The position numbers and the translations under genes were made by a program. From contig NZ_NSKH01000024.1 of the NCBI RefSeq assembly GCF_003144095.1, positions 265,198-329,197 on the forward strand: 64,000 bases of DNA, written 5' to 3'. The notes under the pieces are model-generated. The model had not been told where the DNA came from and did no database searches. It saw nothing but the letters and a program-made list of their open reading frames with translations. Positions within the stretch are counted from its first letter, which is position 1. Every line of letters begins with the position of its first letter. Origin of the DNA: Streptomyces sp. ICBB 8177. Lineage in GTDB: Bacteria > Actinomycetota > Actinomycetes > Streptomycetales > Streptomycetaceae. Positions 1 to 64,000 of this stretch are shown in pieces.

Positions 1-226
1 ACAACGGATATGCGGGAGTGCCGCGTTGACCGTCCGGCGCCTTCGGACCGCGCCGGCCGTCACGGCCAGTGAGCGCGACGCGAAGCGCGCGCCCCCGCAC
101 GCGCCCGCCGGAACGCCCTCGCGCGCGCCCCGCCTCCGCGCACGCCTGAACGGGCCAGGAGCCGTCCCGCTCCGGGCCCGAGCTTCCGTGCGCGCCGTAC
201 GACCGAACGAAGCGGAACGATCCGCC

Positions 227-457
227 CTACGCGACCGCGTAGACGATCGCCGCGATGATCACGATGGCGGCGACGACCGCCACGATGAGGCCGGTGCGCG
301 AACCGCCGCGGTTCGACGAGCCGTAGGTGGTCGCCGGGCCGCCGGCGGCGGGCCGCTGCCGCGCCGGAGCCGCGCCCTCGTCCACGAAGGCGCGGAACAT
401 CTGCGTGCTGCCCGCCGGGTCGTGGTTCTGCTCGGGGGGAGTCTGGTAGTCAGCCAT
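227..457 (-). CDS. small C-terminally anchored membrane protein
   Basis: A 76-residue protein of unknown function. The first half is hydrophilic and Pro/Ala/Gly-rich and contains a TQMFRAFVDEG stretch. The last 20 residues (LIVAVVAAIVIIAAIVYAVA) form a single hydrophobic segment, so it should be a tail-anchored membrane protein with its N-terminus in the cytoplasm. The ATG at 457 was chosen because the open frame upstream adds only 11 low-information residues; the ribosome site is weak. It stands alone, transcribed away from the next gene. I recall similar small proteins in streptomycetes but no known role. Confidence 0.65.
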   Translation of the reverse strand: MADYQTPPEQNHDPAGSTQMFRAFVDEGAAPARQRPAAGGPATTYGSSNRGGSRTGLIVAVVAAIVIIAAIVYAVA

Positions 458-510
458 GAGGCAGGACCCTAGCGAAGAGCCCCCGCGCAAGACCAGGAGC
501 CCCGGGCCGG

Positions 511-780
511 TCAGCCGTTGACGTCGATCACACGAACCGGCTGTCCGGTCCAGCGCCCCGGTTCCGCCGTGGCGGCGAGGGCACTGTCGGGGCGGTCCGG
601 CGCGGGCATTGCCGCGTGGCGGGTGTGGGCGACCGCCCAGGAGTTCTCCCTCGCGACGGCCAGGGCCGCTGGGAGGTCGAGGCCGATGACGACCATCGCG
701 GGGAGACAGGCAATGTGCTCAGCGGTGCCGGGCCTCGCCCTGTCGGCCTCCACCAGCGCGCAGGCCGGGGCGCACGGCAC
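511..780 (-). CDS. possible PASTA-like hypothetical protein
   Basis: An 89-residue open frame. The middle part (LPAMVVIGLDLPAALAVAR, residues about 26-44) resembles the opening of a PASTA domain, where a Pro-x-hydrophobic-x-Gly turn precedes an amphipathic helix. PASTA domains bind cell-wall fragments, usually at the end of Ser/Thr kinases or penicillin-binding proteins; here there is no kinase and no clear signal peptide. The start is uncertain because no good ribosome site is visible, and the gene lies head-to-head with the aldo/keto reductase, 38 bp away. It could be a remnant. Confidence 0.4.
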   Translation of the reverse strand: MPCAPACALVEADRARPGTAEHIACLPAMVVIGLDLPAALAVARENSWAVAHTRHAAMPAPDRPDSALAATAEPGRWTGQPVRVIDVNG

Positions 781-818
781 GCGGAATACCAGGCGCCCCG
801 GGGGCGCTGGTCAAGGGC

Positions 819-1754
819 ATGGTACGTATCGGCAGTTCGCAACTCGACGTCTTCCCGCTCTGCCTGGGCGGCAACGTGTTCGGCTGGACCGCTGACGAGC
901 GGGAGTCGTTCGCGGTGCTCGACGCCTACGTGGCGGCGGGAGGCAACTTCATCGACACCGCGGACGTGTACTCGGCCTGGGTGCCCGGCAACTCCGGCGG
1001 CGAGTCGGAGGCGATCATCGGCCGCTGGCTGGCCTCGCGGGGCAACCGCGACCGGCTGGTCATCGCCACCAAGGCCGGCCAGCACCCCGACTTCCCCGGG
1101 CTGTCCGCGGCGAACGTCAAGGGGGCGGTGGAGCAGTCGCTGCGGCGCCTGCGCACCGACCACATCGACCTCTACTACACGCACCGCGACGACCCCTCGG
1201 TCCCGGTCGAGGAGTTCCTCGGGGCGCTGGACGCCCTGGTGAAGGAGGGCAAGGTCCGCGAGATCGCGGCGTCCAACATCGGTGCCGAGCGCCTGTCCGA
1301 GGCGCTGGCCGCCTCCGAGCGCGAGGGGCTGGCCCGTTACGTGGCGCTCCAGCCGCACTACAACCTCGTGGAGCGCGGTGAGTACGAGGGCCCGCTGATG
1401 GACGTGGCCGCCGGGCACGGCCTCGGCTGCCTGCCGTACTACGCGCTGGCCTCCGGCTTCCTGACCGGCAAGTACCGGCCGGGCGGCACGTCGGACAGTT
1501 CCCGGGCCGGGAAGGCGGAGTCCTATCTGAAGGACGAGCGCAACCTGCGGGTGCTGGCGGCGCTGGACGAGGTGGCCGCGGCGCACGAGGCCGAGGTCGC
1601 CACGGTCGCGCTGGCGTGGCTGGCCACCCGGCCGACGGTGGTGGCGCCGATCGCCAGCGCGCGCACGGTCGCGCAACTGCCCGCGCTGACCGCTGTGGCG
1701 GACCTCACACTCACCCCGGAGCAGGTCGCCTCGCTCGACGCCGCGTCGGCGTGA
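819..1754 (+). CDS. aldo/keto reductase
   Basis: A 311-residue NAD(P)H-dependent oxidoreductase of the aldo/keto reductase family, a cytoplasmic TIM barrel that reduces carbonyl compounds. The catalytic tetrad is visible: Asp46 and Tyr51 (FIDTADVYSA), Lys85 (VIATKAG) and His122 (DLYYTHRDD). Length is normal for the bacterial YajO/Tas-like branch. The ATG at 819 opens directly into the first beta strand (MVRIGSSQLDVFPLCLGG). A stem-loop terminator follows at 1763-1810, so it is probably a single-gene transcript. The substrate cannot be told from sequence. Confidence 0.92.
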   Translation: MVRIGSSQLDVFPLCLGGNVFGWTADERESFAVLDAYVAAGGNFIDTADVYSAWVPGNSGGESEAIIGRWLASRGNRDRLVIATKAGQHPDFPGLSAANVKGAVEQSLRRLRTDHIDLYYTHRDDPSVPVEEFLGALDALVKEGKVREIAASNIGAERLSEALAASEREGLARYVALQPHYNLVERGEYEGPLMDVAAGHGLGCLPYYALASGFLTGKYRPGGTSDSSRAGKAESYLKDERNLRVLAALDEVAAAHEAEVATVALAWLATRPTVVAPIASARTVAQLPALTAVADLTLTPEQVASLDAASA

Positions 1755-1762
1755 GCCCGTAC

Positions 1763-1810
1763 GGCGGGGCCGCTTCCCTTCCCGCGCAAGGGAGTTGGGG
1801 CGGCCCCGCC
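1763..1810 (+). terminator. stem-loop terminator after aldo/keto reductase
   Basis: Outer arms GGCGGGGCCGC (1763-1773) and GCGGCCCCGCC (1800-1810) pair perfectly. An inner TCCCTT/AAGGGA stem (1775-1780 with 1788-1793) extends the structure. It starts 8 bp after the reductase stop codon. There is no T-run, as is common in streptomycetes. Confidence 0.7.
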
Positions 1811-1870
1811 CCGGGCTCGGCCCCGCCTCCATCAACCCTTCACCCACTCCCCCCACCGATTCATTTGCCT

Positions 1871-1907
1871 GTTGCAACTAAGTGTGGTTAAGGTTGCTCA
1901 AGGCAAC
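1871..1907 (+). promoter_or_regulatory. candidate MarR operator
   Basis: Two palindromes lie just ahead of the marR-like gene: GTTGCAAC (1871-1878) and GTTGC-TCAAG-GCAAC (1893-1907). MarR proteins usually bind such AT-richer inverted repeats in their own promoter, so autoregulation of the MarR-transporter-YceI unit is likely. The assignment is inferred from position and symmetry. Confidence 0.5.
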
Positions 1908-1923
1908 TACCACGGGGGTGCTG

Positions 1924-2391
1924 ATGGCGACGCGGGAACAGTGCGCGGAGCTGGTGCAGCAGCTCGGTGCGCTGGGCGCCGTCAGCCGCGGCGTCGGGCG
2001 GGCCCTGCCCGCCGAGTGCCCGCAGGCGGCCGTCATCGTGCTGTCGCTGCTCGCCCGGTACGGACAGATGCGCGCCAGCGACCTGGCCGACCGCCTCGAC
2101 GTCGACATGTCGGTGACCAGCAGGCACGTCACGTACCTGGCCGCCCGTGGCTGGATCGAACGGCACCCCGACCCACAGGACAGGAGATCGCGACTGCTGC
2201 GCCTCACCCCGCTCGGTGAACAGGTCCTGCGCCAGGCGTCGGACCGCATCGCCGAGGTGTTCGCCGAGTTCCTCGGGGACTGGACGGACGAGGAAGTGGG
2301 GCAGCTGGCCGCGCTCATGGCACGACTGCGCGCGAGTTTCGACGGCGGCGGGCCACGAGCGGGTCTGCGCGGCCGCGCCCACGAAGGATGA
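1924..2391 (+). CDS. MarR family transcriptional regulator
   Basis: A 155-residue winged helix-turn-helix regulator. The DNA-binding part runs from about residue 45 to 95 (ASDLADRLDVDMSVTSRHVT recognition region, then the wing DPQDRRSRLLRLTPLG), flanked by dimerisation helices. The ATG at 1924 has GGGGG just upstream; an earlier in-frame ATG at 1882 would place the coding start inside the operator palindromes. The stop codon overlaps the start of the transporter gene (ATGA), which argues for translational coupling and for control of that transporter. The ligand is unknown. Confidence 0.9.
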   Translation: MATREQCAELVQQLGALGAVSRGVGRALPAECPQAAVIVLSLLARYGQMRASDLADRLDVDMSVTSRHVTYLAARGWIERHPDPQDRRSRLLRLTPLGEQVLRQASDRIAEVFAEFLGDWTDEEVGQLAALMARLRASFDGGGPRAGLRGRAHEG

Positions 2392-4865
2392 CGATGAGCA
2401 CCACCACACCGACCGGTGTGCGCCGGCACGTCCCCGCGCACGCCGCGCGCCCCGGGCAGCCCGCCCACGGGTCCCAGGGCCACCACGCACCGGGACCCGG
2501 CGGGCAGCAGCCCGCGATGTCGCACCGGCAGATCATGGAGGCGCTGTCCGGGCTGATGCTCGGGCTGTTCGTGGCGATCCTGTCGTCCACGATCGTCTCC
2601 ACCGCGCTGCCCACGATCCTCTCGGACATCGGCGGCGGCCAGGAGGCGTACACCTGGATCATCACCTCGGCGCTGCTCGCGGTCACCGCGACCACCCCGC
2701 TGTGGGGCAAGATGTCGGACCTGGTGAGCAAGAAGCTCCTGGTCCAGCTCGCCCTGGTGCTCTACATCGTCGCCTCGGTCATCGCCGGTCTGTCGCAGAA
2801 CACCGCCACCCTCATCACCGCCCGCGTGCTCCAGGGCATCGGCGCCGGCGGCCTGTCGGCGCTGTCGCAGGTCATCATGGCCGCGATGATCGCCCCGCGC
2901 GAACGCGGCCGCTACAGCGGCTACCTGGGCGCGACCTTCGCGGTGGCCACGGTCGGCGGCCCGCTGGTCGGCGGCGTCATCACCGACACCAGCTGGCTCG
3001 GGTGGCGCTGGTGCTTCCTGGTGGTCGTGCCGTTCGCGCTGATCGCGCTGGTGGTGCTCCAGAAGACCATCCACCTGCCGGTCACCAAGCGGAAGGTGAA
3101 GATCGACTGGGCGGGCGCGTTCCTCGTGACCGCCGCCGTGTGCCTGCTGATGGTGTGGGTGACGCTCGCCGGGGACAAGTACGACTGGATGTCCTGGCAG
3201 ACCTGCGTGATGGTGCCCGGCTCGGTCGTGCTCGGGCTGCTCTTCCTGCTGGTGGAGTCGAAGGCCGCGGAACCCATCATCCCGATGCGGCTGTTCCGCA
3301 ACGCCACCATCTCGCTGACCTCGCTGGCCAGTGTCTTCGTCGGCGTCGCGATGTTCGCCGGGACCTACTTCCTGTCCCAGTACTTCCAGCTGGGCCGCGA
3401 CAAGTCCGCGTCGATGTCCGGCGTGATGACCATCCCGATGGTCGCCGGCCTGTTCGTCGCCTCCACCTTCTCCGGCCAGATCATCACCCGCACCGGGCGC
3501 TGGAAGGCGTTCCTGGTCGCCGGTGGCGTGATCCTCACCGGCGGCGCGGCGACGCTCGGGCTGATGCGGTACGACACCCCGTACTGGCAGGTCGCGGTCT
3601 ACACCGCGCTGCTGGGCGTCGGCATCGGCCTGCTGATGCAGAACCTCGTGCTCGCCGTGCAGAACCAGGTGGCGCCCAAGGACCTGGGCTCGGCCAGCTC
3701 CCTGGTGACGTTCTTCCGTACCCTCGGCGGCGCGATCGGCGTCGCCGCCCTGGGCGCGGCGCTGTCCAACCGCATCACGCACTACATGCGCGACGGCTTC
3801 GCGGCACTGGGCATCCCCATGCCGTCCACCGGTGGCGGCGAGGCGAACCTGCCCGATCTCAAGACGCTGCCCGCGCCGGTCCGTACGATCACCGAGAGCT
3901 CCTACGGGCACGGCATCGCGGATGTCTTCCTGTACGCGGCGCCGTTCGCCTTCGTCGCGTTCCTGCTGGTCCTCTTCATCAAGGAGGTGCCGCTTCGGAC
4001 GGCCAACGGACTCCAGCAGCACACCGGAACCCCGGCCCAGCCGGCCACCGCGTACAACCCGGCGGACCCCACCCCGCCGGCGCAGGAGGTTTGCATGAAC
4101 GGCAGCACCATCAACGGCTCGGTCCGCGGCCCCGAAGGCGTGGGCGTCGGATCGGCGCACCTGACGCTGATCTCGCTCCAGGGACGGCAGTTGGGCCGCG
4201 CGCAGGCGGCGCCGGACGGCTCCTACTCACTCCAGGTGCCGGAGCCCGGCACGTACGTGCTGATCGCGGCGGCTGACGGGCACCGTCCTCAGGCCTCGAC
4301 CGTGGTGGCCGGTGACGGCCCGCTGGGCTTCGACATCACGCTGTCCGGCAGCAGCGGCCTGGCCGGCGCGGTGCGCGCCGCGGTGGACGGGCAGCCGGTG
4401 GAGGGCGCGATGGTGGTCGTCACCGACGTGCGCGGCGAGGTGCTGGCGACCGGCAAGACCGGCGCGACGGGCGACTTCGGCTTCGACGAACTGCCCGCGG
4501 GCAGCTTCACGGTGGCGGTCAACGCCTCCGGGTACCGCCCGGTCGCCCAGCAGGTCGAGGTGGGCGCCCAGGGCGTCACCCGGATCGAGGTCCAACTGGC
4601 CTCCGGCTCCCGCCTCCAGGGGACGGTCCGCGCCGGTGCGGACCGGGTGCCGCTGCCGGACGCGCGGGTCACGCTGGTGGACGCGAACGGCGACGTGGTC
4701 GCCACCGCCACCACCGGTGAGGACGGCCGTTACGCCTTCACCGACCTGGACGCCGGGGAGTACACCCTGATCGCGTCGGGTTACCCGCCGGCGGCGTCGC
4801 CGCTGCGGGTGGACGGCCGGGGCGCGGACGGTGTCGACCTCGCGCTCGGCCACCCGGAGGAGTGA
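2388..4865 (+). CDS. DHA2-type MFS transporter fused to three carboxypeptidase-regulatory-like domains
   Basis: An 825-residue fusion. Residues about 44-545 form a 14-helix major facilitator of the drug:H+ antiporter-2 type, with the antiporter motif C region at RGRYSGYLGATFAVATVGGP. Residues about 570-825 are three beta-sandwich repeats of the carboxypeptidase-regulatory (prealbumin-like) type, each ending in a G-x-Y/F-x-x-x-x-L-x-x-G-x-Y/F-x-V/L pattern (DGSYSLQVPEPGTYVLIA, TGDFGFDELPAGSFTVAV, DGRYAFTDLDAGEYTLIA). The start overlaps the marR stop. A strong AGGAGG lies 5 nt before an in-frame ATG (codon 570) exactly at the domain boundary, so a separate soluble product may also be made. Likely role: regulated efflux of a small molecule; the appended domains' job is unknown. 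Confidence 0.9.
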   Translation: MTMSTTTPTGVRRHVPAHAARPGQPAHGSQGHHAPGPGGQQPAMSHRQIMEALSGLMLGLFVAILSSTIVSTALPTILSDIGGGQEAYTWIITSALLAVTATTPLWGKMSDLVSKKLLVQLALVLYIVASVIAGLSQNTATLITARVLQGIGAGGLSALSQVIMAAMIAPRERGRYSGYLGATFAVATVGGPLVGGVITDTSWLGWRWCFLVVVPFALIALVVLQKTIHLPVTKRKVKIDWAGAFLVTAAVCLLMVWVTLAGDKYDWMSWQTCVMVPGSVVLGLLFLLVESKAAEPIIPMRLFRNATISLTSLASVFVGVAMFAGTYFLSQYFQLGRDKSASMSGVMTIPMVAGLFVASTFSGQIITRTGRWKAFLVAGGVILTGGAATLGLMRYDTPYWQVAVYTALLGVGIGLLMQNLVLAVQNQVAPKDLGSASSLVTFFRTLGGAIGVAALGAALSNRITHYMRDGFAALGIPMPSTGGGEANLPDLKTLPAPVRTITESSYGHGIADVFLYAAPFAFVAFLLVLFIKEVPLRTANGLQQHTGTPAQPATAYNPADPTPPAQEVCMNGSTINGSVRGPEGVGVGSAHLTLISLQGRQLGRAQAAPDGSYSLQVPEPGTYVLIAAADGHRPQASTVVAGDGPLGFDITLSGSSGLAGAVRAAVDGQPVEGAMVVVTDVRGEVLATGKTGATGDFGFDELPAGSFTVAVNASGYRPVAQQVEVGAQGVTRIEVQLASGSRLQGTVRAGADRVPLPDARVTLVDANGDVVATATTGEDGRYAFTDLDAGEYTLIASGYPPAASPLRVDGRGADGVDLALGHPEE
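4084..4097 (+). promoter_or_regulatory. internal Shine-Dalgarno and ATG inside the transporter gene
   Basis: AGGAGG (4084-4089), a 5-nt spacer and ATG (4095-4097) are in frame with the 2388 gene and sit exactly where the transporter domain ends and the beta-sandwich repeats begin. This is a better initiation signal than the one at the annotated gene start. It could direct synthesis of a free 256-residue triple-domain protein, or it may be the relic of a gene fusion. Confidence 0.6.
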
Positions 4866-5174
4866 CTCCCGGGCGGTCAGGCCTCGTTCACAGCCCCCGC
4901 AGGGCTTTGGCACGGGGCCGCCGGGATCTCGTGACAGGGCCGCGGGGCCTTGTCGGCGCAGGCACAGACACAGACACAGGGCCTTGTCCGCAGGGGCACA
5001 AGGACCACAGCGCGCAGGGCCGCAAGGCCTTGCCAGAGCGACTGGACCGCGCGTACAGCGGAGAAGCGCGGGCCAGTTATCGGGGGAGACGCGGGTTCCG
5101 GCGGTGGCCGGAGCAGGGGACGGCCGAGGCCGCCGCCCGGAACCCGTGACCGACGAACGTATGGGGAGCGGTGG
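4866..5174 (+). other. intergenic gap with degenerate short repeats
   Basis: No convincing gene. The stretch holds a near-duplicated GGGCCTTGTC (around 4945 and 4979), a CACAGACACAGACACAGG microrepeat near 4963 and an inverted CTTGT...ACAAG pair, so some RNA folding is possible. It separates the transporter from the YceI gene on the same strand. Confidence 0.5.
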
Positions 5175-6005
5175 ATGACCAGTGAAGGCGGCCTGCGGGC
5201 CCGAGTGAGGACCAAGGACGGCTGGGCGGTGCGGCACGCGGTGCTGACCGTCACCGACATGACGGGCAGTCAGGTACTGCGGGCGACCGCGGACGACGAC
5301 GGCGCGGTGCGCGGGGACGCGTTGCCGCCCGGCGCGTACACCGTGATCGTCACGGCGGTCGGCTACCAGCCCGCGGCGTCCACCGCGATCGTCGGCGCCT
5401 CCGGGCGGGCGGACCTGGGCAACCTGGTGCTGGCCAGGTCCGGCGGCGTGGAGCTGCCGCCGCCGGGGCCATGGACGATCGACCCGGCGCACTCCTCGGT
5501 GGGCGCGGTCGCCCAGCACCTGGGGATCTCCAGCGTGCGCGGGCACTTCACCGGCTTCAGCGGCCGGATCGAGATCGCGGAGCGCGCCGAGGAGTCGACG
5601 GTGACCGCCGCGATCGAGACGGCCAGCATCGACACCGGCAACAAGATGCGCGACGACCACCTGCGCTCGCCCGACTTCCTGGACGTCGACGCGTTCCCGC
5701 AGATCGTCTACCGCAGCACCGGGCCGGTCACCCCGGCGGGCCCCGACCGCTGGACGGTGCACGGCGAGCTGACGATGCGCTCGCACACCCGCCCGGTCGA
5801 CCTTGACCTGACGTACCTGGGCACCGGACCCGACCCGTGGGGCGGGGTGCGGGCGGCGTTCCGCGCCACGGCGGAGCTACGGCGCGAGGACTTCGCGATG
5901 ACGTACAACCAGGTGCTCCAGGCGGGCATCGCGGCGATCGGCACGACGCTGCGGGTCGAGCTGGACATCCAGGCCGTCCAGGGTGACGCGCTGCCGATGG
6001 CGTGA
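5175..6005 (+). CDS. YceI family protein with N-terminal carboxypeptidase-regulatory-like domain
   Basis: A 276-residue two-domain protein. Residues about 5-85 repeat the same beta-sandwich module found at the end of the upstream transporter (DGAVRGDALPPGAYTVIV). Residues about 97-272 are a YceI lipocalin-like domain that typically binds isoprenoid or other lipophilic ligands (PWTIDPAHSSVGAVAQHLG start, SPDFLDVDAFPQIVYRS core). There is no signal peptide, so it is probably cytoplasmic. ATG 5175 was chosen for the preceding GGGGAGCGG; an open frame continues upstream without coding character. Sharing a module with the transporter suggests the two work on the same lipophilic substrate. Confidence 0.88.
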   Translation: MTSEGGLRARVRTKDGWAVRHAVLTVTDMTGSQVLRATADDDGAVRGDALPPGAYTVIVTAVGYQPAASTAIVGASGRADLGNLVLARSGGVELPPPGPWTIDPAHSSVGAVAQHLGISSVRGHFTGFSGRIEIAERAEESTVTAAIETASIDTGNKMRDDHLRSPDFLDVDAFPQIVYRSTGPVTPAGPDRWTVHGELTMRSHTRPVDLDLTYLGTGPDPWGGVRAAFRATAELRREDFAMTYNQVLQAGIAAIGTTLRVELDIQAVQGDALPMA

Positions 6006-6020
6006 ACGGGGGGCGCGCGG

Positions 6021-6118
6021 GCGCGCGTTGACCGAGGGGGGCGGCGCGCGCTCGGACTGGACGACGGCGGCGACGCTCGCGCGTTGAACAACGGAGGCGG
6101 CGCGCCGGGCTGGACGGC
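6021..6118 (+). repeat. 56-bp imperfect direct repeat, two copies
   Basis: CGCGCGTTGA and GGCGGCGCGC recur with the same order and a 56-bp offset (6022/6078 and 6040/6096), followed by CTGGACG in both copies. It lies in the gap between the YceI gene and the next enzyme. It is a minor tandem duplication with no evident function. Confidence 0.5.
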
Positions 6119-6171
6119 CGCGGGCGCGCGCCGCCCTCGTCCCTGGTGGCACGGCTCGTAAGGTGGCAGGC

Positions 6172-6639
6172 ATGTCTCCCAACATCGCCACCAACACCCG
6201 TGTCACCCGCGAGGGTTTGCTGGAGTTCCTCGCCGAGCGGCACCGCGCGATCGTGCTCACCACCCGTGCGGACGGCCGCCCGCAGGGCTCGCCCGTCACC
6301 TGCGGCGTCGACGGCTCCGGCCGCCTGGTCGTCTCCACCTACCCCGACCGCGCCAAGGCCAACAACGCCCGGCGCGACCCGCGGGTGACGGTGATCGTGC
6401 TGTCCGACGAGTGGAACGGCCCGTGGGTGCAGATCGACGGGCGGGCCGAGGTGATCGACCCGCCCGAGTCGGTCGAGCCGCTGGTCGACTACTACCGGTC
6501 GATCGCGGGCGAGCACCCGGACTGGGACGAGTACCGGGCGGCCATGGTGCGGCAGGGCAAGTCGCTGCTGCGGATCACCCCGGAGCGCTGGGGCCCGGTC
6601 GCCACCGGCGGCTTCCCGGCCCGCCTCGCGGACTCCTGA
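6172..6639 (+). CDS. PPOX-class FMN/F420-dependent enzyme
   Basis: A 155-residue split-barrel flavin-binding protein of the pyridoxamine-phosphate-oxidase-like class, commonly F420-dependent in actinobacteria. The family pattern is visible: FLAERHRAIVLTTRADGRPQ opening, PVTCGVDGSGRLVVST strand, then KANNARRDPRVTVIVL and WVQIDGRAEVID. It is a cytoplasmic dimer reducing an unknown acceptor. ATG 6172 follows AGGTGG by 5 nt; the GTG at 6163 is less likely. The gene converges with tetR 6 bp downstream. Confidence 0.88.
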   Translation: MSPNIATNTRVTREGLLEFLAERHRAIVLTTRADGRPQGSPVTCGVDGSGRLVVSTYPDRAKANNARRDPRVTVIVLSDEWNGPWVQIDGRAEVIDPPESVEPLVDYYRSIAGEHPDWDEYRAAMVRQGKSLLRITPERWGPVATGGFPARLADS

Positions 6640-6645
6640 CGGACC

Positions 6646-7419
6646 TCAGTCGTCGGCGGACTCGCGCAGCGCGTCGATGCCCGCGATGAGCACGTCCAGC
6701 GCGAAGGCGAAGTCCCGCTCGCGCAGTTCGTCGCGGCGCCCGGTGGTACGGCGGGCGATCATGCCGGTCAGGCCGCCGAGTTCGGGCTTGTCACGGGTGG
6801 CGTCGAAGACCTCGCGCAGCAGCGCGTCCTCGTCCGTCCCGGCGGCCCGGCAGCGTTCGGCCCACCGGCCCTCGACGGTGCCGAAGCCGTACGCGAACTG
6901 GTGGACGGCGGCCAGCGCGCCGGGCACCCGGTCCTCCGGCAGCCCGGCGCGCCGGATCACCCGGTACGCGGCCGTGGCGAACGCGGTCGCCTTGGGCCCG
7001 GCGTTGAGGTACTCGCCCGAGAGCCGGGGCGCCCAGGGGTGGGCGACGAGCATGGTGCGGTAGCCGGTGGCGAGGCGCCGCAACTGCTCGCGCCAGTCGG
7101 ACGGTTCGCCGGCCTCGTCGGGCACGGGGATCTCGCCGTTGATCTCGTCGAGGGCGATCTCCAGCAGGTCGTCCTTGTTGTCGACGTACCAGTAGACGGA
7201 CATCGGGGTCACGCCGAGTTCGGCGGCGAGGCGCCGCATCGAGAACCTCGCCAGCCCTTCGGCGTCCAGCAGCCGGATGGAGGCGCGTACGACGCGGTCC
7301 AGGTCGAGCCCGGCGCCGTTGCCGGAACCGGCCTCCGGCTCCCGGCGGCGCCTGGCCCCCGCGCGATCGCTCAGCCAGTAGCTGGCCTGCGGCTTGGCTG
7401 CGCGGGGGCCGGTCGGCAT
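6646..7419 (-). CDS. TetR family regulator with TetR_C-type ligand domain
   Basis: A 257-residue repressor. The helix-turn-helix lies at about residues 45-90 (SMRRLAAELGVTPMSVYWYV, NKDDLLEIALDEI), after an unusually long basic N-terminal tail. The C-terminal part resembles the tetracycline-repressor C domain. The start at 7419 has GAGGAGA upstream; the open frame extends a further 34 low-information residues. It sits downstream of the GT39 gene on the same strand and converges with the flavin enzyme. No target is evident from the sequence. Confidence 0.88.
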   Translation of the reverse strand: MPTGPRAAKPQASYWLSDRAGARRRREPEAGSGNGAGLDLDRVVRASIRLLDAEGLARFSMRRLAAELGVTPMSVYWYVDNKDDLLEIALDEINGEIPVPDEAGEPSDWREQLRRLATGYRTMLVAHPWAPRLSGEYLNAGPKATAFATAAYRVIRRAGLPEDRVPGALAAVHQFAYGFGTVEGRWAERCRAAGTDEDALLREVFDATRDKPELGGLTGMIARRTTGRRDELRERDFAFALDVLIAGIDALRESADD

Positions 7420-7560
7420 GGCGGTGTCTCCTCGGGGGCGGGCGGTCGAGGCGGGCGGTGCGGCGGTCACCGGGCTGCTGTTCACGCCGGCAGTACGGAT
7501 CGCGCCCACGCCTCCGCTCAACGGTGGCGTTCCGCTCCCGAGCTTAAGTCCGCGACCCGG

Positions 7561-9723
7561 TCACGAGGATCGCGGCGCCGTCAGGTCGTACAGCGTGGTG
7601 CCGCCTGCCGTCTTCGCGGTGAAGTGGGCCTCGACCCAGGCGCTGATCTCGGACGCCGTGCTGGTGGTGACGCCCATCGCCGCGCCGAATCCGCCGCCGC
7701 CCGCCGACGCGCCTCCCTTCGCGGTGGTCCCGGCCGCCTCGGTGCCGGGCGGTTCCGTGCCGCTTCCGATGAAGTAGTGGATTGCGCGCTCGCTCACCAG
7801 CTTCTCGAACTCGGCCAGCGTGGGGGCCGGGTCGGAGCCGTTGAAGCCGCCGATCGCCATCACCGGGTCCTGGGTGGCCAGTTGGTAGCTCGCCTGGTTC
7901 TGCGAGCCGATCGCCGCCGCGACCCAGGTGTAGGACGTGGCGTCCTTCGACAGCGCCGCCTTCGTCGCGGCACTGACCTTCGTGCCGTCGAGCAGGCCGC
8001 CCATGCCCCCGCCGCCCATGCCGCCCGTCTTCCCGCCTGCGCCCGGGAGTTGACCGCGCCCGGCCTGAGCGCCGCCTCCGCCGGGGAAGCCGCCCGCGAA
8101 CCCGCCGCCTCCCGGCATGCCACCCCACGCCGCCGTACCCGCACCGCCCCCGCCGGGGAAGCCGCCCGCGTGACCTCCGCCCCGCGCGCCCCCGCCCGGG
8201 AAGCCCATGCCACCCGGTCCGCCCGCCTGCGCGGGGCCCGCCGACGGCAGGGAGCCGGTGTGGCCGCTGGTCACCGTGTCCACCGCGTATGCCGCCGGTC
8301 CCGCCAGCGTGGCCACCAGCCCACCCGTCACCGCCGTGACCGTCAGCACCCGCATCGCGATCCGGCCGGTGAACGCCAGCCCCAGCGCCGCCGCGAACCC
8401 CAGCAGCAGCACCGCCCAGCGCAGCCACGGCAGCCAGTCAGGGGTGCGGCCCAGCAGTGCGAAGGCCCACCACGCGCTCACCGCGACCGCCAGCGCCAGC
8501 GTCCCTGCCGCCCACGGCGAACGGCGCCGCCGCCACAGCGCGACCGCGCCCATGCCGACGACCGCGCCGATGTAGGGGGCGAGCGCGATGTTGTAGTACG
8601 GGTGGAAGATGCCGGCCATGTAACTGAAGACCGCGGCCGTGGTGAGCAGCGCGCCGCCCCACAGCAGGAACGCCTGCCGTTCGGTGTCGGTGCGCTTGGC
8701 CCGCCAGGTCAGCACGACGCCCGCGACGAGCAGGATGAGGGCCGCGGGCAGCAGCCACGAGATCTGGCCGCCCATGTCGGTGCCGAACAGCCGGGTGATG
8801 CCGGTCGAGCCCCACATGCCGCTCCCGTTGCCGCCGCCGGGCCCCGCGCCGCCTCCGCCCCCTCCGCCGACGCTGCCGGTCTCGTCGCCGTCGATGCGCC
8901 CGAACCCGTTGTAGCCGAAGGTGAGTTCCAGGAAGCTGTCGTGCTGCGAGCCACCGACGTACGGCCGGTCGGCGGCGGGCGTCAGCTGGACGATCGCCAC
9001 CCACCAGCCCCCGGTGACCACCATCACCGCCGTCGCGAGCGCCAGTTGCCACGTCCGGCGCCTCAGGCGCACCGGCGCGAGCACCGCGTACACCAGCGCC
9101 AGCGCGGGCAGCACCAGGAACGCCTGAAGCGTCTTGACCAGGAACGCGAATCCCACGAACCCCCCCGCCCACAACAGCCACTTGGTGCGGCCGGCCTCCA
9201 GGGCACGCTGCGTCGCGTAGATGGCGCACACCATGAGCAGCGCCAGCAGCGCGTCCGGGTTGTTGAAGCGGAACATCAGCGTCGCGACCGGGGTGAGCGC
9301 CAGCACCCCGCCCGCGATCAGTCCTGCGGCGGGCCCGAAACGCCGTCGCACCGCCGCGTACAGCACAGCGACGGTCGCCACGCCCATCAGCGCCTGCGGG
9401 ACCAGGATCGCCCAGGAGTTCAGCCCGAACAGCCGCACCGACAGCTCCATCGGCCACAGCGAGGCCGGGGGCTTGTCGACGGTGATGAAGTTCGCGGCGT
9501 CGGAGGAGCCGAAGAAGAACGCCTTCCAGCTCTTGCTGCCCGCCTGGACGGCCGCCGAGTAGAAGGAGTTGGCCCAGCCGGAGGAGGAGAGGTTGACCAG
9601 GTACAGCAGCGCGGTCGCCGCCAGCAGCCCGAGGAACGCGGGCCGCTCCCACCGGGGCCGGGCGACCGCGTCGGCGGCCTCGGCGCGCGCGGGGGTGGCG
9701 AAGGGGTGAGTGAGGGCGGTCAC
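7561..9723 (-). CDS. GT39/ArnT-like membrane glycosyltransferase with Gly-rich insert
   Basis: A 720-residue polytopic membrane protein of the dolichyl-phosphate-mannose/ArnT (GT-C fold) type, which transfers a sugar from a polyprenyl-phosphate donor to an extracytoplasmic acceptor. The acidic site appears early (FFGSSDAANFITVDKPPASL), followed by about ten hydrophobic segments. A stretch of about 75 residues made almost only of Gly, Pro, Met and Ala (near residues 500-575) links to a soluble C-terminal domain (AAIGSQNQASYQLATQDPV). The GTG start overlaps the stop of the GT2-GtrA gene (GTGA), so the two are translationally coupled. The upstream partner probably makes its lipid-linked donor. 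Confidence 0.9.
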   Translation of the reverse strand: MTALTHPFATPARAEAADAVARPRWERPAFLGLLAATALLYLVNLSSSGWANSFYSAAVQAGSKSWKAFFFGSSDAANFITVDKPPASLWPMELSVRLFGLNSWAILVPQALMGVATVAVLYAAVRRRFGPAAGLIAGGVLALTPVATLMFRFNNPDALLALLMVCAIYATQRALEAGRTKWLLWAGGFVGFAFLVKTLQAFLVLPALALVYAVLAPVRLRRRTWQLALATAVMVVTGGWWVAIVQLTPAADRPYVGGSQHDSFLELTFGYNGFGRIDGDETGSVGGGGGGGAGPGGGNGSGMWGSTGITRLFGTDMGGQISWLLPAALILLVAGVVLTWRAKRTDTERQAFLLWGGALLTTAAVFSYMAGIFHPYYNIALAPYIGAVVGMGAVALWRRRRSPWAAGTLALAVAVSAWWAFALLGRTPDWLPWLRWAVLLLGFAAALGLAFTGRIAMRVLTVTAVTGGLVATLAGPAAYAVDTVTSGHTGSLPSAGPAQAGGPGGMGFPGGGARGGGHAGGFPGGGGAGTAAWGGMPGGGGFAGGFPGGGGAQAGRGQLPGAGGKTGGMGGGGMGGLLDGTKVSAATKAALSKDATSYTWVAAAIGSQNQASYQLATQDPVMAIGGFNGSDPAPTLAEFEKLVSERAIHYFIGSGTEPPGTEAAGTTAKGGASAGGGGFGAAMGVTTSTASEISAWVEAHFTAKTAGGTTLYDLTAPRSS

Positions 9724-11024
9724 CGGACGCCCCCCAGGGCCGGGGCCGTCGCTTCCTCGTCACCGCGGTCGGGGAAGACCCACACCCGCAGCAGCAGGAA
9801 ACGCACCACCGTCGCGGCGAGGTTGGCGGCGACGAGGACGGCCAGTTCGGCGCCGTGCGTGGCGTGCCCGTCGGCGGCGCGCAGCGCGGCCAGCGAGCCC
9901 GAGGTCATCAGCAGGCTGACGCCGAACACCACCAGGCCCTGCGCCTGCTGGCGCATCGCCCGCCGCCTGCCGCGCACCCCGAAGGTGAAGCGGCGGTTGG
10001 CCGCGGTGTTCGCGAGGGTGCACAGCAACAGGGCGAACCCGTTGGCGAGTTGGGCTCCCGTGCCGAGCCGGAAGAGCCAGAAGAGCGCCAGGTTGGCGGC
10101 CGTGGAGAGCGCGCCGATGACCGCGAAGCCCGCCAACTGCCGTACCAGGCCCGGCGCCAGGCCCTCGACGCGGTCGCGCGGATCGTCGCCGAACGGCCTG
10201 CGCAGCCGCTCCAGCGGCAGCGCCCCGCTCGCCAGCGCCCGGCCGACCCGCCACACGCCCTTGAGGTCCTCGGTGGCGGTGCGCACGATGTCGACGCTGG
10301 AGTGGGGGTCGTCCACCCAGTCGACGGGCACCTCGTGGATGCGCAGCGACGCGCGTTCGGCCAGCACCAGCATCTCGGTGTCGAAGAACCAGCCGGTGTC
10401 CTCGACCAGCGGCAGCAGCCGCCGCGCCACGTCCGAGCGGATCGCCTTGAACCCGCACTGCGCGTCGGAGAAGCGGGCCGACAGGCTGCCGCGCAGGATC
10501 AGGTTGTAGGCCCGCGAGATCAGCTCCCGCTTGGGCCCGCGCACCACCCGCGAACCGCCCGCCAGCCGCGACCCGATGGCCAGGTCGGAGTGGCCGGAGA
10601 TCAGCGGGGCGACCAGCGGCAGCAGCGCGTTGAGGTCGGTGGACAGGTCCACGTCCATGTACGCCAGCACCGGCGCGTCGGACGCCGACCACACCTCGCG
10701 CAGCGCCCGCCCGCGTCCCTTGCGTTCCAGCCGTACGGCGGTCACCTGCGGGAACTCGCGCTCCAGCGCCAGCGCCACCAGCGGTGTGCGGTCGGTGCTC
10801 GCGTTGTCCGCGACGGTGATCCGGAAGTCGTACGGGAACGTCGAGTCGAGGTAGGCGTGCAGGCGGCGCACGCAGGGTTCGAGGTCGGTCTCCTCGTTGT
10901 ACACGGGGATCACGACATCCAGCACGGTGGTGCGCCGGGGGTCGCCGACGGGCACGGCGTCACGGGCCGGCAGCCCGCCGCTCGCGGCCGGGTCCCCGTA
11001 GGGCGCAAGGGTCAAGGTCCTCAT
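9720..11024 (-). CDS. bifunctional GT2 glycosyltransferase / GtrA-like flippase
   Basis: A 434-residue fusion. Residues about 35-270 are a family-2 glycosyltransferase of the polyprenyl-phosphate-mannose synthase type (VVIPVYNEETDLEPCVRRL; the DxD metal site is YMDVDLSTD). Residues about 295-415 form four hydrophobic segments of the GtrA type, proposed to flip the lipid-linked sugar. It therefore charges a polyprenyl-phosphate with a sugar on the inside and helps present it outside, where the coupled GT39 enzyme can use it. It starts 27 bp after the sensor-kinase stop and ends in a 4-bp overlap with the next gene, so it is probably in that operon. Confidence 0.92.
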   Translation of the reverse strand: MRTLTLAPYGDPAASGGLPARDAVPVGDPRRTTVLDVVIPVYNEETDLEPCVRRLHAYLDSTFPYDFRITVADNASTDRTPLVALALEREFPQVTAVRLERKGRGRALREVWSASDAPVLAYMDVDLSTDLNALLPLVAPLISGHSDLAIGSRLAGGSRVVRGPKRELISRAYNLILRGSLSARFSDAQCGFKAIRSDVARRLLPLVEDTGWFFDTEMLVLAERASLRIHEVPVDWVDDPHSSVDIVRTATEDLKGVWRVGRALASGALPLERLRRPFGDDPRDRVEGLAPGLVRQLAGFAVIGALSTAANLALFWLFRLGTGAQLANGFALLLCTLANTAANRRFTFGVRGRRRAMRQQAQGLVVFGVSLLMTSGSLAALRAADGHATHGAELAVLVAANLAATVVRFLLLRVWVFPDRGDEEATAPALGGVR

Positions 11025-11051
11025 GCCGACCGACGCTCCCCGGCCGCGCTG

Positions 11052-12644
11052 TCACGAGGGTGTGGTGAGCCTGGGGATGGCCTGTGAGTCGCGGGGGCCC
11101 GCCGCGTCCGCCGCGGGCAGCGTCACGCGGAAGACCGTGCTGCCCGGTTCGCTGGTGACCTCGATGGTGCCGGAGTGCGCCTGGACCACGGCGCGCGCGA
11201 TCGCCAGGCCCAGCCCGCTGCCGCCGCCCGCCGAACGGGAGCGGGAGGCGTCGCCGCGCGCGAAGCGTTCGAAGACCTCGCGCAGCAGGCCGGGCGGGAT
11301 GCCGGGGCCGGTGTCCTCGACCTCGATCCGCACGCCGTCCGGCCGCGTCGCGACCCGCGCGGTCACCGTCGTGCCGGGCGGGGTGTGGGTGCGGGCGTTG
11401 GCCAGCAGGTTGGCCAGCACCTGGTGCAGCCGGGCGGCGTCGCCGCGTACGACCACCGGGTCGTCGGGCAGGTCGAGCCGCCAGCGGTGATCCGGGCCTG
11501 CGGCGCGCGCGTCGCTGACCGCGTCCACCACGAGCGGCGAGACGTCCAGCGGCTCCCGGCTGAGCGGGCGGCCCGCGTCGAGCCGGGCGAGCAGCAGCAG
11601 GTCCTCCACCAGCGCGGTCATCCGGGCCGCCTCGGACTCGATACGGCCGAGCGCGTGCCGGGTGGACGGGCCGATCTCCTCGGTGCCGCGCCGGGTCAGC
11701 TCCGCGTAGCCGCGGATCGAGGCGAGCGGGGTGCGCAGTTCGTGGCTGGCGTCGGCGACGAACTGCCGCACCCGCGTCTCGCTCGCCTGCCGCGCCGCGA
11801 GCGCGGAACCGACGTGGCCCAGCAGCCTGTTGAGCGCCCCGCCGACCTGGCCGACCTCGGTGCGCGGATCGGTGTCGGCGTCGGGGACGCGTTCCAGCGG
11901 GGCCACCTCGCCCCGGTCCAGGCGCAGTTCGGAGACCCGGGCCGCGGTGGCGGCCACCCGGCGCAGCGGGCGCAGGGCGTAGCGGATCATCACCACCCCG
12001 GCGAGCCCGGCGGCGGCCAGCCCGGCGGCGGTCACCAGCACGATGACGACGACCAGGCGGTCCACGACGCCCTCGACGTCCGCCGCGGGCTGCCCGACCG
12101 CGAGCGCCGTGCCGTCCTGGCTGACCACGTAGGCGACGCGGTACGTGCCCAGGCCCGGGATGTCCAGGGTGTGCGGGTGCCCGTCCTCCTTCAGACCGTC
12201 GAACGCGGCTAGTTGGGCGGACGTCAGCGGCCGGCCGCCGATCGCGTGGGTCCGCGCGGAGGTGCGGCGGCTCACCTCGCCCTGGACCGCGTGCCCCCGG
12301 TCGTCCAGCACCGCGCCGACGGTGCCGGTGGTCTGGCCGCCGCCCACCACGAAGTCCAGCGGGTCACCGGGCGGCTGCGCGCCGGGCGGCATGCCCCGCG
12401 GCGGCGTGTGCTGGGCACGCGCCGCCACGTCCTGCACCGTGCCGTCCAGCCGGTCGTACAGGTACTGCCGCAGCGAGACCGTGGTGACGACGCCGACCAC
12501 CGCGCAGACCACGGCGATCAGCGCGACGGAGGACGCCAGCAGACGGGCCCGCAGCGACCAGCGGCGCCGGCGCAACGCGGGCCCGGGCCAACGGCGCCCG
12601 CGCCACACGAGAACGGACCAGCGGCGCCCGCGCGACGCGGGCAC
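11052..12644 (-). CDS. two-component sensor histidine kinase
   Basis: A 530-residue membrane kinase. Order: basic Arg/Trp-rich N-terminus, TM1 (about 36-56), extracytoplasmic sensor (about 57-192), TM2 (about 195-220), HAMP, dimerisation domain with phospho-acceptor His301 (ADASHELRTPLASIR), then an ATPase domain with the N box (LANLLANARTHT) and G boxes (DTGPGIPPG, GSGLGLAI). It starts with GTG three bases after the response-regulator stop, so the pair are co-expressed. The first 30 residues are encoded by a short DNA repeat (12556-12651). The signal is unknown; the downstream glycosyltransferases suggest an envelope role. Confidence 0.93.
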   Translation of the reverse strand: MPASRGRRWSVLVWRGRRWPGPALRRRRWSLRARLLASSVALIAVVCAVVGVVTTVSLRQYLYDRLDGTVQDVAARAQHTPPRGMPPGAQPPGDPLDFVVGGGQTTGTVGAVLDDRGHAVQGEVSRRTSARTHAIGGRPLTSAQLAAFDGLKEDGHPHTLDIPGLGTYRVAYVVSQDGTALAVGQPAADVEGVVDRLVVVIVLVTAAGLAAAGLAGVVMIRYALRPLRRVAATAARVSELRLDRGEVAPLERVPDADTDPRTEVGQVGGALNRLLGHVGSALAARQASETRVRQFVADASHELRTPLASIRGYAELTRRGTEEIGPSTRHALGRIESEAARMTALVEDLLLLARLDAGRPLSREPLDVSPLVVDAVSDARAAGPDHRWRLDLPDDPVVVRGDAARLHQVLANLLANARTHTPPGTTVTARVATRPDGVRIEVEDTGPGIPPGLLREVFERFARGDASRSRSAGGGSGLGLAIARAVVQAHSGTIEVTSEPGSTVFRVTLPAADAAGPRDSQAIPRLTTPS

Positions 12645-12647
12645 GGA

Positions 12648-13400
12648 TCAGCCGACTTCCGCGGGCTTGATCAGGTAGCCGGCGCCGCGACGGGTGTGGA
12701 TCATGGGTGCGCGGCCCGCGTCGATCTTGCGCCGCAGGTAGGAGATGTACAGCTCGACCACGTTGGCCTGGCCGCCGAAGTCGTAGGACCACACGCGGTC
12801 GAGGATCTGCGCCTTGCTGAGCACCCGGCGCGGGTTGCGCATCAGGTACCGCAGGAGTTCGAACTCGGTGGCCGTCAGGTGGATCGACTTGCCGTCGCGG
12901 CTCACCTCGTGGCTGTCCTCGTCCAGCGTGAGGTCGCCGACGACCAGCAGCGACTCGGTGCGCACCGCGGCCGCCCCGGACCTGCGCAGCAGTCCGCGCA
13001 GCCGGGCCACGACCTCCTCCAGGGAGAACGGCTTGGTGACGTAGTCGTCACCGCCCGCGGTCAGCCCGGCTATGCGGTCCTCCACCGCGTCCTTGGCGGT
13101 CAGGAAGAGCACCGGCACGTCCGACAGGTCGCGGCGCAGCTGGGAGAGCACCTCCAGGCCGTCCACGTCCGGAAGCATGATGTCGAGCACCACGGCGTCC
13201 GGCTTGAAGTCGCGTGCGGCCCGCATGGCGGCGGCGCCGTCGGACTCGGTGCGCACCTCCCAGCCCTCGTACTTCAGGGCCATGGAGAGCAGGTCGGCCA
13301 GGGCCGTCTCGTCGTCGACGACCAGGACGCGGACGGGGGAGCCGTCGGGCCGGAGCAACTCGGTGCGTCCGCCCGGCGCGGGGGTGGGAATCGCAGGCAT
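12648..13400 (-). CDS. OmpR/PhoB-type response regulator
   Basis: A 250-residue regulator. The receiver domain has the acid pair Asp29/Asp30, phospho-acceptor Asp73 (VVLDIMLPD), switch Thr101 and Lys123 (DDYVTKPF). A winged-helix DNA-binding domain follows (ELLRYLMRNPRRVLSKAQIL, AGRAPMIHTRRGAGYLI). ATG 13400 is preferred because the palindrome at 13411-13425 would otherwise be coding; ATGs at 13412 and 13433 remain possible. It is first of a four-gene unit with the kinase, GT2-GtrA and GT39 genes, and divergent from the F420 oxidoreductase. Confidence 0.92.
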   Translation of the reverse strand: MPAIPTPAPGGRTELLRPDGSPVRVLVVDDETALADLLSMALKYEGWEVRTESDGAAAMRAARDFKPDAVVLDIMLPDVDGLEVLSQLRRDLSDVPVLFLTAKDAVEDRIAGLTAGGDDYVTKPFSLEEVVARLRGLLRRSGAAAVRTESLLVVGDLTLDEDSHEVSRDGKSIHLTATEFELLRYLMRNPRRVLSKAQILDRVWSYDFGGQANVVELYISYLRRKIDAGRAPMIHTRRGAGYLIKPAEVG

Positions 13401-13410
13401 GACGAACACC

Positions 13411-13468
13411 ATCGGGTGTCCCGATAAGAGCATTCTTTCGCCAGTCTGTGAGTTGTCTGAGAAGTCTG
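13411..13468. promoter_or_regulatory. candidate autoregulatory region between response regulator and oxidoreductase
   Basis: ATCGGG-TGT-CCCGAT (13411-13425) is a perfect inverted repeat just ahead of the response-regulator start. Three GTCTG direct repeats follow at 13444, 13455 and 13464. OmpR/PhoB proteins bind head-to-tail repeats spaced by about one helical turn, so these are plausible self-binding sites that could also affect the divergent gene. Confidence 0.4.
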
Positions 13469-13543
13469 TGCAGGAATAACGGTTCGGGGGACCCGGTTGC
13501 CCGAAACGGACATCGAGCAGCGGAACGAGGAACGGGGAGACTC

Positions 13544-14425
13544 ATGGGAATCGGCCGGTACGGGATCTGGAGCCCGGCGCTGCGCACCGACGGCGGCACG
13601 CCGGACACCGAGGTCGCCGAGGTCACGGAGGCGGTCCGTGACCTGGAGCGGCTCGGCTACGACGCGGTGTGGGTGGGCGGCAGCAGCTCGGTCGGGGACG
13701 CCGCCGCGCTGGTCGAGGCGACCTCGGCCCTGACGGTCGCGACCGGCATCCTCAGCATCTGGCAGCACGACGCGCGCTCGGTCGCCGCGGCGCACACGGA
13801 GCTGACCGCGAAGCACCCGGGGCGCTTCCTGCTCGGCCTGGGCGTCAGCCACGCGCCGCTGGCCGGCGACGCCTACCGCAAGCCGTACTCCGCGATGGTG
13901 CGCTACCTCGACGAGCTGGACGCCGCCGGGGTGCCCGAAGGCGAGCGGGTGCTGGCCGCGCTGGGCCCGAAGATGCTCAAGCTGGCGAGCGACCGCGCCG
14001 CCGGGGCGCACCCGTACCTGGTCACCCCCGAGCACACCGCGAAGGCGCGGGCCGCGCTCGGCCCCGACGCGCTGCTGGCACCGGAGGTGAAGGTCGTCCT
14101 GGACGCCGATCCGGTACGCGCCCGGGCCGCCGCCCGCGCCCACCTCGCGCGCTACCTCGCGCTGCCGAACTACACCGCCAACCTGGAGCGGCTGGGCTTC
14201 ACCGCGCGGGACTTCGAGGACGGCGGCAGCGACGCCCTGGTCGACGCGCTGTTCGCCTGGGGCGGGCCGCAGGCGGTACGCGAGCGGACCGACGCGTTCT
14301 TCTCGGCGGGCGCCGGCCACCTCGCGCTCCAGGTGGTCCCGCCCGCCGACGCCGACCCCGCCGCCCTGCCGCGCGAGGGCTGGCGTGAGCTGGCGGACGT
14401 GCTGGGGCTGCGGGGGGCCGCGTAA
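13544..14425 (+). CDS. LLM-class F420-dependent oxidoreductase
   Basis: A 293-residue luciferase-like monooxygenase-fold protein. The family core is visible: an N-terminal barrel strand (GRYGIWSPALR), LERLGYDAVWVGGSSS, a TSALTVATGILSIWQHDARS segment and HPGRFLLGLGVSHAPLAG. Such enzymes use F420 or FMN to oxidise or reduce small organic molecules in the cytoplasm. ATG 13544 has GGGGAGA six bases upstream. It is divergent from the two-component operon and ends before a bidirectional terminator. The substrate is not predictable. Confidence 0.9.
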   Translation: MGIGRYGIWSPALRTDGGTPDTEVAEVTEAVRDLERLGYDAVWVGGSSSVGDAAALVEATSALTVATGILSIWQHDARSVAAAHTELTAKHPGRFLLGLGVSHAPLAGDAYRKPYSAMVRYLDELDAAGVPEGERVLAALGPKMLKLASDRAAGAHPYLVTPEHTAKARAALGPDALLAPEVKVVLDADPVRARAAARAHLARYLALPNYTANLERLGFTARDFEDGGSDALVDALFAWGGPQAVRERTDAFFSAGAGHLALQVVPPADADPAALPREGWRELADVLGLRGAA

Positions 14426-14439
14426 CGGGCACGGAAACG

Positions 14440-14476
14440 CCAGAGGCCCGGCGCTGGGAAAGCGCCGGGCCTCTGG
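14440..14476. terminator. bidirectional stem-loop terminator
   Basis: A perfect 16-bp stem (14440-14455 with 14461-14476) around a GGGAA loop. It lies between the F420 oxidoreductase on the plus strand and the initiator tRNA on the minus strand, and should end both transcripts. Confidence 0.85.
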
Positions 14477-14482
14477 TCTTCG

Positions 14483-14556
14483 TAGCGGGGACAGGATTTG
14501 AACCTGCGACCTCTGGGTTATGAGCCCAGCGAGCTACCGAGCTGCTCCACCCCGCG
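14483..14556 (-). tRNA. initiator tRNA-fMet (CAT)
   Basis: A 74-nt cloverleaf with anticodon CAT (loop CTCATAA). It is the initiator: the anticodon stem carries three consecutive G:C pairs (GGG/CCC), and position 1 (C) does not pair with position 72 (T), the classic mark for formylation and P-site entry. The acceptor stem otherwise pairs GCGGGG with CCCCGC; the CCA end is not encoded. A TAGGAT -10-like hexamer sits at 14569-14574 on the minus strand, about 12 bp upstream. Confidence 0.96.
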
Positions 14557-14777
14557 TCGGTGAACACCATCCTACGGCATCCCGGCGACCACTCCGCACC
14601 GGGTTTTCCGCGGGCCCCGGAGGGCGCTCACGGAGCGCGACGGGCGCGTGGGCGGCGCGCGGCGGCGCGCGCGGTCCCGCGTACCGCTCCGGCGCACGTG
14701 AACAGATCAACGGGATATGCCCGTCGGCCTACCGGCGGGCGCGATGCCCTGTCATCATTCACCCTCAGGAGGCAGAC

Positions 14778-14897
14778 GTGACCTGTCCGATGTGCGGCTC
14801 GGCGGATGGCAGGCAGCTGAACAATGGAAACTGGCAGTGCAACGAATGCTCAGCGGTCACAGCAGGCCAGGGCCGCATGGGAGAGCCTGGATCCTGA
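14778..14897 (+). CDS. tiny zinc-ribbon protein
   Basis: A 39-residue protein too short for usual gene finders. GTG at 14778 lies 5 nt after a perfect AGGAGG. Two CxxC knuckles (Cys3/Cys6 and Cys21/Cys24: CPMC and CNEC) should bind one zinc ion. It overlaps, in another frame, a 66-residue ORF starting at 14824. Either both are translated as a coupled pair, or a frameshift has split one longer gene (zinc ribbon plus acidic helical tail). Function unknown. Confidence 0.6.
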   Translation: MTCPMCGSADGRQLNNGNWQCNECSAVTAGQGRMGEPGS

Positions 14898-15024
14898 GAC
14901 CCGTGAGCGCGTCGCGTTCCTGTCGCCCGAGGAGTTCACCGTCTCGGACGGTGAGGAGTCCGCGCGGCAGTGGCAGCGGTTCGTGGACGTCCTGGACCGC
15001 GCGGAGCGCCACGAGGCGCTGTGA
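14824..15024 (+). CDS. small acidic protein overlapping the zinc-ribbon gene
   Basis: A 66-residue frame in the +1 register relative to the zinc-ribbon gene, overlapping it by 74 bp. The part after residue 18 looks like real protein: amphipathic and acidic (WESLDPETRERVAFLSPEEF), with G/C-ending codons. The first 15 codons do not. This fits either a coupled second gene or the displaced C-terminal half of a frameshifted single gene. Function unknown. Confidence 0.5.
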   Translation: METGSATNAQRSQQARAAWESLDPETRERVAFLSPEEFTVSDGEESARQWQRFVDVLDRAERHEAL

Positions 15025-15537
15025 GGCGCCGTGTTGAGGTCGAGGGTCGCCCAACTCCCGGCACAGCGCCCCGTACCCGCCCGCACCTCATGACGACCTG
15101 ATCACGGCTGTTGTGCCGGCCTGGCACGTTGACCACCAACGCGTCGGTGCCGTGCGCGCGTTCCTGCGACATCAACGGCTACACGTCCTGCGTGAGCCTC
15201 ACCGACCCGCCGAAGTCCGCGACGAGCGGCGCGGCCCACGCCGTCTCGACCACCACGATCCAGGCCCTCGAGCACAGCAGCGACCCGGTCAACCAGCCCT
15301 GTACGCGGGGTGGTTGGAGGACCTCGCACGTGCCCGGCGGCGGCTCCGGCGTGGGCAAAGGGAAGAGGAAACGGGTTTATCGACAGATCGTCACGCTTGC
15401 GAGGTAAATGGGCCGGGGAAGGTGGTTTCGCCGGACGGCGTGGGCAAGTCTGATCCCGCGACGCCGCGAAACCAGCGGGGACGGCAGGCCAACCGCCCCG
15501 CGTACACCCTGACTTCCAGTTCCTGGGAGGAACGCAC
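15025..15537. other. intergenic stretch with a coding-like, degenerate segment
   Basis: From about 15130 to 15300 almost every third base is G or C in one plus-strand frame (for example ARSCDINGYTSCVSLTDPPK). The antisense frame with the same third positions reads TAWAAPLVADFGGSVRLTQD and then meets an in-frame TAG. Neither frame has a credible start, so this looks like the remnant of a gene, strand undecided. The rest, up to the ribosome site of the next gene, shows nothing recognisable. Confidence 0.35.
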
Positions 15538-15795
15538 ATGACCAGCATCCGAACCGCCCGAGTCCTCGCCGCCGTGGCAGCGCTGCCCCTCGCGGCGGCA
15601 CTGTTCACCGGCACGGCAGTGGCGGACAACGGATCCTTCGCCGACCACGGTTCGATCGCGAGCGTGAACAGCACCCAGCAGGTCGCGACGGGCGCCGGCG
15701 CCACCAACCAGAGCAACACCGCCAGCGTGAACGGCTCCGGCTTCACCCACATCGACCAGAACAACGTGAAGGTCGACTTCACCCACCTGTGGTGA
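15538..15795 (+). CDS. small secreted Ser/Asn/Thr-rich protein
   Basis: An 85-residue precursor. Residues 1-29 are a Sec signal peptide ending in the cleavage motif ATAVA|DNG. The 56-residue mature part has no cysteine and is rich in Gly, Ser, Thr and Asn with spaced Asn/Gln residues (VATGAGATNQSNTASVNGS), ending FTHLW. This composition suggests a beta-rich, perhaps self-assembling surface peptide, but it lacks the paired cysteines and pattern of chaplins. A GGGAGG lies upstream of the ATG and a strong stem-loop follows the stop, so it is its own transcription unit. Role unknown. Confidence 0.75.
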   Translation: MTSIRTARVLAAVAALPLAAALFTGTAVADNGSFADHGSIASVNSTQQVATGAGATNQSNTASVNGSGFTHIDQNNVKVDFTHLW

Positions 15796-15802
15796 CGGCA
15801 CC

Positions 15803-15832
15803 GGTGGGCGGGGCCGGGGAACCCCGCCCACC
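15803..15832 (+). terminator. stem-loop terminator
   Basis: An 11-bp perfect stem (GGTGGGCGGGG with CCCCGCCCACC) around an 8-nt loop, beginning 7 bp after the stop codon of the small secreted protein. Confidence 0.8.
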
Positions 15833-15987
15833 GAGGGGGACCGCGCGCTGATCGGGCGCGCACCGCACGAAAGGGGAGGGACCGCCGGGGAGGGGATGTC
15901 GGCGGTGATGCCGGGGCGACGGGGAACGGGGACACCCGGCGATCCGGCAGAGGGGAAAACGGGGGGTCGGGCAGCGGGGGCTGCCCA

Positions 15988-16029
15988 CCGGGCGGCGGCA
16001 TCCACGCGGGTGCCGCCGCCCGGCTTTTT
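15988..16029 (+). terminator. intrinsic terminator with T-run
   Basis: A perfect 13-bp stem (CCGGGCGGCGGCA, 15988-16000, with 16011-16023) is followed by C and five T. It is one of the few canonical U-tract terminators in this window, and no annotated gene immediately precedes it. Confidence 0.8.
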
Positions 16030-16048
16030 GTCCACAACCTGTGGACAA
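16028..16048. promoter_or_regulatory. inverted pair of DnaA boxes
   Basis: TTGTCCACA (16028-16036) and TGTGGACAA (16040-16048) are two perfect copies of the streptomycete-preferred DnaA box facing each other across 3 bp. They sit upstream of the DUF1906 gene and could recruit DnaA, or be bound by another factor that uses this palindrome. Confidence 0.6.
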
Positions 16049-16288
16049 CGTGGGACGGGAGGCGCGGGGCGGGCCCCGGCGCCCACGAGCGGATCAAGGT
16101 CTACCAGGGCCGGACCCTCGGCACGGGCACGGGCAGACCGAACAGAGCAAAACGCCACAAACCCATGTAAGCCGGAACGATCGTATGACTGGCCACCGCA
16201 CCCGAATGGGCGGAGCAGACGGCTGAAACCGGCGTGTTGGCTGGCGTGCCTCCGTCGAATGCGGCGTACCGGACCTTTCACTCGCCGC

Positions 16289-17524
16289 ATGCGCGATAAC
16301 AACCGGATGATCCGACTGGCGCTCGCCGTACTGGCGGGAGTCGCCTGCCTGATCGCGGGCGTCGTCCCGGCCGCGAACGCCGTCCCGGCACACGGAACCG
16401 CCCCGGACCTCGGCACCGACACCAACGCCGCGCCGGACTCCGGTGCGCCGGTGGCCGCCTGGACCGGCTTCGGCCCCGCGCCGTGGCTGTCCGGCGACAC
16501 GGCCACCGCGGCCGTGGCGAGCGGGGCCCGCTGGTTCGGCGGCACCGCGGCCCGCACCGCCTCCTACGACAGCCCCCACGGCCCCGGCGCCTTCTCCGGC
16601 GGCCGGTTCCACGGCCCGGGCCACGCCGGCCCCCGGCACTGGGGCGGCTTCCACGGCTACGGCGGAGGCGGCGGCTACGGATACGGCGGATACCGCGGCG
16701 GCGGCACCACCGCCGACGCCACCACCGCCTCCGCCGCCGGCTCGGCGCACGGCACCGCGCCGAACGCCGCACCGCCCATCACCCTCGACCCCCGCGAGTT
16801 CGGCGCCGAGGTCTACACCGGCCGCGGCTTCGACACCTGCACCGCGCCCGACCTCGACACCATGCGCGCCTGGCGCTCCTCCTCCCCCTACGGCGCCGTC
16901 GGCGTCTACATCGGCGGCAACGCCCGCTCCTGCGCCCAGCCCCGGCTGACCCGCTCGTGGGTCAAGGCGGTCAGCGCGATGGGCTGGAAGCTCATCCCGA
17001 TCTACGTCGGCTCGCAGTCCCCCTGCGTGACCGCGGCCCGCAAGCGCCAGTACGCGATCGATCCGGCCGACGCCAGGATCGAGGGCACCCGGCAGGCCGA
17101 GGACGCGGTGCGCGCCGCCACCGCGCTGGGCATGGCCGCCGAGAGCCCGGTCTACCTGGACGTCGAGGCGTACGACACCGACTCCGCGTCGTGCACCGAC
17201 CCGGTGCTGGACTTCAGCGCCGCGTGGAGCGACACCCTGCGCGACCGCGGCTACCTGTCCGGCTTCTACAGCAGCGCCGACTCCGGCATCTCGCAGATCG
17301 AGGCCTCGCGGGCCGCCGGCTCCCAGGACGTCCCCGACGTGATGTGGTTCGCCCACTGGGACATCGCGCCCACCCTCTACGGGGAGCCCGCCCTCCCCTC
17401 CGGGTACTGGCGCCCGCACCGCAGGATCCACCAGTACACCGGCAACACCTCGCAGACGTACGACGGGTACACCCTCAACGTCGACCAGGACCTGGTCGAC
17501 GCGCCCGTCGCGATCGTGCCCTGA
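16289..17524 (+). CDS. secreted DUF1906 (Rv2525c-like) glycoside-hydrolase-like protein
   Basis: A 411-residue exported protein. A signal peptide covers residues 1 to about 31 (LALAVLAGVACLIAGVVPAANA). A low-complexity Gly/His/Tyr-rich linker follows at about residues 105-145 (WGGFHGYGGGGGYGYGGYRG). Residues about 168-410 are the DUF1906 TIM-barrel-like domain (GFDTCTAPDLDTMRAWR, IPIYVGSQS, PVYLDVEAYD, DVMWFAHWD). Members of this family are thought to act on cell-wall glycans. Start codons at 16259, 16289 and 16307 are all possible; none has a strong ribosome site. A hairpin terminator follows. Confidence 0.85.
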   Translation: MRDNNRMIRLALAVLAGVACLIAGVVPAANAVPAHGTAPDLGTDTNAAPDSGAPVAAWTGFGPAPWLSGDTATAAVASGARWFGGTAARTASYDSPHGPGAFSGGRFHGPGHAGPRHWGGFHGYGGGGGYGYGGYRGGGTTADATTASAAGSAHGTAPNAAPPITLDPREFGAEVYTGRGFDTCTAPDLDTMRAWRSSSPYGAVGVYIGGNARSCAQPRLTRSWVKAVSAMGWKLIPIYVGSQSPCVTAARKRQYAIDPADARIEGTRQAEDAVRAATALGMAAESPVYLDVEAYDTDSASCTDPVLDFSAAWSDTLRDRGYLSGFYSSADSGISQIEASRAAGSQDVPDVMWFAHWDIAPTLYGEPALPSGYWRPHRRIHQYTGNTSQTYDGYTLNVDQDLVDAPVAIVP

Positions 17525-17562
17525 GGGCGGGCCGCCGGGGGCAGGTCCCCTGGCCCGACCCT

Positions 17563-17602
17563 GAGCCGGGTCCACCTGCGGGAGGTGGGTGGACCCCGGC
17601 TC
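17563..17602 (+). terminator. stem-loop terminator after DUF1906 gene
   Basis: GAGCCGGGTCCACC pairs with GGTGGACCCCGGCTC with a single bulged C, 40 bp after the stop codon. Confidence 0.65.
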
Positions 17603-17679
17603 GTACGACTTGAGGGTGACCCCGCTTCGGGACCTGCGGCCGATCCCGGGGCGGGTGGGGCGCTCATAGCGTGGTGCAC

Positions 17680-18231
17680 ATGACCACGCCTGTGTGCCCC
17701 AGCGCTCAGCAGCAGCAGTTCACCGCCTATGTCCGGGCGAGGGGACCGGTGCTGCTGCGGACCGCCCGTTCACTGACCGCCAACCCCTGCGACGCCGAGG
17801 ACCTGCTGCAGACGGCGCTGGCCAAGACCTATCTGGCGTGGGACCGGATCGCCGACCGCGGCGCGCTCGACGGCTACGTGCGGCGCACCCTGGTCAACAC
17901 CCGCACCTCGCAGTGGCGCAAGCGCCGGGTGGACGAGTTCGCCTGCGAGGAACTGCCGGAGCCGGACGTCGCCCCCGCCCCCGACCCCGCCGAGCAGCAG
18001 GCGCAGCGCGACGCCCTGTGGAACGCGATCCGCAGACTGCCCGCCCGGCAGCGCGCGATGGTCGTCCTGCGGTACTACGAGGACATGACCGAGGTGCAGA
18101 CCGCCGAGCTGATGGGCGTCTCGGTGGGCACCGTCAAGAGCGCGGTCTCCCGCGCCCTGGTCAAGCTGCGCACCGACCCGCACCTGGGCGACGACCTGAC
18201 CTCCGCCGAGGCCGGCCCGATCGCCGCCTGA
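17680..18231 (+). CDS. SigE family ECF-type RNA polymerase sigma factor
   Basis: A 183-residue sigma factor with only regions 2 and 4. Region 2 covers about residues 12-80 (TANPCDAEDLLQTALAKTYL, the -10 recognition and core-binding helices). Region 4 covers about 108-165 (LPARQRAMVVLRYYEDMT, VSVGTVKSAVSRALVKL, the -35 recognition helix-turn-helix). It is typical of the streptomycete SigE-family subgroup. No adjacent anti-sigma gene is present, which is unusual for ECF factors but common in this subgroup. ATG 17680 is preferred over GTG 17671. Confidence 0.93.
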   Translation: MTTPVCPSAQQQQFTAYVRARGPVLLRTARSLTANPCDAEDLLQTALAKTYLAWDRIADRGALDGYVRRTLVNTRTSQWRKRRVDEFACEELPEPDVAPAPDPAEQQAQRDALWNAIRRLPARQRAMVVLRYYEDMTEVQTAELMGVSVGTVKSAVSRALVKLRTDPHLGDDLTSAEAGPIAA

Positions 18232-18392
18232 GCCGCCGGGCGGGACCACCGCCGAAGCCGCCCGGCGCCACCGCCGCGACCGCCCGCGGGCGGGCGCGCC
18301 GCCGGCCGCGCGCGCTAGTGACAGACCGGGCGGTATGCCAGCACAATCACGGGGTTACCCTCGCGTAAGGCCAGCGACTTTGGAGGCCCCCG

Positions 18393-20039
18393 GTGCTGAG
18401 CACGATGCAGGACGTACCGCTGCTGATCTCACGGATCCTGGCCCACGGCGCCACCGTGCACGGCCGCTCCACGGTCACCACCTGGACCGGCGAGGGAGAA
18501 CCGCGCCGCCGCACCTTCGCCGAGGTCGGCGCGAGGACGGCCCAGCTCGCGCACGCGCTGCGCGAGGAACTCGGCGTCGCCGAGGGCGAGCCGGTCGGCA
18601 CCCTGATGTGGAACAACGCCGAGCACCTGGAGGCGTACTTCGCCATCCCCTGCATGGGCGCGGTGCTGCACACCCTCAACCTGCGGCTGCCCGCCGACCA
18701 GCTGACCTGGATCGTCAACCACGCCGAGGACCGGGTGATCCTGGTCAACGGCACCCTGCTGCCGCTGCTCGCCCCGCTGCTGACGGCGCTGCGCACCGTC
18801 GAGCACGTCGTGGTCGTCGGCCCCGGCGACACCTCCGTGCTGGACGGCTGCCGCCCGGCCGTGCACGACTACGAGACGCTGCTCGCCGGCCGCCCCACCG
18901 CGTACGACTGGCCCGAGCTGGACGAGCGGCAGGCCGCCGCGATGTGCTACACCTCCGGCACCACCGGCGACCCCAAGGGCGTGGTCTTCAGCCACCGCTC
19001 GGTCTACCTGCACTCGATGCAGGTCAACATGGCCGAGTCGTTCGGGCTGACCGACCGCGAGACGTCGCTGCCGATCGTGCCGATGTTCCACGTCAACGCC
19101 TGGGGCATCCCGCACGCCGCGCTGATGAGCGGCGTCAGCCTGCTGATGACCGACCGCTTCCTCCAGCCCGCCGCGATCGCCGAGATGATCGAGGCCGAAC
19201 GCCCCACCCACGCCGCCGCCGTCCCCACCATCTGGCAGGGCCTGCTCGCCGAACTCGCCCGGAGCAAGCGGGACGTCTCGTGCCTGCGCAGCGTCGTCAT
19301 CGGCGGCTCGGCCTGCCCGCCCGCGCTGATGCGGGCCTTCGAGGAGGAGCACGGCGTGACGGTCGTGCAGGCCTGGGGCATGACGGAGATGTCGCCGCTC
19401 GGCACGGTCGCGCACCCCCCGGCTGGCGCGACGGACGAGGAGGCGTGGACGTACCGCGTCACGCAGGGCCGCTTCCCGGCCTCCGTCGAGGCCCGGCTCG
19501 TCGGACCGGCCGGGGAGGTCATGCCGTGGGACGGCGAGGCCACCGGTGAGCTGGAGGTGCGCGGGCCGTGGATCGCGGCGGCGTACTTCGGCGGCCAGGG
19601 CGCGCAGCCGCTGCGGCCCGAGGACAAGTTCGACGGCGGCTGGCTGCGCACCGGCGACGTCGGCTCGATCACCCCGGACGGCTACCTGACGCTGACCGAC
19701 CGCGCCAAGGACGTCATCAAGTCGGGCGGCGAGTGGATCTCGTCGGTGGACCTGGAGAACCACCTCATGGCCCACCCGGCGGTGGCGGAGGCGGCGGTGG
19801 TCGCCGTCCCCGACGACAAGTGGGGCGAACGGCCGCTGGCCACCGTGGTCCTCAAGCCCGGCGCGAGCGCCGACTACGCCGAGCTGCGCGCGTTCCTCGC
19901 CGAACGCGTCGCCCGCTGGCAGGTCCCCGAGCGCTGGGCGGTCGTCGAGTCGGTGCCGAAGACGTCGGTGGGCAAGTTCGACAAGAAGGTGCTGCGCAGG
20001 CGGTACGCGCAGGGCGACCTGGACGTGACGCGGCTGTAG
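18393..20039 (+). CDS. AMP-dependent long-chain fatty-acid-CoA ligase
   Basis: A 548-residue ANL-superfamily ligase that activates a carboxylic acid with ATP and joins it to CoA. The P-loop is [11 protein letters not shown] (186-196). Further motifs are [34 protein letters not shown] and the C-terminal lysine in [10 protein letters not shown]. Length and motif spacing fit medium/long-chain acyl-CoA synthetases. GTG 18393 is preceded by GGAGG at 6 nt. It is a single-gene unit ending at a bidirectional terminator shared with the convergent sensor gene. Confidence 0.92.
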
Positions 20040-20060
20040 ACGCGAGAGCCTGCCGCTGCC

Positions 20061-20086
20061 CCCGGCCGGCCGTGCGACCGGCCGGG
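20061..20086. terminator. bidirectional stem-loop terminator
   Basis: CCCGGCCGG (20061-20069) pairs with CCGGCCGGG (20078-20086) between the convergent ligase and PAS-sensor genes. Confidence 0.7.
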
Positions 20087-20099
20087 CACCCGCCCGAAC

Positions 20100-23000
20100 C
20101 TACGCCTCCGCGCCGATCTTGCTCAGCAGGTCGACGATGCGGCCCTGGACCTCGGGGCTGGTGGAGCGTTCCGCGAGGAACAGCACCGTCTCCCCCGAGC
20201 TGAGCCTCGGCAGCTCCGCCGCGTCGATGTCGACCGACGTGTAGACCACCAGCGGCGTACGCGTCAGCAGGCCGTTGGCGCGCAGCCAGTCCACGATGCC
20301 GACCCTGCGGCGCCTGATCAGCATCAGGTCCATCACCACCAGGTTCGGCCTCGACCGCGCGGCCAGCGCCGCCGCGGCCTCCTCGTCGGCGGCGTGCGCG
20401 ACCTGCATCCCCCGCCGCTCCAGCGTCGCGGTGAACGCCGCCGCGATGTCCTGGTGGCTCTCGACCAGCAGGACGCGCGGCGGGTGCTGATCGCTGTCGC
20501 GCGGCGCCAGAGCCTTCAGCAGCACCGCGGGGTCGGCGCCGTACGCCGCCTCGCGGGTGGCCTGGCCGAGCCCCGCGGTCACCAGGACCGGCACCTCGGC
20601 GGCCACCGCCGCCGCCCGCAGCGACTGCAACGCGGTACGGGTGATCGGCCCGGTCAGCGGGTCGACGAAGAGCGCCGCCGGATACTCCGCGACCTGCGCG
20701 TCGACCTCCTCGCGCGACCGCACCGTCACCGGGCGGTACCCGCGGTCGGTGAGCGCCTGCCGGGTCGAGACGTCAGGCTCCGGCCAGACCAGCAGGCGCC
20801 GCGGCACGCTCGGCGCCTCGCCGGCGTCCTGCGCCGCGTCCTGGGGCGCCGGGCGGGCGGCGGTCGCCGGGGACGCGGTCACCTCGACCGCGCCGCCGGG
20901 ACCGTCCAGCATCTCCGGGCCCTCGGCGCCCTCGGCCGGTGCTCCTATGGCGAACGCCTGCCCCTCGCCCTGGCTGTCGCTCGCCTGGAACGCGGGATTG
21001 CCGAGGGCCTGCGCGCCCTGAGCGGGCAGCGGCTGCGCCTGGCCCGCCGGGTCCTCCTGGGGCGGGGCCGTCCTGACGCCCTGGGAGGCGGTGTCCCCCG
21101 GGTGCTGACGGGCACCGGTCTCGTGCTGCTGGGGGTTGGCCAGCTTGCGGCGCCGGCCGGAACCCGTGGCGGGCTGCTGCGGCTGGGACTGCGGGGTGGC
21201 CGGGACCGGCGCGGGGGCGGGACCGGGCTGCGCGAACGGCGTGCCCTGACCCAGCGTTCGCACGCTGATGGCGTGGGCGTCGCCGTCGTGCGCGTCGTGC
21301 CCCGCGGGCTCGGGGCCGCCGTGCCCGCCGGGCCCACCCCGCTCGTCCCGCTCCCCGCGCTCGGCATGCTCGGCGTGTTCGACGTGCTCGACGGCGGGCG
21401 GCATGGCGCCGGGCACCTGCGGGGCGGTGGGCTGCTGCCCTGGGGGCGCGGCCGGGGCTTGCGCCTGGGTCGCCGTCGCGGCGGTGCGGCGGGCTCGGCG
21501 GCCGGTCGGTTCCGGCGCGGCGGCGGTCGGCTGCGCGGGCGCGACGGGCGCGGGCGGCAACGCGGCCTGCTCGCGCGGAAGCTGCGGCCGGCCCTGCGGC
21601 TGCGGCGTCGGTGCTTGCGGTTGCTGCTGTGCGGGCACGGCGCGACGGGCCCGCCGCCCCTGGGGAGCGGGCTGTCCGCCCGCGACGGGCTGCGGACCGG
21701 CCTGCTGATGCGGCAGTACGGGCTGCTGCTCGGGCAGGCCCGGCTGCCGCGGGCTCCCCGCCACCGCATCCGCCGCCGTCGCCACGGCCTGGCCCTCCGG
21801 CTGCCCGGCGGGCGGCAGCGCGTGCGCGGCGGGACGGGCGACCAGTTCGGGCTGCTGACCGTCCGTCAGCGCACGCCGTGCCCGGCGGCCGGTGGGCTGC
21901 TCACCCGTGCCGTCGGGCGCCGTCTCGCGTCCCGGCTCCGGCTCGGCCCTGCGCAGGGCACGGCGCCGGCCCGTCGGCTGCTCGCGCGTCTCACCCCCGG
22001 GCAGCGCCGGAACGGAACCGGGCGCCTGAACGGTGGCCTCGCCCGAGCCGTTCGCACCGGGGATCCGGGCCCCCGCGCCGTCGCTCTCGTCGGCGGGGCG
22101 GCGCGGACGCGGCGTGCGGCCGGCGTTCTCGTGCGCGGTGCGCGCCCCCGCCCCGGTCCGCTCGGGCTGCGGCTGCGGCCGTCCGGCCGGGAGCGCCGCA
22201 CCGGCGTTGCCCTGCGTGCCCCGGGCCGGCTCGGAGGGCATCGGCATGACGGTGGTCTCGTTGTCGGAGTCGCGCCGCGGCCCCTGGCCCCCGGAGGTGT
22301 CGTCCGGGGAGGCGGAGGCGGAACCGGAGCGCGCGCCGGTCGCCTTGCGGCCGCCCGCCCCCGCGGACGCCTCAGGGTCCCCGGCCGGCACCTCCAGCAC
22401 GTACGCGCTGCCGCCGCCCTGCCCCGGCACCTCGTGGGTCTGGAGCAGGCCGCCGTGCCGCTCCACGATGCCGCGGGTGATGGGCAGGTGGACCGCGCTG
22501 CCGCCGGACGCCGGGCCGCGCACCTCGATCCGTACGACGTCGCCGCGCTGGGCCGCGGCGACCACGATCGTGGAGTCGCCGCTGACGACCGCCGTGCGGC
22601 CCGAGGCGTCCACGCCCGCGACGTCGGCGATCAGATGGGAGATGGCCTGCGCGAGGCGGACCGGGTCGACCACGGCCTCGACCGGCGGCGCGTGCACGGC
22701 GTACTGCGCCCGCCCCGGGCCGATCAGCTCGATGGCGCCCTCGACACCGGCGGCCACCACCTCGTCCAGGCCCACCAGTTCGCGTTCCAGCTTCTCGGCG
22801 CCGGTGTCCAGGCGCTGGAAGCCCAGCACGTTGTCGATGAGCGAGGTCATCCGCGCGTAACCGGCGGACAGGTGGTGCAGGATCTGGTTGGCCTCGGGCC
22901 ACAGCTGCCCGGCCGGGTCGTTGGCCAGCCCGCTCAGCTCGGTGCGCAACTCCTCCAGCGGCCCGCGCAGCGAGGAGTCGAGCATCTCGCGCAGCTGGGC

Positions 23001-23825
23001 GTGGCGGGCGGCGAGCGCGTTGACCCGGGTGCGGTCGGTGAACGACATCACCGCGCCGACCAGTTGCTCCCCCTCGCGCACGGGCGCGGTCACCAGGTCC
23101 ACCGGGACCGCCCGGCCGTCCTTGGTCCACAGCACCTGCCCGCGCACCCGGTGCTTGCGCCCGGAACGCAGGGTGTCGGCGAGCGGGGTCTCCTCGTACG
23201 GCAGCGGGGAGCCGTCGGGCCGCGAGTGGTGGATCAGCGGGTGCAGCTCCTGACCGCCGAGGTCGCTGGCGCGGAAGCCCAGGATCTGCGCGGCGGACGG
23301 GTTGACCAGCACGACCTTGCCGTCGGTGTCCACGCCGACCACGCCCTCGCTGGCGGCGCGCAGGATCATCTCCGTCTGCCGCTGCTGGCGGGCGAGTTCG
23401 GCCTCGGTGTCCAGCGTGCCCGTCAGGTCCCGTACGACCAGCATGAGCAGTTCGTCCCCGGTGTACGGGGCGTGGTGGCTGTCGGCGTACGGGGTCCTGG
23501 CGTCCTCCAGGTTGGCGCTGGTGACCTCGACCGGGAACTCGGTGCCGTCGGTGCGCCGGGCGACCATCCGGGTCGGCTTGGTGCGCAGCCCTTCCTCGGG
23601 GTCCGGGCGGCGCATCGAGCCCGGGATGCGCTTGGAGTCGAACGCGGGCAGCAGGTCGAGCAGTCCGCGCCCGACGAGCGCGGTGCCGGGCGCCTCGAAG
23701 GTCTCCAGCGCTATCGCGTTGGCGTTGACGACCGTGCCGTTGGCGTTGACCAGGAGCAGCGCGTCCGGGAGGGCGTCGAGTATTGCCGCGAGGCGAGCAG
23801 CGCCTCGGGATGGCCTGCTGCTCAC
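20100..23825 (-). CDS. large PAS / degenerate histidine-kinase / receiver hybrid protein
   Basis: A 1241-residue cytoplasmic signalling protein. Two PAS domains come first (about 10-140 and 150-265). A dimerisation-like helix pair follows, where the usual SHELRxPL is replaced by SSLRGPL, so the phospho-acceptor histidine is missing. The ATPase-like domain (about 355-475) has lost its N-box asparagines (ISHLIADVA) and the DxGxG motif. About 500 residues of disordered Pro/Gln/Ala/Arg-rich sequence carry repeated GRRARRA motifs. Two receiver-like domains end the protein; only the last keeps an aspartate (VVMDLML), and its conserved lysine is gone (FLAERS). It is probably a binding or scaffold protein rather than a kinase. 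GTG start with GGGAGG upstream. Confidence 0.88.
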   Translation of the reverse strand: MSSRPSRGAARLAAILDALPDALLLVNANGTVVNANAIALETFEAPGTALVGRGLLDLLPAFDSKRIPGSMRRPDPEEGLRTKPTRMVARRTDGTEFPVEVTSANLEDARTPYADSHHAPYTGDELLMLVVRDLTGTLDTEAELARQQRQTEMILRAASEGVVGVDTDGKVVLVNPSAAQILGFRASDLGGQELHPLIHHSRPDGSPLPYEETPLADTLRSGRKHRVRGQVLWTKDGRAVPVDLVTAPVREGEQLVGAVMSFTDRTRVNALAARHAQLREMLDSSLRGPLEELRTELSGLANDPAGQLWPEANQILHHLSAGYARMTSLIDNVLGFQRLDTGAEKLERELVGLDEVVAAGVEGAIELIGPGRAQYAVHAPPVEAVVDPVRLAQAISHLIADVAGVDASGRTAVVSGDSTIVVAAAQRGDVVRIEVRGPASGGSAVHLPITRGIVERHGGLLQTHEVPGQGGGSAYVLEVPAGDPEASAGAGGRKATGARSGSASASPDDTSGGQGPRRDSDNETTVMPMPSEPARGTQGNAGAALPAGRPQPQPERTGAGARTAHENAGRTPRPRRPADESDGAGARIPGANGSGEATVQAPGSVPALPGGETREQPTGRRRALRRAEPEPGRETAPDGTGEQPTGRRARRALTDGQQPELVARPAAHALPPAGQPEGQAVATAADAVAGSPRQPGLPEQQPVLPHQQAGPQPVAGGQPAPQGRRARRAVPAQQQPQAPTPQPQGRPQLPREQAALPPAPVAPAQPTAAAPEPTGRRARRTAATATQAQAPAAPPGQQPTAPQVPGAMPPAVEHVEHAEHAERGERDERGGPGGHGGPEPAGHDAHDGDAHAISVRTLGQGTPFAQPGPAPAPVPATPQSQPQQPATGSGRRRKLANPQQHETGARQHPGDTASQGVRTAPPQEDPAGQAQPLPAQGAQALGNPAFQASDSQGEGQAFAIGAPAEGAEGPEMLDGPGGAVEVTASPATAARPAPQDAAQDAGEAPSVPRRLLVWPEPDVSTRQALTDRGYRPVTVRSREEVDAQVAEYPAALFVDPLTGPITRTALQSLRAAAVAAEVPVLVTAGLGQATREAAYGADPAVLLKALAPRDSDQHPPRVLLVESHQDIAAAFTATLERRGMQVAHAADEEAAAALAARSRPNLVVMDLMLIRRRRVGIVDWLRANGLLTRTPLVVYTSVDIDAAELPRLSSGETVLFLAERSTSPEVQGRIVDLLSKIGAEA

Positions 23826-23934
23826 GAGACGCGTCCTCCCTGATACCGCACGTGCTTTGGGACTGTTGCCGGCGGCGCGCGGGTCAGCCGTCGCGTCCGG
23901 CTACCGCCGCCGGCCCATCTTGCCGTTCCCCCCG

Positions 23935-23966
23935 TGGCATGTCACTACAGTGCCATGTCCCTACAG
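23935..23966. repeat. 16-bp tandem direct repeat upstream of the PAS protein
   Basis: TGGCATGTCACTACAG and TGCCATGTCCCTACAG are adjacent, with two mismatches, about 110 bp upstream of the PAS-protein start and 77 bp beyond the SSI gene's stop. A candidate activator or repressor site. Confidence 0.5.
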
Positions 23967-24042
23967 GAGTGTACGGGGCGGACTCCCGGGCCCGGTGGCG
24001 GATGACGGAGTGCCGGGGAGAGGTTCTGTGACGACGCGCCGG

Positions 24043-24546
24043 TCACCGTACGGGTGTGCGGACGGTGACCGGCGCGGCGGCGGTGCCGCGCGCACGGCCG
24101 ACCGGCGTCGTGCCGAACGGCGTGTCCGGCAGTACGGGGACCATGCGCTGCCAGCGGCTGGTCTGGCAGCCGTCGACCCGGTCGTACGTCTGGTCGACCG
24201 GGATGCCGCGCCAGACCCCGGTGATGTGCGCGGTCTGCGGGCCGCCGTAGAGCATCGAGCACATCTGCCCGCGCGGCGTGGGCCCGACCAGGCCGCCGAG
24301 CGCGTCGAGCCTGCGGCAGGCGTCGGTGGCCCTGCGATGGGAGCCGCCGGTGGGGTGGCAGCGCAGGGTGTAGTGGCTGACGCCGCCGTTGCCGTCGTCG
24401 TACGCGACGGTCAGGACGTCCTTGTGCGACTGCGGCGGCGCGCTCGCCCCGAACGCGGTGGCGGGCGCGGACGCGGACGCGACGACGGCGAGCGAGAACC
24501 CGGCGGCGAGGGCGAGCGCGAGGCGGGGGCGGGGGCGGGTCTTCAC
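24043..24546 (-). CDS. subtilisin inhibitor-like (SSI, I16) secreted protease inhibitor
   Basis: A 167-residue precursor of the Streptomyces subtilisin inhibitor family. Signal peptide about 1-33. The mature domain has the four family cysteines, Cys63/Cys77 and Cys96/Cys127. The reactive loop reads C96-S-M98-L99-Y, so P1 is Met98 and P1' Leu99, matching the Cys(P3)-x-Met arrangement of SSI; this predicts inhibition of subtilisin/chymotrypsin-like proteases. The start is GTG 24546 with a perfect GGAGG at 5 nt. A C-terminal extension of about 25 residues past the usual end ([17 protein letters not shown]) is odd. Such inhibitors control extracellular proteases during development. Confidence 0.93.
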   Translation of the reverse strand: MKTRPRPRLALALAAGFSLAVVASASAPATAFGASAPPQSHKDVLTVAYDDGNGGVSHYTLRCHPTGGSHRRATDACRRLDALGGLVGPTPRGQMCSMLYGGPQTAHITGVWRGIPVDQTYDRVDGCQTSRWQRMVPVLPDTPFGTTPVGRARGTAAAPVTVRTPVR

Positions 24547-24870
24547 GGGGACCTCCGGTGGGGCGCGGGCGGTGGGGCTGGGGCGTGAGGGGGTGGTCAC
24601 CCCCTCACTACCGCCCGCCGCCGCACAACGCACGGCAGGTAACCCGTTCGTGGGCGTGTCGGGAGCCGGAGGGCGAGGGTCGCGGGGGGAGGGGGCCGGA
24701 GTGGTCGGCCGGGGGGCTGCCGGGGCGGCGGGGCGGGGGGCGGCGGGGCGCCGTAACGCGTCCAATGCCTTTGCCGGAGAGGTCGGCGGCCTTGTACGGT
24801 GGTCAGCGATTGGTAACAGCCCGGTCGGCTGTGTCATCATCTGCACACGCCCCGCACGCGCGGGCGTGCT
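24547..24870. other. upstream region of SSI gene and tRNA-Ser
   Basis: 324 bp between the divergent SSI gene and tRNA-Ser, G-rich toward 24700. No gene is supported. It should hold the SSI promoter (minus strand) and the tRNA promoter (plus strand; TTGGTA near 24810 is a weak -35 candidate). Confidence 0.4.
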
Positions 24871-24960
24871 GGAGGCTTCGCCTAGTCTGGTCTATGGCGC
24901 CGCACTGCTAATGCGGTTTGGGTTAACCGCCCATCCCGGGTTCAAATCCCGGAGCCTCCG
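24871..24960 (+). tRNA. tRNA-Ser (GCT)
   Basis: A 90-nt class II tRNA with the long variable arm expected for serine. The acceptor stem pairs GGAGGCT with AGCCTCC, discriminator G. The anticodon is GCT in the loop of CGCACTGCTAATGCG, reading AGC/AGU codons. CCA is not encoded. A strong terminator follows 8 bp later. Confidence 0.95.
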
Positions 24961-24968
24961 CAGCGAGA

Positions 24969-24998
24969 AGAGCCCCCGTCCAGGTGGACGGGGGCTCT
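24969..24998 (+). terminator. terminator after tRNA-Ser
   Basis: A perfect 13-bp stem (AGAGCCCCCGTCC with GGACGGGGGCTCT) around AGGT. Confidence 0.85.
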
Positions 24999-25191
24999 CG
25001 CGTTCCCCGGCCCCAGTGACCCGCACCACTCCCCCGCGCCCCGACGCCGCCACGCCCCGGCCCACCGCCCCGCCCATCCACCATTTCCGCAGGTCAGAAG
25101 GGTCGACCCCAATGGATTTCGCCTCACGGCGACGTTCATGTAATGTTGTTCCCGCAACGCCGACCGGCAAGAAAAACCGCCGAGAAGCCAA

Positions 25192-25264
25192 GCACTCGTA
25201 GCTCAACGGATAGAGCATCTGACTACGGATCAGAAGGTTGCAGGTTCGAATCCTGCCGAGTGCA
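25192..25264 (+). tRNA. tRNA-Arg (ACG)
   Basis: A 73-nt cloverleaf. The acceptor stem pairs GCACTCG with CGAGTGC, discriminator A. The anticodon loop CTACGGA gives ACG (read as ICG), decoding the common CGC/CGT arginine codons. A TAATGT -10-like element lies about 50 bp upstream. It is followed by a terminator and then an integrase remnant facing it, the usual arrangement where an element has integrated into a tRNA 3' end. Confidence 0.95.
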
Positions 25265-25273
25265 CAGCAGATC

Positions 25274-25307
25274 AAAGCCCCCTCCGGGATCACCGGGAGG
25301 GGGCTTT
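25274..25307 (+). terminator. terminator after tRNA-Arg
   Basis: AAAGCCCCCTCCGG pairs with CCGGGAGGGGGCTTT around GATCA, 10 bp after the tRNA. Confidence 0.85.
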
Positions 25308-25354
25308 GTCGTGCCGTACAGCAGCGAAGTACAGCAACAGGGTCGGAGACGGGG

Positions 25355-25690
25355 TCAGCCGGTCCCGCCCATCGCCTCGGACAGCTTGCCGAGCGCGTCC
25401 CGCACCTGGGCGTCACTCGCCTCCGCGTAGACCTCCATCGTCATGGCGATCTGCGAGTGCCGCAGGATGCGCTGCGCCACCTTCGGGTGGACCTTGAGCG
25501 CGACCAGGAGCGAGCTGCACGTGTGCCGGGTGTTCCGCAGCGGGATCACCCACAGTCCGGCCCGCCGGGCCCGCAGCGAGAACATCCGGCTCAGGTTGCC
25601 CGGCTCTATCGGCGTCCCGTACTTCGTCGTGAAGACCAGGCCGCGGGTGTCCTGCCACAGATCTCCGGCCGCCGTACGGTCGCCGGGGCG
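25355..25690 (-). pseudogene. C-terminal remnant of a tyrosine-recombinase integrase
   Basis: About 110 residues matching the catalytic C-terminus of actinomycete phage/ICE integrases: FTTKYGTPIEP, then PLRNTRHTCSSLLVALKV (box arginine and histidine), then LRHSQIAMTMEVYAE with the second histidine and the nucleophile tyrosine. The N-terminal DNA-binding domain and the first catalytic arginine region are missing. Upstream the frame runs into unrelated sequence and the divergent gene at 25815. It ends about 90 bp from tRNA-Arg, as integrases do at attachment sites, so this is the scar of a lost integrative element. Two GTACAGCA repeats (25316, 25329) may be old arm sites. Confidence 0.8.
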
Positions 25691-25814
25691 GTCCGCGTGA
25701 CGATGGACTGCTCGAATCCCCACCCAGCCCCCCGTTTCCCCGGTCAACCACCCGTCGTACAGTTCCCGTTGGGCGCACGTGCCGTGTGCCCGGCCTAACC
25801 GGGGGGAGACGGCC

Positions 25815-26153
25815 ATGGGGGAAGGCAGGCAGGTGCCCAACGTCAGCGACGAGCGGCTGTGCTGGCTCGCTGTGCGGGATCACGTCGACAGGCGCAGCCG
25901 CAAGCTCGGGTTCTTCGGGTGGTTCAGCGTGCTCGCCTCCGCGAGGGCCGGAGGGGGGCCCACCTCGACGGGGCTGGGCGGGGACGTGCGGCGTTCCGCG
26001 ATGAGCGACCGGAAGATGGACTACGCCCTGGCCGTCGACGAGGCGGCGGAGCGGCTGTCGGCGGAGGAACGAAAACATCTGCGGACCACCGGGGAGGTCC
26101 CGCCCTGGTTCGTCGACGAGGTGGAACGGCGCGTCGCCGCGATGCGGGGCTGA
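25815..26153 (+). CDS. hypothetical protein
   Basis: A 112-residue protein I do not recognise. It is mainly helical and charged, without signal peptide or membrane segment; a hydrophobic patch at residues 31-42 (KLGFFGWFSVLA) is too short to span a membrane. The C-terminus is an acidic/basic helix (PWFVDEVERRVAAMRG). A GGGGGGAG ribosome site lies before ATG 25815. It sits beside the integrase remnant and converges with the broken transporter 2 bp away, so it may be cargo left by the lost element. Confidence 0.65.
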   Translation: MGEGRQVPNVSDERLCWLAVRDHVDRRSRKLGFFGWFSVLASARAGGGPTSTGLGGDVRRSAMSDRKMDYALAVDEAAERLSAEERKHLRTTGEVPPWFVDEVERRVAAMRG

Positions 26154-26155
26154 GC

Positions 26156-27483
26156 TCACCCCCCGTACGCCAACACGCCCTCGCCCCACGGCAAGAACCC
26201 CGCGCTCGCCACGCACAACCCGCCCGCCACCGCCAGCGCTCCCCGTACGCCCAGTACACCCGCCAGCGCGCCGCCCGCCGCCATGAACGCGGCCTGCGTC
26301 GTGCGGCTGGTGACCGACCACGCGGTCGTCACCCGCGTCATGTGACCGTCCTCCGTCGCCTCCATGCGGTACGTGGCGAACGCGGGGTTGAACACGCCCG
26401 CCACCAGCAACAGCCCGAAGTCCGCGCCCACCACGGCCAGTACGCCCGCCGTCCCCGCGGCGCCAGCGGCAGCAGGAGCAGCCACGGCGTACGCGCGGCC
26501 CCGGCCATCAGCAGCACCCCGCGCTGTCCGTACCGCCGGACCAGCGCGGCGGACAGCCGCGACCCCAGCACCCCGCCCAGGCACGGCGCGCCCAGCGCCA
26601 GCCCGTACTGCCAGGCGCCGAGCCCCAGGTCGCACAGCATCAGCACGGCCATCAGCGGCGAGGCCATCATCACCGCGCCGCCGAACAGCATCGCGTTGCA
26701 GAACAACGCGCGCAGCACCCGGTGCCGCAGGACGTAGGTCCAGCCCGCGGCGATGTCACCCACGGACGTGGCCGGCCGCGTGGGCGGCGCGGGCTCGGGG
26801 CGGCGCAGGCGGCGCACCCCGAGCGCCGAGCCGAGGAAGGACGCCGCGTCCACGGCCGTCGTCGCCGTGGCGCCGAGCAGGCCGACCACCAGGCCGCCGA
26901 GCGGCGGGCCCGTGGTCTGCGTGATCCAGTTCGTGGTCGCGAACGGGGCGTTGACGCGCACCCGGTCCTCGCATGCCACGAGCGCCTTGAGGTGCGCGCC
27001 GCTCGCCGCCACGAACGTGATCCCGCCCGCCGACTGCACCACGCCGACCACGCACAGCTGCCCGTACGTCAGCACCCCGCACGCCGCCGCGACCGGGACG
27101 CTGCCCAGCGCGACGCAGCGCACGACGTCCGCCGCGATCATGACCGGCCGCTTGCGGCGGAACTCGACACGCGCCCCCAGCGGCAGCGCGACCGCCGCGC
27201 TGGCGACCGCGGACAGCGCGGCCAGCAAGGAGACCTGGAACGCGGTCGCGCGCAGCGCCAGCAGCGCGACGAGCGGCAGCGCGCCCATTCCGGCCGCGCT
27301 GCCCGCCGCGCTGACCGCGTAAGCGCCCCACAGCCGCGCGACATCACCGCGCAGGAGACCCGCGACGTCACCGCGCAGGCGCCTCGCGGCGTCACCGCGC
27401 CGCAGACTCGCCTCGTCATCGCGCGAGCAACTCGCGTCGTCGCCGCGCGAGCGACTCGCGTCGTCACCTCGCAGGCGTGGCAT
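26156..27483 (-). pseudogene. MFS transporter, frameshifted near its 3' third
   Basis: A major facilitator transporter of the 12-helix exporter type (family signature EFRRKRPVMIAADVVRCVAL after helix 2; TNWITQTTGPPLGG in helix 5). One frame covers the first ten helices down to about 26465 (WLLLLPLAPRG), and the last helices continue in a frame displaced by one base (GVLAVVGADFGLLLVAGVFN to the stop at 26156). The shift equals loss of one nucleotide in a GC-rich run, so it is either a true lesion or a sequencing error. The N-terminus carries six octapeptide repeats. ATG 27483 is divergent from the thioredoxin-NHL gene. Confidence 0.8.
27334..27477 (-). repeat. 24-bp minisatellite encoding six octapeptides
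   Basis: Six tandem 24-bp units at the start of the MFS gene encode RLRGDDAS, RSRGDDAS, CSRDDEAS, LRRGDAAR, RLRGDVAG and LLRGDVAR. The repeat is strictly in frame, and the protein becomes hydrophobic right after it. It adds a charged cytoplasmic tail; copy number could vary between strains. Confidence 0.8.
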
Positions 27484-27627
27484 GGATTCCCCCGTTCCCC
27501 CCCCGTTCCCACCGTTCCCACCGTTCCCCCGGGGTCCTGGTGACGTGCGGCCCACCGACACCGCGTGGCGTTGCTCACAGGGCGGGGCGGGGACGGGGAG
27601 GTTACCGCGGGTGGCACCCTTGTGGGC

Positions 27628-29496
27628 ATGAACGACGTCTCCCCCGGCACCCCCCGCCCGTCCCGCGCCCGCGTCCGCGCCCCCGAACTGACCGGCGCCG
27701 GCGGCTGGCTCAACACCGGCGGCAAGCAGCTGAGCCTCGGCGAGCTGCGCGGGTCCATCGTCGTTCTGGACTTCTGGACGTTCTGCTGCATCAACTGCCT
27801 GCACGTCCTGGACGAGCTGCGGGAGCTGGAGGAGCGGCACCGCGACACCGTGGTGATCGTCGGCGTCCACTCGCCGAAGTTCGTGCACGAGGCCGACCAC
27901 GCCGCCGTCGTCGACGCGGTCGAGCGCTACGGCGTGCACCACCCCGTACTGGACGACCCGGAACTGGCCACCTGGAAGCAGTACGCGGTCCGCGCCTGGC
28001 CCACGCTCGTCGTCATCGACCCCGAGGGCTACGTCGTCGCCCAGCACGCGGGCGAGGGCCACGCGCACGCCATCGAGAAGCTGGTCGAGGAGCTGGAGGC
28101 GGAGCACGCCGCGAAGGGCACGCTGCGGCGCGGCGACGGCCCGTACGTGCCGCCGGAGCCGCAGCCGACCAGCCTTCGCTTCCCCGGCAAGGCGCTCGCG
28201 CTGCCCGGCGGCACCTTCCTGGTCTCCGACTCCACCCGGCACGCCCTCGTCGAGCTGGACGCGGACGGTGAGACCGTCGTGCGCAGGATCGGTTCGGGCA
28301 CGCGCGGCTTCGCCGACGGCCCGGCGGACACCGCGTCCTTCAGCGAGCCGCAGGGACTGGCGATGCTGCCGGACGGCGCGGTGGTGGTCGCCGACACGGT
28401 CAACCACGCGTTGCGCCGGGTGGACCTCGCCACGGGTGAGGTGACGACGGTCGCCGGGACCGGCAGGCAGTGGTGGCAGGGCTCGCCGACGTCCGGCCCG
28501 GCCCGCGAGGTCGAGCTGTCCTCGCCGTGGGACGTGGCGTGGTGGGACGAGCGGGTGTGGATCGCGATGGCGGGCACCCACCAGCTGTGGACGTACGACC
28601 CGGCCGCCGCGACGGTCGCGGTGGCGGCGGGCACGACCAACGAGGGCCTGGTGGACGGTCCGGCGGACCAGGCGTGGTTCGCCCAGCCGTCGGGCCTCGC
28701 GGCGGCGGGGACGCGGCTGTGGGTCGCCGACTCCGAGACATCGGCGCTGCGGTACGTGGCGAAGGCGGACGACGGGTACGAGATCCGTACGGCGGTCGGC
28801 ACCGGGCTGTTCGACTTCGGCCACCGGGACGGCGCGGCCGGACAGGCGCTGCTCCAGCACCCGTTGGGGGTGACCGCGCTGCCGGACGGGTCGGTCGCGG
28901 TGAGCGACACCTACAACCACGCGCTGCGCCGCTACGACCCGGCGTCCGACGAGGTGACGACGCTGGCGACGGACCTGCGCGAGCCGTCGGCCGCGGTGGT
29001 GGCCGAGGGCGACGTGGTCGTGGTCGAGTCCGCGCGGCACCGGCTGACCCGGCTGCGGCTGCCGGAGGAGGCGGTGCGGGTGGAGTCGGCCGCGCACCGC
29101 ACCCGGCGGCCCGCGACGGACGTGGCGCCGGGGGCGCTGCGGCTGGACGTGGTCTTCAGCGCGCCGGCCGGGCAGAAGCTGGACGACCGCTACGGCCCGT
29201 CGACCCGGCTGCTGGTCAGTTCCACGCCGCCGGAACTGCTGGCCTCCGGCGAGGGCACGGGCACCGACCTGACGCGCGAGCTGACGCTGAACGCGGAGGT
29301 CGGCGAGGGCGTCCTGCACGTCTCCGCGATGGCCGCCTCCTGCGACGACCCGGCGGGGGGCACCTCCCAGTCGGAGACTGGGGGAGAGTACCCCGCGTGC
29401 CACGTCCACCAGCAGGACTGGGGTGTCCCGGTCCGGGTGGTGGAGGGCGGCGCGAGCAGGCTCCCGCTGGTGCTGGCGGGGATGGACGCTGAGTGA
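27628..29496 (+). CDS. thioredoxin-like / NHL-repeat protein
   Basis: A 622-residue protein. Residues about 15-165 form a thioredoxin/TlpA-like domain with the redox pair CINC in WTFCCINCLHVL. Residues about 190-500 contain NHL-type beta-propeller blades (FSEPQGLAMLPDGAVVVADT, LQHPLGVTALPDGSVAVSDT). A C-terminal beta domain ends the protein. There is no signal peptide. Bacterial NHLRC2-like proteins have this architecture, with unproved redox or scaffold roles. A palindromic sequence at 29353-29390 inserts about 12 residues (GGTSQSETGGE) into the last domain. ATG 27628; divergent from the broken MFS gene. Confidence 0.9.
   Translation: MNDVSPGTPRPSRARVRAPELTGAGGWLNTGGKQLSLGELRGSIVVLDFWTFCCINCLHVLDELRELEERHRDTVVIVGVHSPKFVHEADHAAVVDAVERYGVHHPVLDDPELATWKQYAVRAWPTLVVIDPEGYVVAQHAGEGHAHAIEKLVEELEAEHAAKGTLRRGDGPYVPPEPQPTSLRFPGKALALPGGTFLVSDSTRHALVELDADGETVVRRIGSGTRGFADGPADTASFSEPQGLAMLPDGAVVVADTVNHALRRVDLATGEVTTVAGTGRQWWQGSPTSGPAREVELSSPWDVAWWDERVWIAMAGTHQLWTYDPAAATVAVAAGTTNEGLVDGPADQAWFAQPSGLAAAGTRLWVADSETSALRYVAKADDGYEIRTAVGTGLFDFGHRDGAAGQALLQHPLGVTALPDGSVAVSDTYNHALRRYDPASDEVTTLATDLREPSAAVVAEGDVVVVESARHRLTRLRLPEEAVRVESAAHRTRRPATDVAPGALRLDVVFSAPAGQKLDDRYGPSTRLLVSSTPPELLASGEGTGTDLTRELTLNAEVGEGVLHVSAMAASCDDPAGGTSQSETGGEYPACHVHQQDWGVPVRVVEGGASRLPLVLAGMDAE
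29353..29390. repeat. short palindromic insertion inside the thioredoxin-NHL gene
   Basis: GGGGGGCACCTCCCAGTC and GACTGGGGGAG form a hairpin. Sequences of the type GGCACCTCCCAG...CTGGGGGAG recur in streptomycete genomes as small mobile palindromes. Here it keeps the reading frame and adds a linker to the protein. Confidence 0.55.
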
Positions 29497-29739
29497 GCCT
29501 CTGATTCCGGAGGTCAGCACCGCGCGTGGCCGGAAGACCTGCCCCTGGATGACCGTGCGGGCGTGCTCGGGCGGCTCGTCTCACCGGAGCGTCCAGGTCA
29601 ACTGCCCGACGTACAAGCAGTGTTGGGCCGCGGCAGCAACGACGCCGGCACGGTGCGCGGTTCGGCGGAGCCCATTGGAGCCTCCCCCGACCCGGTGAGC
29701 ACCGCGATCGGGGGAGCAGACCGGGCTCCGCCCCTCGGC

Positions 29740-31023
29740 TCAGCTCTCCAGGAACGCGCGCAGCGCCCGCGCCAGCAGGAACGGGTCGTCGGCGCCGCAC
29801 AGTTCGCGGGTGGAGTGCATGGACAGGATGGCGACGCCGATGTCCACGGTGGAGATGCCGTGCCGGGCGGCGGTGATCGGGCCGATCGTGGTGCCGCAGG
29901 GCATGGCGTTGTTGGAGACGAACGACTGCCACGGCACGCCGGCCCGGTCGCACGCCGCCGCGAACACCCCGCGTCCGGCGCCGTCGGTGGCGTACCGCTG
30001 GTTGACGTTGACCTTGAGGATCGGGCCGCCGTTGGGCATCGGGTGGTGGCCGGGGTCGTGCCGCTCGGCGTAGTTGGGGTGGACGGCGTGGCCGGTGTCG
30101 GAGGACAGGCAGACCGTGCCGGCCAGGGCGCGGGCCTTGTCCTCGTAACCGCCGCCGCGCGCGAAGACCGAGCGCTCCAGCACCGTGCCGAGCAGCGGTC
30201 CGTCGGCGCCGGTGGCGGCCTGGCTGCCGTTCTCCTCGTGGTCGAACGCGGCCAGCACCGGGATGTACGGCAGGTCGCCGGCCCCGGCGACGGAGGCCAG
30301 CGCGGCGGTGCCGGCGTGCACCGACAGCAGGTTGTCCAGCCGGGCGCAGGCGAGCAGTTCGCGGTCGCGGCCCAGGTAGGCGGGGGGCTGGACGTCGTGC
30401 GTCATCAGGTCCCAGCCGACGACCTCGTCCGCGTCGAGCCCGACCTCGTCGGCGAGGAAGCCGATCAGGGCGCCCTCCTCGACGTCGCCGAGGCCCCAGA
30501 CCGGCTGGAGGTGGCGCTGGCGGTCCAGCGTCATGCCCTCGTTGACCTGGCGGTCGAGGTGGATGGCGAGCTGCGGCACGCGCAGCAGCGGCCGCTCCAC
30601 GCTCACCAGCCGGGTGGAGCCGTCGCGCAACGCGAGCCGTCCCGCGATGCCCAGGTCGCGGTCGAGCCAGGAGTTGAGCAGCACGCCGCCGTAGATCTCG
30701 ACGGCGACCTGGCGCCAGCCGTGGGCGCCGCTGTCGGGGTTGGGCTTGACCCGCAGGTTCGGCGAGTCGGTGTGCGCGCCGACGATGCGGAACGGGGTCT
30801 CGGGCCGGGCGCCTTCCGGCACGTACCAGGCGATGATCGCGCCACCGCGCAGCACGTACTTGCCGCCCGTCGACGCGTCCCAGGCGTCGGTCTCCTCGAC
30901 CTGCCGGAACCCGGCCTTCTCCAGCCGTTCGGCCGCGCTCGCCACCGCGTGGTACGGCGTCGGGCTCGCGGAGACGAAGGCCATCAGGTCGTCGGTGTGG
31001 GCGCGGTCGAATCGAGGGGTCAT
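29740..31023 (-). CDS. apeB: M18 family zinc aminopeptidase
   Basis: A 427-residue cytosolic aspartyl-type aminopeptidase that removes N-terminal acidic residues from peptides. Dinuclear-zinc ligands are visible: the first histidine in VGAHTDSPN, Asp in ACARLDNLL, the Glu pair in AAFDHEENGS, Asp in SSDTGHAVHP and His near the end in ILSMHSTRE. Length and motif order match the family, which forms large tetrahedral complexes. ATG 31023 is chosen over a GTG-type start four codons upstream, with GGGGA nearby. Monocistronic by spacing. Confidence 0.93.
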   Translation of the reverse strand: MTPRFDRAHTDDLMAFVSASPTPYHAVASAAERLEKAGFRQVEETDAWDASTGGKYVLRGGAIIAWYVPEGARPETPFRIVGAHTDSPNLRVKPNPDSGAHGWRQVAVEIYGGVLLNSWLDRDLGIAGRLALRDGSTRLVSVERPLLRVPQLAIHLDRQVNEGMTLDRQRHLQPVWGLGDVEEGALIGFLADEVGLDADEVVGWDLMTHDVQPPAYLGRDRELLACARLDNLLSVHAGTAALASVAGAGDLPYIPVLAAFDHEENGSQAATGADGPLLGTVLERSVFARGGGYEDKARALAGTVCLSSDTGHAVHPNYAERHDPGHHPMPNGGPILKVNVNQRYATDGAGRGVFAAACDRAGVPWQSFVSNNAMPCGTTIGPITAARHGISTVDIGVAILSMHSTRELCGADDPFLLARALRAFLES

Positions 31024-31062
31024 GGTCCCCAGCATAGAAGTGGCGCAAGGGGCTCAGGACGC

Positions 31063-31127
31063 GGCGGCGGCCCGCCCCCGGCACGACGGCGAGGCGCCCC
31101 GCGCACAAGGCGGCGGCCCGCCCCCGG
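31063..31127. repeat. 19-bp direct repeat
   Basis: GGCGGCGGCCCGCCCCCGG occurs at 31063-31081 and again at 31109-31127, in the gap between the aminopeptidase and acyl-CoA dehydrogenase genes. Each copy can form a hairpin, so they may act as terminators for the dehydrogenase transcript. Confidence 0.6.
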
Positions 31128-31227
31128 TGCGGGGACGGGCCGTCGTCGCGCGGTCGCGAAAGGTCTCACGAAGGTGCGCGTGCCGCTCCGGGACCGGGGC
31201 GGCGCGCTACGTGCGGACCGGGCGGCG

Positions 31228-33054
31228 TCAGAACGCCTCTTCGGGCAGCTCCATCAGCTCGTTGGTGACCGCCTCGGCCTGCGCGCGCTGGACGCCCACG
31301 CCCGGCAGGACGGTGTCGGCGAAGAACTTCGCGGCGGCCACCTTGCCGAGGTAGAACGCCTTGTCCTTCTCGCTCGCGGTGGCGAGCTTGTCGTTGGCGA
31401 CGGCGGCGCCCTTGAGCAGCAGGTAGCCGACGACGACGTCACCGGAGGCCATCAGCAGGCGGGTGGAGTTCAGGCCCACCTTGTAGATGGACTTCACGTC
31501 CTGCTCGGTGGCGGCCAGGTCGGTGAGCATCTTGCCGACGATCGCCTCCAGGTCCACCGCGGCCTGCGCCAGCTTCTCGCGGGCACCGGCCAGCTCCTCG
31601 CCGCCGGCCGCGTCGGCCAGGAACTTCTTGATCTCCTCCGACAGCACGGTCAGCGCCTGGCCCTGGTCGCGGACGATCTTGCGGAAGAAGAAGTCCTGGC
31701 CCTGGATGGCGGTGGTGCCCTCGTAGAGGGTGTCGATCTTGGCGTCCCGGATGTACTGCTCGACCGGGTACTCCTGGAGGTAGCCGGAGCCGCCGAAGGT
31801 CTGGAGCGACTGCGCCAGCTGCTCGTAGGACTTCTCCGAGCCGTAGCCCTTGACGATGGGCAGCAGCAGGTCGTTGAGGCGGTGCGAGGCGGAGGCGTCC
31901 TCGCCGGCGGCCTCCTTGAGCAGGATGTCGTCCTGCACGGTCGCGGTGTAGAGGACCAGCGCGCGCATGCCCTCGGCGTACGCCTTCTGCGTCATCAGCG
32001 AGCGGCGCACGTCGGGGTGGTGGGTGATGGTGACGCGGGGGGCGGCCTTGTCCATGAACTGGGCGAGGTCGGCGCCCTGGACGCGCTCCTTGGCGTACTC
32101 CAGCGCGTTGAGGTAGCCGGTGGACAGGGTGGCGATGGCCTTCGTGCCGACCATCATGCGGGCGAACTCGATGATCTTGAACATCTGGCGGATGCCGTCG
32201 TGCTTCTCGCCCAGCAGCCAGCCCTTGGCCGGGTGGTTGGCGCCGAAGGTCATCTCGCAGGTGTTGGAGGCCTTCAGGCCCATCTTGTGCTCGACGTTGG
32301 TGGCGTAGACGCCGTTGCGCTCGCCGAGCTCGCCGGTCTCCCAGTCGAAGTCGTACTTCGGCACGATGAACAGGCTCAGGCCCTTGGTGCCGGGGCCGTG
32401 GCCCTCGGGGCGGGCCAGCACGAAGTGGATGATGTTCTCGGCCATGTCGTGCTCACCGGAGGTGATGAAGCGCTTCACGCCCTCGATGTGCCAGCTGCCG
32501 TCCTCCTGCTGGACGGCCTTGGTGCGGCCGGCGCCGACGTCGGAGCCCGCGTCGGGCTCGGTGAGCACCATGGTGGAGCCCCACAGCTTGTCGGTCATCC
32601 GCTGCGCGATCTTGTGCTGCTCCTCGGTGCCCTCCTCGTACAGCACGCCCGCGAAGGCCGGGCCGGAGGCGTACATCCACACCGCCGGGTTCGAGCCGAG
32701 GATGGTCTCGGCGAAGCCCCACAGCAGGGAGCGCGGCGCGGTGGTGCCGCCGATCTCCTCCGGGATGCCCAGGCGCCACCACTCGGCGTCCATGTAGGCG
32801 GAGAAGGACTTCTTGAAGCTGTCGGGGACCGGCGCGGTGTTGGTCTCGGGGTCGAACACCGGCGGGTTGCGGTCGGCGTCGGCGTAGGAGTCGGCGAGCT
32901 CGTTCTCCGACAGCCGGGCGATCTCGGCCAGGACGCTCTTGGCGGTGTCCACGTCCATCTCGGCGAACGGGCCCGTGCCGTAGATCTTCTCGCGGCCGAG
33001 GACCTCGAACAGGTTGAACTCGATGTCGCGCAGGTTCGACTTGTAGTGGCCCAT
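31228..33054 (-). CDS. acyl-CoA dehydrogenase
   Basis: A 608-residue FAD-dependent acyl-CoA dehydrogenase of the large type (FadE5-like), catalysing the first step of beta-oxidation. An N-terminal cap region ([20 protein letters not shown]) precedes the standard domains. The signatures are [19 protein letters not shown] (substrate/FAD region) and [35 protein letters not shown] (first 20 residues include the FGGSGYL turn). ATG 33054 has GGAG upstream; an upstream GTG frame adds 22 residues without merit. A TACCGGCCGGTA palindrome lies about 75 bp upstream. Confidence 0.93.
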
Positions 33055-33125
33055 CTCGAAGGCTCCGTTGCTAGAGGGGCGTGACCCCATTACTGGCTGG
33101 TACCGACTAACTGTTCCCATGATGC

Positions 33126-33137
33126 TACCGGCCGGTA
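33126..33137. promoter_or_regulatory. candidate operator of acyl-CoA dehydrogenase
   Basis: TACCGGCCGGTA is a perfect 12-bp palindrome in the divergent gap between the dehydrogenase and the SseB-like gene. TetR-type fatty-acid regulators of actinobacteria often bind CCGGCCGG-centred sites, so fatty-acid control is plausible but inferred. Confidence 0.45.
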
Positions 33138-33187
33138 ATAAAAGGCAACCCCTATGGGCCGCTATGACACTCGTTACGCTGTAGCGC

Positions 33188-33667
33188 GTGTACGGCTACG
33201 ACCAGACCGCCGCGGGCGGCTCCGCCCCGCCCACCGGGATGCCCGGAATGCAGGGGGCGCCCGGCGCCGGGGGCTACGGCCCCCAGCCGCCGCTGTACCC
33301 CGAGCCCTCGCCGCCGTCGCTGGCCGACGCGGTGCGGGCGTTCACCACCGGGTCGATGTCCGCCGAGGACTTCCAGTCGATCTTCTCGACCTCGAAGGTC
33401 TACTGCCCGCGCGGCGACAACCCCGGCTTCCTCGCCCTGCACAACACCCAGCAGCCGGTGATCCCGATGTTCACCTCGCTCAAGGAGCTGAGGCGGTACG
33501 CCGGCAAGGAGTCGAAGTACTTCGTGATCACCGGAGCCGAGGTGCTGGACCTGCTGCCGACCGGGTACGGCTTCGTCCTCGACATGGAGGGCGACCACCG
33601 GATGGTCTTCGACGCCAAGGCGGTCGAGCAGATGGTCGACTTCGCGATGCGCAGGATGTACGGCTGA
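33188..33667 (+). CDS. SseB-like domain protein
   Basis: A 159-residue protein. Residues 1-45 are a Pro/Gly/Tyr-rich disordered tail ([20 protein letters not shown]). The rest resembles the SseB N-terminal domain of actinobacteria ([40 protein letters not shown]). Function in Gram-positives is unknown; related domains occur near type VII secretion genes, but none are here. The start is GTG 33188 without a clear ribosome site, so a leaderless mRNA is possible. Divergent from the acyl-CoA dehydrogenase gene. Confidence 0.8.
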
Positions 33668-33766
33668 GCGCCGCGCCCACCTCCTCGCCCTGACCCGTCC
33701 CGCGGTTCCCTCGCGTGCGCCATGAGAGGGAACGGAATACGCACGCCTTGTTGGTCGTTCACTTTT

Positions 33767-33777
33767 CAACTAAGTTG
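33767..33777. promoter_or_regulatory. palindrome upstream of pirin gene
   Basis: CAACT-A-AGTTG is a perfect 11-bp inverted repeat ending 26 bp before the pirin start codon. The half CAACTAAG also occurs at 1876-1883 beside the MarR operator palindromes, hinting at a shared regulator. Confidence 0.4.
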
Positions 33778-33803
33778 GACGCCGAACGATCGAGGAGGTC
33801 GTC

Positions 33804-34763
33804 ATGCCCGCCGTGACCGTAGAGAACCCGCTGACGCTGCCGCGCGTGGCGGCGCCCGCCGAGGCCACCGCCCGCCCGGTGCTGGGGGTCGGGACCGCGC
33901 CGAGCGGCTTCGAGGGCGAGGGCTTCCCCGTCCGCCGGGCGTTCGCCGGCATCGACCACCAGCACCTCGACCCGTTCATCATGATGGACCAGATGGGCGA
34001 GGTGGAGTACGCGCCGGGCGAGGCCAAGGGCACCCCCTGGCACCCGCACCGCGGCTTCGAGACCGTCACCTACCTGATCGACGGCACCTTCGTGCACCAG
34101 GACTCGCACGGAGGCGGCGGTGTGATCAACGGCGGCGACACCCAGTGGATGACCGCGGGCAGCGGACTGCTGCACATCGAGGCACCTCCGGAGGAGCTGG
34201 TCGTCAGCGGCGGCGTCTTCCACGGCCTCCAGCTGTGGGTGAACCTGCCGCGCGAGCACAAGATGATGCCGCCGCGCTACCAGGACATCGACGGCGGCCG
34301 GGTCAAGCTGCTGACCTCGTCGGACGGCGGCGCGCTGCTGCGGCTGATCGCCGGCGACATCGACGGCCACCAGGGCCCCGGCATCACCCACACCCCGATC
34401 ACGATGATCCACGCCACCCTCAATCCCGGCGCCGAGCTGACGCTGCCGTGGCGGGCGGACTTCAACGCCCTCGCCTACGCGCTGGCCGGACGCGGCAGCG
34501 CGGGCACCGCCGGGCGGTCGCTGCGCACCGGGCAGACCGCGGTGTTCGGCGCGGGCGACGCGCTGACGCTGCGGGCCGACGCGACGCAGGAGTCGCGCAG
34601 CCCGAACTTCGAGGTGGTCCTGCTGGGCGGGCTGCCGATCCGGGAGCCGATGTTCCACTACGGGCCCTTCGTGATGAACTCGCACGCCGAGCTGGCGCAG
34701 GCGTTCGAGGACTTCCAGGCGGGCCGCCTCGGCACGATCCCGGCGGAGCCCGGGGAGAACTGA
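33804..34763 (+). CDS. pirin family protein
   Basis: A 319-residue bicupin. The N-terminal cupin has the metal-binding pirin pattern (HLDPFIMMDQMG, WHPHRGFETVTYLIDG, HIEAPPEE), with two histidines in HPH, one in the next motif and a glutamate. Some bacterial pirins have quercetinase-like dioxygenase activity, others bind partner enzymes. GAGGAGG lies 6 nt before the ATG. The gene converges with the SpoIIE phosphatase. A small palindrome upstream suggests regulated expression. Confidence 0.92.
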   Translation: MPAVTVENPLTLPRVAAPAEATARPVLGVGTAPSGFEGEGFPVRRAFAGIDHQHLDPFIMMDQMGEVEYAPGEAKGTPWHPHRGFETVTYLIDGTFVHQDSHGGGGVINGGDTQWMTAGSGLLHIEAPPEELVVSGGVFHGLQLWVNLPREHKMMPPRYQDIDGGRVKLLTSSDGGALLRLIAGDIDGHQGPGITHTPITMIHATLNPGAELTLPWRADFNALAYALAGRGSAGTAGRSLRTGQTAVFGAGDALTLRADATQESRSPNFEVVLLGGLPIREPMFHYGPFVMNSHAELAQAFEDFQAGRLGTIPAEPGEN

Positions 34764-34794
34764 GGGCGGCGCCGGGCGGGTTCCCCGGACGGGC

Positions 34795-37071
34795 TCAGCC
34801 CAGGTCGGGCGGCGCGGGCGTCAGGGCCGCGCCGCCCGGCCCGTCCGCGCCGTCCGCCCAGGCCGCCCCGTCCTCGCCATCCGTCCGGGCCGTCCCGTCC
34901 TCGCCGGGGTCCGGCGTCCCGTTGCCGTCGTGCTCGTACAGCTCGAACCAGATGCACTTGCCCTGCCCCCTGGGCCGCACCCCCCACGCGTCGGCCAGGA
35001 CGTCCATCATCACCAGGCCACGGCCGGAGGACGCCAGCTCGCCGGGCGTCCTGACGTGCGGCATCTCGTCGCTGGCGTCGGCCACCTCGATCCGCAGGCG
35101 GCGGCAGAGCGGGCGGCCCAGCACCTCCAGCGTCATCAGCGCCTCCCCGTCGGTGTGCACCAGCACGTTGGTGATCGCCTCGGACGCCAGCAGCACCGCG
35201 GCGTCCACCTGCTCCGGGTCGTGCCAGTCGTGCAGCACGGTGCGCACCTCGTCGCGCGCGCCCTTGATCTGCCGGGGCTCGTCCTGGGCGATGGTCAGCA
35301 CCGTGCGCCGCGGCGGGAACGCGAGCCCGTCCTCCGCTTCGCCGCGCCGCAGGAGCAGCAGCGCCACGTCGTCCTCCCGGCGGTCGGCGAGCGGTCCCGT
35401 GGTGTGGTGCGAGGGCGGGCCGTGCACCGCGGCGACCAGAGCGTCGGCGAGCGCCTCCAGGTTGTCGGTGGGGCCCGCGTACAGCACGTCGATGACCCGC
35501 TGCCAGCCGCTGTCCAGGTCGTGGCCACCGGTCTCCAGCAGCCCGTCGGTGCACACCAGCAGCACCTCGCCCGCGTCCAGCGCGATGCTGGTCGTCGGGT
35601 AGTCGGCGTCCGGGTCGACGCCCAGGGGCAGTCCGCCGGGGGTGTGCCGGATGATCGTGGTCCCGTCGCCGAGCCGGATCGCCGGGTCGGGGTGGCCGGC
35701 GCGGGCGATGTCGAGCATGCCGGTGGCCGGGTCGACCTCCAGGTACAGGCAGGTCGCGAAACGCTGGTCGTCCAGGTCGCCGCTCTCCAGGCGGCCGCCG
35801 TCCCGCTCGGCGCGGTCCCGCTCGGCCCGCTCCCGTTCGTCGCCCGCGGTGAGGCCGGCCAGGAAGCGGGAGGCGCGCGAGAGCACGGCGTCCGGCCGGT
35901 GGCCCTCGGAGGCGTACGCCCGCAGCGCGATGCGCAGCTGACCCATCAGTCCGGCCGCCCGCACGTCGTGGCCCTGCACGTCCCCGATGACCAGCGCGGT
36001 GCGGCCGGACGGCAGGTCGATCACGTCGTACCAGTCGCCGCCGATCTGCAGGCCCCCGCCGGTCGGCACGTAGCGGGCGGCCAGCGTCATCCCGGCGATG
36101 TCCCGTTTGTGGGTGGGCATCATCGTGCGCTGGAGCCCGTCGGACAGCTCGCGCTCGGACTCCTGGAGGTGGGCCCGCGACAGCGCCTGCGCGAGCATTC
36201 GGGCCACCGTGGTGAGCACCGAGCGCTCGTCGGGGGTGAACTCGACCGGGTCGCGGAACGCGGCCAGCCACGCGCCGATCGTCCGCCCCGCGACCACCAG
36301 CGGCAGGAACGCCCAGGAGGAGCGGTGGAGCGGCTCGATCAGCGGCCAGGTGGCCGGGAAGCGCTCCTTGTACGTCTCGGGGCTCGGCAGGTAGATCGCC
36401 CGGCCGGTGCGGGTGACCAGGGCGGCCGGGTAGTCGGTGCCGATCGGCATCTCCAGGAACGGCTGCTCGTCGCCCTGCCGGTGCCCGTGGTGGCCGATGA
36501 TCCGCAGCCGCTCGCCCTCCCGGGCGAAGACCGCGAGCCCGTCCGGCGAGAACCCCGGCATCGACAGCGAGGCGGCGACCCGCAGCACCTCGGCGGTGGA
36601 GTCCGCCTCGGCCAGCGCCCGGCCGGCGTCCAGCAGGAAGGCCTCCCGGGAGCGCCGCTCGGCGTCGGTGGCACGGCGGAAGCGGCCCCGCTCCGGCATC
36701 TCGAACAGGGTGCCCACCGCGAGCGTCGGCTCGCGGCCGGAGTCGTCGCGCAGCCAGCGCAGCCGGGTGTGCAGCATCCGCAGCACCTTGCCGTCGTCCC
36801 CGATGACCCGCAGCCGGGCCTCGGCGACGCTGCCCTCGGCGAGCCCGAGGGAGACGGCGGAGTTGAGGTCGACGTAGTCCTCGGCGTTGAGCCGGCCGCG
36901 GATCACGGACGAGTGAACGGTGCACGGGCCGGGCGGCAGGCCCAGCAGTTCGGCGGCCAGCTCGTCCAGGGCGACGGTGCCGGCGGAGTTGTCCCAACGC
37001 CAAAGTCCGGTGCCGACGGCCGCCAGCACGTCCTGGGCCCCGAGCGGCGGGGTGGCGCCCTCCGTGTGCAT
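34795..37071 (-). CDS. PAS-GAF-SpoIIE phosphatase with C-terminal anti-sigma-like ATPase
   Basis: A 758-residue cytoplasmic regulator. PAS domain about 14-125, GAF about 150-305, PP2C-type SpoIIE phosphatase about 325-565 (metal and core motifs [41 protein letters not shown]), and a GHKL ATPase of the RsbW type about 600-725 ([36 protein letters not shown]). Such streptomycete proteins combine a phosphatase and a kinase-like domain that act on anti-sigma-factor antagonists. The acidic Gly/Asp-rich tail (about 725-758) is disordered. ATG 37071. It converges with the pirin gene; no antagonist gene is adjacent. Confidence 0.93.
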
Positions 37072-37273
37072 CGTTCCCTACTTCAATGAGGCTTCGCCCA
37101 GTATGTACTGGTACGCGGTGATCGCGCACGCGGTGCCGGGCCGTCTCCGTGGTGGCCGGGCGACGCCGGGCGCCGGGAACGGCCGCGTGGGGCGCGGGGC
37201 CGGGCGGTACCCTTGCGGGAGTTCCGCGAGTGGCCGCACCGCTCGGCCCGCGACCCCACGACTTGGATGGACG

Positions 37274-39052
37274 ATGCATCGGTACCGGTCCCACACCTGC
37301 GGTGAGCTTCGCGCCGCCGACGTCGACACTGAGGTACGGCTGTCGGGCTGGCTGCACAACCGGCGCAACCTGGGCGGCATCCTCTTCATCGACCTGCGGG
37401 ACCACTACGGCGTCGTCCAGCTGATCGCCCACCCGGGCACCCCCGCCTACGAGGCGCTGGACCGGCAGTCCAAGGAGTCGGTGCTGCGCGTGGACGGCCG
37501 CGTGGTCGCCCGCAGCGCCGAGAACGTCAACCCGGAGCTGCCGACCGGCGAGATCGAGGTCGAGGTCACCGCGGTCGAGGTGCTGGGCGCCGCCGACCCG
37601 CTGCCCTTCCCGGTCTTCCCCGAGGACAACGCCAACGAGGAGATGCGGCTGACCAACCGCTTCCTCGACCTGCGCCGCCAGCGGATGCACCGCAACATCA
37701 TGCTGCGCTCGGCCGTGATCGCCTCGATCCGGCGGCGGATGACGGACCTGGGCTTCAACGAGATGGCCACCCCGATCCTGTCGGCCACCTCGCCGGAGGG
37801 CGCCCGCGACTTCCTGGTGCCCTCGCGCGTCCACCCGGGCACCTTCTACGCGCTGCCGCAGGCCCCGCAGCAGTTCAAGCAGCTGCTGATGATCGCGGGC
37901 TTCGACCGCTACTTCCAGATCGCGCCGTGCTTCCGTGACGAGGACAGCCGCGCGGACCGCTCGCCGGGCGAGTTCTACCAGCTCGACGTCGAGATGTCCT
38001 TCGTCGAGCAGGAGGACGTCTTCCAGGTCATCGAGAAGGTGATGACCGACCTGTTCGAGGAGTTCGGCGGCGGGCGGCACGTCACCTCCCCGTTCCCGCG
38101 CATCCCGTTCCGCGAGTCGATGCTCAAGTACGGCAACGACAAGCCGGACCTGCGCACCTCGCTTGAGCTGGTCGACGTCTCCGCGGTCTTCGCCGACTCC
38201 GGTTTCAAGGCGTTCGCCGGCAAGCACGTGCGGGCGCTGGCGGTGCCGGACACCGCCGGGCAGCCGCGCAAGTTCTTCGACTCCCTCGGTGAGTACGCGG
38301 TCTCGCAGGGCGCCAAGGGCCTGGCCTGGGTCCGGGTCGGCGAGGGCGGCGAACTGACCGGCCCGATCGCGAAGTTCCTCACCGAGGACGACGTCAAGAA
38401 GCTCACCGACGCCCTCGGCCTCGCGCCCGGGCACGCCGTCTTCTTCGGCGCGGGCGAGTTCGACGAGGTCTCGAAGATCATGGGCGCGGTCCGGGTCGAG
38501 GCGGCGAAGCGCGCCGGGCAGTTCGAGGAGAACGTCTTCCGCTTCTGCTGGATCGTCGACTTCCCGATGTTCGAGCGGGACGAGGAGACCGGGAAGATCG
38601 AGTTCAGCCACAACCCGTTCTCCATGCCGCAGGGCGGTCTCGAGGCGCTGGAGACCAAGGACCCGCTGGACATCCTCGCCTGGCAGTACGACATCGTGTG
38701 CAACGGCGTCGAGCTGTCCTCCGGCGCGATCCGCAACCACGAACCGGACGTGATGTACAAGGCGTTCGAGATCGCGGGCTACTCGCGCGAGACGGTGGAG
38801 CAGGAGTTCGGCGGCATGCTGCGCGCCTTCCACTTCGGCGCCCCGCCGCACGGTGGCATCGCCCCGGGCGTCGACCGCATGGTGATGCTGCTGGCCGACG
38901 AGCCCAACATCCGCGAGACGATCGCCTTCCCGCTCAACCAGACCGCGCAGGACCTGCTGATGGGCGCGCCCAGCGCGGTCGGCGAGGAGCGCCTGCGGGA
39001 GCTGCACCTGAGCCTGCGCAAGCCGCCGGCGAAGGACGAGAAGAAGAAGTAG
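37274..39052 (+). CDS. aspS: aspartyl-tRNA synthetase
   Basis: A 592-residue class IIb synthetase that charges tRNA-Asp. The N-terminal OB-fold binds the anticodon ([20 protein letters not shown]). Motif 2 is [20 protein letters not shown], motif 3 [14 protein letters not shown]. The inserted GAD domain typical of bacterial AspRS occupies about 300-420. It may be the non-discriminating type if the genome relies on GatCAB, which sequence alone does not settle. ATG 37274 gives the conserved [12 protein letters not shown] start. A strong terminator follows. Confidence 0.97.
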
Positions 39053-39070
39053 CCGCCTGGCGCGGCGGGC

Positions 39071-39107
39071 AGCGGGCCCCGGGATCGTGCTGATCCCGGG
39101 GCCCGCT
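39071..39107 (+). terminator. terminator after aspS
   Basis: A perfect 16-bp stem (39071-39086 with 39092-39107) around GTGCT, followed by TCT. Confidence 0.88.
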
Positions 39108-39149
39108 TCTCGCGGGTTCGGGCGTTCGCGTTCGGGCCTGGGGGCGGGG

Positions 39150-40007
39150 TCACGCGCTCCCCGCCAGGAAGCGGCTCACCACCTCGTCGAGCGCGGCCGG
39201 GGCGTGGTGCGGGAGGCTGTGGTGGGTGGCGTCGGGGAGGGTGACCACCTCGGCGTGCGGCAGCGCGCGGGTCACGCCGGCCGCCGCGCGCACCGCCTCC
39301 TGGGCCCTGCCCCGCCCGGCCAGCACCACCAGCGTCGGTGCCCCGAACCCTTCCGCCTTCGGGCGCGGGCCGGTCGCCGGGCGGGCGGCCGGGAAGCCCG
39401 CCGCCGCCTCCTGGAGCCGCAGCCAGCCGGGGTCGAGCGCGGCGCCGCGCGTCTCCCAGGTCAGGAAGGACCGCACGCGGCGCGGGGTCGGCCGCAGCAG
39501 CATCGGCAGGGCGTGGGCGAGGTAGCCGGGGCGGAAGCCCGCGAAGCACTGGGTGGGGTCGATCAGCACCAGCCGCTCCACCCGTTCGCGCGGCGCCCGC
39601 AGCGCGTGGTGCAGCGCGATCCAGCCCCCGTAGGAGTGGCCGCCCAGCGTCAGGGACCGCAGGCCGAGCCCTTCGGTGAGGGCGTCCAGCCAGCCGGTGA
39701 GGTCGTCGACGCCGCGCACGGGCCGCTCGCCGCGCACGCTGCGGCCCGGGGCGCCCACCAGGTCGGGGGCGAGCACCCGGTGGGTACGGGCCCACACCGG
39801 CGCGTTCGCGAACCACGACGCCGAGGTCGCGCCGTTCCCGCCGGGCAGCAGGAGCAGCGGCGGCGCGTCGGGTGCGCCCAGCGCGTTGACCCGGGTCGTC
39901 CCGTACGGCGGCGTCGGGACGTCGATCGCCTCCACGCCGTCGCCCCATCCGGCCAGCACCTCGTCGTACGCCGCGAGGAACCGTCGTTGCGCTGCCGCGT
40001 CTGCCAT
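39150..40007 (-). CDS. alpha/beta hydrolase
   Basis: A 285-residue alpha/beta-hydrolase-fold enzyme. The nucleophile elbow is GGHSYGG with Ser125. The oxyanion loop is LLLLPGGNGATSASW, and the catalytic histidine is probably in LPDATHHSLPHHAP near the C-terminus; the acid is likely in the preceding strand. The substrate is unknown. ATG 40007 is used. It is divergent from a MarR gene 109 bp away with a perfect palindrome between them, so the regulator probably controls it. Confidence 0.88.
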   Translation of the reverse strand: MADAAAQRRFLAAYDEVLAGWGDGVEAIDVPTPPYGTTRVNALGAPDAPPLLLLPGGNGATSASWFANAPVWARTHRVLAPDLVGAPGRSVRGERPVRGVDDLTGWLDALTEGLGLRSLTLGGHSYGGWIALHHALRAPRERVERLVLIDPTQCFAGFRPGYLAHALPMLLRPTPRRVRSFLTWETRGAALDPGWLRLQEAAAGFPAARPATGPRPKAEGFGAPTLVVLAGRGRAQEAVRAAAGVTRALPHAEVVTLPDATHHSLPHHAPAALDEVVSRFLAGSA

Positions 40008-40063
40008 GGTCCGCCGCACCCCCTTCGTCGGACTCGTAAGGCGGAAAGCTCGATCAGCGATAA

Positions 40064-40078
40064 TCTCGTTGAACGAGA
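40064..40078. promoter_or_regulatory. operator candidate between hydrolase and MarR genes
   Basis: TCTCGTT-G-AACGAGA is a perfect 15-bp palindrome. A GATAAT -10-like hexamer (40059-40064, plus strand) abuts it, so binding would block polymerase. Probable autoregulatory MarR site. Confidence 0.6.
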
Positions 40079-40116
40079 GAATACGCGGGAACGCGGGCCC
40101 ATGGGAGGGGCGGACG

Positions 40117-40596
40117 ATGGGTGTGGCGAACGACGGCGGGCATGGCGGCGGGCGGGACGCGGACCTGGAGACCGTTCACCTGCTGCGCCGCGTGACGGTC
40201 GAACTGGTGCTGGCGCAGGCGGAGTTCGCGCGGCGCAACGGCATGCACGGCACCGACGTGCGCGCCCTGATCTGCCTGCTCGACGCGGAACGCGCGGGCA
40301 CGCCCGCGACACCGGGGCGGCTCGGCGCAGAACTCGGCCTCAACTCCGCCGGCACCACCGCCGTCATCGACCGCCTGGAGCGGCTCGGCCACGTCGAGCG
40401 GCTACGGGACCAGACCGACCGGCGGCGGGTGCGGTTGCGGGTGAGCCGGGCGGCGGTCGCGCTCGGGGAGTCGTTCTTCGGCCCGTTGATCGGCGGGACG
40501 GTGGAGTTGCTGCGCGGCATGGACGACACGGAGGCGGCCGCGGTGCGCCGATTCCTGTCCGGCGTGAGCGAGTTGGCCCGGCGCCCCGCGCCCTGA
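40117..40596 (+). CDS. MarR family regulator
   Basis: A 159-residue winged-helix repressor. The recognition region is RLGAELGLNSAGTTAVIDRL (about 68-87), with the wing at DQTDRRRVRLRVS. Start ATG 40117 follows GGAGGGG; an ATG at 40101 is out of frame. It is divergent from the alpha/beta hydrolase with a palindromic operator between them, the classic local-regulator layout. The ligand may be the hydrolase's substrate. Confidence 0.88.
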   Translation: MGVANDGGHGGGRDADLETVHLLRRVTVELVLAQAEFARRNGMHGTDVRALICLLDAERAGTPATPGRLGAELGLNSAGTTAVIDRLERLGHVERLRDQTDRRRVRLRVSRAAVALGESFFGPLIGGTVELLRGMDDTEAAAVRRFLSGVSELARRPAP

Positions 40597-40638
40597 ACGC
40601 GTCTCCGAGGGGTCCAGCCCGGGCCCCGGCCGGTGGCT

Positions 40639-41292
40639 TCAGGTCGGCCGGGACGCCAGAAGACCGGCCGAGGGGTCCGCCTCCCCGCCCCACATCAGCC
40701 GCCCGTCCACCTCCAGCCCCACCCCGGCCAGGGCGCCGGCCACCCGCTCGGGCGCGAAGCGGTGGAACTCGTAGGACACCGGCAGCCCGTAGGCTCGCCG
40801 GGGGCTGCGCGGGCCGCTCCCGACGCGGAATCCCACGACCACGTGGCCGCCCGGCACGAGCACCCGCCTGAACTCCGCGAAGACGGCAGCCAGTTCCTCC
40901 GGTGGCGTGTGGACGAGGGACCACCAGGCCACCACGCCCGCGAGGGACGCGTCACCGGCGTCCAGCGCGGTCATCGAGCCGACCTCGAACCGCAGCCCGG
41001 CATGGGCCCGCCGGGCGGTCTCCACCATGCGCGGCGACAGGTCGACGCCGTGGACCGGCAGTCCGAGCCCGGCCAGGTGGGCGGTGACGTGCCCGGGCCC
41101 GCACCCCGCGTCGACCACCGGCAGGCCACCGCCGTCGCGCTTCACCAGTTCGGCGAAGCCCGACAGCAGCGCGCGCCCCAGCACGTCCCCCGCGAACCGC
41201 TGCGGCACCCGGTCCGCGTACTCCTGGGCGACGGTGTCGTACGACGCCCTGACCGCCGCCTCACGCGCGGACAACCGAGGAAGCTCCGTCAT
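40639..41292 (-). CDS. class I SAM-dependent methyltransferase
   Basis: A 217-residue methyltransferase. SAM-binding motif I is VVDAGCGPGHVTAHL (about 65-79), motif II region VHGVDLSPRMVETAR, and the post-core FRRVLVPGGHVVVGF strand is clear. N-terminal helix VRASYDTVAQEYADR is typical of the Methyltransf_25/11 group acting on small molecules. ATG 41292 is preferred over a start 11 codons earlier. It converges with the MarR gene. The substrate is not evident. Confidence 0.9.
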   Translation of the reverse strand: MTELPRLSAREAAVRASYDTVAQEYADRVPQRFAGDVLGRALLSGFAELVKRDGGGLPVVDAGCGPGHVTAHLAGLGLPVHGVDLSPRMVETARRAHAGLRFEVGSMTALDAGDASLAGVVAWWSLVHTPPEELAAVFAEFRRVLVPGGHVVVGFRVGSGPRSPRRAYGLPVSYEFHRFAPERVAGALAGVGLEVDGRLMWGGEADPSAGLLASRPT

Positions 41293-41339
41293 CCCGCAGA
41301 CCCTACCGAGACCTCCTCCCCGCACGGTCGGCGAATCGT

Positions 41340-42572
41340 TCAGTCGTCGATCACCTGGTAGAGCGTGGTCCAGAAGTCCTGGATGAGTTGTGCCGGGGCC
41401 GGTACGGACAGCCCGACCTGGGTGAGCAGGATGCCGACGAGGTCGTGCCGCGGGTCGGCGTAGGCGGTGGTGCCGGTGCCGCCGTCCCAGCCGAACTGGC
41501 CGACGGGCGCGTAGTCGCCGCGATACGTGCGTACCGCCATGCCGTAGCCCCAGCCGCCGTGCTGTCCCTGACCGAAGGAGATGTGGACGTTGTCACGGGC
41601 GAGGGCGCTGCGGGCGGCCTGCTGCTCGGCGGTGAGGCAGTTGGTGGTCATCAGTTCCACGGCGGGCCTGGACAGGATGCGTTCGCCTTCGTGTGTCCCA
41701 TGGTTCAGCAGCATCCGGAAGTAGGCGTGGTAGTCGTCGACGGTGGAGACGAGACCGCCGCCGCCTGACGGGAATGCCGGAGGAGCGCTGTACTGTCCGC
41801 CCTCCGCCTCGTCCCAGACGGTGAACTCCCCGGTCCCCGGGTCCGGGGTGTAGCAGGGCGGCAGCCGGTCGATCTTGTCGGCGGGCACGTGGAAACCGGT
41901 GTCCCGCATGCCCAGAGGGCCGAAGATCCTCTCGCTCAGGAACGACTCGAAGGACTGCCCGGTGACCCGGGCGACCAGGACACCGAGTACGTCGTTGCTG
42001 ATCTGGTACTGCCAGTGCTCTCCGGGCTGGTGCATCAGCGGCAGTGTGCCCAGGCGGCGCATCCACTCGTCCGGCGCCGCCAGGTCCGTCGCACTCTGGC
42101 TGAAGATGCCCCGCTCGAAGACCGCGTCCATGATCGGCGTGCCCAGCGCCGTCAGATCCATGCCCAGCCCGAAGGTGGACGTCAGCAGGTCCCGCACCGT
42201 GATCGGGCGCCGGGCCGGCACGGTCTCCTCCAGCGGGCCGTCGACCCGCTTGAGCACCTGGCGGTCGGCGAGTTCCGGCAGCCACTGCTCCACCAGGTCG
42301 TCGAGGCGCAACCTGCACTCGTCCACCAGGACCATCGCCGCTGCCATGGTGACCGGTTTGGAGGTCGAGGCCATACGGAAGACCGTCTCCCGGCGCATCG
42401 GCCCGCCGCCGTCGTGGCGCATCGTCCCGAGCGCTTCGACGTGGGTCTGCCCGCCCCGGCCGACCAGCGCGACGAGTCCCGGGATCCGTCCGGACTCGAC
42501 ATACCGTGCCAGGACCTCGCGCACCGCGCGCACGCCCTTCGCGGAAAGCCCGTCGCTGATGTGTTGTTCCAT
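41340..42572 (-). CDS. beta-lactamase-related serine hydrolase
   Basis: A 410-residue class-C beta-lactamase-fold protein (serine hydrolase/esterase type). The active site SxxK is at Ser69-Thr-Ser-Lys72 (FRMASTSKPVTMAAA). The tyrosine motif lies in WQYQISNDVLGVL, with a spacing slightly different from the usual YxN. The third motif is probably GWDGGTGTTAY. No signal peptide is visible, so it is probably a cytoplasmic esterase such as those in secondary metabolism (EstB/LovD-like) rather than a secreted beta-lactamase. ATG 42572 has AGGGGGAG upstream. Divergent from LysR, its likely regulator. Confidence 0.88.
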   Translation of the reverse strand: MEQHISDGLSAKGVRAVREVLARYVESGRIPGLVALVGRGGQTHVEALGTMRHDGGGPMRRETVFRMASTSKPVTMAAAMVLVDECRLRLDDLVEQWLPELADRQVLKRVDGPLEETVPARRPITVRDLLTSTFGLGMDLTALGTPIMDAVFERGIFSQSATDLAAPDEWMRRLGTLPLMHQPGEHWQYQISNDVLGVLVARVTGQSFESFLSERIFGPLGMRDTGFHVPADKIDRLPPCYTPDPGTGEFTVWDEAEGGQYSAPPAFPSGGGGLVSTVDDYHAYFRMLLNHGTHEGERILSRPAVELMTTNCLTAEQQAARSALARDNVHISFGQGQHGGWGYGMAVRTYRGDYAPVGQFGWDGGTGTTAYADPRHDLVGILLTQVGLSVPAPAQLIQDFWTTLYQVIDD

Positions 42573-42655
42573 CTCACTCCCCCTGCGGTTGATCGTTCGC
42601 CTCACTCTCACCGCCCAACCGCCGTGCGATCAACGTACGATGCGTGCACGTACCG

Positions 42656-42671
42656 ATAACCCGGACGTTAT
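42656..42671. promoter_or_regulatory. candidate LysR site
   Basis: ATAAC-CCGGAC-GTTAT is an inverted repeat just before the lysR ribosome site, in the 117-bp divergent gap. A second, GC-richer CGTAC...GTACG pair lies 20 bp upstream. LysR proteins normally bind two such sites. Confidence 0.4.
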
Positions 42672-42689
42672 GAGGGGAGGTCCGGCCCC

Positions 42690-43589
42690 GTGGAACTGCG
42701 GGACATCGAGATCTTCCTCACGCTCGCGGAGGAACTGCACTTCGGCCGGACGGCCGACCGTCTGCACGTCTCCCAGGCGCGGGTGAGCCAGGCCGTCGCG
42801 ACGCAGGAACGGCGGCTCGGCGGAGCGCTGTTCGACCGCTCGAACCGCCGCCAGGTCCGGCTGACCGCTCTGGGACGGCAGTTGGCGGGCGATCTGCGGC
42901 CGGCGTACGCGGACCTGCTGGCCGGCCTGGAGCGCGCCCGGCAGGCCGCCCGAGGGGTGACGGCGACGCTGCGGGTCGGCCTGCTGCCCTTCAACGTCTC
43001 CGAACTGCACGGCTACTGGCGCGAGTTCCGCTCCCGTCACCCGCAATGGGACTTGCGGATCCTGCGCGCCCCCTTCGTCGATCCGTTCGCCAGCCTGCGC
43101 GCCGGTGACCTGGACGTCCTGGTCGTCTGGCTCCCTGTCGAGTACCCCGGTCTCACCGTCGGCCCTGTCCTCCTCACCGACTCCCGTCTCCTCGCTGTCT
43201 GCGCCGAGGACCCCCTGGCACTGCGCTCCCGCGTGACCGCGGAGGCGCTCGCCGACCGCCGGCACGCCACGGCCCCCGCGATGCCGGACTACTGGGAAGA
43301 CCGCTACCTGCCGTTCCAGACCCCGCGCGGTCGCCCCATCGAACGCAGCAGGACCATCACCAACAGCGACGACCTGATCCACCTCGTCGGCACCGGCGAG
43401 ATCGTCCACGTCTTCCCCTCCCACGTCACCCACCACTGGTCGCCGGCCCATATCCGCTGGCTGCCCGTCGATGACATGCCGCCTCTCGCGTATGCCCTGG
43501 TCTGGCGCGCCGAAGAGGAGACCGGCCCGGTCCGCGCCCTCGCCGACACCGTGCGCGACCTCGGGCCGCTCTCCTTCGACCTGGGCTGA
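42690..43589 (+). CDS. LysR family transcriptional regulator
   Basis: A 299-residue LysR-type regulator. The N-terminal helix-turn-helix (residues about 1-60) is intact: LAEELHFGRTADRLHVSQAR, then QERRLGGALFDRSNRRQVRL. The periplasmic-binding-like effector domain follows (about 88-290). Start GTG 42690 with GGAGG upstream. Divergent from the beta-lactamase-like hydrolase, which it probably controls, and convergent with a methyltransferase. Confidence 0.93.
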   Translation: MELRDIEIFLTLAEELHFGRTADRLHVSQARVSQAVATQERRLGGALFDRSNRRQVRLTALGRQLAGDLRPAYADLLAGLERARQAARGVTATLRVGLLPFNVSELHGYWREFRSRHPQWDLRILRAPFVDPFASLRAGDLDVLVVWLPVEYPGLTVGPVLLTDSRLLAVCAEDPLALRSRVTAEALADRRHATAPAMPDYWEDRYLPFQTPRGRPIERSRTITNSDDLIHLVGTGEIVHVFPSHVTHHWSPAHIRWLPVDDMPPLAYALVWRAEEETGPVRALADTVRDLGPLSFDLG

Positions 43590-43614
43590 GCCGCGAGCAC
43601 CCCGTCCGGCCGGT

Positions 43615-44286
43615 TCACCCGCCGGCGGTCGCCGCCATCGCCAGTACGGCCGGAGTCGGCCCGGCACCCTCGGCGAAGCGCTCGAACGTCAGCCCCGCGT
43701 CCACGAACGCCTGGAGGAGCGCGGGCAGCGGCCGGTGACTGGCGCCGACCTTGTCCCGCAGGCCCGCGTCCGTCCATGACCGCTTGGTCCAGTGCCCGTC
43801 CAGGTAGCCGGGGCGGATGACGACGGCGTCCGGGTCGGCGCGGTCGGCGAACCCGCCGCAGAAGCAGGGGTGCACGCCGATGTGCACGAACCGGCCACCA
43901 GGCCGCAGCACGCGGGCCGCCTCCCGGAGCACGGCCGGGTAGTCCGGCATGTCGGTGTGGACCATCACCGCGATCACGGCCGGGACTGAGGCGTCGCGCA
44001 CGGGAAGCCGCGCGGCGTCGCCCACCGCGACCGGCAGTCGGCCGTCCGCGTACCGCAGCATCCGCGCGGACAGGTCGACGCCCACGGGCGTCCACCCCAA
44101 CTCCCTTACGGCTCGCGCGTGGACGCCGGTGCCGCAGCCGATCTCCAGGCAGGTGCCGCCGCCCTCGCCCAGCAGCCCGCGCAGCAACGGCCCGAGCCCC
44201 AGCGGATGCCCGTCCCCCTCGCCCGAGGGCCCGCGCCCCAGGAAGTCGTTCTCGTACCAGTCCGCGATCCCGTCGTACGCCGCCAT
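43615..44286 (-). CDS. class I SAM-dependent methyltransferase
   Basis: A 223-residue methyltransferase with a clear SAM site (TCLEIGCGTGVHARAVREL), acidic motif II (GVDLSARMLRYA) and EAARVLRPGGRFVHIG. The sequence HIGVHPCFCGGFADRAD after the core is distinctive, with two cysteines and a histidine that could bind metal or shape the active site. It is followed 71 bp upstream by the TetR gene's stop on the same strand, so the two may be co-transcribed. Substrate unknown; next to resistance genes it could modify an antibiotic. Confidence 0.88.
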   Translation of the reverse strand: MAAYDGIADWYENDFLGRGPSGEGDGHPLGLGPLLRGLLGEGGGTCLEIGCGTGVHARAVRELGWTPVGVDLSARMLRYADGRLPVAVGDAARLPVRDASVPAVIAVMVHTDMPDYPAVLREAARVLRPGGRFVHIGVHPCFCGGFADRADPDAVVIRPGYLDGHWTKRSWTDAGLRDKVGASHRPLPALLQAFVDAGLTFERFAEGAGPTPAVLAMAATAGG

Positions 44287-44357
44287 GCGCCTCCGTCCAC
44301 CGCCCTGCCTCCATGCCTGCCCACCGGTGCGCCGGATCCCGCCCGCACCGGATCGCC

Positions 44358-44969
44358 CTAGGCGGTGGTGAACGCGCCCGCGGCGGCCGCCAGGACGGCC
44401 GCCTGCGCGGCTCGTTCCGGCAGGTGCGGGTCCGGATCGGCACGCAGCAGCACCAGTTGGTGGTACAGCGGCGCGGTGGCGGCGATCAGCAGGCTCCGCG
44501 CGTCCGTACCCCCTGCCGGGAGTTCACCGCGTTCGGCGGCGCGCTCGACGAGGATCTCGCACTGGGCGTACCGGTCCCGCCACAGCCGCGTCTGGGCCCG
44601 CGCGGCCTGTTCGGAGTGGAACGAGGCGGCCATCAGGGCGACGGCGAACGACGGCTGTACGACCAGGGACTCCTGGATCTCCTGGTTGAGGGCGGTCAGA
44701 TCGCCGCGCAGCGAGCCGGTGTCCGGCGGCTGCCAGTCGATCTCGCCGGCGGCGTCGATGACGTCGACGAGCAGACCGCCGACGTCGCGCCACCGCCGGT
44801 AGACCGTGGCGCGGTGCACTCCGGCCCGCGTCGCGACGCCCTCCATCGTGAGTCCTTCGTGCCCGCGTTCGGCGAGTTCGGCGCGCACCGCGTCGAGGAC
44901 CTGGGCGCGGACGCGGGCGGTGCGACCGCCCGGGCGGCGGTCCGGTGTCGTCTCCAGTGGGTCTGTCAT
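44358..44969 (-). CDS. TetR family repressor of the resistance cassette
   Basis: A 203-residue TetR regulator. HTH at about 18-65 (LTMEGVATRAGVHRATVYRR). The C-terminal domain is of the TetR_C_11-like form (FHSEQAARAQTRLWRDRYAQ). It is divergent from an acetyltransferase and a macrolide glycosyltransferase, with a long palindrome between them. Probable role: drug-responsive repressor of those genes. Start ATG 44969; TTG 44975 is possible. Confidence 0.9.
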   Translation of the reverse strand: MTDPLETTPDRRPGGRTARVRAQVLDAVRAELAERGHEGLTMEGVATRAGVHRATVYRRWRDVGGLLVDVIDAAGEIDWQPPDTGSLRGDLTALNQEIQESLVVQPSFAVALMAASFHSEQAARAQTRLWRDRYAQCEILVERAAERGELPAGGTDARSLLIAATAPLYHQLVLLRADPDPHLPERAAQAAVLAAAAGAFTTA

Positions 44970-45016
44970 CGGCAATCAGTATCCGGTTGATCAAAGTGGG
45001 AAGGCCATGCGAGCAT

Positions 45017-45042
45017 CTTAACGCGACAGTTGTCGCTCTAAG
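45017..45042. promoter_or_regulatory. TetR operator candidate
   Basis: A 26-bp imperfect palindrome with a perfect core GCGACA-GT-TGTCGC (45023-45036) and outer CTTA/TAAG; 10 of 12 positions pair per arm. It lies 27 bp before the acetyltransferase start and 48 bp from the tetR start. Confidence 0.65.
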
Positions 45043-45068
45043 TCCACGGGAGAGGAACCGCCTCCGCA

Positions 45069-45722
45069 ATGCCGCTCGTTCCCGCCGACCCCACCGTGCT
45101 CCACCCGATGCCCGAGCACCCGCGCGTGGTGCTGCTCAAGCCGTTGGTGACCTCGCCGCTGATCGAGGTCGGCGACTTCTCCTACTACGACGACCCCGAC
45201 GACCCGACCGCGTTCGAGACGCGCAACGTCCTGTACCACTACGGTCCCGAGCGGCTCGTCATCGGCAAGTACTGCGCACTGGGGACCGGCACCCGGTTCA
45301 TCATGAACGGCGCCAACCACCGCATGGACGGCCCTTCCACCTTCCCGTTCCCCACCATGGGCGGCTCCTGGGCCGAGCACTTCGACCTGATCACCGGCCT
45401 GCCCGGCCGGGGCGACACGGTCGTCGGCAACGACGTGTGGTTCGGCCACGGCGCGACGGTCATGCCCGGTGTACGCATCGGTCACGGCGCGATCGTCGCC
45501 GCCGGGGCCGTGGTCACCGGCGACGTCCCCGACTACGGCGTCGTCGGCGGCAACCCCGCCCGGCTCATCCGCACCCGCTACGACGCCGCGGACGTCGCCC
45601 GGCTCCTCGCCGTCGCGTGGTGGGACTGGCCCGTGCGGCACGTCACCAGGCACGTACGGACGATCATGTCCGGCACCATCGCCGACCTGGAGGAGGCCGC
45701 CGCGCAGGCCGACCGGGCCTGA
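45069..45722 (+). CDS. CatB/Vat-type xenobiotic acetyltransferase
   Basis: A 217-residue left-handed beta-helix (hexapeptide-repeat) acetyltransferase of the chloramphenicol (CatB) / streptogramin A (Vat) family. Signature regions: [34 protein letters not shown] followed by catalytic His84 in GANHRMDG, then [26 protein letters not shown] and [14 protein letters not shown]. It transfers acetyl from acetyl-CoA to a hydroxyl, inactivating the drug, as a cytoplasmic trimer. It lies downstream of a TetR operator and upstream of a macrolide glycosyltransferase. The actual drug is not predictable. Confidence 0.9.
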
Positions 45723-45723
45723 C

Positions 45724-45900
45724 GCCGCGTCCTGGCCACCGGGCCTGGCGCCGCGCCCTGGTCACCGGGCCTGGCGCCTGGCACCGCGTCCTGGTCACCG
45801 GGCCTGACGCCTGACGCCGCGTCCAGGCCACCGGGCCTGACGCCTGGCACCGCGTCCAGGCCACCGGGCCTGACGCCTGGCACCGCGTCCAGGCCACCAC
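45724..45900 (+). repeat. 33-bp tandem repeat with built-in hairpins
   Basis: The motif CACCGGGCCTG starts at 45737, 45763, 45796, 45829 and 45862, with a degenerate sixth copy at 45895. The period is 33 bp in the last four intervals. Most units contain GCCTGG-CACCGCGT-CCAGGC, a stem-loop. It fills the gap between the acetyltransferase and glycosyltransferase genes and could act as a transcription pause or partial terminator. It is not a CRISPR array. Confidence 0.85.
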
Positions 45901-45941
45901 ACCGCCCGCACCCGCCCCACGCAGGAAACGAGTGATCGCCC

Positions 45942-47138
45942 ATGTCCCCTCGCCGCGCCCACATCGCCATGGTCGGCATCCCCATCGTCAGCCACGTCCT
46001 GCCCAGCCTCGCGCTCATCCGTGAACTGGTGGCCCGCGGGCACCGGGTCACCTACGCCAACGACCCGGTCGTGGCCGACCGGATCGAGTCCGCCGGCGCG
46101 GAACTGGTGCCGTGCGCCTCGACGTTGCCCGTCGCGGACAACAACTGGCCCGCGGATCCCATCGCCACGGCGAGCCTCTTCCTCGACGACGCCGTCCAGG
46201 CGCTCCCACGACTGCGTGCCGCCTACGACGACGACCCGGCCGACCTGTACCTCTACGACATCGGCGCCTATGCCGCGCGCGCCCTCGCCGAAGCGCAGGG
46301 CCGTCCCCTCGTACAGCTGTCCCCGACGTTCGTCGCCTGGGACGGCTTCCAGGAGGAAGTCGCGGCGCCGCTGCGGAAGTTGCCCGGCGCCGACGCGTAC
46401 CGGGACAGATTCGCGCGGTGGCTCGCCGAGTGCGGGGCCTCCACCACGGACGTGGACGCGTTCTGCGGACCGCCCGCCCGGGCGCTCGCCCTGATCCCGC
46501 GAGCGATGCAACCGCACGCCGACCGGGTCGACACCGACACGGTGACCTTCGTCGGCCCCTGCTTCGACACCCGGGCGGACCCGGACGGCTGGACCCGCCC
46601 GGCGACCGCGGACCGCGTGCTGCTGGTCTCGCTCGGCTCGGCGTACACACGCCAGCCCGAGTTCTACCGCCAGTGCGTCGCCGCCTTCGGCGGCCTGCCC
46701 GGCTGGCACGTCGTCCTCCAGATCGGCAAGTACACCGACCCCGGCGAACTCGGCGCCGTCCCGCCCAACGTCGAGGTCCACTCCTGGGTCCCGCAGCGGG
46801 CGATCCTGGAACAGGCCGACGCCTTCGTCACCCACGCCGGCATGGGCGGCTGCGGCGAAGGACTCCTCGCCGGGGTTCCCATGATCGCCGTCCCGCAGGG
46901 AGCCGAGCAGTTCATGAACGCCGACCAGCTCGTACGACTCGGCGTCGCCCGACGCGTGGACACCGCCGACGCCACCGCCGAGACCCTCCGCGCCGCGCTG
47001 GACGACCTGGTCACGGACTCCGAACGTGCCGACCGCTCCCGGCAGTTGCAGGCCGCCGCCCGGGCGGAGGGTGGCACGCGGCGTGCCGCCGACCTCATCG
47101 AGGACATCCTGCCCACGCCCGGGGGCCCCACGCGCTGA
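45942..47138 (+). CDS. mgt: macrolide-inactivating glycosyltransferase (MGT family)
   Basis: A 398-residue GT-B enzyme of the MgtA/OleD type that uses a UDP-sugar to glycosylate and inactivate macrolides. The catalytic histidine is His18 (GIPIVSHVLPSL). The donor-binding signature lies near residues 298-330: HAGMGGCGEGLLAGVPMIAV, then PQGAEQFMNA. Start ATG 45942 with AGGAAA upstream. It follows the acetyltransferase on the same strand across a hairpin-forming repeat, so expression may be partly coupled. Together with tetR these form a probable resistance set. Confidence 0.92.
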   Translation: MSPRRAHIAMVGIPIVSHVLPSLALIRELVARGHRVTYANDPVVADRIESAGAELVPCASTLPVADNNWPADPIATASLFLDDAVQALPRLRAAYDDDPADLYLYDIGAYAARALAEAQGRPLVQLSPTFVAWDGFQEEVAAPLRKLPGADAYRDRFARWLAECGASTTDVDAFCGPPARALALIPRAMQPHADRVDTDTVTFVGPCFDTRADPDGWTRPATADRVLLVSLGSAYTRQPEFYRQCVAAFGGLPGWHVVLQIGKYTDPGELGAVPPNVEVHSWVPQRAILEQADAFVTHAGMGGCGEGLLAGVPMIAVPQGAEQFMNADQLVRLGVARRVDTADATAETLRAALDDLVTDSERADRSRQLQAAARAEGGTRRAADLIEDILPTPGGPTR

Positions 47139-47152
47139 ACACGGCGGCTTCG

Positions 47153-47229
47153 CCCGAACCCTTGTCACCGGCAACAACCCACGTTGACGAAATCGTTGCC
47201 GGAAGCGAAGAGGAGACAAGTGATTCGGG
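47153..47229. repeat. palindromic element, copy A
   Basis: Nested inverted repeats: CCCGAA...TTCGGG (ends), CTTGTC...GACAAG, and CCGGCAAC (47168-47175) with GTTGCCGG (47195-47202). The loop-side core GGCAACAACCCACGTTGACG is shared exactly with copy B at 49.7 kb. Similarity continues about 50 bp beyond, to a common CCCAACAG. It starts 14 bp after the mgt stop. It looks like a miniature mobile element or structured RNA. Confidence 0.75.
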
Positions 47230-47376
47230 GGGCACGGTCCGTCGGCACCCAGAGACCGCGCCCGTGCCCAACAGCCTGAGGCTGCGGCCTGAGGTCCCTC
47301 CTGGCGGTAGTCCATAAGAGGGAGAAAGCCTGCTCAACTCCCGCCATAGACAGATACGTTACCTAATATTCGATCC

Positions 47377-47886
47377 ATGAAGACTCTGTCCGCCATCGGA
47401 CAACTCTGCCTGTCGGCCGCGGTGAGTGCCACGCTGGTCGCGATGCCGGCCCCCTCCGCGTCGGCCTCCGTGAAGGCCACCACGGCCGCACCCCCGGACG
47501 CCTGTCGCACGGTGAAGAAGTACAGCAAGTACAAGCGGCGGTGGATGAAGGCGGAATCCTGCCTGCGGGTCAAGGACGGCAAGCCCACGATGTACTTCTG
47601 GGGCGAGTGCCAGATCCAGGGCAAGAACAGCGCCCATTCGTGGCACTACGAGTCCTGCACGGTCAAAGTGATCTACACGCTGAGCAAGGACGGGAAGGAG
47701 CTGACCAAAGGGTCGCTCTCGTACGCGTCCATCCCGGACCGCGCGCACGACGCCTACGAGCCTTACGCCTGCCAGGGCCCCGGCACCTACACCCTGCACG
47801 CCGAGCAGAACTCCTACGGCACCAACGCCTTCGGCCAGGACGACCCGGCGTACACCGAGGTCACCGTCTCCGCCAACGGCTGCTGA
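47377..47886 (+). CDS. secreted hypothetical protein
   Basis: A 169-residue exported protein of unknown function. Signal peptide about 1-31 (LSAAVSATLVAMPAPSASA|S). The mature protein has six cysteines (CRTV, ESCL, GECQ, ESCT, ACQG, final Cys), suggesting three disulfides. It also has alternating hydrophobic strands and a basic segment (VKKYSKYKRRWMK). No ribosome site is evident before ATG 47377; the AT-richer upstream (TTACCTAATATTCG) suggests a leaderless or unusual promoter. It lies between the two copies of the palindromic element. Confidence 0.75.
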   Translation: MKTLSAIGQLCLSAAVSATLVAMPAPSASASVKATTAAPPDACRTVKKYSKYKRRWMKAESCLRVKDGKPTMYFWGECQIQGKNSAHSWHYESCTVKVIYTLSKDGKELTKGSLSYASIPDRAHDAYEPYACQGPGTYTLHAEQNSYGTNAFGQDDPAYTEVTVSANGC

Positions 47887-48138
47887 CCCGCACCGGTACG
47901 ACACCACCGCTGTTGCTGGCGACTTCTCCGCAGTTGTTGCTGCCGCTCCCGACGCCGCGCGTCGACAGATGACTCCGCTGAGTTCGTCCTCGACCCGCAC
48001 GGCTGCAACCCTCTTCTTCCGAATACGTCGCTTGCTTCTACGACACCTAAGGTCGGCGATGGGGGCGGAACGCGGCGGGGGCGGTGGCTACGGCTCACCA
48101 CTTGGCCGGATGCGCCGACGGCGCGACCACGCGTGCCG

Positions 48139-48345
48139 TCAGCCGAGTTCGCCCTGCTTCACCGCCGCAATGAACGACGCCCACCCTGCGGGACGGAACG
48201 ACAACGCCGGCCCGTCAGGGTCCTTACTGTCCCGCACCGGCACCACACCGGAGGCATTGACGGCGACCTCCACGCAGTTGTCGTTGGTGCCGCCGCTGTA
48301 GGTCGACTTGCGCCAACGGACAAGCGGTGGCACGCCATCAGCCAT
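48139..48345 (-). CDS. DUF397 protein
   Basis: A 68-residue DUF397 protein (WRKSTYSGGTNDNCVEVA, VPVRDSKDPDGPALSF, WASFIAAVKQG), a family restricted to actinomycetes and nearly always paired with an XRE regulator. Its ATG overlaps the XRE stop by 8 bp, so translation is coupled. Pairs of this kind are the WhiJ-type regulatory systems that influence development and antibiotic production; how the small partner acts is not known. Confidence 0.93.
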   Translation of the reverse strand: MADGVPPLVRWRKSTYSGGTNDNCVEVAVNASGVVPVRDSKDPDGPALSFRPAGWASFIAAVKQGELG

Positions 48346-49186
48346 TCTTTCGGTACTCCTTTGCCAGCGTTCGGATGAGGGCAAGCGACTCCTCCGGACA
48401 CATCGCCGCTGCCCTGGCGAAGTCGAACACCGCCTGGCATCGCCGCACCTGATGCGGGTGGTCCAGCAGCTGCCCGTTGAAAACGCCCTCAGCGTACGCC
48501 ACCGGCGGCGCGTCATCGAAGGTCATCAGCATGAGCGCACCCGACTGAAGCGCGTGGGCGCGGGCTGAGAAGGGGATGACCTGCACGACGACCTTGCGCG
48601 CCTCGATCAGGGCGACGAGGTGGTCGAGCTGTTCCGCCATGTCCAGGTCGGAGCCGACCGGCCTGCGCAGCGCGCTTTCGTCAAGGATCTCCCACAACTC
48701 CGGTGGTGTTGGCTGCTCGAAGATCTGCCTCCGGGCCATGCGGTTCTGGACGAACTCATCCTCTTCACGTTCTGACTGGAACGGCTGACACGCCCTGAAC
48801 AGTCCGCGCGCGTAACCCTCCGTCTGCAACAAGCCCGGGATGAGCTGGGCACCGTACTCGCAGATCGTCGTCGCGAGCCCCTGCAGTTCAGCGACGCCGG
48901 TGAAGTAGTTCTCCCACGGCTCCCGGTCGATCAGCCGTTTGCACATGCGCTCGAAGATGCCGCCCGCGCCGAGTTCCGTATCGAACCTTCGCGCCAGGTC
49001 CAACTGGGGCTTGCGGATCGCTGCTTCGAACTGGCCGATGTACGAACCTGAGCAGAAGACCCGCTGGCCCAGGTCCTGCTGGGTCAGGCCGGCCGTCTCC
49101 CGCAGGCGCTTCAGCTCCTCCCCGAAGAAGTCCCATCCGAACTTCGGCTGTCCGGGGCGCCCGTTGGCGGGCGGGTTCGTGCTCAT
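48338..49186 (-). CDS. XRE family regulator with DUF5753 (WhiJ-like)
   Basis: A 282-residue regulator. Helix-turn-helix at about 20-75 (LKRLRETAGLTQQDLGQRVF, CSGSYIGQFEAAIRKPQ). DUF5753 effector domain from about 95 to 275 (GLATTICEYGAQLIPGLLQT, VVQVIPFSARAHALQSGALM). ATG 49186 lies 11 nt after GGAGGAGG; a GTG at 49231 is possible. It is coupled to the DUF397 gene downstream and divergent from two tiny genes. This is one of a large paralogous group in streptomycetes. Confidence 0.92.
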   Translation of the reverse strand: MSTNPPANGRPGQPKFGWDFFGEELKRLRETAGLTQQDLGQRVFCSGSYIGQFEAAIRKPQLDLARRFDTELGAGGIFERMCKRLIDREPWENYFTGVAELQGLATTICEYGAQLIPGLLQTEGYARGLFRACQPFQSEREEDEFVQNRMARRQIFEQPTPPELWEILDESALRRPVGSDLDMAEQLDHLVALIEARKVVVQVIPFSARAHALQSGALMLMTFDDAPPVAYAEGVFNGQLLDHPHQVRRCQAVFDFARAAAMCPEESLALIRTLAKEYRKNG

Positions 49187-49306
49187 CGGTGAAGTCGCCT
49201 CCTCCACAACCTCGTTGTAACGCTCCGTCACCTTCCGCAGCGTAGCGCCGGACAGTCACGCTTTGCGTACGGACAGTGAAAGTCGCAGCGGATTGGGAGC
49301 GCGGTC

Positions 49307-49540
49307 GTGAACGGACAGGGCGAAGGCGGGTACGCGGTGGGGGCCGTCGTGGTCGACACCGTGCGGGAGCGGGTGGGCGTGGTGGTCGGTGAGGACGGGC
49401 CGGGGCTGGTGTGCCTGCGGGCGCCGGGCGGTGGGGCCCGGTGGAAGGCGCGGAGCGCCGACGTGTGCGCGGCCGGGCCGATGGACGAGTCGCGGGCCCG
49501 GGTGGCCGAGGTCAACGCGTTCCGGACGTGGCGGCGGTGA
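49307..49540 (+). CDS. small conserved protein of DUF397/XRE loci
   Basis: A 77-residue protein with a beta-rich core (AVGAVVVDTVRERVGVVVGE, PGLVCLRAPGGGARWKA) like an SH3-type barrel, and a helical tail. I recall similar small proteins divergent from XRE-DUF397 pairs in streptomycetes; function unknown. GTG 49307 has GGGAG 8 nt upstream. The next gene starts 12 bp after its stop. Confidence 0.75.
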   Translation: MNGQGEGGYAVGAVVVDTVRERVGVVVGEDGPGLVCLRAPGGGARWKARSADVCAAGPMDESRARVAEVNAFRTWRR

Positions 49541-49551
49541 AGGGAACGCGG

Positions 49552-49689
49552 ATGACGTTGCGGGTCTACCGGGTGACGCGGGACGGCACGCGGATCGAGG
49601 TGTCCTCGCGGAGCGTCCGGGTGAGCGATCCGCCCAGCGGCTTCGACTCCCTCCGCTACCCACCCTGCCGCTGCCCCCTCCACCGCTGA
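49552..49689 (+). CDS. very small protein, possibly truncated
   Basis: A 45-residue frame, too short for routine calling. It starts at ATG 49552 after AAGGGAAC (a GTG at 49537 is also in frame). The first 30 residues read as a beta hairpin (MTLRVYRVTRDGTRIEVSSR). The tail is Cys/Pro/Arg-rich and its stop codon touches the palindromic element, so insertion of that element may have cut off the original end. Function unknown. Confidence 0.5.
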   Translation: MTLRVYRVTRDGTRIEVSSRSVRVSDPPSGFDSLRYPPCRCPLHR

Positions 49690-49770
49690 ATCGCTTGTCA
49701 CCCCCTTGCCTCCGGCAACAACCCACGTTGACGCAAACGTTGTCGGAAGCAAGGGGGTGACAACTAATTC
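49688..49770. repeat. palindromic element, copy B
   Basis: GAAT...ATTC at the ends, a perfect 15-bp stem (TTGTCACCCCCTTGC, 49695-49709, with 49749-49763) and an inner CCGGCAAC/GTTGTCGG pair. The core is shared with copy A (47.2 kb), in the same orientation, as is the trailing CCCAACAG near 49815. The longer outer stem makes this the more complete copy. It begins on the stop codon of the 45-residue gene. Confidence 0.8.
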
Positions 49771-49879
49771 GCGGAGGGTCGGCTCCCAGGGAGTCGGCCC
49801 GGGCGCAGGGCCGCCCAACAGAGGGAGTCGAACGACGGCCGCCGGCCCAGCAACCGGTGCGTGCCGTCCGAGCGGGTGC

Positions 49880-50315
49880 GCGCGCCCCCCGGTTCGCGAG
49901 GCGATCGGAGTGTCCGCCACGCGGTGGAACCCGGCTACGAGCAGGCGGATCGCCGTCGCCGGTGCCCAGGTTGATCGCGGTCGAGGTGACGTCGCCGGTG
50001 AGAATGGCGTCGAAGCGTTCGAGCGCCCGCGACGCGGGCCGCCGCCAGGCCCCAGACGTGAACGTACTCGCGGATGCCGGTGCCGTCCGGCGTCGGGTAG
50101 TCGTCCCCGGTGATCAGGAACGGCACGCCCTCCTCGTACGCCTCGATCACCCTGCCCAACGCGTGGGTCGGACGCGGCGGTTGCGGGCCGGTGCGCGTCT
50201 TCGGGCGGCGAACATCTCCTCGCGGGCCGCCCTGGCGCTGGCGTACGCGCAGTAGCCGACCGGGTCGGGGACGACGATCAGTGCCGCGCAGCGCACGACC
50301 GCCGAGGTCCCGGGG
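49880..50315 (-). pseudogene. galE: decayed UDP-glucose 4-epimerase (galE) remnant
   Basis: Pieces of GalE can be read in three frames. About 50040-50165 gives VIEAYEEGVPFLITGDDYPT and PDGTGIREYVHVWGLA (epimerase active-site-distal signature DGTxIRDYxHVxDL). About 49955-50035 gives LERFDAILTGDVTSTAINLG in another frame. About 49880-49955 gives RLLVAGFHRVADTPI in a third. A possible N-terminal scrap (AVVRCAALIVVPDPVGYCAY) lies at 50230-50315, with most of the middle deleted. At least two frameshifts and a large deletion make this a dead gene. Confidence 0.75.
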
Positions 50316-50397
50316 CGTGCGGACCACCTGGCGCGACCCGGCGGCGTACGGAGCGACGCCGCCGGGCGGGCGGGCGATCCGGCTCGCGCGGGTGCGG

Positions 50398-52128
<1,731 letters not shown>

Positions 52129-52168
52129 TGCTTGGTGCTCCCAAGTCGCTACTGAGCGTGAGGATTTC

Positions 52169-52185
52169 GTCTACGGAATGTAGAC
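52169..52185. promoter_or_regulatory. palindrome upstream of metG
   Basis: GTCTAC-GGAAT-GTAGAC, perfect 6-bp arms, in the metG 5' region. It could be an operator or the base of a leader hairpin; no T-box or SAM-riboswitch features are seen. Confidence 0.45.
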
Positions 52186-52291
52186 ATGGTATCGGACCAA
52201 CCGTTGCCGCCCGCCGGGTGTTTCACGGGGCGGACGGCGCGGTGGAACAGCCCTCGCCCGGCCGCGACCAGCACGGCGGGGCGGTCACGGC

Positions 52292-53104
52292 TCAGCCCAG
52301 CAGGCGTTCCAGGACGGCCGCGATGCCGTCCTCCTCGTTCGACGCGGTCACCTCGTCGGCGACCGCCTTGAGCGCCTCGTGCGCGTTGGCCATGGCGACG
52401 CCGTGCGCCGCCCAGCCGAGCATCGGGATGTCGTTGGGCATGTCCCCGAACGCGATGGTCCCCGCCGCCGTGACGCCCAGCCTGCGGGCGGCCAGCGACA
52501 GTCCGGTCGCCTTCGACAGGCCCAGCGGCAGCAGCTCCACCAGGCCCGCGCCCGCCATGACCACGCCGACCAGGCCGCCGACGGCCGCGGCGGCCGCCTC
52601 CGCGAGGGCGTCGTCGTCCAGCCCCGGGCACTGGATGAAGACCTTGCTGATCGGCTCCGCCAGCAGTTCCGCGATGTCGCTCACCTCGACGGCGGGCAGC
52701 TCGGGGACGAACCGGTAGCCCGGGCCGACCAGGAACGCCCCGTCGAGCCCGTCGCGCACCGCGGCGACCGCCAACGGCCCGGTCGCCGCCTCGATCTTGG
52801 CCAGCGCGGCCGCCGCGGTGCGCCGGTCCAGCGTCACCGAGGTCAGCAGCGTGCGCGAGCCGGCGTCGTAGACCTGGGCTCCTTGCGCGCACACCGCGAG
52901 CCCCCGGTAACCGAGGGCCTCGAAGACGTGGGCGGTACGGGAGACCGGGCGGCCGGTGACGATGATGTGCGCGGCGCCCGCCGCGGTGACCGCGGCGAGC
53001 GCCCGGCGCGAACGCTCCGAGACCGTGTGGTCGGCCCGCAGCAGCGTGCCGTCCAGATCGGTGGCGACCAGCCGGTACGGGAAGGAGCGCGCGTCGGCCG
53101 TCAC
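52292..53104 (-). CDS. HAD-family Cof-type phosphatase
   Basis: A 270-residue haloacid-dehalogenase phosphatase of the Cof/YbiV group (C2B cap), hydrolysing sugar phosphates or related metabolites. Motif I is [10 protein letters not shown] (nucleophile and acid/base aspartates), motif II IVTGRP, motif III lysine in [11 protein letters not shown], motif [16 protein letters not shown] 53104 overlaps the serS stop (GTGA), so it is translated together with serS; a housekeeping role is likely. Confidence 0.93.
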
Positions 53105-54390
53105 TTGGTGACCGGCTCCAGGACGTCACGGCCGCCCAGGTAGGGGCGCAGCACCTCGGGCACGAGCACCGAGCCGTCCGCCTGCTGGTGGTTCTCCAGC
53201 ACCGCGACGATGGTGCGGGCCAGGGCGCACAGGGTGCCGTTGAGGGTGGCGAGCGGGCGGGTGGCCTGCTTGCCGTCGCGCTCCTCGCGCACCCGGACCG
53301 AAAGGCGGCGGGCCTGGAACTCGTTGCAGTTCGAGGCCGAGGTCAGCTCGCGGTACTTGCCCTGGGTCGGGATCCACGCCTCGCAGTCGAACTTGCGCGA
53401 GGCCGAGGCGCCCAGGTCGCCGGTGGCCACGTCGATCACCTGGAACGGCAGACCGAGCGCGGACAGCCACTGCTTCTCCCAGGCCAGCAGCCGCTGGTGC
53501 TCCGCCTCGGCGTCCTCCGGCAGGACGTAGGAGAACATCTCCACCTTCTCGAACTGGTGGACCCGGAAGATGCCGCGGGTGTCCTTGCCGTACGTGCCCG
53601 CCTCACGGCGGAAGCAGGAGGAGAACCCGGCGTAGCGCAGCGGGAGTTGGCGGGCGTCGAGGATCTCGTCCATGTGGTACGCGGCGAGCGGGACCTCGGA
53701 GGTGCCGACCAGGTACAGGTCGTCCTTCTCCAGGTGGTAGACGTTCTCCGCGGCCTGGCCGAGGAAGCCGGTACCCTCCATCGCGCGCGGCTTGACCAGG
53801 GCGGGGGTGAGCACCGGGGTGAAGCCCGCCTCGGTGGCCTGCGCGATCGCCGCGTTGACCAGGGCCAGCTCCAGCAGGGCGCCGACGCCGGTCAGGTAGT
53901 AGAAGCGCGAGCCGGAGACCTTCGCGCCGCGCTCCATGTCGATCGCGCCGAGCCCCTGGCCGATCTCCAGGTGGTCCTTGGGCTCGAAGCCCTCGGCGGC
54001 GAAGTCGCGCGGGGTGCCGATCGTCTCCAGGACCGTGAAGTCCTCCTCGCCGCCGACGGGGACGTCGGGGTGGACGACGTTGCCGAGCGCGAGCAGCAGG
54101 CGCTGGGCCTCGGCGGCCGCCTCGTCCTGCTCGGCGTCGGCCGCCTTGACCTCGGCGGCCAGCTCGGAGGCGCGCTGGAGCAGCTCGGCCTTCTCGTCGC
54201 CGGTGGCCTTGGGGATGCGCTTGCCGAGGGTCTTCTGCTCGGCGCGCAGCTGGTCGAAGCGGGTGCCGGAGGACCTGCGCCGCTCGTCGGCGGAGAGCAG
54301 GGCGTCGACGAGGCCGACGTCCTCTCCACGGGCACGCTGGGAGGCGCGCACACGGTCGGGGTCCTCACGGAGCAGGCGAAGGTCAATCAC
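53101..54390 (-). CDS. serS: seryl-tRNA synthetase
   Basis: A 429-residue class IIa synthetase. The N-terminal coiled-coil arm that grips the long variable arm of tRNA-Ser covers about 30-100. Motif 2 is [20 protein letters not shown]. The serine-binding and motif 3 region lies near [16 protein letters not shown] and [19 protein letters not shown] 54390 is the start. It is followed by the overlapping HAD gene and preceded by a 650-bp non-coding region with DnaA boxes. Confidence 0.97.
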
Positions 54391-54541
54391 GGTGACAGGC
54401 TACCGGGCGAGGGGTGAGGCACGCGACAAGTTAAGTCGCCTATGAGGCGTTTTGCCGGTTTTGACAATCGGGTCGGAAAAGGCCGGATCGGCGGGAATGG
54501 GCGACGGTCAACCGAATTCCGCCCGTCCCCCTATGGTGTCA

Positions 54542-54557
54542 TCTCCCGTACGGGAGA
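54542..54557. promoter_or_regulatory. perfect 16-bp palindrome
   Basis: TCTCCCGTACGGGAGA, uninterrupted and fully symmetric, 29 bp before the first DnaA box. It is a likely binding site for a dimeric protein. Confidence 0.5.
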
Positions 54558-54585
54558 CGGGAGTTGGGGTGGCGGAACGGCGGAG

Positions 54586-54911
54586 TTATCCACAGGGGCT
54601 GGGGATTGTGCATTCGTTGTCCACAGGGTGTGTGTACGGACTGTGGATGTCGGAATCGATCATTCCGCGAAAGGGGAAGTGCGGGACCAATGATTCCCGG
54701 CTCCAACGTGCTTGACACTCACTTTCGGGTGAGATGTGTTCCCTCGGTGGGGTGGGGTGAGCGATTTGGGGTGACGGAGGCGGTCTTGCGGACGTGTGGG
54801 GTGGGCTGCGCAGATTGGGGCGGTTTGTCGACTGAGCGACCACGAGGCGGCTTGGCGTCATGTCGACTTGTCCCCAGGGTCGGCGTGGCCTGTGGATAAC
54901 CCGGTGGACAA
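54586..54911. promoter_or_regulatory. cluster of DnaA boxes outside oriC
   Basis: Perfect boxes: TTATCCACA (54586-54594, +), TTGTCCACA (54617-54625, +) and TGTGGATAA (54891-54899, -). One mismatch: TTGTCCCCA (54868-54876, +) and GGTGGACAA (54903-54911, -). Weaker: TGTGGATGT (54642-54650, -). They form two groups about 250 bp apart. No dnaA or dnaN gene is nearby, so this is not oriC; it may titrate DnaA or regulate local genes. Confidence 0.75.
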
Positions 54912-55039
54912 CGGGGCCGGCGCACGAGGTTGACGCGGAGGTTTGAAGGCGGGGGTTTAAGGCGCGAGGTTTGGCGGCGGGGAGCGGGCAAGCTGAAGGC
55001 TTCCGTGGGTGGCCGCGATCGGGGGCGCCGCCCCGGGGG

Positions 55040-55975
55040 TCAGATACGGCCGTCCAGCGCGCGGCTCAGCCAGTCCGCGGCCTCGGTGAACTCCGCGTCC
55101 GTCGTCCCCGGACGCACCTGCGGACGGATCTCGTCGGCCCGCGGATAGGAGCCGAGGAACCGCACCTTCGGGCAGATCCGCTTCAGCCCCATCAGCGCCT
55201 CGCCGACCCGGCGGTCGGTGATGTGGCCCTCCGCGTCGACGGAGAAGCAGTAACGGCCCAGGCCGCCGCCGGTCGGGCGGGACTCGATGCGCATCAGGTT
55301 CACCCCGCGCACGGCGAACTCCTGGAGCAGTTCCAGCAGCGCTCCGGGGTGGTCGTCGCCCAGCCAGACGACCGCCGAGGTCTTGTCGGCCCCGGTGGGC
55401 GCTGCGGGCCGCCCGGGCGGACCGACCAGCACGAAGCGGGTCTGGGCGTTCGCGGTGTCGTGGATCTCGGACACCAGCGGCTCCAGGCCGTAGCGCGCGG
55501 CGGCGAACTCGCCCGCGAAGGCACCGTCGTAGCGGCCCTCCTGCACCTGCCGGGCGCCGTCCGCGTTGGACGCGGAGGACTCCCACACCGCGTCCGGCAG
55601 GTGGGCGGCGAGCCAGTTGCGCACCTGGGGCTGGGCGACGGGGTGACCGGTGACGGTCTTGACGTCGGCCAGCGCGGTTCCCGGCCTGACCAGCAGCGCG
55701 AAGGCGATGGGCAGCAGCACCTCGCGGTAGATCATCAGGGGCGCGCCGGTGGCCAGTTCGTCCAGGGTGGCGTTGACCCCGCCCTCGACGGAGTTCTCGA
55801 TGGCGGCGAACGCGCCGGCGGCCTCGCCGCCCCGCACGGCGTCGAAGGCGGCGGGCACGGAGACCATCGGGACCAGTTCCCGCGTCCCGGACTCGGGCAG
55901 AGTCCGCAGGGCGGCCTCCGTGAAGGTCCCCTCGGGGCCGAGGTACGTGTAGCGGGAGGCGGACGAGGGCGTCAT
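55040..55975 (-). CDS. pheA: prephenate dehydratase
   Basis: A 311-residue enzyme converting prephenate to phenylpyruvate in phenylalanine synthesis. The catalytic domain starts YTYLGPEGTFTEAALRTL and contains the conserved AAIENSVEGGVNATLD and the threonine region TANAQTRFVLVG. A C-terminal ACT domain (GALLELLQEFAVRGVNLMRI, then ESRPTGGGLGRYCF) senses phenylalanine for feedback inhibition. Unlike the enterobacterial protein it has no chorismate mutase domain. ATG 55975. It is separated from the copper cluster by 121 bp on the same strand. Confidence 0.96.
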   Translation of the reverse strand: MTPSSASRYTYLGPEGTFTEAALRTLPESGTRELVPMVSVPAAFDAVRGGEAAGAFAAIENSVEGGVNATLDELATGAPLMIYREVLLPIAFALLVRPGTALADVKTVTGHPVAQPQVRNWLAAHLPDAVWESSASNADGARQVQEGRYDGAFAGEFAAARYGLEPLVSEIHDTANAQTRFVLVGPPGRPAAPTGADKTSAVVWLGDDHPGALLELLQEFAVRGVNLMRIESRPTGGGLGRYCFSVDAEGHITDRRVGEALMGLKRICPKVRFLGSYPRADEIRPQVRPGTTDAEFTEAADWLSRALDGRI

Positions 55976-56096
55976 ACCGCCACCTTACGCATGGCCGGGC
56001 GGATGGCGCGGGGTGGTTGCAGCGCACGGGGGATCTTTGACCGTGCCCGCGCCCCCGCCCGCCCCCTCCCGGTACCCGCGCACGCGGTCGGGCCGG

Positions 56097-57389
56097 TCAG
56101 GACTCCAGCAACCGCTGGCCCACGTACTCGCCGGAGGACGGGCCCCCCGGGACCGCGAACAGCGCGCTGGACTCGTGGCGGATGAAGCGGGACAGGCCGT
56201 CGCCGCCGTCCAGTTTCGACTGCACCTTGATGAAGCCGTTCGACGGATCCGCCTGCCAGGCGATGAACAGCAGCCCCGCGTCCGGCGTCCCGTCCGCGTC
56301 GTAGCCGTCGTGGTACGAGAAGCCGCGCCGCAGCATCGCGGCGCCCCCGTTGGACTGCGCCGCCGCCACCCGGATGTGCGCGTCGCCGGGGACCGCCAGC
56401 GAACCGTCCGGGTTGATCTTGTCCAGGTCGACCGGCGTGGTCTCGGTCCCGCCCGACAGCGGGGCGCCCGACGCCTTGCGCCGGCCGATGACCTCCTCCT
56501 GCCGCTGCGTGGGCAGCTGGTCCCAGGAGTCCAGCAGCATCCGGATCCGCCGCACCACCGCGTAGGAGCCGCCGTTCATCCACGCGTCGGCGCCCTTCGA
56601 CCCGGGCACGAAGACCTGCGCGGCGAAGGTCTTGTCGGTGGGCTTGGGGTTGTTGGTGCCGTCGATCTGCCCCATCAGGTTGCGCACCGTCTTCGGTTTC
56701 GCGGTGGCGCCCGGGGTGCGGTTGAAGCCGTTCATCTGCCAGCGCAGCCTGGCCGCCGGGGCCGCCTGCCGTTGCAGGACGCGCAGCGCGTGGAAGGCGA
56801 CCAGCCCGTCGTCGGCGCCGATCTGGATCCACAGGTCGCCGTCGCTGTTCGCCCGGTCGATGGCGTCCTGCGTGAACGACGGCATCGTCACCAGCGCCGA
56901 AGGCACCCGGTCGGCCAGTCCCGCCTTGCCGAAGAAGGACCGCCCGAATCCGAAGGTCACCGTCAGGGAGCAGGGCCCGGCGTCCAGCGCGACCTGGTCG
57001 TCGTCGTCCGGCGTGCGGCCCGCCGTCATCGCCTCCGCCGCCCGCGACCAGCGCCGCATCAGCGCGACCGCCTCCTTGCGGCCCGCCCCGGCGACCAGGT
57101 CGAACGCGGCGAGGTGGCCGAACGCCTGCGCGGGGTCGACGATCCCGGCCTGATGGGTCCCGTGGAACGGGACCGCGCTCGCGCCGACCGAGGTCAGTGC
57201 CGCGCCGTCGTCGGCCCGCGCCGCGTAGCCGCCGAAGGCGCCGCCCGCACCGCCGACCACCAGACCGGCCGCCCCCGTCGCACCGGCGGTGCCCAGCAGC
57301 CGCCTGCGCGAGATGCCCGGCCTGTCCCCGCCGGTCCGGGGTGACCGCTGCTGCTTCTTCTCGTTCTTCTCGCTCTTCGCGCTCTTCAT
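56097..57389 (-). CDS. dtpA: Tat-exported dye-decolourising peroxidase (EfeB/DtpA-like)
   Basis: A 430-residue heme peroxidase of the DyP family. A twin-arginine signal is clear: basic Lys-rich start, then ISRRRLLGTAGATGAAGL. The DyP signature GxxDG is in GQIDGTNNPKP (catalytic Asp). The proximal heme histidine is in AHIRVAAAQSN, and a distal-type arginine in LRRGFSYHDG. ATG 57389 shares one base with the copC-copD stop (TGATG). The order Sco, ECuC, CopCD, DyP matches the copper-trafficking locus of S. lividans, where DtpA supports maturation of the copper radical oxidase GlxA. Confidence 0.94.
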   Translation of the reverse strand: MKSAKSEKNEKKQQRSPRTGGDRPGISRRRLLGTAGATGAAGLVVGGAGGAFGGYAARADDGAALTSVGASAVPFHGTHQAGIVDPAQAFGHLAAFDLVAGAGRKEAVALMRRWSRAAEAMTAGRTPDDDDQVALDAGPCSLTVTFGFGRSFFGKAGLADRVPSALVTMPSFTQDAIDRANSDGDLWIQIGADDGLVAFHALRVLQRQAAPAARLRWQMNGFNRTPGATAKPKTVRNLMGQIDGTNNPKPTDKTFAAQVFVPGSKGADAWMNGGSYAVVRRIRMLLDSWDQLPTQRQEEVIGRRKASGAPLSGGTETTPVDLDKINPDGSLAVPGDAHIRVAAAQSNGGAAMLRRGFSYHDGYDADGTPDAGLLFIAWQADPSNGFIKVQSKLDGGDGLSRFIRHESSALFAVPGGPSSGEYVGQRLLES

Positions 57390-59377
57390 CAGTCGATCGC
57401 CACATTCCTGGTCACGGTGACCTCGTCGATGGCCGAGGTGCGTACGGTCACGGCGAGCTGCCACTGGCCGGGCATCGGCAGCTGGAGCCCCACCGCGGTC
57501 CACGCGCCGGTGCCGGTCTGCCGGAGCTTGACCGGCAGCGGCCCGATGCCGCGCGAGGTCAGGGTCAGGGCGAGGTCCACCTCGGGCACGTTCTCCGGAT
57601 TGCCGACCGGGTCGGTGACGGTGAGGTGGAGTTCGTTGCTGCCGGTGCGGGCCGGTTCGATGTGCACGCCCACGTCGCCCTTGCCCTTCACGCCGCCGGT
57701 GTCGAAGGGGAGCTGGGCGAAGACCTGGCCGCCGTTGGACGGCACGGCCCGGCTCGCGCCACCGGCGGCCGCGGCCTGCTCCTCGATCGCCCGGCCGGGC
57801 TGGCTGCCGCTCAGCACGGTGCTGACGGCGAGCACGGCCACGGCGACGGACGCCTCCAGCAGGACGGAACGGCGCAGGCCGGCGCGGGCCGGGTCGGCGT
57901 CGCGCCGCCTACGGGCCGCGGCCGAGGCCACCGCGGCGTTCTGGCGCGCGAGTTGGGCGGCCCGCACGGGATCGGCGGCGGGGGTCGCGGGCCCGGCGGC
58001 GCCCGCGAGCGCCTTCGCGGCCTTCGGCTTCGCGGCCTTCGGCTTCGAGGGCCTCGCGGACGACGACTTCGCGGACGACGCCGACGGCTCGTACGCCTCC
58101 GCCGCCTCCGTCTGCGCGCGCGCCGCCAGCCGTCCGGTCCACCGCCGCGAGAAGCCCGCCGCCGCGACCATGACCGCGACCAGCGACACCTTGATGATCA
58201 GCCAGTGCCCGTACGACGTGCCGAACAGCGCGTGCCAGGAGCCGACCTGCCGCCAGGACTGGTAGACGCCCGTCGCCACCAGCACGCACACGCACCCGAA
58301 GGCGATCCGGGAGAAGCGCCGGACCGCGGCCCTGTCGACCACGGCGCCCCCGGCCCCCGCGCGGTACAGCGCCACGCTCAACGTGACGAGGCCGCCCACC
58401 CAGAAGGCCATCGCGATCAGATGGGCGACGTCCAGCGGCATGGCCAGCGCGGGCTGGATGCCCACCGAGGCGTGCTCGACCGCCGACCAGGTGGCCGCGA
58501 TCCCGACCGCGACCACCGCGCCGCCCGCGCCGAGCCCGAAGGCCAGGTCACGCCGCTCCCGCGGGTCCTGGCGGCGCGCGTACGGCCCGAAGAGCACCGC
58601 CAGGAACACCGCAGCCGCGGCCAGCAGGAGCAGCCGGACGACCAGCGCGGCGCCCTCCTTGGTCTCCACCGACGAGCGCAGCGCGCCCAGGTCGAAGATC
58701 CCGCCGAGCCCGCCGCCGTTGACGTAGGGGGCGCGCAGCAGTAGCAACGCGATCGTGGCCACCGCGAGCGCCGCCCAGCCGCCGACCGCCAGCCGCTGCA
58801 TGGCCCGCAGCCCGGCGCCGCGCGGCCAGCACAGCGTCAGGAACGCGCAGGCGCCGACCAGCAGGGCGAAGCCCGCGTACGCCACGTAGCGCGCGATCCC
58901 GTACAGCGCGCCGGCCGGGCCGCCGCCCGCCCGCTGTTCCTCGGGGATCGCCGAGGTCTTCGACGGCGCGCCGATGGAGAACGTCCAGGCGCCGCCGACG
59001 GGATGGGTGTCCGCCGAGACCGCCTTCCACGCCACGGTGTACGTGCCGTCGCGCAGCCCGGAGCGCAGGGCCACGGTCGCCGTGTCGGGCGCGCTGCCCG
59101 CGTGGTGCGCGGTGCCGCGCTGCACCTGCTTGCCGGACGGGTCGTAGACGATCAGCGAGTCGTCGGACAGCAGGACGCCCTCGGAGAAGCCCAGAGTGAT
59201 GCTCGCCGGGGCGGTCCTGACCACCGAACCCTCGGCCGGGTCGGATCTCAGCAGCGCGGCGTGCGCGGAGGCGGGCACCGCGGCGCCCAGCACCAGCGCG
59301 GCCAGGGCGCCCGCCACCAGCAGCAGGCGCCGCAGCGGCGCCCACGCCCGGATACCGGTGAACCCGTTGGCGGCCAT
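57389..59377 (-). CDS. CopC-CopD copper resistance/uptake fusion
   Basis: A 662-residue membrane protein. Signal peptide about 1-36, so the mature N-terminal histidine (SAHAALLRSDPAEG) begins a CopC beta-barrel with the second Cu(II) histidine in SADTHPVGGAWTF. A hydrophobic CopD part with about eight segments follows (about 150-400). An Ala/Lys/Pro/Ser-rich cytoplasmic stretch (KPKAAKPKAAKALAGAAG) and another helix lead to a C-terminal beta domain (LPFDTGGVKGKGDVGVHIEP) like the YtkA fold. It moves copper across the membrane. It starts 4 bp after ecuC and is coupled to dtpA. Confidence 0.93.
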   Translation of the reverse strand: MAANGFTGIRAWAPLRRLLLVAGALAALVLGAAVPASAHAALLRSDPAEGSVVRTAPASITLGFSEGVLLSDDSLIVYDPSGKQVQRGTAHHAGSAPDTATVALRSGLRDGTYTVAWKAVSADTHPVGGAWTFSIGAPSKTSAIPEEQRAGGGPAGALYGIARYVAYAGFALLVGACAFLTLCWPRGAGLRAMQRLAVGGWAALAVATIALLLLRAPYVNGGGLGGIFDLGALRSSVETKEGAALVVRLLLLAAAAVFLAVLFGPYARRQDPRERRDLAFGLGAGGAVVAVGIAATWSAVEHASVGIQPALAMPLDVAHLIAMAFWVGGLVTLSVALYRAGAGGAVVDRAAVRRFSRIAFGCVCVLVATGVYQSWRQVGSWHALFGTSYGHWLIIKVSLVAVMVAAAGFSRRWTGRLAARAQTEAAEAYEPSASSAKSSSARPSKPKAAKPKAAKALAGAAGPATPAADPVRAAQLARQNAAVASAAARRRRDADPARAGLRRSVLLEASVAVAVLAVSTVLSGSQPGRAIEEQAAAAGGASRAVPSNGGQVFAQLPFDTGGVKGKGDVGVHIEPARTGSNELHLTVTDPVGNPENVPEVDLALTLTSRGIGPLPVKLRQTGTGAWTAVGLQLPMPGQWQLAVTVRTSAIDEVTVTRNVAID

Positions 59378-59381
59378 CGGC

Positions 59382-59891
59382 TCAGCCCTTCGGCCGGTAC
59401 GTCGCGGGCTCCACGGGAACACGCACGGCCATCGGGGCGGACTTGGCGAAGTGCAGCTCGAAGGTGACGGACTGACCCGCGGTCGGCTTGTGCTTGAGGC
59501 CCATCAGCATCAGGTGGTTGCCGCCGGTGCTCAGGGTGAGCCTGCCCTTCGCCGGTATCGGCAGGGACGTCACGCCCTGCATCTCGTCGGCGGAGGTGGT
59601 CCGCATCAGGGTGACGCTGGAGGCCGCGTCGCTGGTCACGGAGGTGAGCGCGTCGTCGGCGCCGCCGGTGTTGGTCACCGTGAAGTAGCCGGCCGCCATG
59701 TCCGCCATCGGCGGCTGGGGAACGTAGCCCCCGCTGACGGCGAGCTTGGGCACGGCGTCGGCGCTCGCGGGGCCGCCGCAGGCGCTCAGCGCGAGGGCGC
59801 AGACGGCACTGCCGGCGACGGCGGTGGCGAGCGCGGGCCTCGTGCGGCGGCGGGGGCGCTGTCCCGGCCGGTGCTCGGGCTGCTGCTTCAC
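59382..59891 (-). CDS. ecuC: PCu(A)C-type extracytoplasmic copper chaperone lipoprotein
   Basis: A 169-residue lipoprotein; lipobox ALSAC with Cys38 after an Arg-rich n-region. The PCu(A)C domain normally binds Cu(I) through H-x10-M-x21-H-x-M. Here the second half is intact (EMQGV, then GGNHLMLMGL), but the first histidine position reads TLMRTTSADEM, so methionine may replace it. GTG 59891 overlaps the sco stop (GTGA). In S. lividans the equivalent protein passes Cu(I) to Sco. Membrane-anchored on the outer face. Confidence 0.92.
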   Translation of the reverse strand: MKQQPEHRPGQRPRRRTRPALATAVAGSAVCALALSACGGPASADAVPKLAVSGGYVPQPPMADMAAGYFTVTNTGGADDALTSVTSDAASSVTLMRTTSADEMQGVTSLPIPAKGRLTLSTGGNHLMLMGLKHKPTAGQSVTFELHFAKSAPMAVRVPVEPATYRPKG

Positions 59892-60640
59892 GACGGCACA
59901 CCGCCCTTCACCAGCGCCTTGAGGCCCTGCTCGTAGTCGCTGACGCTGACGCCGGAGGTGTAGAGGAAGTGCGCCTTGTCGTCCTTGGGGGAGAAGGCGA
60001 AGACCTCCGCGCCGTGCGTGACGGCGTAGCTGCCGTCCTTCTGCCTGACCGGCTTCTCGACCGCCACGCCCAGCCTGCGGGCGGCGGCCTGGACGGTGGT
60101 GAAGTCGCCGGTCAGCCCGATGAAGCTCGGGTCCTGCGCGCCGAGCCACGCCTTCAGGCGCTGCGGGGTGTCGCGGGTCGGGTCGGTGCTGACGAAGACC
60201 ACCTGGACCTGGGCCTGCTCGGCCTTGGGCAGGCTTCGCTTGGCCTCGGCGATGTCGGACATCGTGGTCGGGCAGACGTCGGGGCAGTGGGTGTAGCCGA
60301 AGTAGAGCAGGGTCGGCTTGCCCGCGGTCTGCTTGGCGAAGTCGTACGACGTGCCGTCGGAGTCGGTCAGCGTCAGGTTCGGCTTGGCGAAGGGCTGGTC
60401 GAGGCTGACGGCCGCCGAGGTGGCGGACGCCGAGACCTGGGCCACCGGCTGGCCGGCGTCGTTCGAACCACCGCACGCGGTCAGCGTGAGCGCGGCGGCG
60501 GCCACCAGCGCGGCACCGGCGGCCAGCCGCGGCGCGCGGGCGGTGGAGCGGGCCCTGCGGGAGAGGGGGCGGATGGCGAGGGAGCGAACTTCACGGGAGG
60601 TGGAGCGGGTCCCGCGGGAGACGGAGCGAGAAGAGAGCAT
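59888..60640 (-). CDS. sco: SCO1/SenC copper chaperone lipoprotein
   Basis: A 250-residue membrane-anchored thioredoxin-fold protein. The lipobox is LTAC with Cys56, after an unusually long Arg/Ser-rich cytoplasmic start. The copper site is complete: CPDVC in FGYTHCPDVCPTT plus the distal histidine in AVTHGAEVFAF. It delivers copper to cytochrome c oxidase CuA and, in streptomycetes, to other exported copper enzymes. ATG 60640 has GGGGAA upstream. It is the first gene of the tight four-gene run. Confidence 0.95.
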   Translation of the reverse strand: MLSSRSVSRGTRSTSREVRSLAIRPLSRRARSTARAPRLAAGAALVAAAALTLTACGGSNDAGQPVAQVSASATSAAVSLDQPFAKPNLTLTDSDGTSYDFAKQTAGKPTLLYFGYTHCPDVCPTTMSDIAEAKRSLPKAEQAQVQVVFVSTDPTRDTPQRLKAWLGAQDPSFIGLTGDFTTVQAAARRLGVAVEKPVRQKDGSYAVTHGAEVFAFSPKDDKAHFLYTSGVSVSDYEQGLKALVKGGVPS

Positions 60641-60748
60641 CAGATGTTTCCCCAGGTGGGAGGCTTCGGGAGGCCGGTCCGCGTGAGCGTCGCACGGCGG
60701 GTGTCCCCGCGGGAGGCGAGGCGCTCGCGCGGACCGGATCGGCCGACG

Positions 60749-60784
60749 GAGGGTCAGGCGGCGCTACCGGCCCGCCTGACCCTC
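60749..60784 (-). terminator. stem-loop between ycnI and sco
   Basis: A perfect 13-bp stem (GAGGGTCAGGCGG, 60749-60761, with 60772-60784) 7 bp beyond the ycnI stop on the minus strand. It could separate ycnI from the sco operon or only reduce read-through. Confidence 0.75.
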
Positions 60785-60791
60785 GGCGGCG

Positions 60792-61538
60792 TCAGGCGGT
60801 GGTACCGGCGCCGGAGTCCGGGCCCGCGCCGCCGCGCCGGCGTCCGGCGAGGACCCCGTACCCGACGCCCGCCGCGCCCAGCACGATGCCCACGACGGCC
60901 AGCGCGCGGGCGGTGTCGTCGCTGCCGCCGGACCCCGAGTCCTGCTTGGCGGCGCTGCTCTGCGCGGCCGGTGCGGTGGCGGCCGCGTCGGACTGCGCGG
61001 CGGTCAGGGTCAGCGTCGGCGCCGGGTGCGCCGGTTCCGCCTGGCCCGCCTGCGGGCGGTCGATCCAGCGCACGACCTGGTCGGTGCCGTAGGTCTGCAA
61101 CGCCTTGAAGGTGAGCTTGCCGGTGTTCGTCGGCAGCGGCCCGAGGGCGACCGGGAACTGCTGGAACTCGCCCGGCTTGATCGCGCCACCGCTCCAGGTG
61201 ATCGACGACACCGCCTCGGTGACCTGACCGTCGTCGGTGGTGATCGGCTTGGCCAGCTTGGTCTTGGTGACCGTGGCCGTCCAGCCCGGCACCGGCTGGA
61301 CCTCCACCGAGGCCAGCGGCTCGTCGGCGGGGAAGAACACCTGGAGCTTGGTGGTGTCGGCGTTGTCCTCCTCGTTCGGGACCTTGAACGCCACGGTGCT
61401 GTAGCTGCCCTTGGGCGCGGTCGTCGGCGAGACGGTCACGTGGGCGAACGCGGGCGCGGCGACCAGCAGGACGGTGGCGCCGGTGGCCGCGGCGACGGCG
61501 GACAGGCGCTTGAACGCGCGGGTGCGCGGAATGCTCAT
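60792..61538 (-). CDS. ycnI: YcnI-type DUF1775 copper-binding protein
   Basis: A 248-residue exported protein. Signal peptide about 1-32, leaving histidine at the mature N-terminus (AFA|HVTVSP), which with a conserved glutamate and tryptophan forms the Cu(II) site of DUF1775 proteins. A Ser/Ala/Asp-rich linker leads to a C-terminal membrane helix (LAVVGIVLGAAGVGYGVLA) and a basic stop-transfer (GRRRGG), so it is anchored on the outside. The copper genes downstream on the same strand support a role in copper handling. Confidence 0.93.
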   Translation of the reverse strand: MSIPRTRAFKRLSAVAAATGATVLLVAAPAFAHVTVSPTTAPKGSYSTVAFKVPNEEDNADTTKLQVFFPADEPLASVEVQPVPGWTATVTKTKLAKPITTDDGQVTEAVSSITWSGGAIKPGEFQQFPVALGPLPTNTGKLTFKALQTYGTDQVVRWIDRPQAGQAEPAHPAPTLTLTAAQSDAAATAPAAQSSAAKQDSGSGGSDDTARALAVVGIVLGAAGVGYGVLAGRRRGGAGPDSGAGTTA

Positions 61539-61678
61539 GGGGAACGGACTCCACGGGTCGTGGGTGACGGGTTTCCTGGATGGCACGAGGGCGCGCGGCG
61601 AGTGCGGCGGCCGGTCCCCAGGACGTACGTCGTCACTCGCACCGATCGGGTGGAGTACGGGTCCGCGGGCGGCTGCGC

Positions 61679-62527
61679 TCAGGCCGCGAGGGCCACGGCG
61701 GGCGGTCCGCGCCGGATCACCGTGTGCTGGAGCCCCGCGGAGCGCGCGCGGCGGGGGGCGTCCCCGGTGGCGCGGGCGCGCGTGGCCCGGCGTTCCGCGA
61801 ACAGGCACGCGAGCAGCACGGCCAGCGCGGCCGCGGCGGCGAACGCGTCGCGCAGCCGGGGCAGCGCGGCCCGCGCCCCGGCGGCACCGGAGGCGGCCAG
61901 CCGCACCAGGCGCCACAGCGCGGCCTCACCGCGCCGCAGCACCCAGCCGGCTATGACGGCGGCGGCCAGGTGGCCCAGCAGCATCGACGGCGTCCACATC
62001 CCGCACGCGAAGTGCGCGCCCGAACCTCCGGACGCCACCGACATCCACGGCATACCGGGCATGGCCGGGGGCGAGGGGAGCGCGGGCGCCGACGCCGGGT
62101 CGATCCCCGCCTGCCGCAGCAGCCGGGCCGCGTCACCGGGCGTGAGCCGCAGCCCCTGCGCGTGGCAGACCAACCGCACGGCCAGCGCCATCACCCGCTG
62201 CGACTGGCCCCCGCCCGCGCCGCCCGCGTTCGAGGCGCTCGCGGCGCACCACTGGCCGGCGCTGAAGAGCATGTGCAACGCCAGCTCGCCGACGAGCAGC
62301 AGCGCCGCGATCCCGGGCAGCGAGCGTTCCCGTCCGGCCAGCGAGGCGGCCACGGCGAACACCGCGGCCCAGCCGGCGAGCAGGGTCCACAGCGGTATCG
62401 GCCCGCCGGAGGCCATCGCGTGCCCGGCCGCGGACAGCGTGACGCAGACCGCGGCGAACACCGCGGCCCTCATCAGTCGCAGATCGGCGGCGGCGCGCGA
62501 GGGGGCAGACATGGCGGGCGTCATCAT
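61679..62527 (-). CDS. polytopic membrane protein of the copper locus
   Basis: A 282-residue integral membrane protein with about six hydrophobic segments (first at about 20-38 and 45-63). Potential metal ligands are frequent: GHAMASGG, ELALHMLFSAGQWCAA, LVCHAQGLRL and a Met/His-rich loop (MPGMPWMSVASGGSGAHFAC). It lies 140 bp upstream of ycnI on the same strand, and I recall such proteins beside YcnI in streptomycetes. Function unknown; copper transport or sensing is an inference from ligands and neighbours. Confidence 0.8.
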   Translation of the reverse strand: MMTPAMSAPSRAAADLRLMRAAVFAAVCVTLSAAGHAMASGGPIPLWTLLAGWAAVFAVAASLAGRERSLPGIAALLLVGELALHMLFSAGQWCAASASNAGGAGGGQSQRVMALAVRLVCHAQGLRLTPGDAARLLRQAGIDPASAPALPSPPAMPGMPWMSVASGGSGAHFACGMWTPSMLLGHLAAAVIAGWVLRRGEAALWRLVRLAASGAAGARAALPRLRDAFAAAAALAVLLACLFAERRATRARATGDAPRRARSAGLQHTVIRRGPPAVALAA

Positions 62528-62718
62528 CCCACCCGCCTCCGGTCCCCCTTACGGCAGGGTGCCCGGCTCGCGCGGGTGCGCGTGCGGTGTCCCTTTACTC
62601 CCGTACGCCGGGCCCACGCATCCGCCGAATGAGCGGCATCCCGTCAACACCACGCTTACCGGGTGGCCTTCGCGGCAATACGTAACCGTATGTCGAGCCT
62701 GGGTCGGGAGGCTGGAGC

Positions 62719-63165
62719 ATGAGCATCTGGTGGTCTCTGCACTTGCGGCGCGAGGCCGCGAGCGTGCCGCTCGCCCGCCGACTGCTGCTGGGCACCATGG
62801 AGACCGCGGGCGTCGACCCCGACATCTCCTACGACCTGTGCGTCGCCCTGTCCGAGGCGTGTGCCAACGCCGTGGAGCACGCGGGGACGAGCGGCGGCGA
62901 CTACCGCGTCACCGCGCACATCGAGGGCGACCGCTGCCGCATCGAGGTGACCGACTCCGGCCCCGGGTTCACCCCCGGCCTGGAGCGGCGTCCGGTGCGG
63001 GCGCTGCCCAGCAGGCCCCAGCAGGCCGAGCACGGCCGCGGGATGTTCCTCATCGAGGCGCTCGTGGACCACGTGCAGTTCCAGAACCGGCCGGGGCGCG
63101 GGGCGGTCGTGAGCTTCGACAAGGTCCTCAAGTGGCGCGACGGGGCGCTGCTGAAGGCGTCCTGA
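62719..63165 (+). CDS. RsbW-type ATP-binding anti-sigma-like protein
   Basis: A 148-residue single-domain GHKL ATPase of the HATPase_c_2 type common in streptomycetes. N box LCVALSEACANAVEHAG, G1 box VTDSGPGFTPG, G2 region EHGRGMFLIEALVDHVQF. These proteins bind sigma factors or phosphorylate antagonist proteins. GGGAGG precedes ATG 62719. It stands alone, without a sigma or antagonist gene beside it, and ends at a bidirectional terminator. Confidence 0.92.
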   Translation: MSIWWSLHLRREAASVPLARRLLLGTMETAGVDPDISYDLCVALSEACANAVEHAGTSGGDYRVTAHIEGDRCRIEVTDSGPGFTPGLERRPVRALPSRPQQAEHGRGMFLIEALVDHVQFQNRPGRGAVVSFDKVLKWRDGALLKAS

Positions 63166-63173
63166 CGCGCGGC

Positions 63174-63219
63174 GGGCCGGACCGCCCGACGCCCGAAGGC
63201 GGAGGTGGCGGTCCGGCCC
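63174..63219. terminator. bidirectional stem-loop terminator
   Basis: GGGCCGGACCGCC (63174-63186) pairs perfectly with GGCGGTCCGGCCC (63207-63219), between the convergent ATPase and aminopeptidase P genes. Confidence 0.75.
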
Positions 63220-63234
63220 GGAGGCGGTGCGGGC

Positions 63235-64000
63235 TCAGGCGCGCAGGTCGCGCATCCAGGCCTCGACGTCGGCGGAGCGGCGGGGCAGGGCGGCGGACAG
63301 ATTGCGGTTGCCGTCCTCGGTGACCAGGATGTCGTCCTCGATCCGCACGCCGATGCCGCGGTACTCGGCCGGGACGGTCAGGTCGTCGGCCTGGAAGTAC
63401 AGCCCCGGCTCGACGGTGAGGACCATGCCGGGCTCCAGGGTGCCGTCCACGTACGACTCGGTGCGCGCCTGGGCGCAGTCGTGGACGTCGAGGCCGAGCA
63501 TGTGGCCGGTGCCGTGCAGGGTCCAGCGGCGCTGGAGGCCGAGTTCCAGGACGCGCTCGACCGGGCCCTCGACCAGGCCCCACTCGACCAGACGGGTGGC
63601 GAGCACGCGCTGGGCGGCGTCGTGGAAGTCGCGGTACTTCGCGCCGGGGCGCACGGCGGCGATACCGGCCTCCTGCGCCTCGTACACCGCGTCGTAGATC
63701 CTGCGCTGGAGGTCGGTGTACGTACCGGAGACCGGCAGGGTGCGGGTGACGTCGGCGGTGTAGAGGGTGGTGGTCTCCACGCCCGCGTCCAGCAGGAGCA
63801 GTTCACCGGAGCGCACCGGGCCGTCGTTGCGCACCCAGTGCAGCGTGGTGGCGTGCGGGCCGGCGGCGCAGATGCTGCCGTAGCCGACGTCGTTGCCCTC
63901 GACGCGGGCGCGCAGGAAGAAGGTGCCCTCTATGTAGCGCTCGGAGGTGGCCTCGGCACGGTCCAGGACCTTCACCACGTCCTCGAAGCCGCGGACGGTG
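63235..64000 (-). CDS. pepP: Xaa-Pro aminopeptidase (aminopeptidase P), 3' part
   Basis: The C-terminal 254 residues of an M24B metallopeptidase, cut by the window end. All five metal ligands of the pita-bread fold are present: Asp in LLLDAGVETTT, Asp in TADVTRTLP, His in GTGHMLGLDVHD, Glu in TVEPGLYF and Glu in VRIEDDILV. It removes N-terminal residues preceding proline. The N-terminal creatinase-like domain lies outside the window. Confidence 0.95.
   Translation of the reverse strand, partial: TVRGFEDVVKVLDRAEATSERYIEGTFFLRARVEGNDVGYGSICAAGPHATTLHWVRNDGPVRSGELLLLDAGVETTTLYTADVTRTLPVSGTYTDLQRRIYDAVYEAQEAGIAAVRPGAKYRDFHDAAQRVLATRLVEWGLVEGPVERVLELGLQRRWTLHGTGHMLGLDVHDCAQARTESYVDGTLEPGMVLTVEPGLYFQADDLTVPAEYRGIGVRIEDDILVTEDGNRNLSAALPRRSADVEAWMRDLRA

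Follow-up and report, generated by a model that had tools for sequence, protein, structure and literature searches.

The window analysed here is the whole stretch of 64,000 nucleotides from Streptomyces sp. ICBB 8177 (G000:C18:265198-329197 in our numbering of genomes and contigs). It includes a gap, at positions 54391-55039, that lies downstream of pheA and upstream of serS, both of which are encoded on the minus strand. Three exact and two one-mismatch DnaA boxes are located within this gap at 54586-54911 (Table 1); throughout our counts an "exact" box is TTRTCCACA and a near box differs from it by one mismatch. The initial annotation had described the same five boxes in DNA of lower GC content, and with this definition the boxes were confirmed where it had placed them, as was the base composition: GC content is 61% in 54586-54911 and 64% in the gap, as against 73% in the whole window. 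A sixth, weaker box, B0, makes up two mirror-facing triplets, which in the direction of the genes read A1 (+), A2 (+), A3 (-), spacer, B0 (+), B1 (-) and B2 (-).

Table 1 The DnaA-box element between pheA and serS and its neighbours, in window coordinates. Fractions are of the 78 aligned gaps.
Feature	Position	Strand	Remarks
serS, serine--tRNA ligase (neighbour)	53101..54390	-	TIGR00414
near-invariant CCGGTAGCC block directly before the serS start	54391..54412	-	from the alignment of gaps
DnaA box B2, TTATCCACA	54586..54594	+	exact; in relatives TTGTCCACA (51/78) or TTATCCACA (17/78); absent from some relatives
DnaA box B1, TTGTCCACA	54617..54625	+	exact; in relatives TTATCCACA (61/78) or TTGTCCACA (12/78)
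weak DnaA box B0, ACATCCACA	54642..54650	-	two mismatches; TCCACA core 25 bp from B1
spacer between triplets	54651..54867		partly conserved blocks; RNA signal looked for, none found
DnaA box A3, TTGTCCCCA	54868..54876	+	one mismatch; itself the common form: TTGTCCCCA 51/78, TTATCCCCA 14/78
DnaA box A2, TTATCCACA	54891..54899	-	exact; TTATCCACA in 76/78
DnaA box A1, TTGTCCACC	54903..54911	-	one mismatch; variable in relatives
pheA, prephenate dehydratase (neighbour)	55040..55975	-	NF008865

The Streptomyces DnaA-box consensus quoted in a review is TT(G/C)TCCACA (PMC4285127). By this consensus only the box at 54617 is exact, and two of the three boxes that are exact by TTRTCCACA are TTATCCACA; even so, it is this form that A2 keeps in 76 of 78 aligned gaps. 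A 16-bp palindrome and a TTGACA had also been assigned to the cluster. Both exist, but the palindrome, TCTCCCGTACGGGAGA, is at 54542-54557 and so outside the interval of the boxes, and the TTGACA, at 54712-54717, differs from the family consensus. They look incidental, with no sign of any role in the element. Judged by eye, the CCGGTAGCC block may be part of the serS promoter; a scan for consensus promoters and terminators found nothing, the serS promoter included.

Genomic distribution and position relative to oriC

Allowing at most one mismatch, TTGTCCACA matches the window 11 times where 4.86 matches are expected, a number reached in one of 100 shuffles. The 6.33-Mb genome contains 39 copies of TTGTCCACA and 23 of TTATCCACA, compared with 11 and one of the respective reversed words. 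At least three exact boxes inside 320 bp occur at only three places in it, namely the serS-pheA gap, C18:388392 and C18:418660; when 62 sites were placed at random, any such place arose in one of 5000 trials. Contig C18, which bears oriC, holds 19 of the 62 exact sites, against 4.5 expected from its length.

The dnaA gene is at C18:441795-442817, and a dense box array adjoining it, at about C18:440875-441430, was taken as oriC. The serS-pheA cluster is thus not oriC itself; it is origin-proximal, at a distance of 121 kb.

Conservation of the boxes

The closest named pheA relatives of the window are Streptomycetaceae, and the gap was compared in the best 80 of 564 pheA matches. In all 80 loci serS comes next after pheA, and 466-1321 bp separate the two genes. 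Together with the window, 81 of 81 gaps carry two or more exact boxes, and four or more when one mismatch is allowed. Their 235 exact boxes compare with none of the reversed word and 0.4 in shuffles, and their 442 boxes within one mismatch with 12 reversed and 13.4 in shuffles.

Since these loci had been chosen for a close pheA, sampling was widened to a further set of 100 hand-picked genomes out of 147. Of the 15 non-family genomes 14 were included, and of the 131 remaining members of the family 86, mostly minus-strand and lower-identity matches and all under one genus label (g2) that we took as Streptomyces. In each of the 86 family genomes serS follows pheA and at least two exact boxes are present; 84 have at least four boxes within one mismatch, and there are 282 exact boxes versus no reversed ones. 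The 14 genomes from outside, which belong to two other families of the order, lack serS in the 2 kb that follow pheA and were left unscored for boxes; in one of them, G003, serS lies about 2.2 kb away.

In a sample of 15 genera, made up of 30 of 41 matching genomes of the family, two or more exact boxes follow pheA in 24 genomes. The other six, all from genera g120 and g123, lack any box, even with one mismatch allowed, in the 1.5 kb that follow pheA. Outside the family, none of 24 genomes has an exact box in serS and its flanks (mostly 1.5 kb on each side), where a few one-mismatch words occur. Among the relatives compared, the element is 46-67% identical to that of the window, so the boxes are conspicuous in otherwise diverged sequence. 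The initial annotation had looked to the gap in relatives for a check on its proposal, and in both gap sets boxes turn out to be kept, mostly at the same spacings, rather than unconserved.

The two gap sets overlap. They give 167 gaps, three of them without an anchor (L005, L050 and L120), and 160 distinct elements, among which near-identical ones remain.

Spacing of boxes and triplets

Spacing within the triplets was read from 78 aligned gaps, the set without three gaps that exceed 800 bp. The TCCACA core of B0 lies 25 bp from B1 in all 78, and 164 of the 167 gaps satisfy the rule for B0 used in the wider spacing analysis. A2 and A3 are separated by 25 bp in 56 of the 78 and by 23-24 bp in 13; in seven more the distance to the aligned box is 35-36 bp, and six of those carry another box 25 bp from A2. 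Box B2 is exact in 68 of the 78 gaps, and where it was found it lies 29-32 bp from B1 (144 of 147 elements). A1 is variable.

The distance between the triplets, from A2 to B1, takes preferred values. Among the 78 aligned gaps it is 256-261 bp in 45, 268-274 bp in 22, 278-282 bp in four and 288-290 bp in three; one or two gaps each fall at 201-202, 250 and 301 bp. The 160 distinct elements show the same peaks, with a few elements at 301-308 bp and a few at 202-217 bp. For 70 less-related elements the concentration of A2-B1 distances at a period of 10.5 bp is 0.65, a level above the maximum of 0.36 seen among 10,000 jittered sets; the 35 off-mode elements by themselves give 0.56, a value that no jittered set reached. 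The control distance on the pheA side gave 0.17, but that on the serS side gave 0.35 for a period of 10.5 bp and 0.53 for one of 11.5 bp, from which it follows that relatedness inflates the period values. The period is also not sharp, as A2-B1 scores are nearly equal at 10-11 bp. The window's own distance of 274 bp is about half a turn off the steps, in the interval from the 270 peak to the 280 peak, and four elements at 273 bp share this interval. Whole-turn phasing of the inter-triplet distance is a trend between genomes, short of a proven constraint, and the window itself is off-phase.

Other DnaA-box sites

Of the remaining places with at least three exact boxes in this genome, the one nearer to oriC (C18:418660-418847, L082:6661-6848) lies about 22 kb from oriC and has four exact boxes in the interval from a crgA-like gene, recognized by eye, to a rhomboid-like gene. 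All 30 such loci compared, out of 41 matching genomes, carry two or more exact boxes, and together they have 99 exact boxes versus no reversed ones. In the loci inspected the inner inverted pair of this cluster is 30-33, 42-43 or 55 bp apart. The cluster is possibly another of those published for S. coelicolor. At C18:388392-388459 (L081:11393-11460), three exact boxes with the same direction lie in 68 bp directly before paaN, beside a gene for a PaaH-like dehydrogenase. This site was rejected as oriC, as it adjoins paa genes and the oriC array adjoins dnaA. In the window itself, two exact TTGTCCACA boxes form a tight inverted pair, 3 bp apart, at 16028-16048, with overlapping open frames on both strands.

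Searched as an exact pattern, the B0-B1 geometry is present in 25 of 28 family genomes and in 11 of 268 others of the class, and the reversed pattern has three matches in the 296. Fifteen of the 27 other family genomes have a second 25-bp inverted pair beyond serS, at a distance of about 9-15 kb from the element; the genome of the window has no second match to the exact pattern. At L199:3484-3537 and at matching places in L200-L204, such a second pair is accompanied by a nearby TGATCCACA or TGGTCCACA word, and in L199 it adjoins an open reading frame that by eye resembles an RNA 2'-phosphotransferase. Of the eight genomes compared in genus g39 of family f19, six (G215, G241, G322, G329, G352 and G405) have the same 25-bp inverted pair on one contig with serS, from which it is about 9-25 kb away.

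Discussion

We propose that the serS-pheA element titrates DnaA close to the origin and corresponds to the D78-type DnaA-box cluster of S. coelicolor; judging from the sequence, this reading is probable (roughly 75%). The two triplets face each other over a spacer of about 220 bp. DnaA would bind each of them cooperatively and would in this way be kept from oriC. A locus 121 kb from oriC would be copied soon after initiation, and the doubled site could then draw off more DnaA and delay the next start.

Three clusters of S. coelicolor were reportedly named D78, H24 and H69 by Smulczyk-Krawczyszyn et al. (2006), who are said to have found an affinity of D78 for DnaA about eightfold above that of oriC, more frequent replication after deletion of D78 and slow growth with extra copies of it. 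We take these names to be those of cosmids and assume that cosmid D78 covers serS and pheA, which in S. coelicolor are SCO3961 and SCO3962. On this assumption and by synteny, the serS-pheA gap would be identical with D78. In favour of the link, the element is also carried by genome G098, likely of the S. coelicolor group, with no other group of at least three boxes in 80 kb around the gap. At gap position 147-174 (L173), inside the spacer, G098 has the exact 28-base ScbR2 site predicted for S. coelicolor serS in a published table, where the serS probe is EMSA-positive and has a fold change of 0.947 (PMC4595836).

According to the literature consulted, DnaA-box clusters near oriC repress untimely initiation in S. 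coelicolor (PMC5742627, PMC4585315, PMC10950094). The DnaA of this species is said to bind a single box weakly (PMC4285127), and a need for grouped boxes fits with this. The suggestion in the initial annotation of a replication-control locus is supported by the conservation of boxes and spacings and by published S. coelicolor clusters of like kind; DnaA binding and its effect here are predictions. Against titration stand the six genomes of two genera without boxes and the TTATCCACA boxes, which depart from the Streptomyces consensus. The strict spacing is a further point against plain titration, as simple titration needs no fixed spacing.

A loop between the triplets is possible and is set apart here as a bolder reading. 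The element would then be a defined DnaA complex and no passive sink, in which mirror-facing triplets about 25 helical turns apart are bridged by DnaA-DnaA contacts, held in whole-turn register across much of the family. It would belong to a group of conserved DnaA sites near the origin (serS-pheA, the crgA-rhomboid cluster and the 25-bp inverted pair beyond serS) that jointly time initiation. Such a bridge is conceivable because DnaA domain I contacts that link separate box clusters in the Streptomyces oriC are discussed in a 2026 paper. We offer this reading tentatively and hold it to be on the improbable side.

Strict box spacings and conserved spacer blocks, which suggest a defined complex, would also suit a datA- or DARS-like site, where DnaA on the triplets, perhaps together with a bending protein in the spacer, would undergo a change of nucleotide state beyond being held. 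The triplet distance in the window, 274 bp, is off the preferred steps, and we consider a site of this kind unlikely.

It is quite unlikely that DnaA acts at the cluster as a transcription regulator of serS. The cluster does lie upstream of serS in 81 of 81 and 86 of 86 gaps, and the probe upstream of serS that is EMSA-positive for ScbR2 in S. coelicolor (PMC4595836) is in keeping with regulation there. However, 195 bp separate the serS start from the nearest box, and in three Streptacidiphilus loci (L017, L048 and L076) about 1 kb lies between serS and the last box. At least two exact boxes are also kept in six of 12 genomes in which the 1.5 kb following pheA contain no serS, and serS outside the family is without an exact box in all 24 genomes. 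Regulation of serS as the main role is disfavoured because the boxes persist where serS is further off. On the same grounds, the link from translation and amino-acid genes to DnaA that the initial annotation had drawn found no support.

The gap could instead house a conserved gene for a small RNA or a small protein, the boxes being incidental. This would account for a partly conserved spacer and for the open frames in the gap, but we regard it as very improbable. Among 37 aligned sequences (the fold used 37 of 57 representative elements), none of 16 predicted pairs is changed on both sides, and these pairs join invariant boxes with one another. The gap has no Rfam match at threshold, one weak match being far below it. 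With no covarying pairs in the 37 sequences and no such match, a structured RNA was rejected; coding potential for a small protein in the gap was judged by frame length only.

The probability that a chance build-up of box-like words explains the cluster is negligible, for although DnaA boxes are short, this is opposed by the shuffles, the random placements, the reversed-word controls and the conservation in both gap sets.

Little is understood of how initiation is held back in filamentous bacteria that house many chromosomes in one compartment, and a putative DnaA site that retains its boxes and their spacings in most sampled genera offers a concrete target. Changes of spacing at one conserved place could tell simple titration, the reading preferred here, from a looped or catalytic complex.

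Comparison with known systems

The D78, H24 and H69 clusters of S. coelicolor are the closest comparison, as they likewise consist of several strong DnaA boxes outside oriC and are origin-proximal. For D78 the gene neighbourhood would also be the same if the cosmid of that name spans SCO3961-SCO3962. In our comparison these clusters are listed under a different genus. The other systems are likened to it by description. The B. subtilis clusters are origin-proximal like the serS-pheA element but belong to a different phylum; they too are described as repressing untimely initiation (Okumura et al. 2012, in PMC5742627, PMC4585315 and PMC10950094). The datA locus of E. coli is also a non-coding DnaA-box cluster away from oriC and is described as repressing untimely initiation (PMC5742627, PMC4585315), but it has other neighbour genes. 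The hallmark of datA is a hydrolysis of DnaA-ATP that depends on IHF. DARS1 and DARS2 of E. coli are again non-coding box clusters that act on DnaA; they are described as reactivating it (PMC4585315), whereas the effect of the Streptomyces clusters is repression.
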